Shown: positions 1 to 64,000 of the stretch, piece by piece
Layout of the letters: the number at the start of each line of letters is the position of its first letter
How positions within the stretch are numbered: position 1 is the first letter of the stretch
NCBI RefSeq assembly: GCF_026210795.1
Contig: NC_089445.1
Span: 4,154,001 to 4,218,000, forward strand
Length of the DNA: 64,000 bases
Reading direction: 5' to 3'
Source: Rhizophagus irregularis
Lineage: Eukaryota; Glomeromycota; Glomeromycetes; Glomerales; Glomeraceae
Translations under genes and position numbers: made by a program
Notes under the pieces: model-generated
Told to the model about the DNA's origin: nothing
Database searches by the model: none
What the model saw: the letters and a program-made list of their open reading frames with translations, nothing else

Positions 1-1690
1 AGATTTGTTATCGTAGTCAGTTAATTATGATATATTTTAATTATGATATGATAATTACGAAATAGATCAAACGCACACTTTTCAATGTTACACAATTCAA
101 ATTATTTATACAGGGTAATCTAAATATGACAAAATTTTTTAGTATGATATTTAGTGTGGGAATAAAGATTTAAAAATCTTAGATAATTATTTGGGAAAAA
201 TATCTCGTCATTAATTTTTAGTATGAAAAAAGATTCTCATATTTAAATAAAAAATAATCTGTATTGTGTTTTTTTTAAAAATTTTTTCGTAAATCATTTT
301 AGTAATACTCCAAACGAAAAAAAAGATCTTGAACAATTATAATTATGTCTTTTGTTTTTTATTTAATAAAAAAAATCTTTTAGATAATTATTTATTATTA
401 ATTTTGAGAAAAAAATTCTCATATATAAATAAAATAATAATTTGTTTTATTGTACTTTTTTTAATTTGTTTAGATTATTTGAAAAATTCTTTCGTAACTG
501 TAAATTGATCATGTGATTTCTGACGAAAAAAAGTTCTCAAATTAATTATAATTATACCTTTCACTTTATTTAATGAAGAAAATCCTAGATAATTATTCAT
601 TATTAATTTTAATAAAAAAGTCCTTATATTTAATAAAGAAATAATTTATAATTTTTTTAATAATATTTTTTTTCTTTTAGTGAAAAAATTAATTTGATCT
701 TATTGTATAGCAAAGGATTTATATTTAATCGTATTAAATACATGATCATTTTTCCACAGCAAATTTTGTATAGTTCTTTCTATCCTATAGGCTATAAGCC
801 ACCCGAAAATGTTCCGATCTTTTAAAAAAAGAGAACTTTAATAATAAAAAACTTTTATTCAATTACTTAATTTAGTTAATAAAGATTATGCAAAGTAAAT
901 AAGTAATTGTGTATTGAAAAAAAAAATTCCCATGATTATTTCTAGTAGAATTGATGGTCATTTTAGCTTAATTTTATGTGCCACTAAACATCTTAGATTT
1001 TATATACTATGCTTTTTTTTTCTAATTTCATAAAGTTGGCCGACTCAACTCATAATTCCCAGATGTAACCTGTGGGGATATTTAATCACACATGACTTTG
1101 CAAGTAATATCAAAACGTTCGTGTCCCATGATAGTAAAATGGGTATCAGCCAAATTTGCTGATATTTTTACTGTTCGTGGATTAATGCAACAAGCACGCG
1201 GTATTGGAGACATTTAGAATATCCTCTATAATGGTAAAGAGTTCTTCTAACAGTTTACGGTCATGTAACATTTACTTTTTTTGTTATCTATTAAGTTACT
1301 ATAGAGACAAAACATAAGTTTTGGGAATAAACCATTGATTACATTTAAATTTAAACGTCTACAAAAACTAATATAATTAAATAAAGGTATTTTTGTATCT
1401 CCATACCTATAATAGTACGTGAAGCGTAAAAGTTATGTAATTTCTCGGAATTGTCATGACTTCTACAAGACTTATAATTCTAGTATAATACTACTCCATC
1501 ATATAAAATATAAGCATTCATACCAAAGGAGAATATCACTATTCTAGAAATTTTTGTGAATTTTACATATGCTTTTGTAAGGACACAAACTTTCGCTAAT
1601 GTTGACTTCAAAGATCTCAAGCTATGGAAAAAGAAAATGAAAAATTAACTACTGTCAATAAAAATATTAACGTCAATATTAAGGAAGAAA
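1..1690. other. AT-rich intergenic DNA, no gene seen
   Basis: Very AT-rich with many stops in all frames. Loosely repeated blocks of the form AATAAAAAAAATCTT / TAGATAATTATT recur between about 170 and 650. That suggests an old, degraded AT-rich tandem repeat. I see no coding signal, RNA gene or clear element boundary. Confidence 0.6.
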
Positions 1691-1691
1691 A

Positions 1692-1760
1692 ACGGATATC
1701 CGCGGATATTCGAATGTGGATATCCGGATAATCCGACGGATATCCGGATATTATCCGTTA
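1692..1760. repeat. GGATATCCG palindromic short repeats
   Basis: About 70 bp made of repeated GGATATCCG-type words, each nearly self-complementary. A related word recurs at about 1938-1956. It is followed at 1783-1795 by a TAATGCCGGCCAG word that has relatives near 9740 and 14865. It may be a terminal part of a small mobile element, but I cannot define its ends. Confidence 0.5.
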
Positions 1761-1953
1761 AGAGTAATTTGGACAAATTTTATAATGCCGGCCAGAATTA
1801 TGCTAAAATATTTCCTTTTTTAGACATTTATGATACACAACCTCTTGATTTTTAGAAAAATAATTTTTTGTGAAACACCAAGGTGTAATCCTGATCGAAT
1901 TATTAATTTGGCCTGAATTAGTCTGCAAAAATAATTGGATATCCGGATGGACG

Positions 1954-2074
1954 GATATAAACTCTAGTGTGGAACCGCTTTCTCTTTCGAAGATTAGCAA
2001 ATATTTTTCCTCTCAACCCGAGCACGAATACCTACATATCATCGTACAACGGCCAACAGTTACTGTAATTTATA
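1954..2074 (+). pseudogene. Crinkler-like header fragment
   Basis: A short open stretch encodes a peptide with the segments LSLSKISKYF and LHIIVQRP. This matches the conserved pattern of the ubiquitin-like N-terminal region of fungal Crinkler (CRN) proteins: a KI..YF..QP..E..HIIVQ.P motif that closes the header before the effector domain. No start codon of the usual header, no beta-grasp N-terminus and no C-terminal domain can be traced. The surrounding frame breaks after about 2160. CRN proteins are a large, recombining family in Glomeromycotina. I read this as an exon-sized relic. The match comes from memory of the family pattern, so confidence is moderate. Confidence 0.45.
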
Positions 2075-2164
2075 ATCGGACTAAGAAATTTTTTCAATGG
2101 ATGGTGAGTATTGGTGACTCGAGAAATGGTGTCTTTGGCAGAGTTGAAGGAGAGGTTACGTGAG

Positions 2165-3340
2165 CATTTCACATTTTCATTATGGGACAGAAGACAAACA
2201 TATTGTCATAGGTCGTGTGATAGGTGAAGAGAAGAACTTTAAATAAAGATAAAAAATCCGCATCGAACTTGCAGAGTGAGACGGTGGAAGATGTGACGGT
2301 CGATGTGGAAAATGTGGAAGGTGCGAAAAGTGCGACAGGACGTAATAAGGGTTATGAGTTTTTCTAAAAATGAAGATTTAGTAATCATTGTTTTGACTGC
2401 TAACCGCGTGGTTGATTTGAATATTACTGTAGATACATGTAAGCAGTAGTTCAACTATTTATGTCGAGTTTATTTGTCAACTGATTGCTAATTCTACTTT
2501 TTTAACAGCACAACAACCGTTTCATTCGTATACCTTCTTAAGGATGAATGAGCTACCAAAACATGTACTTTATTCTGGCAATATCATTGATAGTTGTATA
2601 AAAGAAGATGTTTTAGGGGATGTGGTTCGAGAGATTTTGAGAAAGCATACGGCATCTCGAATCATCAGGGCCGACGTAAATGAGGCTACCAATTATCTAT
2701 GGTGTATCAATCTTCTATGGTATTGTAAAGATATATCCTGAAGGACAAGTCTCCAGTATTCATACACGTGATTATTTGCAGGACAAATACCAAGACCTAT
2801 AGTTTTTTTTCTTCTTTGGGGAATAAATTTTGGGTATTTTGCGGGAATGTAGTTCCTTTTAAATCCTATTTCTTGGAAATGGGTGTTGTAATGAGCGGAA
2901 GCTTTTGTATATAGTATAGATTTTTTTTTCTTTCTTTTATTTTTTTGTTTTTAGTTGAGTTGATCTCTAGAGGGACCGTAAAGCCGGGTGGGTTGTTATA
3001 CAACTCTTCTAATGTTCTTTATTTCAGGTTTTTAAACATCAACTTTATGGTATATAGTTAGTTTCTAGCTTTATACTATTTATGTTTATTAGATTTTTTA
3101 GTCTTATATACATATTTGTATGTGACATCATATCAATGAAGTTGCATTTAGGCAGCTTGACAAAAAAAAAATTATTAAATAAATAAAATGATATAAACTA
3201 TATAATAATAAATATCAACACTAGTCGAAGTGTTCACTATTGTGTACATAATGGAAACATAATGTTATAACAAAATTTCAGTTAATTTGATATCATCATT
3301 AGACTGAAACATTAAGAAAATTGACTTACATAAATATAAA
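2165..3340. other. Intergenic, possible decayed coding relics
   Basis: Higher GC than its surroundings at 2500-2760. A 65-codon plus-strand ORF there (2544-2741) has a non-random look (GDVVREILRKHTASRIIRAD) but no family I can name. Downstream pieces at 2740-2810 continue in another frame, as expected of a decayed gene. The rest is AT-rich with no recognisable feature. Confidence 0.35.
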
Positions 3341-3344
3341 AACA

Positions 3345-4178
3345 TCATGATTGGCTCTCCAAATCATCTAGCTCAGTTAAACTTCTCTTTAGGTCACGCT
3401 GAATTATTGAGTACTCTAGTAATACCAATGTAAGGTAAACCTTGATCCACAGAACGGAGGGCCCAACAATTGAGCAGAAGAATAAGTGGGTAATAATTCC
3501 ACATGTACAAATAGGTACTGCCGAAGAAATAATAATTTTAATCCGTTCTTCTTTTGTTATACTACTAATATTTATGCCTCTAATCAGGGTTAGGTTTTTG
3601 AAAGAAAATATTATAACCCCAACAATAAATGCGAAAATTGAGGGTATTAATATGAATAAATAAGTTGATTTGTCAACATAATTGTATTGAACAGCCATGC
3701 AATAAAAGGCTAAATGAACAAAAAAGTCCAAAAGACATATTATATATAAAGTTATATAGCATATAAGGTCATTACAACGAGCACGTGCACGTGAATAAAA
3801 TAATAAAAAAAACCCTATTAACAGGAAAAAGATTACATCAAAAATAAGATATATTATGAAAAAGAAATCTCCAGTAAATTGGTAAGCTCTGACACAGAAC
3901 CAAATTGCTAAAGATAGCACAAAAGGTTTAAAGGCAAGGAAACAAAATCTAGCATATGTTGAATCTGTAACTTTCTCTCCCGGTTTAAAATAAAGTACAA
4001 TGGTATATACAGTTGATTTAAAGTTAAAATATACGACAATTGGAATCATTATGAACATCAAGTCAAAGATTGACTCAGTAATTTGATTAGATGCTTCTAT
4101 GTTATCCAGAAGAGCATTTACTGGATAAAAAAATGCAAAGCTGATTGCTAATAAAGGTATAATCATTTTGAAATACAA
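3345..4178 (-). CDS. Multi-pass membrane protein, unknown function
   Basis: A single 277-residue ORF with about seven strongly hydrophobic segments (roughly residues 4-24, 40-62, 80-102, 107-128, 136-160, 172-192 and 215-250). They are separated by short basic loops such as YSRARARC. The tail (RDLKRSLTELDDLESQS) is polar and probably cytosolic. The first hydrophobic stretch may serve as a signal anchor. The layout is similar to orphan seven-helix proteins seen in Rhizophagus genomes, but I see no GPCR, transporter or enzyme motif and will not name a function. The chosen ATG is the first in frame. The upstream region (minus strand) is AT-rich with no clear promoter word. It looks intact, with no frameshift. 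Confidence 0.7.
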   Translation of the reverse strand: MYFKMIIPLLAISFAFFYPVNALLDNIEASNQITESIFDLMFIMIPIVVYFNFKSTVYTIVLYFKPGEKVTDSTYARFCFLAFKPFVLSLAIWFCVRAYQFTGDFFFIIYLIFDVIFFLLIGFFLLFYSRARARCNDLICYITLYIICLLDFFVHLAFYCMAVQYNYVDKSTYLFILIPSIFAFIVGVIIFSFKNLTLIRGINISSITKEERIKIIISSAVPICTCGIITHLFFCSIVGPSVLWIKVYLTLVLLEYSIIQRDLKRSLTELDDLESQS

Positions 4179-4477
4179 ATATTGTAAAATTATAAATATT
4201 ATCGAAATTCTACACTTTTAAAAATATATTTTGCAGTTCTGGCAAAGTTTTCAGAAATCGCATCAGTATTTATAATACTTTTACCACTCATTTAAGGAGG
4301 ATATTGCTTAGAAATCAGACCATTCACCTAGCCAACAAAAAAAAATAATGATTGCATGTTCTAACATCATCCGATCATCATGGTTATATTATAACTATAA
4401 TTTAGGTTATTTGGCTATAGCGATGATCACAATTATTTTGTGACGCAACTTGTGATTGGCTGTCATTTTTTAGGTTC

Positions 4478-4670
4478 CTATAATAAATCTGTATATGGAA
4501 AGGTTACGTTTTGTATACATTTTAGATACGTTTTCATAGATTCCGTATACAAATTCCATATATTTAATAAACAATCATTTTTTTAAAAAAAACTAATGTA
4601 TACGAAAAGTATACGGAAAAAATTAATCATATGGAATGTATACGGAATTTTGAAAATATTTTTAGGATAA
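4478..4670. mobile_element. Candidate MITE with TATACGGAA words
   Basis: About 190 bp enriched in TGTATACGGAA and its complement TTCCGTATACA (near 4550, 4595, 4615 and 4635). It is bounded by AGGTTCCTATAATA on the left and TATTTTTAGGATAA on the right, which are roughly inverted. I find no convincing target duplication, so the boundaries are provisional. Confidence 0.35.
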
Positions 4671-4773
4671 TTTTATCATAACACGCGATCACGTTATTGT
4701 TTGTTTTGTTATGATACGTTTTTTGTTTCCTTTCCCTGTATTTCCATCCTCTTTTTCTTTTCTTCGTTATGAA

Positions 4774-5018
4774 CTGAGCGTCTTGCCGCTCAACCACGCT
4801 TATTAGTCATAACGTAGAATTGATTGTTATTGATAACCAATTAATGGGTATATCTCTTCTAGGACTTTGTCCTAGTCAATCCAGTTCTACTTCGTACCCA
4901 AAGGGTAGATGGAATCTACGTAGTACCCGTAGGGTAGGGCAAGACGCTCAGGGCAATGCTTCGACGAACTTAAACATGCTTTCATACTTTGGTGTTGCCA
5001 TTGGGAACAAAGCATGTG
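4774..5018. repeat. Nested hairpin module upstream of the Fanzor relic
   Basis: A perfect 14-bp inverted repeat, CTGAGCGTCTTGCC (4774-4787) and its complement (4938-4951), encloses two small perfect hairpins. CTAGGAC-TTT-GTCCTAG lies at 4859-4875 and TACCC-AAA-GGGTA at 4895-4907. Another 9-bp stem, ACATGCTTT/AAAGCATGT, lies at 4974-4982 and 5009-5017. GC content is well above the surroundings. The block sits 330 bp before the first recognisable Fanzor/TnpB residues. It may be an element end or a structured RNA region, but its relation to the gene is inferred from position only. Confidence 0.55.
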
Positions 5019-5350
5019 CAAAGATGACTATGGTCCACTATCCGGATACTCATTACTGATGTAACATTGTAATATATTTTTCTCCAGAGTAGTTTGTGTA
5101 ATTCACTTCGTGAGCAAAACTCAGATTGGATACAAGCATAATAATTGTTGGCATTTTTATGGAATGGGCTAAAGCTCCTCGTTCCTCAAAAAATCTATGA
5201 TTACTTAGAGCTGTTAATAACAAAAATGTGTTACCCAGTACTCGTACACTGCAGAAGAATAAATGGTTCTCTTTTTCAGGTATTAGATAATAGATACAGC
5301 AATAGAACAATCAACTACATAACACACTAATAGAGAGAATCAACTCGTTT

Positions 5351-6527
5351 GTTAATAAAAGCGAAGATACTGGTAAACAAACAAATACCAGAAAGAAAGT
5401 TGCGAATAAAATTCCCGCTGGGAAAATGTATAAAGGTTCGTTTGTGTCCTAAAAAAGATGAACAAGAAAAGTTACGCAAATAGATAGGCGCTTCTCGTTG
5501 GACATACAACAGTGTCTCCATGGTATTACAAAAGAGAACATCAAAAGAACAAAAAAGACTTACGTAAACACTTTCTTAATGTCGATACGTTTAACAATAC
5601 ACCTGACTTAAAATGGGTATTGGAAATCCTTATGATATTCGTAATCGGGCTATGAATGATTTAATCAAGGTGTATAGCTCAACATTTGCTTCTGGTATTA
5701 AGAGGTTTACCATGAGGTATCGCTCTAAAAAAGACAGACAGCAATCTATTACTATAAAATCAAAGCATTGGGATCGAAAGAAAGTGAGTACTCTTTTCTG
5801 TGGAAGGTAAAATCTTCTAAGTCAATTTCCCATACTCTTGGTTATGACAGTCGCTTAGTAATGAATAAGTTGGGTGAATTCTATCTTTGTATTCCAAGAC
5901 CGCTTGAATTACGAACTGAAAATCAAGGTCTATTCATAGTAAATGAGGAACAAAGAAGAACTAGGTTAGTTTCCCTTGATCTAGGTATTAGGATTTTTAT
6001 GACCTGTTACTCACACTGCATCATGGGGTAATGGAGAATTAATCGTCTATGTCATGCTTACAATAAAATACAAATTAAGAAGGACACTCTTCATGGTAAT
6101 AAATATAAATGTTTTCAGTATAAATATAAATGTTTTGGTATAAATTGAAATGATTTTCATAGGAAACTTGCGAAGTGGTTATGTAGTAATCACAGGATAG
6201 TACTTATCCCTGAATTTCAGACCCAGAACATGATAAGACGTAGTCTCCGCAGTATTCAGTCTAAACCATCTAGAGCCATGTGCACATGGAGTCATTATCG
6301 TTTCATCAATATTTACTTCGCAAAGTAAGAGAATATCTTCACTGTAAAGTTATAATATGTTCTGAGGATTATACGAGTAAAACATGTGGCTCCTGTGGAT
6401 TAGTTAATGACGAGCTAGGTGGATTGAAGACTTTTAAGTGTGAAGGTTACCCATTTATCCTGGATCGAGATATTAATGGAGCTAGAAACATTCTCCTGCA
6501 TTTTCTTACTATAAACAATTTAATATA
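5351..6527 (+). pseudogene. Decayed Fanzor/TnpB RNA-guided nuclease gene
   Basis: Pieces in all three plus frames add up to one TnpB/Fanzor protein in the right order. A basic N-terminus comes first, then KVRLCPKKDEQEKLRK and IGASRWTYN, the usual TnpB opening. RuvC-I follows as LVSLDLGIRIF (Asp codon 5978-5980), RuvC-II as LIPEFQTQNM (Glu codon 6212-6214), then TWSHYRF. The zinc ribbon TSKTCGSCG (first Cys codon 6385) and RuvC-III DRDINGARNIL (Asp codon 6469-6471) close the gene. In the ribbon's second Cys pair one residue is lost (KCEGY instead of KCxxC). The gene is dead: an in-frame TAG lies at 5481-5483, with frameshifts near 5435, 5560, 5625, 5780, 6010, 6045 and 6290. A short internal duplication sits at 6106-6136. 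Fanzor proteins are the eukaryotic relatives of IS607/IS605 TnpB. The resemblance here is to the IS607-linked type, but no serine recombinase is present. I describe the breaks only. Confidence 0.85.
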
Positions 6528-6640
6528 AAAGAGTCCTGCACTTAGCGAAGGAGCCTCCTAGAGAGTTTAAGACTTCTCTTGTAGTAATTGTATGGTAACA
6601 TATAGGTTAAATACGGGTGGAATATATTACAATATGACGA
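6528..6640 (+). other. 3' flank of Fanzor relic, possible guide-RNA end
   Basis: Just after the stop, a less AT-rich stretch contains small complementary words (GGAGCCTCC, and CACTTAGCGAAGG nearby). In TnpB/Fanzor elements the guide RNA usually overlaps the gene's 3' end and reaches into this flank. That is the only reason for listing it; no conserved RNA structure could be tested. Confidence 0.25.
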
Positions 6641-9600
6641 AAAGTGAGAGCAAGATATTCGACAACAGATATAAAATTTTGGGCGGCCAAAACAAAATCA
6701 TGACAGGTAATTTTATAACTGCGTATGCATCCATTAGTTGCTAATCTTTTTTTGTACACGGTGCACCTCTACAATTGAAGTTTTTTAGCCACAAAAAGTA
6801 AATATGCACTTTGGTAGTATATTGCGGATAAATATCATCGGTAGTGGTTTACTTACAGTAAATGCGATCGAAGGTATCCCTGTGTCTCTATTGGTAATCT
6901 GATTAATCCTTGTGACTGCCGTGAGATGACGACATCTGGGACATCCATCTGGTTCTCCGCCCTTTGACAAATAAAAAGGTAGATTAAATTGATACTAAAG
7001 AATCTGAAAAATGAGAGATTAATCATCATTCATACCATGGTATGTTTACATACATTTGATCGACCCACGCTCCAATGCGGTGCCATTTGGAAACGTAAAT
7101 ACTATATTATTATAATTTTCGCGCCGTTTGCTGTAAGATTTGCGATAATCATAGCCTTGTCTTGATTTGCAACACCATTTCAAAGTCCTGGTGCAGTCGC
7201 AACATCATTAAACCCTGCCAAATTCCATTCAAATACGAGGGCTGGCATATTTTTTGTTTTTTTTCAAAGCTCGGAGGACCAAAATGGCCGTATCATGATT
7301 ATTAAGGAATGGAGGGAGGTTTTCGGGTGCTAAAAAAAGAATATTGATCAATATATACAAACATAAGCAATTTAACTAAATTTTACATACTTGTACCGCT
7401 TTTTTTTGCTAACTTTGTAATCTTGTTTTTTGAACTGTATATAATAAATAATTATTGAAAAGCTCAAAATTTTACTGAGCTGATAAAAATCATACCTATA
7501 TCACAAATACATCTGAACGGGTTTGACATACTTGCGAAATGAAGGAAAAATAATTAAAGTATTTAAATATTTAATCAAAATATTTTTATTAAAATATTTT
7601 AAAATATTTAATCAAAGTATTTCTATCAATATTATTTTATCAATATTCAATATTCATTAAATTGACGGTGATTTCCGCCGTAGAAAATTATTTATTATGC
7701 TGCATATTGTGTGAGCTTACATAATGTATATACGGTAATGGTTACAATTAAAAACTATAACAAACTTATAATCCTTTTGAAGTATAAGAAAGTTATTACT
7801 ACGAACAATTATCATTTATCAAGACGCGGTTTATGAAATTTATAAATTATTCTGACACTCTAGTTGAACAATAACTTCATAATAATCTCCAATTTCCAAT
7901 TTATTCGAGATTTTTGAATGCTGCAACATAAGTACCAGTTACATTGTTGATATTAAAGGTTGTGATGTAAGACAAAGCCATAACCAAGAATTTTGATTAC
8001 CAGATACAGTATCTCCAATAGTAAAATTAGGCGAAACTTACGATTATTTCATTCTCAAATAGTAGCATCAAAATTAATCATCCATTCTGCGCTTATATCT
8101 TGTATTGTGGTCGAACGCAAAAAAATTATGCAATTTATTTCATTGTTTACCCACATTGTGTTTTATCCTTTGCTACATGAGGATGTTGTGGATGTGTAAA
8201 ATGTATTATGTATATCGGAAAATAAAATATTATTTTAATAACAAGAGACCAAATTAAATTTCTTTACTAAGCAATTATTCAATTTATATAAATAAAATGG
8301 ATAAAAAACGGATTAAAACTTTTGTGTTTCACCATTACCACAATATAAATTTGAAGAATACGAACAGCACAGCCTTATATATATAATATATATAATTGAC
8401 CCAGCCTTGTAATTGGATCATCCAAACAACAAAATTATTCACGTGGAAAAATGTGACTTAGTCTTACCTCAAAAAAGATTCTTTTGATTGAGAAGAAAAG
8501 TTATATTTTAATGGTGTCATATTTCTCCTTTAATATACTGAATTTACTTTCTACTTTACTATCTACTCACTGTTCGTTCAAACCTCTACATACGGTTTTG
8601 ATTTAGGTAACGTAAGTCAACAGTTTTATAACGGAGGCTGACGCTCCAAGGAATTTTACGAGATTGACGAACATGTTATAAATAATCTAAGGATATAGCT
8701 TTTTTTTGGTAATTTCCCTAAATCTTTGTCCCCGCCCTATCAGTTGTGATTTTTCTTCCCTATTTAAAATACGAGTTACGAACTTTAAGTGTACAAACAC
8801 GCTTAGTAAATTTTTATTGAGGATATCATATAAAATAATGGAATTTTTTATAAATTAGATGATTGTTAAACTATAAGACTATATCAATATTGTTCGAGGT
8901 GGATTGTATACTTTATAAAGTATGATCGAACATACAACTGGTGAAAGTGAAAGAATTATTATAATTTTCATTTAATTAATAAGTGTAAATTATTTTTAAA
9001 AACCATTCAATTCTAGAAACTCATGAAAAACTTGAAACAATAGCAGAAGATATAAAGATCATATCAATGTTGATATTCCTTCAAAAGATGTAAGAAGAAA
9101 AAAAAAATAATTTCACTCAACAATAACAAATTTCATTGCATTATCTTTTTTATTTAGATGTGATATAAACTGTATAAAGAAAAATTATAAAGATTTCGCT
9201 CATTTCTTATATTAAAATGTAAAATTATAAAAAAAAATTTGCAATTCAACGCAAATAAAGCCTTTATAATCAATAATTTTAGATGTTGATATATTATTAA
9301 ATTTATAAGAAAATAGGAATAATTTGCATCAATGAGTAGGCGAAAGGAATCACTCGAGCTCTAACTACAAAACGAGAGTTCCTACATGCTCACTACTCCG
9401 CATTGCTATCTAAGTTCTCATCGACTATTTTTATTTCACTTCGTGCTAAATGTAAATTTAGAAAATAATTCATAGAAATTCTATTTTAATTTCAAACAGT
9501 AGTAAGTTTTAAAGAGTATGTTCTTCAGTTAATCAAACAAAAATCAAATTAAAGTTAGAAAAAATAAATTTTTGATCAAAATAATAATGACCTGAAACAT

Positions 9601-9740
9601 ATTTCTGCTTCTTTCTTTCTTTTCACGAATATAATTTTTTCCTTACAAGGAAATTAAATATGTTTGATCAGACCATTTAACCAAATTTGTATTTAATTTA
9701 GGAAATTCCTTTGATTTTATTCATATATATTCTCCAATTA
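6641..9740. other. Intergenic DNA, no gene seen
   Basis: About 3.1 kb without a supported gene. Patches of moderate GC at 6820-7330 hold short ORFs on both strands that do not look conserved. At 7560-7640 a run of AAATATTT(TAATCAAAGTATTT) words forms a short degenerate tandem repeat. The rest is AT-rich with homopolymer runs. Confidence 0.5.
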
Positions 9741-9762
9741 ATGCCGGCAATTAGGGATTTAT

Positions 9763-10990
9763 GAATTTCCTGGTAATGGGCCTATTGATTGGATTATAAA
9801 GATAGGCGATACTATCATCTGCGTGACTGATGCAAAAAGAAATGATATCAGCTGGGGGATTGGCAAAGTATTGTCCAAGAAGCATCCATGCCAGTGTTCG
9901 GCAAATGACTTGAAATGAACAAATGACTCAAATGACAAGTCATTTGTCATTTGTCATTTGCAACTCAAATGACCTGTCATTTAAGTCATTTGAAAAATAT
10001 TAAATATTCTGAGAATTTTTATTAATTATTTTGTTTATTTTAATTAAGAAAACAAAAATATTAAAACAAAATTGGTTTAATATATATAATCAAAAAAGTT
10101 CCAATAGTAGTAAAGATTTTTTAATCACGTGATTTGTTATTATTTTTACAGGTTATTATTTGTTAATAATATTATTTTAGACAGGATTATTTCACTTATA
10201 ATTATTTCACTAATGATCATTTTCTCCACACAAATAAAAGTTAATTAATTTTGCAATAAAATATTTAATTGTAACACATGTAGTTGATCCCATTTTTCAC
10301 CATTTTTATATATAATTGTTGTCTTTATTTAATCATAAGATGGCCATAACATTTATTTATGCATATAATTACTATATAATAAATTTATATATAATAAATA
10401 ATATATCAGATATTATTATCACTTTAATGATTATGGTTGTATTATTTATTATTTTCAGATTACAGTAAAATTGATTCTGTTTGTGATTATTTCGATTACG
10501 TCCTTCTTTTTTTGTACATCACGTGATTAAAAATTGTCCAATAATCTTTAAATATTTTAATGACAAATGACCAAATGACAAAGGACGCAAATGACAGTCA
10601 AATGATACCCAATCATTTGGCATTTGTCATTTCGTGAATAATTCAAATGCCATATGCCAAATGATGGGGTGTCATTTGACCAAATGACTCCTAATCCGAA
10701 AAATGGTCAAATGACCAGGTCATTTCCGAACACTGATCCATGCAGCTCAATACCAAAAAACGCACTTATGCTGCTGCCGATTTGGACGAAGACGATATGT
10801 ATTGCATTGTAAACAAAATTTTAAAGGAATCTAAATGGGAGAAGTGCAAATATACCAACTTTTTTCATATCTCTAATACCAGGTGTCAACCGAGTAATAA
10901 GAAGAGTTGTTCAAAAGCGTGATGGGAAGGTTGAAGTTTATACATATAAGCCAATGCTATCCGTGTTCGATAGTTTTTGGTTATACTGGT
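9763..10990 (+). pseudogene. Crinkler-type nuclease-like gene remnant, split by a hAT-like insertion
   Basis: Two pieces flank a mobile element. The left piece (9763-9891) encodes GPIDWIIKIGDTIICVTDAK, a pattern I associate with the PD-(D/E)xK-like C-terminal domain of Rhizophagus Crinkler-type proteins. The TDAK would supply the D-x-K part of the active site. The right piece (from 10736) encodes KKRTYAAADLDEDDMYCIV. In another frame, from about 10880, it encodes GVNRVIRRVVQKRDGKVEV, the next conserved block of the same family. A frameshift lies before the insertion (near 9865-9880) and another after DDMYCIV. Both N- and C-terminal ends are missing, so this is a dead fragment. Confidence 0.6.
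9892..10735. mobile_element. hAT-type non-autonomous element, 844 bp
   Basis: The ends are inverted: CAGTGTTCGG on the left (9892-9901) and CCGAACACTG on the right (10726-10735). The element is flanked by a perfect 8-bp direct repeat, ATCCATGC, at 9884-9891 and 10736-10743. An 8-bp target duplication with CAGxG-type ends is the hallmark of the hAT superfamily. Both subterminal regions (9900-9990 and 10560-10720) are packed with AAATGAC/GTCATTT words in both orientations, as expected of hAT transposase binding sites. The middle has no ORF, so it moved with help from another element. It sits inside the Crinkler-like remnant. Confidence 0.88.
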
Positions 10991-11715
10991 TAGTATAGTA
11001 CAGTGTAGAATAGATTTATTCTTCCAAAATGTTAAAACAGCATGCTGGTTGGTCTTTTGCTGGGATAATAATAATATAAATCCTTTGTATATCTCAATTG
11101 GTGTAATTCTTAATCGAAATTTTCCAAGTTCCAACTATATATTGTTATGCTTTTTACCCTTATTTTCGTCTAGATTTATTTAGATCTTTTTGTATCTTTC
11201 ATATTTCAATTATACAATTCTTCAAAACTTTCTTTTTCACTTCTATTCATCGATTTCATCTAATTCTTCAAAACAGACAAAAATATTCAACCAAATATAA
11301 AAATATGTATAAGTATGAAAATTTTCTTATCTTTTTTTAACTTTTAATTTGAATAATTTAAATTGATTTCAACAATCAAATTTCAACAATTAAAGGTTTT
11401 TTGATATGTGTACTAAATCATTTTTATTTTTATATTTATTTTTTTTAAATAAGGAAAATGGGTAGAAACAATAATAAATTTTAATGATTTTCATTTTTTA
11501 TAAGTTGTAAAAAATTTTTTTTTTAAAAAAAAAGAAAAAAATTTAAAGATTTAATTCGTCAACCACGAAAGGATCTGCCGTCAAATAAAAGAATAAAAGT
11601 AAAAAATTATGTGAAAAAATTATTGTTAAAAACAAACTATTTGAAATTTTGGGATAAATATTGTGTATTAAAATATGTTGGGTTTGAATCAAGAATCATG
11701 AATTAAAACATTTAA
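10991..11715. other. Intergenic, low complexity
   Basis: AT-rich with long A and T runs (11505-11545). No gene or element boundary is recognised. Confidence 0.5.
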
Positions 11716-11716
11716 A

Positions 11717-12115
11717 TCATACGATCTAACGGGATTTATGAAAATGAAATAATTACTGAGACGTAATAAGTAATCATACATATCGTCTTTCTTATTATCG
11801 TGATCATCTAATCAATCCAAACCCTCAGAAATTTCTTCATCAAGTTTCTCAAGTACAACACATAATAAAAAGAAAAAAAGAAATATGTAAAAAAGACCAA
11901 AACAACTACTCCTACAATAGAACTTGATGATCAACCAATCAAAATTAAGCATTTTATGAAGATCGTAGGGCGCAGGTTCAACTCCTTCTCAGGAAAATCC
12001 TAACTTAATTCTTCTAGCAATCAAAACGGATCACGAATGTAATTATCATTGAAGGTTTATATTGACGCAATTATTCGTCATTTAACACACGTACATTTGG
12101 AACCATTTGTTTTTT
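11717..12115. repeat. Diverged direct repeat, copy 1
   Basis: Shares ordered blocks with 13322-13672: GATCTAACGGGATTTATGAA near the left end, TTCTAGCAAT followed by AACGGA in the middle, and GTTTATATT(G/A)ACGC plus ATTCGTCATTTAA at the right. The spacing differs by small indels. The right block can be read as a short coding-like peptide (YINALIRHLIHAQWKDF in copy 2), so the repeat may derive from a decayed mobile-element gene. Confidence 0.6.
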
Positions 12116-13320
12116 TATAGCATCGGTATGTATGCATTTTTTTCGCTTCTCTTTTATATAGAATTTTATAGTTTTTTAAAGCTAATTTCATCGTTTTTAT
12201 CTCCCTTCATTCACAATTCATTTGTGATGGCCAGATTTACTAAAGCCAATCAAATTTATTATTCTTCTATCAGCAGACAGCTCCTGCAATCTGTCTTTGC
12301 GAGTTGCTAGCATGGCATTGATTTTTTGCAAGCCATTCTCGGACAGGACAAAGAGCAATTCTGCTGCTTCTTTGATATATAAACACGAGGTAGTAATTGC
12401 GTCACCGGAAGTTTGCAGATTCTTAATTCCATGCTAGAACGTGACGTCGTGACGATGTGTTTTCCTAACCTGTTGTTTAGCTGTGCAAAAATAGAGCTCT
12501 TGATCCTAACAATTCTATACGTTATCACAAATTCTTCAATGTGAAATCCATTATTTGTTACCTTACAAGTAAGTTAAAAATTTCAGTAAATTTATTGATA
12601 CTTAATTCTAATAATTTATAATATTAAATTCTAATAATTTGTATTACCTATGGATTATTATAAAGATTCTTCTATCAAAGAACCATTCGATGCTATGATG
12701 AGCAAAACATTTTATAATCCTACTGAATAATTATAAGAAGTTAAAGTGTTGCACCCTTTACCTTTCTTAAACATATCGACAGTTATCTGTTATTAGTGAA
12801 GAGAAGGTAATTCCTGATGATGATGCAATCATTTTTGACTATAATCTTGCAGAGGATCGTCTTGTTATCTAAACCTTCCGTAGGTCATGACGGAAATAGT
12901 ATACGTGATAGAAGTCATGAAAATCGGGGCGGAGTGACCGTACAAGTTGGTAATTTGTTTGCAATTTTTGCACAAAGCGATTTACTTAGCAACAAATTTA
13001 TGGTGTAATTTCTGAATCTTATAATAATCGAATATGGAATTGTTAGCCCGATAGACAATTAGTTCACCCGTCAGGACAAGCAACTATATTAAAACAATCT
13101 TTCGAATGGATTTAAATTCGAATTGGAAAATGATTAGTATATTAAAAAAATCATTGTAATATGAATTTCAAATGGGGCAAAAGCAACAACTAAATGCTCT
13201 ATATTCTATTACCAAAAGTCAGCTGTCTGACGGAGGAATAACAGAATTTGATTGGCTTCTAGTAAATCTGGCCATCACAACATGAATTGTGAATGAGAAG
13301 GGTAGATCAAAATGATGAAA
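12116..13320. other. Decayed DNA between repeat copies
   Basis: Moderate-GC patches at 12230-12520 and 12790-13000 contain short ORFs that change frame, for example IPDDDAIIFDYNLAEDRLVI from about 12812. They may be relics of one mobile-element gene lying between the two repeat copies, but no domain is recognisable. Confidence 0.35.
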
Positions 13321-13321
13321 T

Positions 13322-13672
13322 TAGCCGATCTAACGGGATTTATGAAAATGAAATAATTAATGGAGATGGTCAGACGTAATCTCATCGTCTTTTCTTACAT
13401 ATATATTATCGTGATCTTATTTATTAATCAATGTTTTGTAGATTAATAGTAAATAAGGATTTATCAGCATATTTTTCCATTCTAAAAAGACAAATGGTGA
13501 TATTCATTCTTCAAGTACAGTTCATCTAATGGTAACTTGCAGGCCCTATTTTAAATCTTCTAGCAATTAAACGGAACCTATTTCACAGAGTGCACTGGTC
13601 ATTGAGGGTTTATATTAACGCTCTTATTCGTCATTTAATACACGCACAGTGGAAAGATTTTTTGGTATTACC
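13322..13672. repeat. Diverged direct repeat, copy 2
   Basis: Counterpart of 11717-12115, about 1.6 kb downstream in the same orientation. It ends in the 13590-13670 stretch encoding YINALIRHLIHAQWKDF, which copy 1 matches with several substitutions. Confidence 0.6.
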
Positions 13673-13689
13673 ATTTTTTTTTTGTAGCT

Positions 13690-14150
13690 TCGGTATACAG
13701 CCAAACCATGAAAAAGTATCAGTATATCAAATTATAATAGATTGTAATGCTGATCAATTATCTAAGTTTGGCCTACATTATACTAAACAAATTCAGTACA
13801 AGCTACCAAACTTATATTTAGTAAGAAATTGTGGTTTATTTTCGCAAGAAAATTGATCAGAAAATTTCTTAAGCTCCAAGTTAACCTGACTAACATTATA
13901 GTGCTGGCTCGAATTATATTAGTGTAGCGGTATATATAAATCAGATTTTATATACGTTAATATAAAGGGGACAGAAGGATTGTATCGGTATACATTACAC
14001 ATATATCGTGAAATAATGTAAAAATCGGTATATCAGGATTTTTTTATTAAATGTGAAACGGGGAACAAAAAATACATCGTTATAAGCAAATATCGGTATA
14101 TATTGTGTCGGTATACTTTTTTTATATAGGATTTCAAACAAATTCTGATA
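13690..14150. repeat. CGGTATA-word region
   Basis: Dispersed CGGTATA and GGTATAT words (about 13692, 13928, 13986, 14032, 14092 and 14110) in AT-rich DNA. A related TACCGATAT/GGTATA region at 25670-25930 occupies the same place relative to a second GTCCGGAGC-type end. The two are therefore probably copies of one larger element. Confidence 0.45.
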
Positions 14151-14161
14151 TTTTTATTATT

Positions 14162-14402
14162 GTCCGGAGCGAAGCGAAGGACTATATATGTCTACGCACT
14201 ATGATGATCTATGGAAATAACGTGTAAATTTTCAATCACGTGAGTTTCTCTGTCCAGGAATTCCAAGGCGTTATGCTGCTAATCAGCAGAAAATTACCGG
14301 AATTCCAAGGCGTTATGCAGAAAATTACCGGAATTCCAAGGCCTTATGCTGCTAATTAGTAGAATATCGCTACATCTTTATTTATTATACCTCGCTCCGG
14401 AC
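14162..14402. mobile_element. Short element with GTCCGGAGCG ends
   Basis: Inverted ends: GTCCGGAGCGA at 14162 and its complement TCGCTCCGGAC ending at 14402. There is no ORF inside. A diverged relative lies at 25932-26260 with similar ends and the same flanking word, GGACTATATA, at the left. The target duplication is unclear. Confidence 0.6.
14257..14362. repeat. Three tandem copies, GGAATTCCAAGGC unit
   Basis: Three head-to-tail copies of a unit that starts GGAATTCCAAGGCGTTATG and ends CAGAAAATTACC. The unit is 42 bp, with the second copy lacking an internal GCTGCTAAT-type piece. They lie inside the GTCCGGAGCG element. Confidence 0.75.
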
Positions 14403-14838
14403 TTACAACGGTTCCCGTTTCCTAGTTTTAGATACAATTTGAATGTTTAAATAATATCAATCGATTGTTTAAATTGTTACAATTTCATATTTATTCGTAT
14501 TTTAATAAAATGAAAATACTTTATTTCATTTTATTCTATTGTACTCTATTTTTGTTTATTTCAAAATTCCACAATTTTTTCTACTTAAATATTTAAACCG
14601 ATTGTCTTTTTGCTAAAAATCTATGTCCAGGGCTAAAGTTAAGATGAAAATGATGAAATCGGAGTAGAAAGTGAAAGTCTTCAACTTGTGTAACCGCTAA
14701 AGCTTAAAAAATATAAATATTCGTTGTCTTGTCTACGTCAACCTATGTTTCTACACTAGAGTCAAAGCCATAGTGCGGGTCAAAATTAATGATAATTTTG
14801 GCCAACTCTGCACAATGGTCTTTTTCCCTCTAGCGCGC

Positions 14839-14878
14839 GGTAATGCAGGCTGACATTATAGTCCTGGCCGGCATTACC
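14839..14878. repeat. GGTAATGC palindrome
   Basis: GGTAATGCAGGC at the left and GCCGGCATTACC at the right form a 12-bp imperfect inverted repeat with a 16-bp spacer. A related TAATGCCGGC word is found near 1785 and 9740. It is followed at 14887-14912 by two ACTCGAGT palindromes. Its nature is unknown. Confidence 0.55.
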
Positions 14879-14879
14879 G

Positions 14880-17130
14880 TCACGTGTACTCGAGTCAAGG
14901 ACTCGAGTTACACGAGTGCGAGTCCATGTTATCGTTATCATTGATTATTCGGCAATGCTTAGCAATTTTAATATTGCGCCATAGGCTTATTATTTATCTG
15001 TTCTTATATCTACAATAAGCCTATTCAAATAATAAATATTTATTTTTTTAAAAAAAATTATGCACCAACATATGATGAAAGATGTAGTAAAAGAGATAAA
15101 ATTTATTATGCAAGAAGACTCAGTCTATATATTTTGAAGTGTCATTTATTTTAAGTTAATCATTGTATACTAGTAAAATTATTATAGTTGGCAGTTGGCA
15201 CAGTACTTACAATATGGCTTATTTTTTTGCATGAATGCAATAAAAAATCTAAGCCAGGATTTTTTTAATGGCAAATTCACACAGCCATCATTTCTCTTTT
15301 TTTTTAAAAAAAGAAACAATCCTACTTATAAATTCAATATTCCCCATTTTTTTATTTGTATCTATTAGTGATATGACGAAACTTAACCATGGCAAATAGA
15401 ACTCCCTTTATACCTTCGTGTTTACCATATAAGCTCTATTACATCTCCCACATAATTTGTAAAGTCTCACTAGTCTCACTAAGCTAGCCAAATAATCGAG
15501 TTACATTCTGTAAATATATTACTTTTACCAAAAAATCATGGAATATAAAACACAGCTCAATAAAAAATAATAATTTATCAAGTATTATCTATGCTTAAAA
15601 AAAAAAGATTGATCAACGTCCATTATTAAGTTATTGAATTCAATTATAATTCAAAAATTAATTCATGCAAGAAGTATATAAGTTCCATAAGTTTAGTACA
15701 TAATATAATGAAAAATAAATAGGCTTTTATGCTCCTACATTTAGGTCTTATCATAAGATATAAGCAAAGCCTTCAATCATATAGGATAGATCTTTTGCAA
15801 ATATTTATATATATATACTCTGAATTCAGAAAAATTGTACAAAGGATAATTAAATTATAGTTATTCTGAGTTTTTATACTATTATGAATATACAACATGT
15901 GTATGAAATATTTTACACTTTTCTTTATTGAGAAGTCAATATGGATGGTTCTTTTTAATTGTATGGTAATGCTTTCTGTGAAAAATAACTGGATTTCACA
16001 GTACTATCTATTTATAAAGAAGCCTGATATTTGTATTACTCCAATTCGTGTCCAAATATAATCAAAGATTATCAAGGATGGTGTAAATATAAATATATTA
16101 TACAGCATAACTGCCTTTTTTATTTAGTTATGAGCATCACAATATTTTAAGAATAACTTTTGAGAAATTATAATTCTAATAAATGTGAAGCAAATGTGAA
16201 AGATGAGTATTAATACTATAATTACTAAACTATTAATCAATCTCAACCCTTTCCTGTGAGTGAATGAATTTGATTGTGAAGATGGGAAATATTAATAAAA
16301 TTCATCAGGAAACTCTTGAAAATAATTCACATATATATTAATTTTGGAAGGTCTAATTAATTTATTTCATCTTCTAAACCTATATTCTGCACTGGTAGTG
16401 TTTTGAAGATAACATTTCGTCACACTTAAAACATTTTTGACACAAAAAGCAAGTTTCAATTTAGTATTCTCTTGGTTATATTTTTCTTGACATAATAAAG
16501 CAAATAATGAAAGAAACAAACGTGAGTACTCACATTGTAAAAGAGTCATCAATTAACATCTGTTCTTATTAGTGATGCAGATCCTGCAAAATTATACAAA
16601 GATTCATGATAATATAGTTGATAAAATTCTTGGAAAAATATCTGAGAAAGTAGAAGAGAAAATTACCTGGAAATTGGAGGAATGGTTATTTTATAATAGC
16701 AAGCAATGTACTATTGAATTATAATTTAGGTTATTTGGGAAAATACCTTATAGCAACAACAATCTTATAATGAAATTTTATAGAGAACAAAATTGAATCT
16801 TATATTTCTAACATAAGGTTTAATAAACTAACTTTTTTGATAAATACCCTTATTTTTCTATTACTTTTTATGAAATGAGAAACTTAGAGGGATAATGACA
16901 ATATAGTGAATAATAATAATCACATTTATTTAACAACTGGTTAACCACTGATATTAGTAAGAATAATAAATTAGTCACAATTTATAATACAAAATTTGAG
17001 ATGAGTTGGAGCTAATAAAAAGAAACACAACGACTCAAGTAAAGCTCATAAGAGAAAGTTTTTTTGCCTTCAAAAGGCATGTAGAAAAGTAGGCAAAAAA
17101 AAAAATATTTTGAGTAAGCTTGTATAATAT
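14880..17130. other. Intergenic DNA, one possible cysteine-rich relic
   Basis: About 2.2 kb of AT-rich DNA. On the minus strand around 16367-16552 a short ORF followed by a frame change would give a C..C/C..C spaced peptide (FKCDEML, HYQC). This could be a zinc-binding fragment, but it is too short to assign. Nothing else is recognised. Confidence 0.4.
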
Positions 17131-17142
17131 TCCTTTTTGTAT

Positions 17143-17295
17143 TTTTTTGTGGTTTGCCTGGTGGCGATTTTTTTTTTTTTCTTGTGGTTCACCAGGTGGT
17201 GATTATTATTTGTTTTGTAATGTAGTTCACCAAGTGGCAATTAATATTTTTTTTTTTTGTAATGTGATTCACCAGGTGGCAATTAATAATATCAA
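17143..17295. repeat. Tandem repeat with TTCACCAGGTGG core
   Basis: Four imperfect head-to-tail units of roughly 35-50 bp. Each carries a GGTTCACCAGGTGGC-like core (CACCAGGTGG is nearly palindromic) followed by a T-run. A plus-strand ORF across it is a by-product of the repeat. Confidence 0.7.
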
Positions 17296-18130
17296 AACCT
17301 TTTCTCATATGTTTCAATTAATAATATATCAAGCAGGGTCCTTGCAAATGATGGTATCATATTATGTATTCACAGTATAATCAGTTTAATAGTAATAGAA
17401 TATGACAAAAAATAATTTGAAGATATTATATAATAAGGCCATGCAAAGTGATTGCAAACTTAATTTTTCAGTACTCGTAATATAATAAGTTTAAAAATTG
17501 ATCTGACAACCAGCTTCAAAAAATTATATATATAAAATTCATATGAAATTTTTTTTAAAAAAATTTTGAACATTCTTCATGATATGCTGATAGTAGAGTT
17601 CATCAAAAAATTCAAAGTATATTTAAATTATCAAATCCTGCTCATTTTATTAAAAAATTAGTATATAACTAGCCAGTATTTTTTTTTTTTCAGTACCCAC
17701 CACAGAACACGGGACTGACGGGGACAAATTCGAGCGTATTAATTAATAGCATCACGGGATCAATGATCAGGGATCGGAGCATATTATTTTTTAATATTAA
17801 AATAATTAAAGATCGTAAATTTTAGAAATGTAAGAATGCATTTGTTTATACGAGATTATCATAAATGTTGTAAATCATCATTAGAATAATGAAGAAAAAT
17901 AAATTGTTTCATTTGATGTATTGTTTTAATTTTATTTATTATTTAAAAAAAATACAATAAATTAAAAATTAATGTGAAAAATTTTATATATTTAATAAAG
18001 GAAAATAAGTTTAATGCAATCTCCGATACCTTTTTTGTTTATTATTAACTTTTTTATGCTCAGCAATTATATGGTTAAAAATATATATATATATATTTTT
18101 TTAAAAAAGAATAAGAAAATAAATTTTATT
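17296..18130. other. Intergenic, AT-rich
   Basis: No gene is recognised. There is a T-run and small GC-richer patch at 17680-17780, and a TA-dinucleotide run near 18080-18098. Confidence 0.5.
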
Positions 18131-18132
18131 AT

Positions 18133-19090
18133 TTAAGTTTCACTAGAGGTTTCGTTTTGGGTCATGGTTGGAAGGGGGTTTTCTTGTAATGCGGATGCTA
18201 GTGATTGGCTTCGAGTCTTCCTGGTGGAAGATAGTTGTGAAAGTGTAACACGACCTCTTTTTAAACGTGGTGTAGATCCTCTTGGTGTACGAGGTGTGTT
18301 CCTTGAACTTGTTGACTCTTGGTTCAACCATGGTAGATTAATGGATTGAGCAGACGTATTAGGTCGGTTGCTAGAAATTAGTGATATATCATCTAATTTC
18401 AAGATATGTTTCCCAGGTATAGACTCTTCAGTTGTGCTGGTATCTATGATGGATTCTTGATAATAGAGTAGGCCTGATAAAAATTGCCATCGTAGATCTC
18501 ATGGTTTGATTGATAGAATTAGTTTTATTGGCCAAATAATTAATATTTGAATTATGTCTCATCTCTAACCAAAAATCCTTTGGTTCTCTATTTCCAAGAT
18601 TTTCTTCCACGTGAAAGTCAAGAACAGATTCGTCACCTACATTTTTAACAGTTTGAGTGGTCAAACCCGTCACCATTATGTTTATGCCTACAGCTGGCAT
18701 CATATCAAAATCAAGACTTGGCATAGGTTTAATTGATGTAGCGTTGACCTATTATTTCAATTTTTTCAAAATTAATAATTTGATACTAATTTTTATTTTA
18801 TTTTAATTTTTGTTTTTTGAACTAAAAATAAGTAACATTACCGTGTACCATCCATTGCAGGCAATAAATTTACCTCTCAAGTAAATTACCTGGCCATTTT
18901 CAAATTCTTCAATTTGTGTATCAATTTCTTTATCCAATGGAACAAACGCTTTAATTTTTAGATATATGATTTTGGTTGGGTCTTCATCACTCAGTCTGGA
19001 TATTCCAGTTATTTCTTTTATGCTATATTCCTTTGTCGACCTCTGGGTTGAATCGTGAATGTAGCATATCGTACTCAACTTTGCTGGCAT
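18133..19090 (-). pseudogene. OB-like repeated-family gene with one frameshift
   Basis: Exon 1 (19090-18842) starts MPAKLSTICYI and encodes KEITGISRL, IYLKIKAFVP and EEFENGQVIYLRGKF, which look like beta-strands of a small OB-type fold. It ends in phase 0 before an intron of 93 bp (GTAATG...AATAG). Exon 2 (18748-18133) begins VNATSIKPMP. It continues to RPT/SGLLYYQ, where a loss of one or two bases near 18490 shifts the frame. The new frame carries on through KHILKLDDISLISSNRPN and INLPWLNQESTSSRNTPR to a Ser/Thr/Arg-rich tail ending ETSSET. This order (OB-like half, LPWLNQ motif, basic disordered tail) fits a Rhizophagus repeated family I remember with single-stranded-DNA-binding-like features; the function is unproven. 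Apart from the single shift it is complete, so a recent lesion or a sequence error are both possible. Confidence 0.65.
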
Positions 19091-19094
19091 TAGA

Positions 19095-22000
19095 GATATA
19101 GGAGGTAGAAAAGATATTGTAATTTTTTTTTTTTAAGAATAAAACTGTATATTTGAAAAATATAAATATACGTTTTTTTTTTAAGTAAAAAAAAATATCA
19201 GAGTATTTATATACGAATATTCAATAGATGAAATGATAATCGGGTTTTAATTTGAAGAAAAAAAAATGCAAAATGTATGAATTTACGACATGAAATTTTT
19301 TTATTTTTATTTTAATTACATGAAATTTTTTTTTATTTAAAAAAATTAAAAAAAAAGACTTAAAAAAAATGTTTCAATTAAAATATAAGGAATTCTTTTA
19401 TTAAAGTTTTTAAAAAAAATATGATAAAGAGTGGATTCTTTTTAATAATCATTCTTGCACTCCAGAATAAAGTTTCATTTTTTTTAAAAAAAATTTTTAT
19501 TTGATTTGATTAACTAAAGATCTATTTTTTTTTTTTTTGATAATAAAATAAAGGAGTCTGATCGCCGCAAAAAAACCTATTTTAGGATTTTTTTTTTTTA
19601 GAAGCACGAGTAATTTATGTAATATTGTAATTATTTAAGCCACATCATCCGAATCTTTCCTTTTTTTATATAGATAATATATAAAAATTTATATTATATC
19701 GTAAACAACTTATATATTTGGAAATAATTTATATTTTGATTAATGTAATATTTGTATTATAGCCACATCATCTGCCTTTTTGTAATTAATTAATTATTTA
19801 TTTATACCTTTATGGAAATTAGAAGTCAAATAAAAGTCACGAAAAAAAAATTTGTTTTTATACCAGTTTTTTTACATGAATTTATTCGATTTATTTATTT
19901 ATGTAAATGTAAAAATTATGAAATTATGAAATTTGATTGAGTAAATGAGTAAAAAAAAAGAGATAGGAAACAAATAAAGATCAGTTTTTTTTCTTTGATT
20001 TAAATTATTTTTTTTATGAATAAATAAATTTTATACTGTAAAATATATTGATTGATTGAGTAATGTGTAAAATTTTTATGAAGAAAAAATAATTTTTACG
20101 AAATATATTTTTCGTAATAATTTTCGTAATAAGTTAATTTTGAAAAATTTTTATGAAAAAAATAAATTTTATATTGCAGTAATATATGGGTTTATTTATT
20201 TTTACATAAATTGACAAATTTTATATTATATAATACAGTATATATTGAGTAATACGTAAAATTTTCTTTATTTTATTTTTTGTAAATATTGCATAATACA
20301 TTGAGTAATTTTTTATATATGAAGATAATGAAGAAAATTTTTTTGATTTGTTGAATAAATTGATAAATTATATTGGGTATAAAATAAAATTTTTTTTTTT
20401 TTGCGTAAGTAAATATTGCGTAATACAGAGAGTAACCCGAAATTTATTTTTTTTTTTTAAAATGAAAAAAAATGAAGGAAAAAAAATATATATAGCCCAT
20501 CGGTTCATAAGGAGGGAGGGTGGGCGTTATACTCTTAGATTTAGGATTCATTATTCTTATTATTAAATCTATAATCTAAAATCTAAGATATTAAATTCGC
20601 AGGCAAACTTTTCGTGTTGATCACAACCAAAAAAGAGTATACTTTGCAAGTGTTTTGATGATCGTTTGACCGGGAGTCTATGGGGCACATTATTTTAAAA
20701 AATATAAAAAAAAATTGTACCACTATATTTCAGAGAGTACGACAGATTACCGAATAGGAAAAGGCTATTGTCTGTTTTTTACTCTACGATAATATATGTT
20801 TATGATATATGGAAGAAACATATTGAAAAACACTTAATTTAATCAGTAACAATATTTAGCTCTGGACTTCATTCAACAATGGTATAAAATATTAACTTTT
20901 AGTTATCAATGAAAAAAATCTGATATGCACATAGAGGGAAGATGGTATATTCTAATAGAATAATATCAAAATTTGATTGAAGGAAAATCATATTACATCT
21001 CAGTGTAATTGTGAATAGAAAACAGAATTATTATAAATATAATCAAGGTTAATTAGAACTTTACCTATTACTTTGTTAATCGAAGGAGAAGCTTCATCAA
21101 ATCTCTTTCATAGGAATTTAAGTAATAAGTAATCATATATTAGTTTTTGGAATTGACTTTTTTAATAATTCTTTTTATTGATCATTTAAAATCTGTGAAT
21201 ATACCATTCCTTTAAGAGTTACTGATCATCAAGTTATAAAGGATTTTTTGAAAAATTCGTTGAAAGTAAAATGTTATTTAGAGGGAGTGTTTAATGATTG
21301 ATAATAAAGAGAATGAGATAACAATAAGGAGGTTGCTTTTTATTTAGACTTTATATCATTATAGTCAAGAATATTGCATTGGAAGGAATGATCAGAATGG
21401 TTCATCTTTTCAATTCTGTGTTTAAAACTAAAACTTATACCAAGAAATATTACACACTTTATGACTCTGCACATTTTAACTCTAAAATCCATGGAAAGAA
21501 AATTGAATTTTCAGAAAAATGATAAAAATATAATTTCAACTGCTCCATCAGTTATTTGGAGTAAAATTCATAAAAAAGATGAATACATAAAAGTTTGAGA
21601 GTAATAGAGTAGTATTATCATATTTAAGAAATGAAGGACATCTATGGTTAACCAGGAATCACTACTAGATATTAAGGTATATTAAATGTTTCTAAAAGTA
21701 ATTTATAGAAAGATCATTAGAAATATTTTAATGGGTAACTTTTCTTTATAAAGATGAAAGCATTGCGAAATTTTGATTACTAGATGATCACTTCACACTA
21801 ATACATTATTAGTGATTACTGAAATGATCATCATAATTTTATAAATTTTTAGTATATTTTATTATAGAATATGTACTGTTTTTTTTATATATATTGTTTT
21901 ATTTTTTATTGGTATTAGTATATTGTGATCTTTCCAATGATCAGTAATAAGTCATTGTCAATTATTTGTTGAAAATGTTTGTTCAATGTAGAGTGAGATG

Positions 22001-22350
22001 CTGTTGCTAATAATTAAAAAATCACAACTGTTCTACTTTGATCAAGGAATTTTATTGTAAGATCATAAAATAGATGATGATAATTTCCATCATTATCAAC
22101 TTTAATTGTGAAGAATATCATCTTCCCTTTTTTATCATTTTAGTGGAAATTCTTTTTTGATTGGGAATTTATTTTTGTGTGTTTGATATAATTTTGGTTA
22201 CTACAGAGCGACAAGTGAGGCAGTAGTAAGAATTTTATTGGGATATCAACGCACTTCTAATAAAATTGCTCATCAATTTGGATTTGCTCTGGTAAATTGA
22301 CTTGATCTACATAAAATTAACACTAATTTGATCGTGAATCATTATTTATG
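19095..22350. other. Intergenic DNA, no gene seen
   Basis: About 3.2 kb, extremely AT-rich with frequent A/T homopolymers between 19100 and 20500. From 20600 to 22300 composition is slightly more even and short open stretches occur. The words around 21380-21560 could be a heavily decayed gene. No domain or structure can be supported. Confidence 0.5.
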
Positions 22351-22356
22351 TATTAC

Positions 22357-22477
22357 TTATCTCCTGGCTAATTAGGAATAAGTAAAATTTTACTAGGATT
22401 GGATAAATGATCAGCCGAAGGCCGATCATGTTCCGATTCTAAGTAAAATTTTACTATTCCAATTAGCCAGGAGATAA
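22357..22477. repeat. 121-bp palindrome upstream of the recombinase gene
   Basis: The left arm 22357-22394 and right arm 22442-22477 are complementary over about 36 bp, apart from two single-base gaps (arm core CTCCTGGCTAATT). Each arm ends in AGTAAAATTTTACT, itself a perfect palindrome. The loop holds a second small hairpin, TGATCAGCC-GAA-GGCCGATCA (22409-22428). It may be a MITE or a recombinase-related site. Confidence 0.8.
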
Positions 22478-22504
22478 TTGATTTATCCCCTGCCATTTAT
22501 ATAG

Positions 22505-22640
22505 TTTAGACTATTTTAGACTATTTTAGACTATTTTAGTCTATTGTGTAATATCAATAAATATAAATACCCTATTTGTAATCATTTTTACATTTTTTTT
22601 TCTCTCCTTTTTACATTTTTTTTCTCTCCTTTTTAATTTC
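22505..22640 (+). promoter_or_regulatory. Promoter-proximal repeats and CT-rich tract
   Basis: Four copies of a TTTTAGACTA 10-11-bp unit (22502-22545) are followed by two copies of a TTTTTACATTTTTTTTCTCT type unit (22590-22637). They end 12 bp before the recombinase ATG. Pyrimidine-rich tracts just before the start are common in fungal promoters. The role is inferred from position. Confidence 0.4.
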
Positions 22641-22648
22641 AAAATAAA

Positions 22649-24277
22649 ATGTCTAGTTTCAAAAAAGCCTCCGAATTATTAAATTCAAGTAATGATACTG
22701 TCACTATAAATGAATTAAAAGGAAGATTGAATCATTTAGAAAATAATCAACTTTCTGAAATACACAAATCATTATCAAAATCGTCTAATAAAGAAACATT
22801 TGATCGTCCTTGTATAGAAACTTTACAAAAGTATGTCTCTTCCGCAAAACCAAAAAATACTAACAAAAATACACGTTTATGGGTTTCTAGATTTGAAAGC
22901 TTTGTAAATGACACTCAACCAAACATAGATTTAATGACCCTTTATGACAAAAAAGCCATTGCAATGTTGTTATGTGAATTCATTATAGTTATTCAAACAA
23001 AAGACAAAAAGGAATACAAAGCAAACTCACTGTATAATGGTATATGTGCTATAAATCGGTTTTATCAAGAAATGTTTAAAGATAGAGAACCATTCAATAT
23101 ACATGAGGATTTTGAATTTAGAATAGTGCGTGATACATTACATACAAGAATGATAGAATTGGAAGAAATCAATAATGGTGAATATAATGGAGCTGATCCT
23201 CTTACTGATGAAGAAATGGTAAAAATCTTCGAACATCCTGATATATCAAGTAATTCACCAGATGGATTATTAAGGAGAGTCTTTTTATGGGTAGGATGTT
23301 GTACAGCACGTAGAGGGGGATCATATCATAGTATTATGGCTAGCCATTTTAAAAAACGTGATGATGGAGGATATAACATTGTGACAATTCATGATAAAAC
23401 TCACCAGGGAGGATATTATCACCAAACAAATTCTAATCAACAACCTGTTCATATTATTCCACCAGATGAACAAGGAACATATGGAGCATGTCATGACATT
23501 AGAAAATACTTGAGTTTACGGCCTAATAATGCAGAAGAAAACTTTTTTCTTCGTATTAATAAAGATATTGAAGGTACAATTTTATATGATTTCTTTCTCT
23601 ACAATATTTTTAACACAAACTAATAAATTTCAATATATTATTTAGAAAATTGGTATTCTACTTTTCATTTAGGTCGAGATAAATTATCTGGAATGTTAAA
23701 AGAAATTTGTAATATTACGGGTATTGATTGCACAAACAGAAGAATTGTAAATCATTCATTACGAAAATGTACTGCACAAAAGTTAAATGACGAAGGATTG
23801 GATTCACAAGCTATAATGAATGTAACATTGCACCGGTCCATTGCAGGATTAAATGCGTTAGTATATATTATAATATAATATTTAATTTTTTTATTTTGTC
23901 ATTAAAATTCATTTATTTTATAGATATCGAACACAAAATGAAAAGCAAAAATTGGACATCGCAAAGTTAACACTTCCAGGCATTTCAAAGGTATCTAATT
24001 AATTCTTTATTATAAATTATCATTATAATTATTAATTTTTTTTACACTTTATTTATAAAAGGATATTTCGATGCAAGAAAATTTGGAAAAATCTGCCAAA
24101 GATCTAAATACGGAACAAAGAATTGAAAATTTATCATCTCAGGAAGAGACTAAAACAGAACCATTCACTGAAATTCAAAATATCACAATTCCTTTAAAGC
24201 GTAAAGATGATTTAATTGATAATTTTCGTCTTAAGTTTGTTAAATGTAGTAATTTTACTATTAACATTACAAAATAA
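22649..24277 (+). CDS. Crypton-like tyrosine recombinase, four exons
   Basis: Exons 22649-23573, 23646-23856, 23924-23990 and 24062-24277 join in frame to 472 residues. The introns of 72, 67 and 71 bp begin GTACAA, GTTAGT and GTATCT and end in AG. All expected catalytic positions of a tyrosine recombinase are present: Arg in CTARRGGSY (about 221), Lys in HDKTHQGG (about 250), H-x-x-R in NHSLRK (345/348), His in LHRS (371) and Tyr in LNAYR (380). Residues 60-160 resemble the core-binding helical region. The C-terminal 90 residues are polar and probably disordered. The fold corresponds to the DUF3504/Crypton group, often labelled ZMYM2-like in fungi, which cuts and joins DNA through a covalent Tyr-DNA bond. 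Crypton elements lack terminal inverted repeats, so the element's ends cannot be seen. It appears intact and could be an active transposon gene or a domesticated copy. Confidence 0.85.
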
Positions 24278-24436
24278 ATAATTTGTCTAGTTATCTAGAG
24301 TAAATATGTACTAGAAACGCATAAATAAATATATATAAATTGATCATCCAGTAGGTATAAGTACAATCGGATAACTGTATAAATGGTGCCGATCAGGGGA
24401 TAATTTCTGTTATCACCTGACGCCCAACGAAAACTG

Positions 24437-25270
24437 GTGGTAACACTGGATTATCCTACATGGTTGACACAAATTTTATGTCAGATTTGTGAACGATATG
24501 ATGAAACTTTCGATCATGTGTGGATTTTTGACTCACATGCTATTGAAATGAATAATATTATTCAGAAAACAAAAGAATTTTTTGAAGGAGCTTGTAACTC
24601 TTTATTGATTAATGCAGATAAAGATCCTATTATTGACAATAAACTTATTAATAAAATGACCTTTTGGGATTGGGCTTATAGTCGGTGAATCAAAACTTAC
24701 CTTTATAGATGAATTAATTAAGGGAATAATTCCTTGTGAATTGGTAGCATATACATCATTGATTTTTGAAAATCAAAATGTACAAGAAAAATTTCTGGTT
24801 TTGTTAAGGAATTTTATTTTTGAAAAGAGTTGGGGCTTTTGGATTGATAGATGTTTGAAACAAAAAGAAAAGGAAAAAAGATTAAAAATTATTCTTAAAA
24901 AAGTTAAAGAAAATTATAAAGAAGAATATATAGATCCTAATAGGAAAGTTAATATTTTTAACCTTTTTAATAGTTTGGAAAGTTTATGATTGAATATTTA
25001 TTTTGGTACGAATATGCAGGGTTTTATAGTTTTAGTTAATTATGCTCTCTGCTCTTTATTGTTTTATTTTTAAGGGGTTAGTAGTTGAATGAAGTTTAGG
25101 GGCATTAAGGGGGTAAAGTAAAAAATTAATTTTATCCTAGAAGTCAGGTTTTTAGAGCGAGGTTGATAGAACGTCTTAAGTGTATGTTACTATAGTAGGT
25201 CTCAAATTCAGGTTAAAACTTATATAGAAACTAGTTGGTTAGTATTCGTTAGCTTAATCAGGTACCCGCA
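24437..25270 (+). pseudogene. LINE ORF2 3' remnant
   Basis: The stretch encodes CQICERYDETFDHVWIF, which has the spacing of the zinc-knuckle (C..C....ET..HVW) near the C-terminus of LINE polymerases. It continues NNIIQKTKEFFEGACN. A +1 shift at about 24680 (FWDWAYS to GESKLTF) leads to FIDELIKGIIPCELVAYTSL and a basic helical tail ending at 24989. I remember this as the C-terminal tail of LINE ORF2 proteins in Rhizophagus. The reverse transcriptase and endonuclease are absent, as in a typical 5'-truncated insertion. The GC-richer 24990-25270 is probably its 3' UTR. Confidence 0.65.
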
Positions 25271-25665
25271 ACTATTATTATAAAATTTCGTATATTTGTA
25301 TTGTTCATTACAAATTTAATCGCTAATAAAAAATTAAAAATTTTATGTCAGATTGTAAAGATAATTTAGAAAAATATTAGATAGTATAGTAGAAGATTAT
25401 AGAAAATTATTAAAATTATTACACAATATAGTTTAAAATGTTGCAGTAGGGGATATATAGAAATTTATTGATAAATAAGAAATATATTCATATGAAATTA
25501 TTTGATGAAGATGAAAAAGTTAAAAAAGAAAATATAATAACTTGGAATGAAAGAAATGGTTTTCTAATATTCTGTAAAGATAGGAAAAACTTGAAGAAAA
25601 AATACAAAAGGATTTAATATAGTTTTTATATTATATACACTAATATGTTAATATAATAAATATAA
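25271..25665. other. Intergenic, AT-rich
   Basis: No gene or repeat is recognised. Confidence 0.5.
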
Positions 25666-25669
25666 ATAA

Positions 25670-25931
25670 TATATCGATATTTTTTCAAAGTATTTTATTA
25701 AAATTTGACTTAAATGAAATTACTTTATTAAATAATTTAAAATACATTGTAATTCTATACAAAATTTTATATACCAATATTAATCTACATTTTATTATTA
25801 ATATTGGTATATAAATTTTCATAATGTACCGATATTTTGATATACTGATATTTTTTCCAAAAACATCTATATCAGTATATAGAGATTTGACTGTATAGCA
25901 ATATTTCCAAAATAAATAACGTTTATAATTA
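25670..25931. repeat. GGTATA/TACCGATAT region, second copy
   Basis: Contains TATACCAATATTAAT and its complement ATTAATATTGGTATA (25770-25815, an inverted pair) plus TACCGATATTTTGATATACTG. It lies directly before the 25932 element end, as the CGGTATA region at 13690-14150 does before 14162. Confidence 0.45.
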
Positions 25932-26260
25932 GTCCAGAGCAAAGCAAAGGACTATATACTATTTGTGTCAGTTTCACAAATGTCGCCCACTCACTGTATG
26001 AGTTGATGGCCATCCATTCGTATTGATTCTTTCGGTTACATGTGATAAAAATAGAACAAAAATTGTTTATTTGATATTTTTTTTTTATATATGATCGGTC
26101 TTTTTTCTTTTTTTTTGCAAATAAAAAAATTTTTTTAGCTTTAAATTTAATATAAAAATCATTTATCATATGAAAACTGGTATGAGGATTGGTCTATATT
26201 TTTTTTATTCGAATTACCTGTGTTTAATTAAGGTTAACAATTTCGCTTTTCACTCCGGAT
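25932..26260. mobile_element. Diverged relative of the GTCCGGAGCG element
   Basis: The left end GTCCAGAGCAAAGCAAAGGA and right end CACTCCGGAT match 14162-14402 with substitutions. The flank after the right end also matches (GGTTACCGTTCCCTAGTTTT against GGTTCCCGTTTCCTAGTTTT), so the repeated unit extends past the inverted end. There is no ORF. Confidence 0.55.
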
Positions 26261-27129
26261 TTCCAATGGTTACCGTTCCCTAGTTTTATAATTTAAGTAA
26301 ATCCAATTAAAGATAAATAACAATTAAGAATTAAAAATATTTGGCAGTTAAGAATTGTTTATTTAAACCAAAGTTTTATGTATAATAGATAATGCTAAGA
26401 TTATGATTTACAGTATATATGTATAGTATATTACTAATATTAGTCATCTCACCCTGTGTCTGACATTTTACCTGTTTATGCTTGATTTTCATCTGTCCTG
26501 TGCTTGATATTTTTATCTGTTCATGCTTGATGTTTATCTATCATGTGCTTGTTATCTGTTCGTGCTTGATGTTTTATCTATCTGTACTTGATGTTTTCGT
26601 CCAACTGTATTTGATTTTAATTTTATCTTGTCAAAAATTAGTTTCTTTGTCAGCACAGGGGTGATTAAGTTTAGCATAGTTTCTACACGAAGAATTTTTT
26701 TTTTATTTTATTGGCTTTTTTTTTATAAAACAATTTTTGTAGAGAATTTTTATTTTTAATATAGGCAAAGGCTTTTTTTGTTTGAAATTCTTTTGAGAAT
26801 TTTTTTTAATAGGTAAGAATCTTTGAATTTTTTTTTTAATAGGGAAAATGTGTTTTTTTGATGGAAGATTTTTGTTAGAAATTTTTCTTAATTGGGAATA
26901 TTTTTTTTGGTTGGGAATTTCATTAGAGAATTGTTGGTTGCAAATTTTTTTATTTTTTTGATGGAGAATTTTGTTTAGAAATCTTAATAGAAAAATAATA
27001 AGTGTATCAAGAATTTTGGCTTGAAATTTATTTTTTTAATAAAGAATTTCATTAGAGATCTTTTTTTTATAAAAAATTGATTGAAAATTTATTGGAAAAT
27101 TTTTTATTAAATTTTACAATCTTAATAAA

Positions 27130-27376
27130 TTTTTACTCCTCTTCATCTTCCCATCACTTCTTTTCATCTCCCATCGCTCCTTTCATCTCCCATCACTTCT
27201 TTTCGTCTCTCATTACTCCTTTTCGTCTCCCATCGCTCTTTTTCATCTCCAATCGCTCCTTTTCATCTCCCATCGCTCCTTTTCGTCTCCTATCACTCCT
27301 TTTCATCGCCCATCACTCCATTTTGTCTCCCATCACTCCTCTTCATCACCCATCACTCCTTTTCATCTCTAATTGT
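27130..27376. repeat. 20-bp minisatellite, about 12 copies
   Basis: Head-to-tail units of CATCTCCCATCGCTCCTTTT with substitutions and strict 20-bp spacing. Because 20 is not a multiple of 3, the 104-codon ORF across it is not a protein repeat and is unlikely to be real. It lies in the loop of the long-inverted-arm element. Confidence 0.85.
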
Positions 27377-28302
27377 TCGTTTAGTTTTTAATTAAATTAT
27401 TAGAAAAATTTAAATAATCCATTCGTTATTTAATATCCGAGGTATGTGAAATATTCAACGCGTCTATTTCTTTCATAATATTATCGGAAAAATCCATAGG
27501 AATAATTGTCGACTGTGCATTTTTATTTTTGGTACTACACATCATGTCCTATTTCTCCTTTTTGTTTCCTATCACTTCTCATTACTCTTTTTTACTCCCT
27601 TTCATCTTCTATTACTTTCCATTACTCCATTGTTATTTCATTTTTTTAGTAGCATCTTTCTCCTTGATCATTGTAATTTACTTATCTTTTTATTTATTGT
27701 TATTGTTTCTTTGATTTGTACACTTTGATAAAAATAAATATGGCGATTTTTTTTCTTTAAAATCGTAAATGTGTGACTTGAATTTAATATTTGCAAATAA
27801 AATTTCATTAAATAAGATTATTTTGAATAAATATGTTTGCAAAAAATTTTTTTTAAAAAATATCTTTTGCAATAATAACCAATCAAAATAGTAGATTTTC
27901 AGAAAATGTTTTTATGCCAATTATTTAATATTATTAATGATAAAAAGAAAAAACATTTCAAACAAATTTCTGGTATATACTTTTTTTAAAGTTAACATTA
28001 TTTTAAAAACTTTTTAATTTATTTATGTTATATATGAATATTATATGATTATATAATAAGAAATTTGTAAAAAAAATTTTTATGAAATAAAAAATATTAA
28101 ATTAAAAAAAAAATGCTAAAAAAAAAGTTAAAAATGGAATCAAAAAATACCAAACTAAAGAAAATTATTAAATAAAGTAAGATAAATTTTTTTAAAAAAA
28201 ATACCATAAAAATAAATTCTACTAAAAATCAGAAATTATTAAAATGAAACAAATAAAACAAAAAAAAAATACTAATGATTAATTTTTATTTTTATAACTT
28301 TG

Positions 28303-28400
28303 TAGGCGAGCCAGCTCGAGCTTTTTCAAGCTGGCTTGTCAAGCATCAAGCCAATTTATTAAGTATGGCTCAGCTTGCAAGCCGGCTCGGCTCATGCGGA
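28303..28400. repeat. GC-rich CTCGAGC/AGCCGGCTCG patch
   Basis: A short GC island in AT-rich DNA with inverted words (GCCAGCTCGAGC, CAAGCTGGCTTG, GCAAGCCGGCTCGGCTC). Its nature is unknown. Confidence 0.5.
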
Positions 28401-28466
28401 GCTTTACTAGTATATAAAATTTGCTTAATTTACTATGCTATTTAGGATTCTATCATGGTTTTTTTA

Positions 28467-28638
28467 GGCAGTGACATATATTAGCTAATATTATTTTAAT
28501 AGTAACGTTTACTCCCCCACCCCCAGGTAAGATTTTATGACCAATCACAACCATTTCACATGGTTTATATTATGTGTAACCTAAGATTTTCTTTTACTCC
28601 CCCACCCCCTAAAATATTAGCTAATATATGTCATTGCC
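28467..28638. mobile_element. 172-bp MITE with 26-bp inverted ends
   Basis: GGCAGTGACATATATTAGCT... at 28467-28492 is complementary to 28613-28638 with one mismatch. Inside, TTTACTCCCCCACCCCC occurs twice in direct orientation (28508 and 28594). No target duplication is convincing. It is nested within the loop of the 26447-29375 element. Confidence 0.75.
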
Positions 28639-29576
28639 CTTATTAATGTAATTTAATATTTTTTAATTTTATAAAAAAAAAGATCTCTAATGAAATTCTT
28701 TAAATTCTTTATTAAAAAAAAAAATTTCAAGCCAAAAATCTCGATACACTTATTATTTTCAATAAAATTATCTATTACTGTATTAAGATTTCTAAACAAA
28801 ATTCTCCATCAAAAAAATAAATTTTTTTTCAACAAATAATTCTCTAATGAAATTTTCAATCAAAAAAAAAAATATCTCGATTAAAGAAAAATTCAAAGAT
28901 TCTTACCATCTATTAAAAAAAATTCTCAAAAGAATTTATATATCAAAAAAAAAAACTCCTCTTCTATAAAAAAAAATCTCCCTGTTAAAATAGATCTATC
29001 TAAAAAAAAAATCTTACCTATTAAAAAAAAATTCTATGATGAAATTTTTATCAAAAAAAAAAAATCTCAGTGAAATCTATTAAAGAAAAATTCTTTAATG
29101 AAATTTTCTATCAAAAACAATCCTCCTATTAAAAAAAAAATTCTCTAATAAATTCTCTGTCAAAAAATACTTTCACCTATTAAAAAAAATTCCCAAAAGA
29201 AATTCTTTATCAAGGAAAACTCCCTCCTATTAAAAAAAATTCTTAATGAAATTCTCTATCAAAAAAAATCTCACTTGTTAAAAGAATTTTCTAACGAAAT
29301 TTAAGCACATACAGATAAATATCAAACACAAATATCAAGCATGAATAGGTAAAATGTCAGGCGGTGTAACATTTTGTCAATCCATGCACCCGCCATAGTT
29401 AGTCCAGCCATACAAAACATGATCGGATATACTATGATATCACAAATGATCGACAATAAATTGTGTATGACATGTATGAAATACCAATCGGAACGTTTAC
29501 TCCGAAAATTAAACTTTATTTTGACAATTTTTTTTTTAAAAAAAAAATCATCCTTTTTATTTTTTTTGCTTACAAT

Positions 29577-31199
29577 ATGACATGTTCAAAAATATTTTCA
29601 GGAGATTTACCTGAATTAACAACTGAAATTATACAATATTTTCGAAATGATTTTTCAACATTATATACATGTATTTTAGTTAACAGATTATGGTGTCGTT
29701 TAGCAATACGATTATTATGGGAAAATCCATTTTCAAATCCTACTAGACATAATGATTTTATTAATCTTTTCTTACATAATTTAACTGAAGATAATAAAAC
29801 AAAATTAAACAACGAATATGGAATTAATAATAATTTATTCCCTTCAAATACATTATTTAATTATCCTAGTTTTATTAAATGTTTAAATATTCAGAAATTT
29901 CTTTGGTCAATTAAAAAATGGGTTGCAAATATTAAAAATTTAACTGATAAACAAAGATATTTATTATCTTCACAATATATTAACCCAAATTTATTTAAAA
30001 TATTTATTAATAATGAAGTAAATTTACATACTTTTGAAGTAATATTAAATAATGAATGTTGTAATTATTTTGACCTTTCTTTTGAATTAATCCAACAAAA
30101 TCCTTATTTTATTTGTAATATTAAAAATTTTAAACTTTGTTTTGATGAAAATGTTGCAAAAATAACAAAATTTTATCCTTTTTTAAAATTTTTACATTCA
30201 AATTGTAATTCAATTTCTTCACTTAATATTAATATCAAATTATTCTTTTATAATAATAATAATTCTGATGTTGGTATTACTTTATTAAGTGAAGAACATT
30301 TACCAAAAATAATTAATTCACAAAAAAATTTAAGAAAAATTTCATTTGAAGGATGTATTAATTTTCCCTTGTATCATTCATTATTATCATTAAAAAATTC
30401 AAACTGTTCAAATACTTTAAATACCATCATTTTTCATCATATTAATTTTAAAGATATAACTAATATTTTAATTGAAGTGTTTGAACAATTAAATGTTTTG
30501 GAATCTATTCATATCATTTATTGTTCTTTAGATTCTGATTTTGTTGAAAAAATTATTAATGTCACTAAACCATTCAAATTGAAATCTTTATTTATAAGTG
30601 GTAATTTACAAATTGAACCAATAGAATCTTTGTTACAAAAATCTGGTGGTTATTTAGAAAATTTTGGTTCTGGAAGTGAATCAAATCAATTATTTAAGTT
30701 AATTATGAAATATTGTCCTAAAATTAAATATTTTGATTTATTTGATCTTGATAATTGTCATGATAATATTACTACAGCATTCAATTTAATTAAAAATATT
30801 GAAAATACTCTTAATTATCTTTCTATTGAAAGTGTTGATATTGAATTTAGTTCAATTGTTTTACAAAATTTAGGACAAATGCTTCCTTTTAAATTAGAAT
30901 ACTTAAATTTATATCTTATGTTTAATAATAAGGATTTTGAATTATTTTTAAAAAATTCTAATAATATTTTTATTAAAAAATTATCTATTAGAAATGAAAT
31001 GCAAGATGAAGATATTTTACCTTATATAAAGAAATATATTATGGAAAAGAAAAGAGTTAAATATTTGGCTGTTGAAGTTAAAAATAAAGATTTATTTTCT
31101 TTAAAAGATGAAGTAAAAGAATTTAAATTATATAATATTGAAATTCAAAATTATGATAAGTTAGCTATTTATTATTGTGATTTTATAGGAATTTATTAG
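29577..31199 (+). CDS. F-box protein with leucine-rich-like tail
   Basis: A 540-residue single-exon ORF. Residues 1-50 form an F-box: GDLPELTTEIIQYF, then TLYTCILVNRLWCRLAIRLL and the WENPF end block usual in Rhizophagus. The rest is a series of irregular leucine/isoleucine-rich stretches (for example LNVLESIHIIYCSLDS, LKSLFISGN, LEYLNLYLMF) that would form a leucine-rich-type superhelix. F-box proteins bridge Skp1-cullin ubiquitin ligases to substrates, the tail choosing the target. The ATG at 29577 is chosen over an earlier in-frame ATG at 29463 because the protein family begins with M-x-C-S-K just before the F-box. A broken paralogue lies at 49262-50952. Codon use is extremely AT-rich, like the surroundings. 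Confidence 0.88.
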   Translation: MTCSKIFSGDLPELTTEIIQYFRNDFSTLYTCILVNRLWCRLAIRLLWENPFSNPTRHNDFINLFLHNLTEDNKTKLNNEYGINNNLFPSNTLFNYPSFIKCLNIQKFLWSIKKWVANIKNLTDKQRYLLSSQYINPNLFKIFINNEVNLHTFEVILNNECCNYFDLSFELIQQNPYFICNIKNFKLCFDENVAKITKFYPFLKFLHSNCNSISSLNINIKLFFYNNNNSDVGITLLSEEHLPKIINSQKNLRKISFEGCINFPLYHSLLSLKNSNCSNTLNTIIFHHINFKDITNILIEVFEQLNVLESIHIIYCSLDSDFVEKIINVTKPFKLKSLFISGNLQIEPIESLLQKSGGYLENFGSGSESNQLFKLIMKYCPKIKYFDLFDLDNCHDNITTAFNLIKNIENTLNYLSIESVDIEFSSIVLQNLGQMLPFKLEYLNLYLMFNNKDFELFLKNSNNIFIKKLSIRNEMQDEDILPYIKKYIMEKKRVKYLAVEVKNKDLFSLKDEVKEFKLYNIEIQNYDKLAIYYCDFIGIY

Positions 31200-34010
31200 T
31201 TAATTTATTATTAAAATGAAAACAACAATGTAAAATTTGTATGTAACGTATATAAAATTTGTATGTATTAAATATATTTATAATAAATGGAATTTTTTTA
31301 TTTAAATTAATCAATTTTTTGCAAAATTTAATAATAAATTATAGAGTCAACTTGAACCAAGTCACGAGTCAACCATTCCTAGAAAGTTCGAGGGTTGTTT
31401 ATCTGGCGGGACGGTTCCACGCGTCCAACTTTAAATTATATGTTTTATCACTCTAGTTTAGAGCGATTGCTACATGCCGTTGTATTTTCGTTTTTGTCGT
31501 CGCCCTTGATTTATATATCGGTCGTTTTCTGTCTTAATTATTTTTTTTTTATACTATCATAAATGATCAATAAATTTAATTTAAGTGTGAAATGTGAGGA
31601 AGGGAAATTTTCAATCCCGAAATTTTGTGATCATGTGATCACGGAATCCTGGTAACCCTTGTAACAGCCGAAAAGAATTTCCGTAATGGGAAGGTTATAT
31701 AGAAAATCCGCAAATGACGATCATTTATAATAATTGCGGGATTGTTTAATCAGCCTCCAATTCACATGGTTGTAAAGTAAATATTACCCACAATCATGTG
31801 ATTTTCACTATGACCAAACCAATCATTTTTAAAATTTATGGTGCAATGATCGTATGATTTATATTTTAACAAATTTAGTTAATTTCTTTTTGCAGGGCTC
31901 ATCCTTCTTGAATAAACCAGTTTAGGTGAGATAAGTATAAAACATTTAACTAAGCATTTAATATATACCGAATGAAGAAATAAAAGCCAACATTTAAAGT
32001 TTACCATCAGTTCAAAAAGAGATGACCATGCTTTCCATCTTTTTCAGCACATGTCTAAAAATTTTATCACGTTTTGTGGGCTGTTCGCATACTTCCCAAA
32101 AGTAGAATAAGATTATTTTTGTACATCTAATTTCTTAACCAAATAATCTCAAATAATTCAAATGGAGAGAAATTCATAATGTGGGAGGAAGTGTGGGACC
32201 AATCCAATTACACGGAATTTAAAAGATAAAAATCTTAATTAAAATTAGAATTTCGCATAATAATTTTTAATTATTGTTATATCAGATCAGGTATTTGATT
32301 TTCTCTTTTTTTATTTTATTTATTTTTATTTTTATTTTTTTTTTAATGATTTTGAGCCCTTCTGCAGATGTTTATAAAGTATCGTGTAACAACCGCTTGT
32401 AAAGAATGACCTTACGACGAATATATAGATAAATATTTTTAGACAATACTAGCAAATAATTACGATATCTCAAAAATCGATATCAATTGTACGTTAATTG
32501 AAAATTAAATTGATTCGCAGACTTTGTACAAGAGCACGAGTAATGGTCTAACAGAAGCTGCTTTTTGGGTTTATTATTATAAGCCATAACATAAATAGGC
32601 TATTTTCTTTTTTTTTGGGTTCTTATTATATTATCATATTAATTAATAAAATGTTTTCATTTTCATGTATTTCATTTACCTTTTTTAATAAAATTTGTGT
32701 AATCTTGAAATATGATCATTTTTAACCCTACAAATTTTTTCCATTGCCATTATATGTCTCAAATCCCACACGCGCGCGGACAAACGTCGGATCCGATTGG
32801 GATAATATAAATCTTTACAAACTGGATCAATTATAATATAATTAATACTGTATTACGGAATTTATCGAATTATTTACATTTTCCGTGAATGGATCCGTGA
32901 AAGGGCTCATTTTTACGGAGTTTTTACAGAAATAACGGATAAAATTTTTATAGGGGCTCTAAATGTAAGTTATGACTTCTGATTTAATGCAACTACAACT
33001 TTATATATTGTATACTATTTTACCGATCTTACCACACACGTTTAGTACAAAGAGAGATTTTCTCTTATTCTATGGAGCATATGGTAAATTTAGTGAATTA
33101 ACCATGTCATTTATGACTCAAAGTCAATGTTTGAGAACTCATATTGTTGAATAAAATTGGAACATCTGTTAAACTGTCAATAAATCTAGGAAATTGCCTG
33201 ATACACAGAATTGGAAAAAAAGCGAAGAAATCCGTAAGCATAAATTGGTTTGAGCATGTGCATATAATCTTTTTTTTTGAATTATATTTTCAGCATCAGA
33301 CCAGCGGATTATTAAATTTAACATTTCCAAGCTATTAAATGCTTACTTGAACATAAAAGGAAACGCCACGCTTTCTTGATCCAAATGTATGTTGGGTCAA
33401 CAGATTGGGTCAGATACCCGGCTGACACTGAGATTAGGTCATAAATTTGATGATCTGACCCGACCCGAACAACCCTATCAGGTCACCAATCCGCCAGGTC
33501 AGATTCAGAGCTCTAGTGTAAAAGAGTTATTTTTAAATGTGCCTGTTATAAAATTAATAAAATGATTTTATGTATTTTAAGAAAAAAATTATTTATTTTT
33601 TTCTTTTTTTTTCTCTTTAAGGTAAATGTTCCATGCGAAAAATAGATATGTGGTTCTGTGATTTTAAATTATATATACTGTAAGTAATAATATAATAAAA
33701 TCCGCATGTAATCATATGTATTACGCAGATTATTTAACGATATTTACAATTATCTTTGCCACTTTAAGTAACTTGTAAAGTAACAAAACGTTTAGAAGTT
33801 TATTTATCATGTATTAAGAAAATTTTATCTGATTTATGATTTTTACTACGGTTGGATGATTGTCACATTTATGAAATTCTGGATGTGTAAATTTGTTTGT
33901 CGTACATGTATGAATGTTTGTGATCAACGTAATACATTTTACATAAATATTATTACCATATTCATTCAGACTATATTTTACTTTATCTTCCAATTAGAAA
34001 GAATTTTTGC
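31200..34010. other. Intergenic DNA
   Basis: No supported gene in 2.8 kb. GC-richer patches at 31350-31440 and 33380-33515 contain no family I know. The latter has TGGGTCAGA and TCTGACCCGACCC words in inverted order. At 32905-32952 a stretch ending TTTTTATAGGGGCTC resembles the right end of the CCCTATAA element family (see 55673 and 41240), but no matching left end was found. Confidence 0.45.
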
Positions 34011-34016
34011 ATAATA

Positions 34017-34847
34017 ATGGGTCAATATATTGGTAAAGGTAAAGCATATAGTATGAATACATAATGTAAATTGGAATTATTCAAAATTTTAAAACAAATT
34101 TGCAATATAAGAAAACTAGTTTTATGTAATGTCAAAGAACCTGATGAAGAAAGTGAACCTGGTGTATCAAACAAGCTGAAATATTGAATTTTTATTTATA
34201 AACAATTCAAATACTATCTATAATTATATCTTATATAATATGCAAATAATTTATACTAACTATATTATATTAAATATTTAGCTTGTAAGTCAATAATAGG
34301 CTATCTCATAATTAAATAATAATGAAATTACTCATCATTTTCATTGTATTCCATATAATTAAATAATTTATTTAATAATTAATAATAATACTATAGTTGG
34401 TAAGCTATTAGTTATTTAAATCCTTTTGCATAACATTTAAATAACTAAATTCTTTATTTAAACAACTGTTTAATAATTAATCATATTACAGATGGTAAGT
34501 TACAATATATATATTATATTTATTTGTTTAATACTTTATATAATTTAACTAATTATATTATTAATTTAAAATAACTAGATTGTAAGTAATATATATAACT
34601 TACAGTAAATACTTTTGTATTTATATATTTATATCTAACTAATTAATAATTAATAATACTACAGGGTGTAAGTTATATGATATCTATATTTTTATTATTT
34701 ATATAATTTAAACTAACAGAATTCTCTATTTAAAAAATTATTTAACAATATAGGGAGTAAGTTATTTATTTAATTCTATTATTACTTATTTACATAGGCG
34801 ATCGTGATAAATCAGATCTTGATAAACCAGATTTGTTGTTATTTTGA
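34017..34847 (+). CDS. Putative small gene with six 3-nt exons
   Basis: Proposed exons: 34017-34032 (ATG, MGQYI), 34120-34161, six triplets at 34282-34284, 34397-34399, 34492-34494, 34579-34581, 34665-34667 and 34754-34756, and 34798-34847 ending in TGA. Each triplet is preceded by TTTAG, ATAG, ACAG or CTAG and followed by GTAAGT or GTAAGC. Every exon keeps phase 1, giving a stop-free 41-residue peptide, with segments KEPDEESEP, AFDDWWS and DRDKSDLDKPDLLLF, acidic throughout. The start and several introns are homologous to the minus-strand array at 38.2-44.1 kb. The words around ATGG(G/A)TCAA(T/C)ATATT and the 34630-34700 block are nearly identical to it. It could be a truncated, inverted copy of that gene's 5' end. 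Splicing is predicted only. Confidence 0.45.
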
Positions 34848-36090
34848 ATTTTTCTCCCAGAACCAAATATGCCATATTAAAACAATCGGGATATACCAGA
34901 TTTTATTAGTAAAGTCGTGATATTCATAAGTCAGATTTGAGATCAGAATTTGAAACTAATTTAGATATGGGATTTGAAATTGGAGTTGTCAGCAGGGTAT
35001 GGGCTCTGCCCATTATGGCCAGGACCATGCTATGGCTCTTTACCTCTCAAAGATGCCAAAAATCATAATAACCTCCCTATCAATAATGATTCGTAATAAC
35101 ATCTGTAATATAAAAATATACCAAGAAACAGAGAAAACGAGGAAAGAAAAGGAATAAGGGGAAATAATCAGACTGTTATAAATGTTACAGATGTTTGAAA
35201 AATATATGAACTAAACCATCCAGGAAAAGTTTTATTTATGCACTCCCAGATCTGTAACTTTTTCAGAAGCATGTCCAATCATATGTAGCCTATAAAGCAC
35301 AACTTCATCACATACTAAGTCTGGACTAATAGATCTTTTGGAAATGCTATTTGTACAAATCATGATGATACTGTTATATCCATTTAATTTATCTATTAAT
35401 GATAATTGTTAATAAGGTAAAATATTTGCAATATTATATGTATATTAAAGGTCTGTATTGATCTCTATTTTACATTTACAACCTGACCTGGTTCGCACTT
35501 GAAAATTAACTTGAAGTACTTGGCCCAGTCTGGACTATTATTATATCAATTTGTAAAAACTTTTTCAAACTTTTTTTTAAACTTCTAAAAAAAATTAGCT
35601 AACTTAATTTTGGTCAGTTTAATTTCGGCTAGAATTAAGGTGATCTTGGCAAGAATTACGAAAATTCAGGTTTAACAAAAAATCATATGCCAGTCTGACT
35701 TAGTCCAGGCGAATTTTGAAAGAAAATTTGGCAACCCAAACCTAGACTAGGTCCAGGTTTCCAGATTCTAGATCCCGTTTACAGGTCTCTAATGTATATA
35801 CTACTAATAATTTTATACTGTATTTTAATATAGTTAAAAATGCAATGTGAAGTTGATTATCATGCAAATATCATCTAATTTTTATGGATTTTTGCCAAAT
35901 ATTTATTGGTTATAAAGTACGCTGATTATGGGTTATTACAATCCTATTTAAAAAAAATTTCAATCTTGAATAGAAAGCACCCCAATTTGTATAATGAGAG
36001 AATTACTTACTGATAACATAATAATTTATGTACATTTGATTTTAATTTAATTACATCAATAATAATATATGTTGTATGTATTCATTTTAG
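34848..36090. other. Intergenic, with GC-richer repeat-like patches
   Basis: DKSD/DIPDF-type coding echoes continue in broken frames to about 34980. The 35460-35790 stretch has ACCTGACCTGG, GGTCCAGG and CCTAGACTAGG words and may be a small element bounded by GGTCTGTA (about 35448) and TACAGGTCT (about 35787), in inverted order. No gene is supported. Confidence 0.4.
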
Positions 36091-36214
36091 AATACTATAC
36101 TTTTGTACTTGTGCATCAAATAAAATAAAGTTAGAAGTCTTTGATTTATCAAGAAAAATAATTAATGTATCATATAATTCAGCAGATGTCCTTGGTGTAG
36201 TTTCTAATTGTTAA
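36091..36214 (+). pseudogene. Isolated terminal exon, unknown family
   Basis: After TTCATTTTAG a 41-codon open stretch encodes YFCTCASNKIKLEVFDL and INVSYNSADVLGVVSNC, then TAA. The composition is clearly protein-like (CASNKIKLEVFDLS reads like a beta-propeller blade), but no upstream exon could be joined. It may be the last exon of a lost plus-strand gene, or the end of a longer gene whose other exons I cannot recognise. Confidence 0.4.
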
Positions 36215-36552
36215 TTGATCAAAATATTTAAATAATTTAAATTATATGTATATAAACAGCTATTGAATGAGTATAAATTATTTATCTTAATTTTATATGT
36301 TGGAAATGGTTTTATATACTTATATTATTACTGTGATAATTTATACCTAATAATTGAAAGAGTTATAAAAAAAAGTTTATAAGATTTATTTAAATTACAA
36401 ACTAAGAAATTTGTAAAATATTTTACTACTCTAGCCTTAGTGTTTAAATAAATCTAAAAAGAATAAAATAAAGAACAGTTTCTTTTGAATGCATAATATC
36501 AAATATCACTTAAAAAAACTATAAAGTTTTTTTAAAAACAAACAATAATTAG

Positions 36553-38068
36553 TTAATTTTCATCAGTTTTAATATCTAAATAATTAAATATTAAATAAAC
36601 TTAATTTCACATGAATAATTTGCAAGATTAATTCTTTCATATATCATAATACATACCTAATGACCCCAAATCCTTAATTATATAATCATTCAAATCTTCA
36701 CTAACTAGCATTTCATTTGCTTTTATACTAGCTTGTGAATCTTCACTTTCAAGAATTTCATTCAACTTTTTACTATTATTCTCATCTAAATAGATAAATT
36801 AATTTCATATAAATAATTTGCAATATTAATAAGATTAATTTTTTATATATCATAATACATACCTAATGACCCAAAATCCTTAATTATATAATCATTCAAA
36901 TTTTCACTTACTAGCGTTTCATCTACTTTCACACTAGCTTGTAAATCTTCGCTGTCAAGAATTTCATTTAATTTTTTACTAGTAAAATCAAATAAGCGAC
37001 TTGTAAAACATGCTTTAGGATGAGATTTAGTAGCAAGATTGTTATGCTTAATTGGTGTATTTATAAATTCCATAATGTTGCTTTTTAATTCTTCATCAAT
37101 ATCTTTAATTACCATTTTATAAGAACGGAAAATCCAATTCTTAATAACATCTCTCACTTCTGAAGTAGGTGGCCTTTTTAATGGATCTTCATTCCAACAT
37201 TTTTTCATCAAATTTACATAACATTGTGGAGTATTTTCAATAATTTCAGGACGTTCACCTTTACAAATACTTAAACTAAGATGAAGATCATGTGCTCTAT
37301 TATTAAATGGTGGTATTCCTGAAGTAAATTCCCACATAATCATAGAAAAACTATACATATCACTAGCTGGAGTATAAGATTTGCCTCTTAAAACTTCAGG
37401 AGCCATAAATGGTATAACACCATAAATATCATACTTTTTCAAAAACGATTTTACAGGTTGACATAATCCTAAATCACTAATATAAATTTTATCCTCATTC
37501 TCACCATAATTATGATGTAAAATATTACCATCATGAAAATCACAATGAATAAGATTTTCTTCATGTATCTTACTAAGTCCAGAAATAATTTCGTGCAACA
37601 TATGTAATTTTTGTTTCCAATTATTTTTGACTATTCTTGTTAAATTTTCTCTCAAATTACCTTTATTTGCATAATCCATTACTACCATATATTTTGAAGT
37701 ATTTGGATCTTTTGTAAATCCATAAAATTCAATAATATAATATGAACCTAAACACTTTTTATGATATTCCCACTACAATAAAAATAATAATTTATTAATA
37801 TAAATTATAAAAATAAAAAATAAAAAATAGCATACTATCAATCTATCATACTTCTTCCAAAAATTCATTTAAATTTTCATTTAAATTCTTGTGACATTTA
37901 AGAATTACTTCTTTATATCCATTATTCTTTAACCAAGTAGCTTTATATATAGTACCAAAACCTCCTTCATTAAGATATTCAACATTTTTAAATTTGTTAT
38001 AAGGAATCCATCTTAATTTTTTTTCAAGAATAAAATCATCTATAATTGTATTTCCACTTTTCCCAAAT
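36553..38068 (-). CDS. TKL-type protein kinase (3' four exons)
   Basis: Exons 38068-37852, 37772-36863, 36785-36657 and 36575-36553 join in frame to about 425 residues, with introns of 79, 77 and 81 bp. N-lobe: WIPYNKFKNVEYL, glycine loop LNEGGFGTIYKA, then VILKCHKN with the ATP-binding Lys. C-lobe: catalytic loop LIHCDFHDGNIL, DLG in ISDLGLCQP in place of DFG, and MAPEVLRGKSYTPASDMYSF with the APE block. This is the usual form of the hugely expanded Rhizophagus tyrosine-kinase-like kinases, which phosphorylate proteins. Catalytic residues are intact. The C-tail is encoded by a tandemly duplicated exon end (SKKLNEILDSEDLQ and SKKLNEILESEDSQ). The first exon listed has a splice acceptor at its 5' end and no ATG, so upstream exons must lie beyond the microexon array. 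Confidence 0.85.
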
Positions 38069-41000
38069 CTTTAAATTTAAATAATTAAAATTATATAATA
38101 GATTGTATTATAATTTACACTAAAATAATTATTACTTACTCTAAAATTTAAATAGAAATTTAATGTAATATAAGTCTTAGTTTTTTGGATAAATACATAT
38201 AATACCTATAATTTACATCTTACCAACTAAAGTAACAAGATATTTTAAATGAAAAATTTAATTAACAAATAAATATTAAATAAAATATATAACAATAGAA
38301 ATACTTACAAACTAAATCATAATATTTGTTAAATAAAGAATTTAATTAGTTTAAATTACATAAATAATAATAGAAATAAATAAATAACTTACCATCTATA
38401 CAATAATTTTTTAAATAAAGAAATTAGATAGTTTAAATTATATGTAAATATATTAAATAAATAAATAATGACTTACCAACTAAAATAAATTACAAAATAA
38501 TTTTTTAAATAAAGAAATTATATAGCTTAAATTATATGTAAATATCATAACAATAAGCAATAATAGAATTATATAAATTAATAATGACTTACCAACTAAA
38601 ATAAATTACAAAATAATTTATTAAATAAAGAAATTAGATAGTTTAAATTATATGTAAATATTATAACAATAAGCAATAATAGAATTAAATAATAACTTAC
38701 CAGCTATATTATTTAATAATTTTTTTAAATAAAGAAATTAGATAGTTTAAATTATATGTAAATATTATAACAATAAGTAATAATAGAATTAAATAAATAA
38801 CTTACCATCTATAAAATATTTTTTTAAATAAAGAAATTAGATAGTTTAAATTATATGTAAATATTATAACAATAAGCAATAATAGAATTAAATAAATAAC
38901 TTACCATCTATAAAATATTTTTTTAAATAAAGAAATTAGATAGTTTAAATTATATATAAATATTATAACAATAAGTAATAATAGAATTAAATAAATAACT
39001 TACCATCTACAAAATAATTTTTTAAATAAAGAAATTAGATAGTTTAAATAATATGTAAATATTATAATAATAAGTAATAATAGAATTAAATAAATAACTT
39101 ACACCCTATATTATTTAATAATTTTTTAAATAGTTTAAATTATATGTAAATATTATAACAATAAGCAATAATAGAATTAAATAAATAACTTACACCCTAT
39201 ATTATTTAATAATTTTTTAAATAAAGAAATTAGATAGTTTAAATTATATGTAAATATCATAACAATAAGCAATAATAGAATTAAATAAATAAATAATGAC
39301 TTACCAACTAAAATAAATTACAAAATAATTTTTAAATAAATAAATTAGCTAGTCTAAATTATATGTAAATATAATTATAACAATAAAGCAATAATAGAAT
39401 TAAATAAATAACTTACAAACTATATTATTTAATAATTTTTTAAATAAAGAAATTAGAGAGTTTAAATTATATGTAAATATATAATAATAAGCAATAATAG
39501 AATTAAATAAATAACTTACATCCTATATTATTTAATAATTTTTAAAATAATGTAAATATTATAACAATAAGCAATAATAGAATTAAATAAATAACTTACC
39601 ATCTATAAAATAATTTTTAAATAAAGAAATTAGATAATTTAAATTATATGTAAATATTATAATAATAAGCAATAATAGAATTAAATAAATAACTTACGAG
39701 CTATATTATTTAATAGTTTTTAAATAAAGAAATTGGATAGTTTAAATTATATGTAAATATTATAACAATAAGCAATAATTAAATAAATAACTTACGAGCT
39801 ATATTATTTAATAATTTTTTAAATAAAAAAATTAGTTAGTTTAAATTATATGTAAATATTATAACAATAAGCAATAATAGAATTAAATAAATAACTTACA
39901 AACTATATTATTTAATAAGTTTTTAAATAAAGAAATTAGATAGTTTAAATTATATGTAAATACTATAATAATAAGCAAATAAATAACTTACACCCTATAT
40001 TATTTAATAATTTTTTAAATAAAGAAATTAGATAGTTTAAATTATATGTAAATATTATAACAATAAGCAATAATAGTAGAATTAAATAAATAACTTACAC
40101 CCTATATTATTTAATAATTTTTTAAATAAAAAAATTAAATAGCTTAAATTATATGTAAATATTATAATAATAAGCTATAATAGAATTAAATAAATAACTT
40201 ACTCTCTACATTATTTAATAATTTTTTAAATAAAGAAATTAGATAGTTTAAATTATACATAAATATTATAATAATAAGCAATACAGAATTAAATAAATAA
40301 CTTACGAGCTATTATTTAATAAGTTTTTAAATAAAGAAATTAGATAGTTTAAATTATATGTAAATATTATAACAATAAGCAATAATAGAATTACATAAAT
40401 AACTTACACCCTATATTATTTAATAATTTTTTAAATAAAGAAATAAGATAGTTTAAATTATATGCAAATATTATAATAATAAGCAATAATAGAATTAAAT
40501 AAATAACTTACCATCTATAAAATATTTTTTTAAATAAAGAAATTAGATAGTTAAATTATATGTAAATATTATAAAATTTAATCAAATAAATAATTTACCA
40601 CCTATAAAAGAATTTTTTAAATAAAGAAATTAGATAGTTTAAATTATATGTAAATATTATAAAAATAAGTAATAATAGAATTAAACAAATAACTTACCAT
40701 CTATAAAATAATTTTTAAATAAAGAAATTAGTTAGTTTATATTATATGTAAATATTATAAATTAAATAAATAACTTACCATCTATGAAATATAAAGAAAT
40801 TAGTTAGTTTAAATTATATATAAATATTATAACAATAAGTAATAATAGAATTAAATAAATAACTTACCATCTGTAAAATAATTATTTACAAAGAAATTAG
40901 ATAGTTTAAATTATATGTAAATATTATAACAACAAGCAATAATAGAATTAAATAAATAACTTACTCCCTATATTATTTAATAATTTTTTAAATAAAGAAA

Positions 41001-41239
41001 TAAGATAGTTTAAATTATATGTAAATATTATAACAATAAGCGATAATAGAATTAAATGAATAACTTATAACTTACGATCTATTAAATAAAGAAATTAGAT
41101 AGTTGTAAATATTATAACAACAAGCAAATAATAGAATTGAATAAATAACTTACTCCCTATATTATTTAATAATTTTTTAAATAAAGAAATTAGATAGTTT
41201 AAATTATATGTAAATATTATAACAATAAGCAATAATAGA

Positions 41240-41348
41240 CCCTATGAAAAATTTTTCAGAAAAATGATCACGTGTCTGAGTTTCTTCAGAATAAAAACTA
41301 GAAAAATGATCATTTATCGGAGTTTTTTCCAGAATTTTTTTTATAGGG
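41240..41348. mobile_element. 109-bp MITE, CCCTAT ends, 3-bp AGA duplication (copy 1)
   Basis: The inverted ends CCCTATGAAAAATTTTTC and GAATTTTTTTTATAGGG are flanked by AGA at 41237-41239 and 41349-41351. Neighbouring array units give the empty site (AATAATAGAATTAAA), which shows that exactly AGA was duplicated. CCCTATAA-type ends with a 3-bp duplication are shared with the 3.07-kb element at 55673-58741. Confidence 0.88.
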
Positions 41349-42386
41349 AGAATTAAATAAATAACTTATAACTTACGATCTATTAAATAAAGAAATTAGA
41401 TAATTTAAATTATATGTAAATATTATAACAATAAGCAATAATAATAACTTACTCCCTATATTATTTAATAATTTTTAAATAAAGAAATTAGATAGTTTAA
41501 ATTATATGTAAATATTATAATAATAAGCAATAATAGAATAAATAAATAACTTACACCCTATATTATTTAATAATTTTTTAAATAAAGAAATAAGATAGTT
41601 TAAATTATATGCAAATATTATAATAATAAGCAATAATAGAATTAAATAAATAACTTACCATCTATAAAATATTTTTTTAAATAAAGAAATTAGATAGTTA
41701 AATTATATGTAAATATTATAAAATTTAATCAAATAAATAATTTACCACCTATAAAAGAATTTTTTAAATAAAGAAATTAGATAGTTTAAATTATATGTAA
41801 ATATTATAAAAATAAGTAATAATAGAATTAAACAAATAACTTACCATCTATAAAATAATTTTTAAATAAAGAAATTAGTTAGTTTATATTATATGTAAAT
41901 ATTATAAATTAAATAAATAACTTACCATCTATGAAATATAAAGAAATTAGTTAGTTTAAATTATATATAAATATTATAACAATAAGTAATAATAGAATTA
42001 AATAAATAACTTACCATCTGTAAAATAATTATTTACAAAGAAATTAGATAGTTTAAATTATATGTAAATATTATAACAACAAGCAATAATAGAATTAAAT
42101 AAATAACTTACTCCCTATATTATTTAATAATTTTTTAAATAAAGAAATAAGATAGTTTAAATTATATGTAAATATTATAACAATAAGCGATAATAGAATT
42201 AAATGAATAACTTATAACTTACGATCTATTAAATAAAGAAATTAGATAGTTGTAAATATTATAACAACAAGCAAATAATAGAATTGAATAAATAACTTAC
42301 TCCCTATATTATTTAATAATTTTTTAAATAAAGAAATTAGATAGTTTAAATTATATGTAAATATTATAACAATAAGCAATAATAGA

Positions 42387-42495
42387 CCCTATGAAAAATT
42401 TTTCAGAAAAATGATCACGTGTCTGAGTTTCTTCAGAATAAAAACTAGAAAAATGATCATTTATCGGAGTTTTTTCCAGAATTTTTTTTATAGGG
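42387..42495. mobile_element. 109-bp MITE, copy 2 (from the tandem duplication)
   Basis: Identical to 41240-41348 at an offset of 1147 bp. It therefore arose by segmental duplication, not by a second insertion. Confidence 0.88.
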
Positions 42496-44074
42496 AGAAT
42501 TAAATAAATAACTTATAACTTACGATCTATTAAATAAAGAAATTAGATAATTTAAATTATATGTAAATATTATAACAATAAGCAATAATAATAACTTACT
42601 CCCTATATTATTTAATAATTTTTAAATAAAGAAATTAGATAGTTTAAATTATATGTAAATATTATAATAATAAGCAATAATAGAATAAATAAATAACTTA
42701 CACCCTATATTATTTAATAATTTTTTAAATAAAGAAATTAGATAGTTTAAATTATATGTCAATAAGCAATAATAGAATTAAATAAATAACTTACACCCTA
42801 TATTATTTAATAATTTTTTAAATAAAGAAATTAGATAGTTTAAATTATATGTAAATATTATAACAATAAGCAATAATAGAATGAAATAAATAACTTACGA
42901 ACTATATTATTTAATAATTTTTTAAATAAAGAAATTAGATAGTTTAAATTATATGTAAATATTATAACAATAAGCAATAATAGAATTAAATAAATAACTT
43001 ACGAGCTATATTATTTAATAATTTTTTAAATAAAGAAATTAGATAGTTAAATTATATGTAAATATTAAAATAATAAGCAATAATAGAATTAAATAAATAA
43101 CTTACACCCTACATTATTTAAATAAAAAAATTATATAGTTTAAATTATATGTAAATATTATAACAATAAGCAATAATAGAATTAAATAGATAACTTACGA
43201 ACTATATTATTTAATAATTTTTTAAATGAAGATATTAGATAGTTTAAATTATATGTAAATATTATAACAATAAGCAATAATAGAATTAAATAAATAACTT
43301 ACGAGCTATATTATTTAATATATTTAAATAAAGAAATTAGATAGTTTAAATTATATGTAAATATTATAACAATAAGCAATAATAGAATTAAATAAATAAC
43401 TTACCATCTATACAATAATTTTTTAAATAAAGAAATTAGATAGTTTACATTATATGTAAATATTATAACAATAAGCAATAATAGAATTAATAAATAACTT
43501 ACCATCTATAAAATAATTTTTTAAATAAAGAAATTAGATAGTTTAAATTATGTGTAAATATTATAACAATAAGCAATAACAGAATTAAATAAATAACTTA
43601 CTCCCTATATTATTTAATAATTTTTAAATAAAGAAATTAGATAGTTTAAATTATATATAAATATTATAATAATAAGTAATAATAGAATTAAATAATAACT
43701 TACCATCTATGAAATTATTTTTTAAATAAAGAAATTAGATATTTTAAATTATATGTAAGTACAATAAGTAATAATAAAATTAAATAAATAACTTACCATC
43801 TATGAAATAATTTTTTAAATAAAAAAATTAGTTAGATTGAATTGTACAAATAATATAAATATAGATATCATATAACTTACACCCTGTAGTATTATTAATT
43901 ATTAATTAGTTATATATAAAAATAATATAAAAGTAATTACTATAAATTATATATAAATTATTTACAATCTAGTTATTTAAATTACCGTAAGAATATAATT
44001 AGTTGAATTATATAAAATATTAAACATGAATTGTTTGTAAATAAAAACTTAATATTTCAGCTTGTTTGATATAC

Positions 44075-44112
44075 CTTTAATATGTTGATCCATTACTATA
44101 TCAAAATTCTCT
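44075..44112 (-). CDS. Candidate first coding exon of the kinase gene
   Basis: On the minus strand, TTTTCAATTAG precedes a 38-nt segment that ends AAAG before GTATATC. It contains ATG at 44093-44091 (MDQHIK plus one base). ATGGATCAACATATT matches the start of the plus-strand small gene (ATGGGTCAATATATT at 34017). The downstream GTATATCAAACAAGCTG matches its GTGTATCAAACAAGCTG donor region. It leaves one base, the phase needed by the array reading that joins the kinase exon in frame. An upstream open stretch (to 44249) is probably not coding. Confidence 0.45.
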
Positions 44113-45540
44113 CTAATTGAAAAGATAAAATAAATATCTTTTTTTCTTTTTTTTTTATTGTTAACGCCTTTATTAGTATAAATAAATATAGTAACAATAT
44201 TTATGCAAAATACATTATGTGCAAAAAAGGTGATCACAAGTATAAGCATTACATCATGACAAACAAATTGGAATGTAGATCAATTATTACAAAATCGCAA
44301 TAACTTGGTTAATCATTTCATCTTAGGTAATTATTAAGCACCAATGAAATGATTATCATTCATTTTTATATAATAGTTTGCTTATTTTTTCTATTGTATT
44401 GTTTTGTTATATTATTTTTAAATAAAAAAAATATAACAATTCCTTTTACTTATTCTAACAATTTGATCATAACAATGATTATAAGGACATTCATTTTTTC
44501 CATTCCATTCTTTTTTTTTGTTCTCATTTCGTCTTTTTCATTCCTTTATACTAAACTTCATTTCTTTTATTTTTATTCATCATTTTCATTAATAATTATC
44601 TTTTTTTTCAAATTGTAATTTTATTAAATTACAAAAAGTTTTGAAATAAAAATATAAAGCTATAAAAAAAGCATTCCAATTAATGTATGTGTTTATGGTG
44701 TTACACAGTAAAATTCGATAAACTGGATCTATCAGATCAGACAATGTTTATATTTCTATATTTCTTTAACAAACATATACTAATTTCTTTTTTTAGAAGA
44801 CTGAGCCTTTGAACATGTATGAATTAGTAGGATGGAGATTTTTTTTGAACTATTCTTTAAGAAATGTTTATTAACATTTCTTTCTCCTTTTTAGGTAACT
44901 TATTTTCAAACTTCTGGATGCAAATTTCAGTAAGCATTTTTTTTTTCTTAACTATTTTAATGAAACATTTTTTAATGATTCTCTTTTTCTTTGATTTCCT
45001 AGTGTCCTAATAAAAAAAAAAGATTTTTCTTATTTTTCTTGGTAAGAAATTAGTTCTAAACATTGTTACCCCTAGTCATGTGTAGAGTTACATCTTACTA
45101 CGCCAAAGGATCATGTGAAAAATTAGGATCTACCGTATCCAACTGTGCCAAGCTGACCTAGCCACAGCCTACTTAGCCTATTATTTCTATTATATTTATT
45201 ATATTAATTATATTTAATACAAATGATATAATTATTTTATTTATTATATTTAATTTATTTATTATATTTAATTTAGTATTTATTATATTTATTATATTAT
45301 TTGGATTAATTTTATATTCACCAGTAGTTAATTTAAAATCAATTCACCAGTGGTGAATTTCACTTCAATTTTTATAAATTTTTATTAAAATACCAAATTT
45401 TAGTAATTTAATGGTGAATTTTACCTGAAATTCACCTTTGGTGAATTTTACCCTAATTTACATAATGTATAAACAAACTTTTAGCTTTAGAACACCATTT
45501 TTCTTTTTTTGTTTTTATTTTCTTTAAACAATATAAACAA
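44113..45540. other. Intergenic, low complexity and small palindromes
   Basis: 44340-44640 is T-rich and gives a spurious hydrophobic ORF. 45183-45300 is a TATTATATTTA microsatellite-like run. 45318-45470 holds inverted AATTCACC/GGTGAATT words (TTCACCAGTGGTGAA, AATTCACCTTTGGTGAATT), probably a small palindromic element. Confidence 0.5.
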
Positions 45541-46400
45541 TATGGAGGATTCTAATGATTATCATATGGGCGGATTTGATTCACGGGATAAAATTGCTTT
45601 ATTGCCTCATTGGTCCTTTTGCGTAATACTAAACTGATCAGCAAACACAAGATTTCACATCAGGTGAGTTGTAGATCAATTGAAAATTTTTTTTTTGAAC
45701 TTACCAACGTTAAAAAAAAATATTTTAAAAAAAACTGCGTTTTAACCCATCTGACATAGTTACAACCCATCTGACTTAAGGTATATCAGTCTGTGAGTTG
45801 TATGAATATTTAGTGCTGGAGTTTTTTTTTATTCTTTTGGCTAGTTTTCTATTTCTTCTTTTTTTTTCTTTTTACCTTTTAGATCTAAGAAGTTTTTTAA
45901 ATAATATTGTTTTAAATTCTCCCTTTTTGCTTATATAGGTTCATTTGAGAAGACTTATTGTAAAGATATTTTGAAAGTGAATTTTTGAAAAGAGTTTGGA
46001 TGGTTATCTTTATATTTCACTATTTTTTTGTCACAAGTGTTGAGCGTTCAAAATGTTTTATGTTTCTTATTATACTTAAATTTAAAGTATTATAAATACT
46101 GTAATAGATTGAATTTATAATTTAAAAATCAATTTTTAGTTTTAACTTGAAACTCGTATACTACTTGTGTATTTTTTAAAATTAGAAATTAAATTAAAAA
46201 GAAGCGAAAGTAAAAAAAACATTTTATTGGAGTGGCTTAGCGTTATCATATAATGTTACACTGATCTACATATCATAAATCTGGCCAAAATTAAATCGTA
46301 TCAAAATTGATTTTTTTTTAATCACACATCTTTATGGACATCGTGCAATACATCCTTAACTTTGCTGTGCTTGCATAATGCAAAAATTCAGCATATTTAG
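45541..46400. other. Intergenic, possible 5' relic of the following gene
   Basis: A short open stretch from ATG at 45542 encodes MEDSNDYHMGGFDSRDKIAL and then breaks. It may be the first exon of the relic at 46401. Otherwise the region is AT-rich. Confidence 0.3.
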
Positions 46401-46723
46401 GTGATGAAACAAATCCACCGATATGTAATAAAGACATATATAAGACAAATGCACTTTTTTTGCCATATTCTGAAACTTTGGACTTTTTATTATCACCATT
46501 TAATGATAATTTTGCTATAAATATTTTACCAGTTGTTGAACCAGATTTTAATCATAATTTTACAAACATAGATAGTTTTTCTCTTGAAACACCTTGTAAA
46601 CCATCTATTAACCCTTCTTTATAGTTACTTTCTGAGCCTTCTTTAGAGTTATTTCCTGAACCTTCTTGTGAAACTCCTTTTGAACTACCTTTTGAAGAAC
46701 ATTTTGAATCATAATCTGAACAG
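46401..46723 (+). pseudogene. Exon with PSLEL-type acidic repeats and two stops
   Basis: Bounded by CATATTTAG and CAG-GTAAGA splice words, the exon encodes DIYKTNALFLPYSETLDFLL and VVEPDFNHNF. A Ser/Pro/Glu repeat follows (LSEPSLELFPEPS, CETPFELPFEEHFES). Two in-frame stops, TAG at 46622-46624 and TAA at 46712-46714, break an otherwise long frame. The family is unknown to me. The open, repetitive frame and good splice words argue for a former exon. Confidence 0.5.
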
Positions 46724-46730
46724 GTAAGAA

Positions 46731-47372
46731 CTAAACCAAAAAACCAGCGGTTCAGTTTAATTTAATCTGATTTTTATAAAAATGTGAAAAATCGAATAGC
46801 CATCCATCTAGTGATCGTGCAAAGTCTAGCCATATATCATTGGATTCCACTCGATGAGATGCATCGTCATTCTAATACAATCAGTAGAGATGGGTTATAT
46901 TTTAGATCAGAATTTTTATTTTTTTGACATTCGAAAATTTAAAAAAATGCGAAAATTAAGATAACTCATTATGTAGTGATCATAAAGAAATGAAAAAGGC
47001 TCATTAAATTCATCCCATTAAGACCCATCGAATGATGCCAAGATTATTTCTCTAGAATCAATAGATATGATTCTATTGCTAGTTTCATAAAAACTGTTTA
47101 GTGTTGATTATTTCGTGATATATCAAGGTTAAAGAGATTATCTTACCACCATTCAATGTGTCTTGATAGGATGATTCTAATGAGCTATTGCACGTCTTCA
47201 TACAATTACTGGTTGCCAAGTTATTTTGATTTTCACATTTTTTCTTAAAATAAAATAGAACTGAACTGAACTGAATGGTTCTGGTTACAAAACTAAACCG
47301 AGAACTGAACTGAATTTTTGGTCAGTTTCAGATCAGTTCCCAGTTCAAACCAGAACCGTTTGGAGTTCTAGA
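46731..47372. mobile_element. Candidate 640-bp MITE with GAACTGAACTG ends
   Basis: The left region (46731-46800: AACTAAACCAAAAAACCAGC, then AAAAATGTGAAAAATCGAAT) is roughly complementary to 47230-47310 (GATTTTCACATTTTTTCTTA, GGTTCTGGTTACAAAACTAA). GAACTGAACTGAA and AACCAGAACC words crowd the right end. There is no ORF. The boundaries and target duplication are unclear. Confidence 0.45.
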
Positions 47373-47559
47373 GCTGACTATATTCTAAATAATATAAACA
47401 TTTGATAAAAATTTGTTAAGTACATTAAAATGTATTACAGTTCCTTCAGCTTTTCATAATCACTATTATTGTATCTATACGTGAATGATTCTGATAGTTC
47501 AACAAGACTTGAAGAAAAATCATATGGTAAAAACTCTCATGATAAGGAATCCCTACGTG

Positions 47560-48110
47560 GCATTTAAGATAAAAACTATTCTCATGATTTAATAGTTCTG
47601 GTATGTTCAAAAGAACTTTTCAAAAAATACGCATTGGCCATTTCTTTATCAGTATGGAATTCTTCTAGATTTCAACTTGAAAAATATGTATTGGCTATTT
47701 CTTTACCGGTCTTTGACTTTTGATAAGATTTTATTAGAACTTGACTTATATCAAGAACAAATGGATCTCAATAATTTTTTTTGGTAAACTTGGCCGGTAG
47801 TAGAAGTAGTTGAAATTTGTCCATGATCCACTTCAACAATTTTTACTTCATCAGACAGTTCATCTTTACTTTTTGCTGTGAATTTTTTTCATATTTATTC
47901 ATTTCTGTATTAATAATTTTTTTGAAATAGTAAGTATAAATGATACATCTTTGAATAATGGAATGGAATAATGAAAAACAATCAATATATTAACTTTTTT
48001 GGAAGGTAGAAGTTTGTCCATGATTCAATTCAACGATTTCTTCTTTATTGGACAGTTCATCTTTACTTTTTGTTGCAGATTTTTTTTTCATATTAGTTCT
48101 AATCCAAATA
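47560..48110 (-). pseudogene. Decayed gene with internal duplicated segments
   Basis: On the minus strand two copies of one coding-like block occur: AKSKDELSDEVKIVEVDHGQ (about 47815-47880) and TKSKDELSNKEEIVELNHGQ (about 48005-48075). A second pair, GKEIANTYF and DKEMANAYF, lies at about 47620-47720. Frames are interrupted by stops and shifts, and no domain is recognised. Conservation of amino acids between the copies, more than of bases, suggests they were once translated. Confidence 0.45.
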
Positions 48111-48820
48111 TCATGGATTTTGAACTTATATGAGCCAAAATCCCATTGGGAATAAAGAAACACTTATTCTTTTACAATAAATAAAAAAAAAAATTTATAA
48201 GTCAAAAACTATTTTAATAGCTTTTAAAAATTTAACCAAACTGGTTCCAAACTGATTCCAAAAACTGATTCAAAATTTGATCAACATCAAAATTATGATG
48301 ACCATGAACCAACTATTGATTGTTAACCAATCAAAATATTTTTAATTTATCATTAACATTTGCTCTATTTGTATCTTTAATTTGATACATGTAGCTCATA
48401 TTTTTCTTATGGAACTGAAGCGGAACTGATGGCAAACTGAAATGGAACCAGACGAACCATCCCCATCCCTAACTGTAGTACCACAACATTATGCTGAACA
48501 TTTCCTATTCCTAAGAGAAAAAAACCAAGAAAAGAAAAAAATTGAGAAAAATTTAATAAAAAAAAATTAGTAAAATATGTATCATATCCATCATTTTCAC
48601 CATATTTCAACATATATCTATAAGGAGCTGACTGTGGATCAAATGCATAAAGCTTGAAGCTTGAAACATATTCTAAACTTAAAAACAATTGTAAGCTTGA
48701 GATATAAATATGTAATTTCATTGTTAATACGATCATCTAAATAATACTGCACTAGAAAAATTTTAAGGAATAAAGAGCAAATAAGAAAATATTAAAAAAT
48801 TATGAAAGCTATGAATAAGC
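48111..48820. other. Intergenic, AACTGATTC words
   Basis: AACTGGTTCC, AACTGATTCC and GGAACTGATGG words at 48235-48275 and 48410-48450 resemble the ends of the 46731 element in inverted arrangement. They may mark a related MITE of roughly 220 bp. The 109-codon minus ORF over 48407-48736 is probably chance. Confidence 0.35.
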
Positions 48821-48823
48821 GCT

Positions 48824-49065
48824 AAGGTTGCTTGTCTAAACCTCTTCAAAATCCTACGATTAGTTTCGTCAAAATTTTACTATAGATTTATTATAGTTTC
48901 GGCAGAGTTTTGGCAGTTTCAGCATTTATAATAAGTTTCAGCAGTTTTGCTTTTCTCCAAAGTTTTGCCAGTTTTTTAATATAACTTTAATATAGTTTCA
49001 GCAGAATTTTGCTTTTCAGCGAAACGCCATCTTGCCTAAACCCCTAGGTTTCGGCAAGCAACCTT
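48824..49065. mobile_element. 242-bp MULE-like MITE with 10-bp target duplication
   Basis: The ends AAGGTTGCTTGTCTAAACC (48824-48842) and the complement of AAGGTTGCTTGCCGAAACC (49047-49065) match at 17 of 19 positions. The flanks are a perfect 10-bp direct repeat, AATAAGCGCT, at 48814-48823 and 49066-49075. Target duplications of 9-11 bp are typical of the Mutator-like superfamily. The interior has repeated AGTTTCGGCAG/AGTTTTGCCAG words and no ORF. Confidence 0.9.
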
Positions 49066-49261
49066 AATAAGCGCTAATTAAAAAATTTTTATTGCTTGAA
49101 TGGCAGCTTATTAGAACTTTTTATTTCAGATAAATAATCATAATAAAACATAAAGTTCCAATAATCTTTTATTCTGTTGTAAATTGAATAATATAAATAA
49201 TAATCTCCTTAATTAAATATAAAGATATTAGTAAATATAAATTATGAATATCCACACACCT

Positions 49262-50952
49262 TTAATACATTTCATCTATAAGTTCATAGGCTCTAATATA
49301 TAAACAATTATATTTTTTAACTTTAATATTATATGATTCAAATTCCTTCAATTCATCTGTCATAGTAAACAAATCTTTTTTATAATTATATAAATAATTA
49401 TTATTATAATATCCTTCAATAGCTAAATATTCAGCCCTTTTCTCTTTCATAATATATTCCTTTATACATGGTAAAATGTCATTAATCAATATATTAATTC
49501 TGAATAATAATATCTTAATAAAAATATGTTTTGAATTTCTTAAAAATACTTTCAAATCATTAATTGTATTATTAATAACAAGTTCTAAATTTAAATATTC
49601 TAATCTACAAGGAAGAATATGTGCTAAATTTAATAATAATTTTGTACTAAGTTCATTTTCTTCATCATGCATAAATAAAGTATTGTAATTATGAACATCT
49701 ATAGAAAGATAATTAAGGTTTTGTACAAAATTTTTAATTAAGCTTAATACTAAACAAGAACTCTGAATATTAAATATATTTAAATCAAAAAATTTAATTT
49801 TTTCACAATAATTATTAATCAATACTAATAATTTGTGTTTTAATTCATCATTAATAAATAATTTAAATCTAATATTTTCTAAATATTTCCCAGATTTTTG
49901 AAATAATGATTGTATTAAATCAATTTGTAATTTTTAATTATCTTCACGTATCATAAACAAAGATCTTAATTTAAATGGTTTATTAATATCAATTATTTGT
50001 TGAATAAAATTAGAATTTAAAATATGACAATAAAGTATATGAATAGATTCTAAAACATTTAATTGTTCAAATGCTTTTTTTATATATGATATATTTTTAA
50101 AATTAATTCCATGAAATATAATTATTTTTAAATTATTTGAATTATTATGATTAATGATATTATATAATGGAAAACTATCATATGATGATGATGACTTACT
50201 ATATATTGGATTATTATATGCTAAAAAAAATTTTTTAAGATTTTTTTGTGAATTAATAATCTGTAATAATTGGTTTTCAATCGCCATACAATCATTATTA
50301 AAACTTTCATATTCTGAAAATTTAAAATGAAGTGATGAAATTAAATTACATTTAGAATAAAAACATTTTAAAAAATTATAATTTAAAATTTTTTCATTAA
50401 AATGAAGTTTTAAATTTTTAATATTACTAATGAATTTTGGATTTTGTAAGATTAATTCAAAAACAGAATTAAAATATTCATTATTTACATTATGAAAGGT
50501 ATATGCTATTTCAATTTCAAATGTATGTAATTTAACTCCATTTTCAATGAACACTTTAATTAATAATAAAAAAATAACTCCTGTTGAACAGGTGAATAAT
50601 TTGTTAGTTTTAATCCAATTTACAATAGTGAAACAAATATTTTGTGTATTTAAACATTTAATAAAATTGGAATAATTAAATAATGTATTTAATAAATTAT
50701 TATTAATTCCATGTTATTTAGTTGTGTTTTGTCTTTTTCATTTAATTTTTGTAAGTAAATTTCAATAAAGTGAAAGTTTTTAGGATGTTTCATTGAAAAT
50801 GGATCTTTCCACAATAATGGAATTGTCGTATTACACCATAATCTATTAACTAAAATACATGAAAGTAATGTTGGAATGTCATCCCAAAGGTATTGTATAA
50901 TATTACTTGTTAATTCAGGTAAATTCCCTAATATAAATTTTGAACATGCCAT
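49262..50952 (-). pseudogene. Broken F-box paralogue
   Basis: Paralogue of the gene at 29577-31199. It starts MACSKFILGNLPELTSNIIQ with an F-box (LLSCILVNRLWCNTTIPLLW) and ends about level with its relative (YNIKVKKYNCLYIRAYELID). Relative to the intact copy, a 4-base loss near 50712 (AACGAATATGG against AACATGG) shifts the frame. A TAA at 49936-49934 stops the middle segment between MIREDN and KLQIDLIQSLFQKSG. The rest of the frame is open and similar (FQKSGKYLEN against LQKSGGYLEN), which indicates fairly recent loss. It is complete at both ends and only two breaks are visible. Confidence 0.85.
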
Positions 50953-51333
50953 GTTGACAAATGAAGAAAGAAATGAGGAGTATTTTTATTTTAAAAAAAA
51001 AAATATCAAATTGGTCAAATTTACAAATTTATAATTTTTCGGAGCTATTTTTCCTATTGAATTAACATTTATGGTGATCCAGTCGTACATCTGTTTTTGT
51101 GGCGGTCACCTGTCGCGGTAAAAATTGGATACTATTCTATTTATAGATAACCTGAAATCATCACTTTAACCAATCAATTTACTCAATTTACAGAAAATCG
51201 CAAATGATCTTTAATATTTTTATTTTTACAAAAAATTGTTTCAAAATACTTACATTATACAGCAGTATCTTGTACGATTTAGTTGAGCGCTCAATCTATC
51301 TTGCATCGTAACGACGTAATGTATATTAAATAG

Positions 51334-51393
51334 TTATTGGATGAGGGAGTAGCTATATCGGTCACAGAACTGATATAGCCCCACATCCAATAA
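51334..51393. repeat. 60-bp hairpin (TTATTGGATG arms)
   Basis: A perfect 10-bp outer stem (51334-51343 with 51384-51393) and an inner 8-bp stem GCTATATC/GATATAGC (51352-51359 with 51372-51379). It may be a palindromic MITE remnant. Confidence 0.7.
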
Positions 51394-51634
51394 ATGTGTT
51401 ATCGTTCTGACGGTTTTGATCATGCATTAATTAATAACATCATAAATAAGCTTTCTATAAATTTCAATTTTATGCTAATTTAATCCACTTTATAAGCTTT
51501 ATTTAAACTTTTCCTACAAAATATTCATTTACACCGTATTTTTTACTCCACTTTATTATATCAATCATGTGTTTTAATAAAAATATCAGTCTATGAAAAT
51601 CTGCATGATCCTATTGGGCTGAACGATAAGTATT

Positions 51635-51720
51635 ATTTATTTCATAGATAAGGAGTTGAGAATAATAGGGTTTTTCCCTTCGGGAAAAAACCCTAATGTT
51701 CCCCTTCCTATGAAATAAAT
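51635..51720. repeat. 86-bp hairpin (ATTTATTTCATAG arms)
   Basis: A perfect 13-bp outer stem (51635-51647 with 51708-51720) encloses an inner stem AGGGTTTTTCCC-TTC-GGGAAAAAACCCT (51667-51694). The inner stem has a 3-nt loop and one extra base. Confidence 0.75.
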
Positions 51721-52071
51721 AGGTAATCCCCTGGAGCGTGCCACTCATTAAATATTAACTATTTTAAACTTAACTATTTTAATCTAAAATTAGTAATTTC
51801 CCGGCTATCTATATGAGGCCAGAAATAAGTAAACGAAGATTCCCGGTCATTTATAAACTCAGCTAATCACTCGCAATTTTTGATCATGAGTGATACTTAG
51901 TGCGACAGGTAGTTAAAATTTGCGAATTTTTTTTCTTGATATTGTCGCGGGTGGTGTTTATTTAAAAAAGATGGGTAAAAAGTCTATCAATATTGGAATA
52001 AAAAGCCTATTCTTATTAGTCAAAATAAGTATATTAAAGGGTTTTATGGTACAAATACCGTGGGATAAATC

Positions 52072-52158
52072 AGTTATTTCACGGAGTCACTGGAATATCA
52101 TGATTTCACGGTGCAGCCGTGAAAATCATTGATATCCACAGTTCCCCGTGAAATAACT
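52072..52158. repeat. 87-bp hairpin (AGTTATTTCACGG arms)
   Basis: An outer 13-bp stem (52072-52084 with 52146-52158). The inner stem ATGATTTCACGG pairs with CCGTGAAAATCAT around a 5-nt loop at 52112-52116, and the middle is mostly paired. TTTCACGG recurs in both stems, so the hairpin looks like a duplicated half-site structure. Confidence 0.75.
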
Positions 52159-53209
52159 ATTACATGCGAAACAATATATATACTCTACTTGGATTTTATT
52201 TGATAAGGATGTGTAAAGTACAGGTGGACAACATCGAAAAGGTCAAAAGGCAAAGTAGCAAAGTAGCAATGTGACGGTAATATATCGATTCACGTGTATT
52301 AATATATACACAATGATTTTCTTTAAAGGTATTCAAATTTTTGTCAGGAAGATTTAACCATTGTCTTCAATTAGGATTGGGGATTATAAAAGATTTCTTT
52401 AAGTTTTGAACTGACAGTTCAATTCATGAACTTTCACTACTAAAATGAAATAAACTAAGATTAAAATTTCTCAATTTAATACTAAATACACCAACGTTTG
52501 AGATCTTTTTTATATTATTAACTTCTAAACAGAATGACAAATGGAAAATAAAAGATTTAAATAAATTCAGGTAAAAATACTTATTAGAGTATTTTTACAA
52601 TTACATTTAACACATTCAAGCAATAATTAAGTACTTAAGGACTATAGCCTGCCTAATAATTTTTTTTTGCTCCCTTTATTAATTTTCTTCACAAAAACTA
52701 CAGCTTAAATTAAATATAGTTCGGTTATCGTATTAATTAAAATTGCTCAACACCCTCAAAGTTTTTAATATTACATTTTTTATTGTGAAACTAGATTAGT
52801 CCCCGCCAATGAATGCTATGAATTACTTAACACCAATATCTTTTATATTTACATATTTTTAATTAAATTAATTATATTTTAAATAACATTACTTTTCGTA
52901 CATTGCAAAGTAATTTCTATACAATGTACAGTAGTATAATGAACTTCAATAATATCTTTATTCTTTAGTTAGTATATTATTCCAATATTGTCAATACGAT
53001 AAATAAAATTATTATATTTCGCGATAATAAATTTATATACATATACTGTACATATTATTTATATATAATTACCAAAGTATTTACGATGATTTTGAAGAGA
53101 TTGAAAAGGAGACTCTTTCTGATGATCATTCTGCTCAAATTTTCAGCGGAAGGAAAAACGTCTTTTACGAGTTTTTTTATTAATAAAACATAAATAAAAA
53201 ACCTCAAAA

Positions 53210-55261
53210 ATGGAGTCAGCATACAAATTTACAGAATATAGATATAGGTTTCTGAAAGAAACAAAAAATATTTTCAGTGCGAACTCAAGGACTACAGCAA
53301 AAAGCCAAGAAAGAGTACCAAGAGACGGCGGTCTCAGCAAAACTGAACAGAGCTTCCTGGAGTCGATACGGAATGACGCTGTACGAAAAAAAGAGACTAT
53401 ACAAGAAATAGTTTTAAAGTGTTCAGCAACGACTTTCGACGTCTATATAGACAAAATAAAAAGACTCTCATGGGAAAATTCAAAGTTGCGAGAAGAGCTG
53501 CGGAGGCAAGATCACATGATGGACAAGAAAGGCAAGTTGGAGAACACACAAGAACGAATAATATCGCAGAAAAATGAGCAAATAAGGAAAATTTCACAAG
53601 AAGTAGAGAAAACGAGATCAGAACTAAATAAGGTTAAAACTGGCGTCAACAAAGAAATCGATCAGCCGAAGAAATCCAAAAAAGGCAGATCGACATCAAA
53701 CAGGAGAAAACAGGAAGAAATTTTAGAGATACCAGTTTTACCCAAAAATACCAGTAATGATCAGCAGGCCAAGAAGGCACGTGACATATTTTTCTACGAT
53801 ATACCAAAATATTGGAGTGAGGACGACGTAAGAACAAATCTGATGAAGATAGGAACAGTTTATAGACTGCAAATTCGAGGACAATACAAATACAAAACCA
53901 TTAAGGCAAAAATCGCTTTGAACGAAAATTTCGAAAAAACGTTCTTGGATGGACATTTCGGTATTTGTATTAGCAAAAACTTTATCAGATGGTACGACGC
54001 GAAATTAGGGATGAAAGGACGACAAGAGCGGGATCAATGGCAGACTGTGAGAGATCTAACTAATGAGGAAATGGAATCCATAAAGAAGGGAAATACATAC
54101 AACTTCACGAAAAAACTGCAACAAACTTCCAAGACGGCGTTCATTAAAATTATCAAAATCACAAAAAACTGGAAAGTGATTGGATACTACAAGAACCTCA
54201 AAGAAATGGAAGAAGCAGTGGAGGATTCATGCACATAAGGAGATATCAATAGAGTTTGGCTTGTGAGAAACAAGAAGACGATATATAAAGACGGTGATGC
54301 TAAGATAAGGGCGACAAAAGTACAAGAGAAGATAGTCAAAGAAAAGGTTATAGCTACGGAAAATAGGACGAGCCCACCTTTACGGCCGGCAAGTGAACCG
54401 AAGACACCTATTACACCACCAGAGAGAATTTACAGAGAATTAGGGAACTTCGCCTCACGAAAAGAAAGCTTATTACATCCATCAAAAGCGGAAAAGCCAC
54501 TAAGGATAAGTAAGACGCCAGACGAAAACGAAGTTGTCGAGATGATCAAAAATTGGAGAGTAGGAGAAGAGAATAGTTCAGATCAAAATGACACTTCAGA
54601 AAACAAGGGGCAACAACTGAAGAAAGATAACGTAGCGCCTGAAGAAGTGGTTGAAATCATAAAAGATTACAGAACAACGAACAAAATCAAATACGTTCAG
54701 TATCAAGAATCAACCCACGATGGAAGTTTGGTGGACAAATTGAAGGAAGTGAAAGATATCTTCAATCAAACGTCCAACGAAATGGAATGGGAAAAAATTA
54801 ATATCGAGGCCGTGGACGAATTACGTAAGGAGCAAGGGATAAACAACTATGACGAAGCAAAGAATTGGGCCTTGGAAAAAAATAATTTTTTCCTTTTAGG
54901 ACAAAAGATTATTAGTTTAGCGGAAAAATCAAAAATATTCCAAGAATATACTACCCTAAACGAAAATTTTAAACAAAGATTGGAGAACGAAAATCGCTAC
55001 CAAGATGAAAAGAAGATTGGCGAAAAAAGACCAATATTAGAATCGCCGAGCAAATGGAGTGACTTAGAGGATGAAGAGGAGAGGAACAAGGCTTTCAAGG
55101 CATTTTATTTGGAAAAAAGGCAACGAGAGCTGATCCTATCCCCTTCCGTGAAAGAAGACAAAGAAGAAGAGGAAGAAGAAGAATTAGAACCTAAGGCATC
55201 ACCATCAAAGAAGAATAGTGGAAGTGGAAAGAAAAAGAAGAAGAAGAACAACAAGAAGTGA
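53210..55261 (+). pseudogene. LINE ORF1-like RNA-binding protein with one in-frame stop
   Basis: One 683-codon frame interrupted only by TAA at 54236-54238. The N-terminal 130 residues are charged and probably coiled coil (IDKIKRLSWENSKLREELRR, then an E/K/Q-rich stretch). Residues about 190-300 contain ARDIFFYDIPKYWSEDDVR and KIGTVYRLQIRGQYKYKTIK, an RRM-like RNA-binding unit. A second similar unit follows (TSKTAFIKIIKITKNWKVIG). After the stop, DINRVWLVRNKK restores the strand that should end that unit. The rest is Glu/Lys-rich and ends in a poly-Lys tail. Coiled coil plus RRM-like units plus a basic tail is the layout of LINE ORF1 chaperones, and I remember close relatives in Rhizophagus. 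No ORF2 follows. Higher GC and even codon use set it apart from its surroundings. The single stop is probably a nonsense mutation; readthrough cannot be excluded. Confidence 0.65.
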
Positions 55262-55669
55262 AGAGAGAAAGAAGAGATCTATGAGGAGAAATGAATTATA
55301 TTTTTAATCGAAGTCACGTGATTCACGTAAAAAAGATTCCGATAACAAAATTAACAACAAAAATGTATTTTATTTCGAATTGTTCAATTTAGTTTAGAAT
55401 ACTAACTTTTATTTTTTGTAGGTATAAGGGGGATTTGGTGGAATAAACTGTTTGGGTGTGAGACAGTTGGGTCTCATCTTTTTGAAGCTGCACAGGGCAG
55501 ACCTGAATGCTATTACGCATTTCACCTTTAATCCTACACCTTAAAAATTAGAATTCAAATAGTTAGGTTTCAAAAATAGTTTAGTTTGCCAGTTTTAGTA
55601 TAGTTTATTTTGTCAGGTACTGTATTTATTTTATTATTTTTCTGTAATGTATCTTTTAGTTCGATAAAC
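55262..55669 (+). other. Probable 3' region of the ORF1-like gene
   Basis: Moderate-GC DNA (GGGTGTGAGACAGTTGGGTC, then GCACAGGGCAGACCTGAATG) that fades into AT-rich sequence. This fits a LINE 3' UTR or intergenic remnant. There is no ORF. Confidence 0.35.
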
Positions 55670-56099
55670 ACTCCCTATAAGAAAAAAATGTCCATAAGAT
55701 GTACATAAAACAACTGATAAATAAGCGTCATTAATTAAACATAATTTAACCATCTTATGTACATCAAATACCTATATTTTAAACATAAAACATACATAAA
55801 AATGAGCCCATTTTGAACGAAATATGGTCATAATTTTGTCCATTTTATATCCGTTTTATATGCATATTCTGTCCACTTTACAGTATGTACGAACTTTGTC
55901 ATAATTTATCAATTTTATATTTATTATATGATCATATTATTAATTCATTAAACATAATTAAATGTTCAATTATTTATTTATCAAATATATAGTAAAATGT
56001 TGCTACTTACAAATATATTAAATTACAAACTACTATTCCACTATTTCTTTTGCTTGTTTACTTCAGTTGATCTTGGCGGATTTAACATTTTTTTTTGGT

Positions 56100-57125
56100 G
56101 TTTGTTCTATTTTAACCAATTTAGTATTATTCCTCTCACATCACATCAAAACTAGAACCTACAAAAGAGAACAAATAAAACGTTAGAAAATGTTCATTAA
56201 AGGAGATGAATTCAAATAAAATAGTTCTTAATTCTCTCGCCAAGATCTGAAATCTTAAATCTACACGTCTAAAAAAAGAGAAAATATAAGTTAGAAAAGT
56301 TTCTAATTAATTAAATAAATAAATAAAAATGAAGTTATGCAGTGGAATATACGAAACTTACATTTTAAACATCTCGTGTGTTCCAGACTTGAAACCTACA
56401 AAAGAGAATAAATATTAGAAAACATTTCTGATTAAACACAAAAAAATAAAGTTTTGCAATGAGTATTGCGAAACTTACCATTTCCATTCTCCTATTAATC
56501 CAAAAGTCCAAAGCTTACAAAAAGATAATAGTTTCTTTAAAAAAAGAATAGGTTTTAAAGTCCAAATTAAAACTTTGAATCTAAACACCCAAATTTAAGG
56601 CAAAACCTACAGCAAAAGAAAATAAAATGAAATGTTAACAAAGAAGAAAGAAAAAATGGAATATTAATAATGCTTACTCACGTCCCAAGTAAAAAAAAAT
56701 CTTTTCATTTTCATATACCTTCCAAATGTCCAGTTCCTATAAAAGAAAATAAATTGAGCATTAGTAATATTTACTAATGTTCTTAATTAAAAAAACCTCC
56801 CCTTTCACCTACTTTTTTAAATACTTTCTAAAGTATTTGTTGGGTGAGTCCCTACAATAAAAAAAAAATTATTTTTTATGTAAAAAAAAAGATCGGATAT
56901 CTGATGATCTAAATGATATTACATCAAATATCTGGATCAGATCACACTTCTAGTCCGGAGAGAGACTTAAAAATTTTTTATTGCTAGTATTCCACATGAA
57001 TCGTTCAGAAAGACAAAAAAATTCACCTAAAAAAATATAAGAAAAATAAACAGTTAGTGACATTTATTAAATAAACAAATTTGTGGATAACTCACGTCCA
57101 GAAACTGAAAAACTGCCTAAAAGGG
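56100..57125 (-). other. Ladder of short exon-like and intron-like segments
   Basis: On the minus strand several 30-60-nt segments lie between acceptor words (TTCTTTTGTAG, CTTTTTTTAG, TTTTATAG) and GTAAGT donors. Examples are the segment 56403-56361, followed by GTAAGTTTCG, and a similar one at about 56515-56480, also followed by GTAAGTTTCG. The intervening introns share TCTAATATTTATTCTCTTTTG-like ends. This resembles a gene of many tiny exons, or repeated intron copies inside the 3.07-kb element. No continuous protein could be assembled. Confidence 0.4.
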
Positions 57126-57729
57126 AAAAAAATTGAAAACTTACCAAAATGTTGCACTATGAAACTACAAAAGAATCACCTAAAAAAAAAGGTAAAAGCA
57201 CCCATAAAAAGAAGTTTCTTTAATAAAAGTATGAAGGAAAAAGAAAGAAGGGAGGGAGAAAGAAATAAGAAAAGAGAAGGAAGAAAGAACAAAGGGAAAA
57301 AGGAAGGAAAACGTGTCTGTAGTCTATTCTAAATTGTGTATCAGTACATGTGATATCTAACTTTTTTTAGTTGTACACAGTAGCTTGTGTAATGGAAAAG
57401 TTAGAAATAATATGTAATTATATATATATTGTATATAAAAAAAATAATCACGTGTGTCATAGTGATTGATTAAACTTTTTAGATTTCAAGCTAAAACTCT
57501 TTTAAAAGTTTGATCGAACTGTTGAAACTTTCTTTAATCATTTTTTAATTTTCTTTTAAAGGTTTATCAAAACTTCTTTTTTTTTTAAAAAAAAAATTTT
57601 GATCAAACTATAAAAGCTTTTTTAATTAATTAATTTATTTTTTTGATCAAACTGTTCTTTTTTAAAAATTTAACTTTTTTAGTTTCAAAATTTCAAAAAT
57701 TTTTATTCCTCTTTAAATATTATTAATAT

Positions 57730-58060
57730 TTTACATTCTTTTAAGTGGTTCTTTAAGTTTCCTTAGATATGAAATTTTGGTAAGTGCAAATTTTATACTT
57801 TTTTTTCTTTATTCCATCTTTTAATAAACATTACTGACTTTTTTTTTCTTTTAAGACAGTTGGATAATTATATATATATATATTCTTTATTTCTTTGAAT
57901 TTCAGTGAGTTCTTCTTTATTTTTCTTTAAAATATTTTTAACAAAATGGTATTAATATTTATCTTTTTTTTTCTTTTTTTAGATGGATTTATTAAGTCGA
58001 ATGTTAATGAGATACCTGCTGGTAAGCAAAATTGATAGTAGGGCTACTACTAGAAAGTAA
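57730..58060 (+). other. Splice-word ladder, plus strand
   Basis: TTCTTTTAAG, TTTGAATTTCAG and TTCTTTTTTTAG acceptor words alternate with GTAAGTGCAA (57780) and GTAAGCAAAA (58022) donors. They delimit exon-like pieces of about 40 nt, for example ATGGATTTATTAAGTCGAAT from 57982. It may be the other half of the element's gene. Not assembled. Confidence 0.35.
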
Positions 58061-58741
58061 GAGCCAGAGGAATGGCTGGAAGGAAGTAAGAGGGGAGAAA
58101 GTAGGTGATATAATGTTACAGGGGAGCAAGTCCATTTACTATTCTTTATCTGCAAACGAATTTAAAAATTCAGTTCAGAACAATCAGGTGATATTGTTGT
58201 CTAAATCAAGTTCCCACCTTGTTATAGTTGTGTCACCAGGGGCGCTATGTCAACGGAAATTTAGTACGTTGATCGCTTAAAAATCCGCGGCTATCCAATT
58301 ATAACAAGAGGATTAATAGTTTTTAGATAATTTTATTTCAATATAAATTTAAAATTAAATTAATTCTACAGCACATTTTATTTTAAAATACTTCTAGAAT
58401 GAGCAAACTTTTCTTTACTATAAATAATATGAATAATAACATAATTTGTCCATTAAGTTATGTTTATGAATGTTGGTAAATGTACAAATAACGTATATAA
58501 GATTATATAGTATAATTTATGTATATTTTTAATGTACAAGTAATGTATACAAAATGGCAAATCTATTTTTTTATGCATTAACATACATAATTTGTAAATA
58601 TTTGTGCCATTTAATGTACATTTTATGTGCTCCAAAAAGATACAATCTTAAAATATGAGCAAATAATAGACAAATAATGGACATATATGACGTTATATGG
58701 TCAAATTATGTATAACTTATGAACAATTCATTTTTATAGGG

Positions 58742-61700
58742 ACTCTGTTATAGGGTTGGCTTGTGATTGTCACGGCCGGCTCTAGGTATCTTGTTTATTA
58801 GAGTAATATAAATTATTAAGATTCTAATAAAGATGCGCAACAGTTTTAAAAAAAAAAAAAAAATATTTACGATGATTTTTTTTGAACTCTGCATAACTTA
58901 CAAAAATTCAACATTTTTTTTTACGTTCGTTACGTTCATTCATTATTTGATCAACTCCATAAAATGATCTAATAACCTTCGATAATCACTCAATATTATT
59001 AACAACCGGAGTTCGGAATGTTACTCCAGAAATGTGCAGCTTGCATTAACATACAATACGTGTATCTCGCATTATTTCCTTTTTGACGTATCCTTAAAAT
59101 ATTTTAATTTAGACATATTTGAACTATTGTAATAATAATAATAATAGGATTTTTACATTAAAATGCACAATCAAAAAAATGAATTCGTAAGAAAAATCAT
59201 TTGGAGTTACATTATTGTGTTTTTTTTCTTTGTTATAAAATAGAGTAAATTTCATAAGTTATACATGATGAATATGAATGTAGAATCCTATGTATTATTT
59301 GTATTATTACATTTTATAAATACTGAAATTTTTTTTCATTGTGCTTTTGAATGAATAATATGATTCTTTACATGAAAAAAAAAATTTAAAATTGTAACCG
59401 TTAGTCTAAAATTTTGATTCAACTTTTTCTCATTGTTACTTTGTTAAAATATACCAAAAAAATCATCATTAATAGGATGCATAATAACAAAGAAATATGC
59501 CCGAAGATCTGCAGGTGAAAACCAGTATTCGGCATCAAAATTTTGCCAAGTGTTCACGTGACTACGCCTCAAACTTCAAGGTAACCTAATAAAGATTTTG
59601 TATAATTCTCTTTGCATGTAATCTATTATATTGTCCATTGTTCTAATATAAAAAGTTCGTTGTAGATTTTTTTTTTTGAAAAAAAAATAATGCAACAGAT
59701 CTACTTATTTATTTGCATATATTTATGTCAATTATTTTATAATTTGGATTCAAATAAACACCACATGAAAATAAATATTTTTTTTTTAGCAAAATCAATT
59801 ATTCATTGTTCCTTTTACAGAATTTCATATCCTTAAAATACCTCATGGAATACGCCCTGATGATCACATTATTCCACGGCATCTTTTTATTTAGACGTCC
59901 GAACAAATTTATGGAATCTTTTTCCAATTGTTATTATTATTAATTGTTATCTGTTACTATTGAGTTTTTCTTTTTTAGGAATAAAGACTCTCATAAATGT
60001 GTCATTTTGTTTTTCTGGAAAAATATATTTTTTTTACCGATAATTCCATTAGTCTGATGATCCGCATTGCACAATTAACTAGGGTATTAGTCAGAAAATG
60101 ATCAACGCCACGCAAAGCTTATGTTTATGTAAATATTCTCTCTTTTACACCAATTGTATTTTCAGTGGATGGAAAGGTCAAAAGTGGACATGCAAGGCTA
60201 GAAAAATATCAAATAACAAGCTGCCTATTTAAAATGTTCAAATTCCATATAGGGTAGTTTAAAATCCGTTTCACGGTGTGCACTTGAAAGTTGGGAGTCA
60301 ATTCTAACACTATTTCAATTCCAATAACAATTTATTAGAAGCTTCTAATACACTCCACTGGAGATAGAATTACTAACATGCGTTAAATTATTTTCCTTTT
60401 TCTTTAATTTAAAAAGTGTGATTATGAAGTATAATAATAAAGAAACAGCAAGATATTAGGAAGAGAATTAATTATTCAAGGATATTCCTCCGTCGGCCTT
60501 TGGCGTATGAATATTACATCTTATACAGATGTTACTTGTATGCAAGCTAGTAATATTCTCTCTAAGAATATAAAATTTGCTTCCACGATTTGTAAAAATC
60601 GTCTAAAAATAATTCATAAAATTTTAATAAATTTAATTGTGAGCGAAATTCGATTTTTTCTTACGCTATCAAAACCCGACATTATATATTATCAAAATGA
60701 GATACTAAAAAAAAATAAAAATATCCAAATTTAGCAAAATAACGTCAAAGAATGGAAGAAATAGTCAGATAAGGAAAAGACGAATGACGTAAGAGCCGCT
60801 GTTGCAGTGTTTAGTAGTAATATATTATGTATTTTTTTTAAAAAAAAAATATGTAAATATATATTTTATTGTATATTGTTTTAACAGTCTAGCAAAGCTA
60901 GTTTTAAACAAAGCCACATGCGGATGATACAGAAAAAGTTTCTTCACGAAAATCTCTATTTTAGACGCGATGCTCTTTATCTTGATAATGTTACCACCGT
61001 ATTCATGCAGGTAGTAACGAGATAAAAATAAGGAATTTGCGATGATCGGTACACGATAGGAAAATAAATGGAGTATTTAAAAATCGAAAACAGTCGGTAG
61101 AGCATTCGACGCTCTGTAATATTCGGGAGATTCCTTCTTTTACAAAATGCTAATGCTAAACTATTAAGAAAATATACCAACATACTGCCTTTCCAGCACT
61201 CCCCAACTCGTCCTTATATACTTTCCCAAAATTCGTCCAAAGTCCAACTTGTCCTCTGGACCAATTCGTCCGATATACGAATTGTCTTCCGGCCAAGTTG
61301 TCAATCGGCCAAATTCCTGAAACCACATTTCGTCCTAAACCTAAGCCTCCCGATTCCTGTTTGTCTGTTTATACTAAAAATAACTAAAATAAATAAACTA
61401 TATATATAAATTATCCAATACAAACATAAATAATAAAACTATTCATTTAACCAATAAACTATCTAAAAATATACATTTAAAAAAAATAAACTAAATTAAA
61501 TATATAAAATCTATTAATACGTGTGACATTATGAAATTTATTTGCTATATCATTCGTATCAAAACAGGATTCATATATAAAAGGAAAATTTAAATGAAAT
61601 GATCAAAAGAACTGAACTGCTCTCTTTTTATTGAATTGTTTTGATGATATTGAAAAACAATGGTAAAATATACTAAAAATTGGAAGGAAAATTTGATTTA

Positions 61701-62590
61701 AAGTGTAAAAAATGTTAAATACCTGGATAAACCTATTGATGAATTAACAAAATCGTATAGTTAAAAATAATTAAAACTTAAATTAGAATTAAATGACGAA
61801 TAGAATAAAAGAAATGATTATGAACTTGTAGAACCTGACAATTACGTTATAAAATCGAAGAATTTAGATATCTTAAAATATATTAAAAAAAAATGGAAAT
61901 AATGTATTAATAGCGATACTAAATTAATTTTAACTTACATAATTTTAGATTTTCAAACAAAAATCTTCTCTTTACAAAGTCACGTTAAATCTTTCATAAT
62001 GTATTCTAATTTTATAAACACGTTTATTTTATTTTATTTTATTTTATGTAAAGTCGGAAGGAACTATCTAAGAGAGCATTAATCCATGAGAATAGGCCCA
62101 ACATTAGTTCCATCATCCATTCCATAGAACGGACCCTACCTAATTGTTATATATAGACTGGTCCAACAACACGACCGATGAAGGAACAGGTAGCCGTTAA
62201 AGAAAAAAAAAAAGAAAAAGAAAAAGAAAAACTAAATAAAGGCTACATTAAAAAGTAAACATATATATAAAAATTAAGAGTGGCAAAACTATACATTATA
62301 AAATAGAGGAATATCTATAGGCAGAGGTGAATTATAATTAACAACATCATTCATTTCCAAATGTTTGAAAAAAGGACCACTATGTAAAAAACAAACTTCT
62401 ATAAAGGGTGAGAAGTCCCGTATTTTTCTTTCGCCTAAAAAGGCGCCAACTGTAAATACTGTCAGAGTTGGAATGGTTCACACTATTCTAAATTGTTTTT
62501 TGGTTACGCAAATTGGGTGTAAATAATAAAACAAAATAAGATGTAGAAATAAACTACTGCTAAGTAGAAAAAATTTTGACTCAAAAAAAA
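58742..62590. other. Intergenic DNA, possible short exons
   Basis: No supported gene in 3.8 kb. At 59498-59581 an exon-like stretch (MPEDLQVKTSIRHQNFAKC..., then AAG-GTAACC) is followed, after TTTTTACAG at 59819, by an open piece (HILKIPHGIRPDDHIIPR). Both look coding, but the phases do not give a clear join. The 61190-61370 stretch is GC-richer with repeated CCAA-TTCGTCC and GGCCAA words. 62580-62600 is a poly-A run. Confidence 0.4.
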
Positions 62591-62615
62591 AAAAAAAAAT
62601 TATAAATGTTTAATA

Positions 62616-64000
62616 TCAATGAATCTTCACTCCAGTTGAGTCGTCCATAACAGCAGGAGAGAGACGTCTACGTTTGAATCTATCTGTGTTATCAATCGAT
62701 GGGTAAAGGTTAGTAGTATGCGAAGAAAATCTTCGTTTTTTAGGTCTGAGTTCGAGCTCTTTAGCATCGTCGGAAGTGTCCACTGGCACTCCGAACATGT
62801 TAAGGTGTGATTGGTTGCCATAGCGCATGTGCTTGTTAGATCTAATATTATCATCTTCAAATATGTTGGTACAATAATTACTCATAGTCTTATAAACTTT
62901 TGATTTAGTAATTTCGTTATCAGTTTCCAAGTATTGGGTTGTCAACTTCATCATTTTATCATGAACACGCTCACAAAATGTACTCAACCTATCCTTCAAA
63001 AATTGTCGTGGTCTAACCCGATGGACTGAAGTCCCTTGCATAATTGCATTTTCTTGATTCAATCTAAAATGAGCAATACGCTCATTCTCACGTTGTAACG
63101 CACGACGTTGTGCTTTTGTAAGTGGTGGGGGCAAATTGTTGTGTAAATTATACATATAAGTAAACCACTCTCTAGAACCTGGAACTATATATACACCCTC
63201 CTCTGTGTAAAGCGGTTCCTTAGGAATTATATTTCTGTATTTGTGAGGAATAAACATATTAGGGGTTGGATTGTAGGGCGCTACTGTATACGTAATAAGG
63301 GGTAAGGATGGTAGAGTATCGTCAATCGTGGTAGTCATAAATCTTTTACCAGGACGTCCAAAAAAGGGCGTCCAAAATTTATAATTTCCGTGATGGAGGC
63401 CTTGGTTGTAAAGAAGATGTTTGATGGATTTAAGAACAAATTGTGTTTCTGAAAACAGAAATCGATATCTTTGTGCCGTAGCATATTTATGCTGTATAAG
63501 GTCCATACGATTATGTTCTTTTGTGTTGAAAATGCGTCGTTTAGCCCTATCAAAACGAGTCTCTTGAGCCTTGCTCACGCTAGGGTTGTGACTACGTCGG
63601 ATACTTAAATTGCAAAGTTTTTTCCTATATATATGTTTATTATTAAGGTGTGTGATGGAGTGGCGATCCCTAGCATGGATCGTTTCTTCATAAGAAATTC
63701 CCAATCTTCGAGAATAAATTTTTTTAGTTCTATGTGTATTCCAGTGAGTGTATAAAAGATTAGCATGAAAAATCTTTGATTTTAAAGAAGCATTTGTTGA
63801 ATCAACATTAAGTTCTTTTTTAACATTTTTAATATGTATAAACACATCATTTTTAAAGAATGAGGGTTGGTGAAGGACACAAGCTCTTCTAAAATCTGAC
63901 ATTATGAACGGTGTCGGTACTTTACAAATGGTTTTTGGAGGACTAAATCCAGGAAATCCAGGGGTAATGTAATCATGAGAACAAGGAATATATATTCCAA
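62616..64000 (-). CDS. Basic protein, unknown function, partial at the window edge
   Basis: The frame is open from the window's end (64000) to TAG-free 62616, at least 460 codons. The first ATG in view (63902) is probably internal, because the frame continues upstream without a stop as a proline-rich stretch (PGFPGFSPPKTICKVPTPFI). Recognisable traits: VFIHIKNVKKEL near the ATG, a long Arg/His/Lys-rich part (FRRACVLHQ, RRLGISYEETIHARDRHS) and an aromatic middle (HHGNYKFWTPFFGRPGKRF). A helical QRRALQRENERIAHFRLNQE stretch and a basic tail (RPKKRRFSSH, FKRRRLSPAV) that could be nuclear localisation signals follow. No known domain is seen. GC content and codon use are more even than the surroundings, as with the ORF1-like gene at 53.2 kb, so a mobile-element origin is possible. 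Confidence 0.6.
   Translation of the reverse strand, partial: GIYIPCSHDYITPGFPGFSPPKTICKVPTPFIMSDFRRACVLHQPSFFKNDVFIHIKNVKKELNVDSTNASLKSKIFHANLLYTHWNTHRTKKIYSRRLGISYEETIHARDRHSITHLNNKHIYRKKLCNLSIRRSHNPSVSKAQETRFDRAKRRIFNTKEHNRMDLIQHKYATAQRYRFLFSETQFVLKSIKHLLYNQGLHHGNYKFWTPFFGRPGKRFMTTTIDDTLPSLPLITYTVAPYNPTPNMFIPHKYRNIIPKEPLYTEEGVYIVPGSREWFTYMYNLHNNLPPPLTKAQRRALQRENERIAHFRLNQENAIMQGTSVHRVRPRQFLKDRLSTFCERVHDKMMKLTTQYLETDNEITKSKVYKTMSNYCTNIFEDDNIRSNKHMRYGNQSHLNMFGVPVDTSDDAKELELRPKKRRFSSHTTNLYPSIDNTDRFKRRRLSPAVMDDSTGVKIH

Follow-up and report, generated by a model that had tools for sequence, protein, structure and literature searches.

Arrays of predicted three-base exons ahead of the kinase domain in a gene family of Rhizophagus irregularis

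Introduction

What does a tandem array of intron-like units do inside a gene when each unit is parted from the next by exactly three bases? Such an array lies on the minus strand of the window, the 64,000-nucleotide stretch of the Rhizophagus irregularis genome analysed here. By sequence comparison, the array forms the 5′ portion of a gene from a large Rhizophagus protein kinase family. Its place in this genome-wide kinase family was missed in the initial annotation, for which the window only was at hand. We consider it probable, judging from sequence evidence, that these kinases carry a hypervariable tail to which every repeat unit adds a single residue and which is put together by serial splicing.

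Results

An AG lies exactly five bases upstream of 58 of the 63 GTAAGT, GTAAAT, GTAAGA and GTAAGC words found on the minus strand between 44200 and 38000, which gives the form AG-NNN-GT and confirms the 58 units initially reported. Two of the five remaining words are TTTGTAAAT within introns, two overlap, or sit in, terminal introns, and the last, at 38139, is the donor following a one-base exon. As read from this splice-signal pattern, the array (38224..43968, minus strand) consists of 58 three-base exons and intron units of about 100 nt running from GTAAGT through CTAAT or CTAAC to AG. The triplets are ATG (17), GGT (10), GGA (7), CTC (5), ATC (4), TTG (4), TTT (3), TTC (2) and GTG (2), with ATT, AGA, GAT and CTG found once each. 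All 17 ATG triplets follow an intron 3′ end different from AATATAG, e.g. TTATTTTATAG, and inside the AATATAG class the earlier list of GGT, GGA, CTC, TTC, TTT, GAT and CTG is correct. In the manner of micro-exon genes, and at the level of splice signals, the gene has numerous very short internal exons whose lengths are multiples of three.

The other predicted parts of the gene lie on the same minus strand. The first coding exon, ATGGATCAACATATTAAAG (44075..44093), encodes MDQHIK plus one base and ends at the donor GTATATC; its start and first donor bases occur, with 0-2 mismatches, at 24 genomic sites, and the pattern read backwards at one, and by eye no obvious signal peptide was seen in the predicted start MDQHIK... 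Downstream of the array the one-base exon, an A at 38140..38140 (TTTTAG-A-GTAAGTAA), is followed by kinase exon A (37852..38068, containing FGKSGNTIIDDFILEKKLRWIPYNKFKNVEYLNEGGFGTIYKATW) and by exon B (36863..37772), the catalytic part, in which the motifs HCDFHDGN, DLG and APE are read with HCD in place of HRD. Pfam identified the predicted protein as a protein kinase (PF07714, 2.1e-41; PF00069, 9.4e-37). Exon C (36657..36785) reads as a 43-residue repeat of the exon B end (HSP 265-309), and the last exon (36553..36575) as DIKTDEN and a stop, C-termini resembling it, e.g. DIKTDEN, being found in some related database proteins.

The pattern AATATAG-NNN-GTAAGTTATTTATTTAATTC with at most one mismatch occurs 1459 times in the 146.7 Mb genome and the backwards pattern not at all, so the array is not a product of chance. 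Twenty genes, 19 of them from loci fetched for their arrays and the last from the window, were parsed, giving 652 triplets (L030 is without its 5′ end). Their common order is one or more first exons, 16-58 triplets, a one-base exon and the same kinase exon, and the joined L029/L030 gene has 63 triplets. The one-base exon is present in all 20, and its pattern is found in 90 places in the genome versus 6 for the backwards pattern; 81 of the 90 share the strand of exon A and precede it by 52-466 nt (median 61). After the one-base exon GTAAGT is intact at 86 of the 90 sites and the bases beyond it vary. At the level of splice signals and phase this is a single-nucleotide exon, AG-N-GT, with a base that is needed for the frame.

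Around 571 mid-intron anchors the donor was found 548 times, the acceptor-triplet-donor form 550 times and both 527 times. The reading frame of exon B is uninterrupted in 14 of the 19 genes checked and in four more up to the donor (read by eye), with a stop three codons before the donor in L022. Of 564 GTAAGTTA/CA words 13 are without AG-NNN, and by eye seven of these give two- or four-base exons which would break the frame if used, a point against serial splicing; the others are zero- or six-base forms, lost acceptors or lie outside the array.

The triplets were described at the outset as variable, and the comparison with flanking bases, set beforehand as the test, agreed: with at most 1, 2 or 3 flank differences their variability was 6.2, 4.7 and 4.1 times the average over 20 matched control triplets, and above each of the 20 at all three thresholds. 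Over 227 tree edges the three triplet positions changed 28, 18 and 35 times against 5.0 times per intron site (highest single intron site 17). At class-1 junctions, located by their flanks with splice signals unused, no deviation was seen in 73 at any of A, G, G and T, compared with a mean of 4.6% per site for 55 intron control sites, one of which was also at 0; for class 2, one core position deviated in a single junction out of 38. The claim of full splice signals in nearly every unit was borne out in this way, the signals being more constant than the intron bodies. The constant three-base spacing could not be upheld as evidence of constraint. Three-base forms outnumber two- and four-base forms 1459 to 5 and 3 genome-wide, which is striking, yet intron sites match or exceed this stability: spacing differed from 3 nt at 11 of 243 class-1 junctions (4.5%) versus 142 of 7925 intron controls (1.8%, 16 sites pooled). 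Variability is thus unequal across the unit, and the view that this is no neutral minisatellite stands for the triplet and core differences but not for the indel measure, which is compatible with neutrality.

It is unlikely, though it comes next in probability to serial splicing, that splicing takes out the whole array in one long intron or in a few of them, the array being a satellite grown from a single intron and its triplets rarely or never reaching the mRNA. The tandem satellite structure is what this would give, recency would explain the fixed spacing, and close paralogs differ widely in their predicted tails. Sequence never exposed in a product is however not expected to change four to six times more than the introns, as the triplets do, and the splice core of single units is far more constant than intron bodies. 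Reading frame speaks against it as well, in that a direct join of first exon to kinase exon puts the kinase out of frame. In favour of this reading, and against serial splicing, the array can be bypassed in frame when the first exon is joined to TATAG inside exon A, as in the database models P0046 and P0052, and P0016-type models also join past the array.

By eye, the first exons of both subfamilies end in phase 1 and the kinase exon begins A-TTT, and the base missing from its phase is supplied by the one-base exon. The phases sum correctly from the first ATG to the kinase exon on two conditions: each codon combines the third base of a triplet with bases one and two of the triplet that follows, and the one-base exon is included. 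Since G + 3n + A + A restores the kinase frame, any number of triplets is frame-safe and the one-base exon is obligatory; the earlier proposals that the array precedes a kinase and is frame-neutral in length are both supported. Stops are avoided in this last-base-plus-two register: one was found in 632 codons (in L037) where 7.2 are expected with triplet order shuffled (fraction with one or fewer 0.001, 2000 shuffles), and a stop occurs at one of 24 distinct risky neighbours against 6.7 expected (P 0.004), an avoidance that also counts against removal as long introns. The register with two bases carried over was rejected for its 98 stops. Synonymous changes numbered 9.6 in the favoured register where 14.8 were expected, so that it is not backed by amino-acid constraint; these counts are not decisive.

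The triplets had initially been taken for codons, and the phases of the first and kinase exons, the one-base exon and the avoidance of stops point instead to codons split 1+2 across junctions. That the triplets are spliced in and read as whole codons, giving a tail rich in G, I, L, M and R with a five-base exon AGTAA before the kinase exon, is accordingly held to be improbable, somewhat more so than removal as long introns. Annotated models do read them in this way, with SK or SN before the kinase exon in 19 of 78 annotated relatives, and six of the 78, one from R. diaphanus, have tails of 20 or more residues resembling triplet chains, which also speaks for serial splicing. Only one triplet in 652 is a stop (TGA, in L040), and synonymous changes are in slight excess (21 vs 16.3). 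There is however no in-frame start for this register; P0003, P0013, P0015 and P0044 start without M and are named partial. The donor after the five-base exon also differs by gene (GTAATA, GTGTTA, GTATTA), unlike the GTAAGT of the one-base exon.

The E expected from the base-A join appears in 7 of the 78 models; by eye, at least five of these owe it to retained intron sequence. The models disagree on frame and some bypass the array; because of this disagreement annotated proteins were rejected as proof. Annotation programs may fail to place a one-base exon. In a protein search with a 110-residue query, 65 residues being start and tail, no match covered more than 54%. A separate search gave, among the matches listed, no intronless copy of the kind that would prove splicing. 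P0018 and P0044 were considered as the genes of L031 and L028 and gave no match of 97% identity or more over 60 aa or more; no gene-by-gene comparison of tails is therefore claimed.

That the introns themselves are the product, with exons as mere spacers as in tandem snoRNA host genes (SNORD115 is encoded by 48 tandem introns, PMC11608373), is very improbable: introns are conserved and triplets are not, but no Rfam family reached gathering score in the window, five folded introns did not outperform shuffled sequences (z −0.18 to 1.37), so that a conserved structured RNA per intron was not found in this material, and the reading-frame evidence opposes it.

Discussion

Serial splicing of the array would be recursive and intron-defined, the introns being removed one after another, since three bases are too few for an exon to be defined along with both its neighbours. 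The perfect GTAAGT donor would stand in for exon sequence. The codon of each tail residue would open with the final base of a microexon and be completed by two bases from the microexon after it, and the tail predicted in this register is rich in D, R, G, Y, W and N. Tandem duplication probably gains and loses units and the triplets change fast, which would leave the conserved kinase of each gene with a tail of its own, some 16-63 residues long; array sequences do differ greatly between genes, and inclusion may also vary among the transcripts of one gene, as was initially suggested. Specific binding or recognition is the probable role of such a tail.

A wider interpretation of these sequences is put forward tentatively and is the less probable part of our reading. 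The family may represent a categorically new diversification system: each repeat of the satellite would comprise an intron and exon sequence equal to a single codon, and its tandem duplication would add exactly one tail residue and never shift the frame, each residue being written across two neighbouring units. Some 4,300 such exons, by extrapolation, in some 80 or more kinase genes (a figure taken from the 81 one-base-exon sites before exon A in one genome) could then provide every kinase with a private recognition tail, to which a choice of isoforms may be added.

The exons of bicycle genes, whose hosts are animals, are longer than those of the array, and we know of no tandem intron repeats in these genes. 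Like the array genes, the bicycle genes of aphids are a fast-evolving, effector-like family recognised by gene structure (PMC9168663). Micro-exon genes of Schistosoma mansoni share with the array many tiny exons, mostly multiples of three, in a duplicated family with variable products; their exons are 3-81 bp (also given as 6-81), mostly 15 bp and 10-20 per gene, their introns 0.1-5 kb and their products secreted (PMC10526429), whereas a Rhizophagus gene has as many as 63 array exons, each of 3 nt, set in units of about 100 nt ahead of a kinase. A frame-required one-base exon between two introns is described for APC11 in Arabidopsis (PMC4674806) and CYP621A in Fusarium (PMC12940212), each a single gene or ortholog set with RNA or construct evidence, unlike the 81 sites by one kinase exon in one Rhizophagus genome, which come with three-base arrays and are known from sequence. 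The alternative microexon of Drosophila homothorax is of the same 3 nt but is a single exon and not an array (PMC7392893).

Searches of the open-licence literature gave no like gene layout for microexons in R. irregularis, no match for 3-nt exons with tandem introns, nothing alike for introns or splicing of its kinase family, nothing alike for tandem introns by title and the start of the abstract, and nothing alike for short or tiny exons in this species among the matches listed. The microexon literature naming Rhizophagus concerned another fungus.

If the proposed splicing is true, this would to our knowledge be the most extreme series of tiny exons, and would put the spliceosome to the test with a run of dozens of 3-nt exons followed by a 1-nt exon. 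The gene models of the family would then be wrong at the N-terminus, because aligners and predictors place such exons poorly. For R. irregularis, a root-dwelling soil fungus and plant symbiont whose kinase set is very large (2,533 kinases reported, PMC10234402), the arrays would be a source of protein variety.

Array gene in the window

A single gene was read from the sequence on the minus strand at 44.1-36.5 kb. Its first coding exon (44093-44075) encodes MDQHIK plus one base and is followed from 43968 to 38224 by an array, identified from splice-signal words, of 58 units of the form AG-NNN-GT with introns of about 100 nt. The AG lies exactly five bases upstream of 58 of the 63 GTAAG/GTAAA-type words in this stretch, which bears out the 58 units with three-base gaps (triplets) of the initial annotation. 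Downstream on the same strand are a one-base exon A (38140), the two kinase exons, exon A (38068-37852) and the catalytic exon B (37772-36863), and two short exons down to 36553. The predicted protein carries protein kinase domains (PF07714, 2.1e-41; PF00069). Its C-terminal 43-residue segment (SKKLNEILESEDSQAS...IIKDLGSLG) is encoded by a phase-1 exon that has been duplicated, with copies at 36785-36657 and at the end of 36863-37772, and further copies occur in several relatives. Within array introns, a MITE-like insert of about 109 nt (about 42495-42387 and 41348-41240, minus strand), whose ends read by eye as terminal inverted repeats CCCTATAAAAAAAAT...ATTTTTCATAGGG, occurs in two copies owing to duplication of a roughly 1147-nt block; the resulting 220-nt introns retain their splice sites.

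Elsewhere in the window there are a minisatellite (27135-27369; 20-bp unit, 11.8 copies) and long ORFs at 22637-23623, 29460-31199 and 49262-50985. By eye we take the first to be recombinase-like and the other two F-box/LRR-like; the scanned parts (22637-23623, 29460-31199, 49262-49933) gave no Pfam match at 0.001.

A genome-wide kinase family

A two-unit array query gave 445 matches in the window's own genome (146.7 Mb, 32 contigs), and 20 of about 35 array places in that match list were taken as 10 kb loci (L021-L040), selected for their arrays. All 20 contain arrays with 11-43 GTAAGTTA/CA words each, and AG-NNN precedes 551 of 564 such words, a few counted twice as L029 and L030 share 1000 bases. 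Though the loci were chosen for arrays alone, 19 of the 20 have the same kinase exon downstream in the same orientation, and the array is part of a kinase gene family. The exception, L029, continues into L030 as one gene with 63 triplets, one neighbouring pair of which is 3327 nt apart. Two less similar members, chosen among the listed places of exon A and of the one-base exon, likewise have arrays with 19 and 26 triplets within the 3 kb taken. A second subfamily (L021, L022, L027, L040 and others) has E/S-rich repeat exons (EEFEESGT...) 5' of the array, ending in phase 1. The unit pattern for one class occurs at 1459 places in the genome, and exon A follows within 10 kb on the same strand for 92 of the 100 listed; since the pattern recovers 223 of 652 parsed junctions, extrapolation gives about 4,300 units in all.

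Reading frame and the one-base exon

Triplets were parsed as AG-NNN-GTAAG or TAG-NNN-GTAAAT between the first exon and the one-base site in 20 genes (the window gene and 19 of the loci; 652 triplets; L030 without its 5' part). Stops number 1 when each triplet is a codon, 1 when the first exon contributes one base to the register, and 98 when it contributes two. Both subfamilies have first exons ending in phase 1. Since the kinase exon opens A-TTT, one extra base is required before it. A one-base exon, TTTTAG-N-GTAAGT, is found at the required position in 20 of 20 parsed genes (19 A, 1 T). Genome-wide the site occurs at 90 places versus 6 for the backwards pattern; 81 of the 90 directly precede exon A, and among the 150 exon A places listed 81 have one.

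Alternatively, a 5-base exon AGTAA could precede the kinase exon, with triplets read as codons. This would give SK or SN before the kinase exon, as is annotated in 19 of 78 relatives (protein matches, Rhizophagus wherever a name is given); an E, the residue expected from base A, stands there in 7, another sequence in 24, and 28 lack the motif. In at least five of the 7 E-type models, as read, the E is supplied by retained-intron sequence. We nevertheless disfavour AGTAA, because its donor would vary by gene (GTAATA, GTGTTA or GTATTA) whereas GTAAGT is unbroken in 86 of the 90 one-base sites with mismatches permitted anywhere, most of these falling in the following bases. Shuffling triplet order in the one-base register gave 7.2 expected stops versus 1 observed, and a T-ending triplet precedes one of 24 stop-risk triplets with distinct contexts (27 with repeats included; base rate 0.28, P 0.004). 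Codons split across junctions, with the first exon contributing one base, are on balance the probable arrangement.

Variable triplets within a constant splice core

Because junctions had first been located by their own splice signals, the constancy test was repeated on junctions located by flanks only. Among 73 distinct class 1 junctions (AATATAG-NNN-donor), none departs from AG or GT at any of the four bases (0 of 73 per base); deviation is 49, 34 and 66% at the three triplet positions and averages 4.6% (range 0 to 42%) over 55 intron control sites. A minimum spanning tree linking 399 distinct 73-mers places 28, 18 and 35 changes at the triplet positions versus 5.0 per intron site (highest 17). 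The excess over like-treated control triplets was 6.2, 4.7 and 4.1 fold at flank thresholds 1, 2 and 3; at threshold 0 it was 8.6 fold but biased, as only distinct 73-mers are included. The variable triplet amid constant splice sites proposed initially is thus upheld. The fixed spacing of three bases fails as evidence, being off at 11 of 243 class 1 junctions versus 142 of 7925 pooled intron sites.

Annotated models and probable serial splicing

Six annotated relatives have tails of 20 or more residues ahead of the kinase exon, mostly G/I/L/M/V/R, for which chained triplets are almost the only plausible source, whether joined by RNA or by software. P0046 and P0052 bypass the array in frame via an acceptor inside exon A, and the P0016 model joins past it. 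No intronless copy was found among the matches listed. Exon B, read in 19 genes (L024 left out), is stop-free in 14, has a stop judged to lie beyond the donor in 4, and in L022 has a stop three codons before the donor. On sequence grounds the triplets are likely to be serially spliced into mRNA. The fuller reading, a kinase with a triplet tail built by serial splicing through split codons, seems reasonably probable, our confidence being slightly lowered by the L022 stop and the retained-intron E-type models.

The nearest known kinds are MEGs, bicycle genes, single 3-nt exons and single-nucleotide exons; no description of arrays of 3-nt exons was found in the portions available of the literature on microexons and related gene structures. 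According to the assembly paper (PMC10234402), Nanopore RNA was mapped under a 3000-base limit on intron length. If aligners also miss 3-nt exons, genes with 4-6 kb arrays would be hard to map, which may be why the structure stayed unseen.

Evolution of tails and kinase

Close paralogs differ by 0-8.9% over the 240 nt preceding exon A (13 pairs) versus an exon B dS of 4-16% (14 pairs). Introns may therefore change somewhat more slowly than synonymous sites, and some of the triplet excess may reflect intron constraint; we lean towards triplet diversification as its source. In the 14 closest pairs among L021-L040, exon B dN/dS is 0.48-1.40, unusually high for a catalytic domain, so the kinase itself is fast-evolving too. 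Exon B is 85-91% identical in these pairs, and their predicted tails only 24-56% in the aligned part. We infer that the tails would be under diversifying selection and would have a role in recognition.
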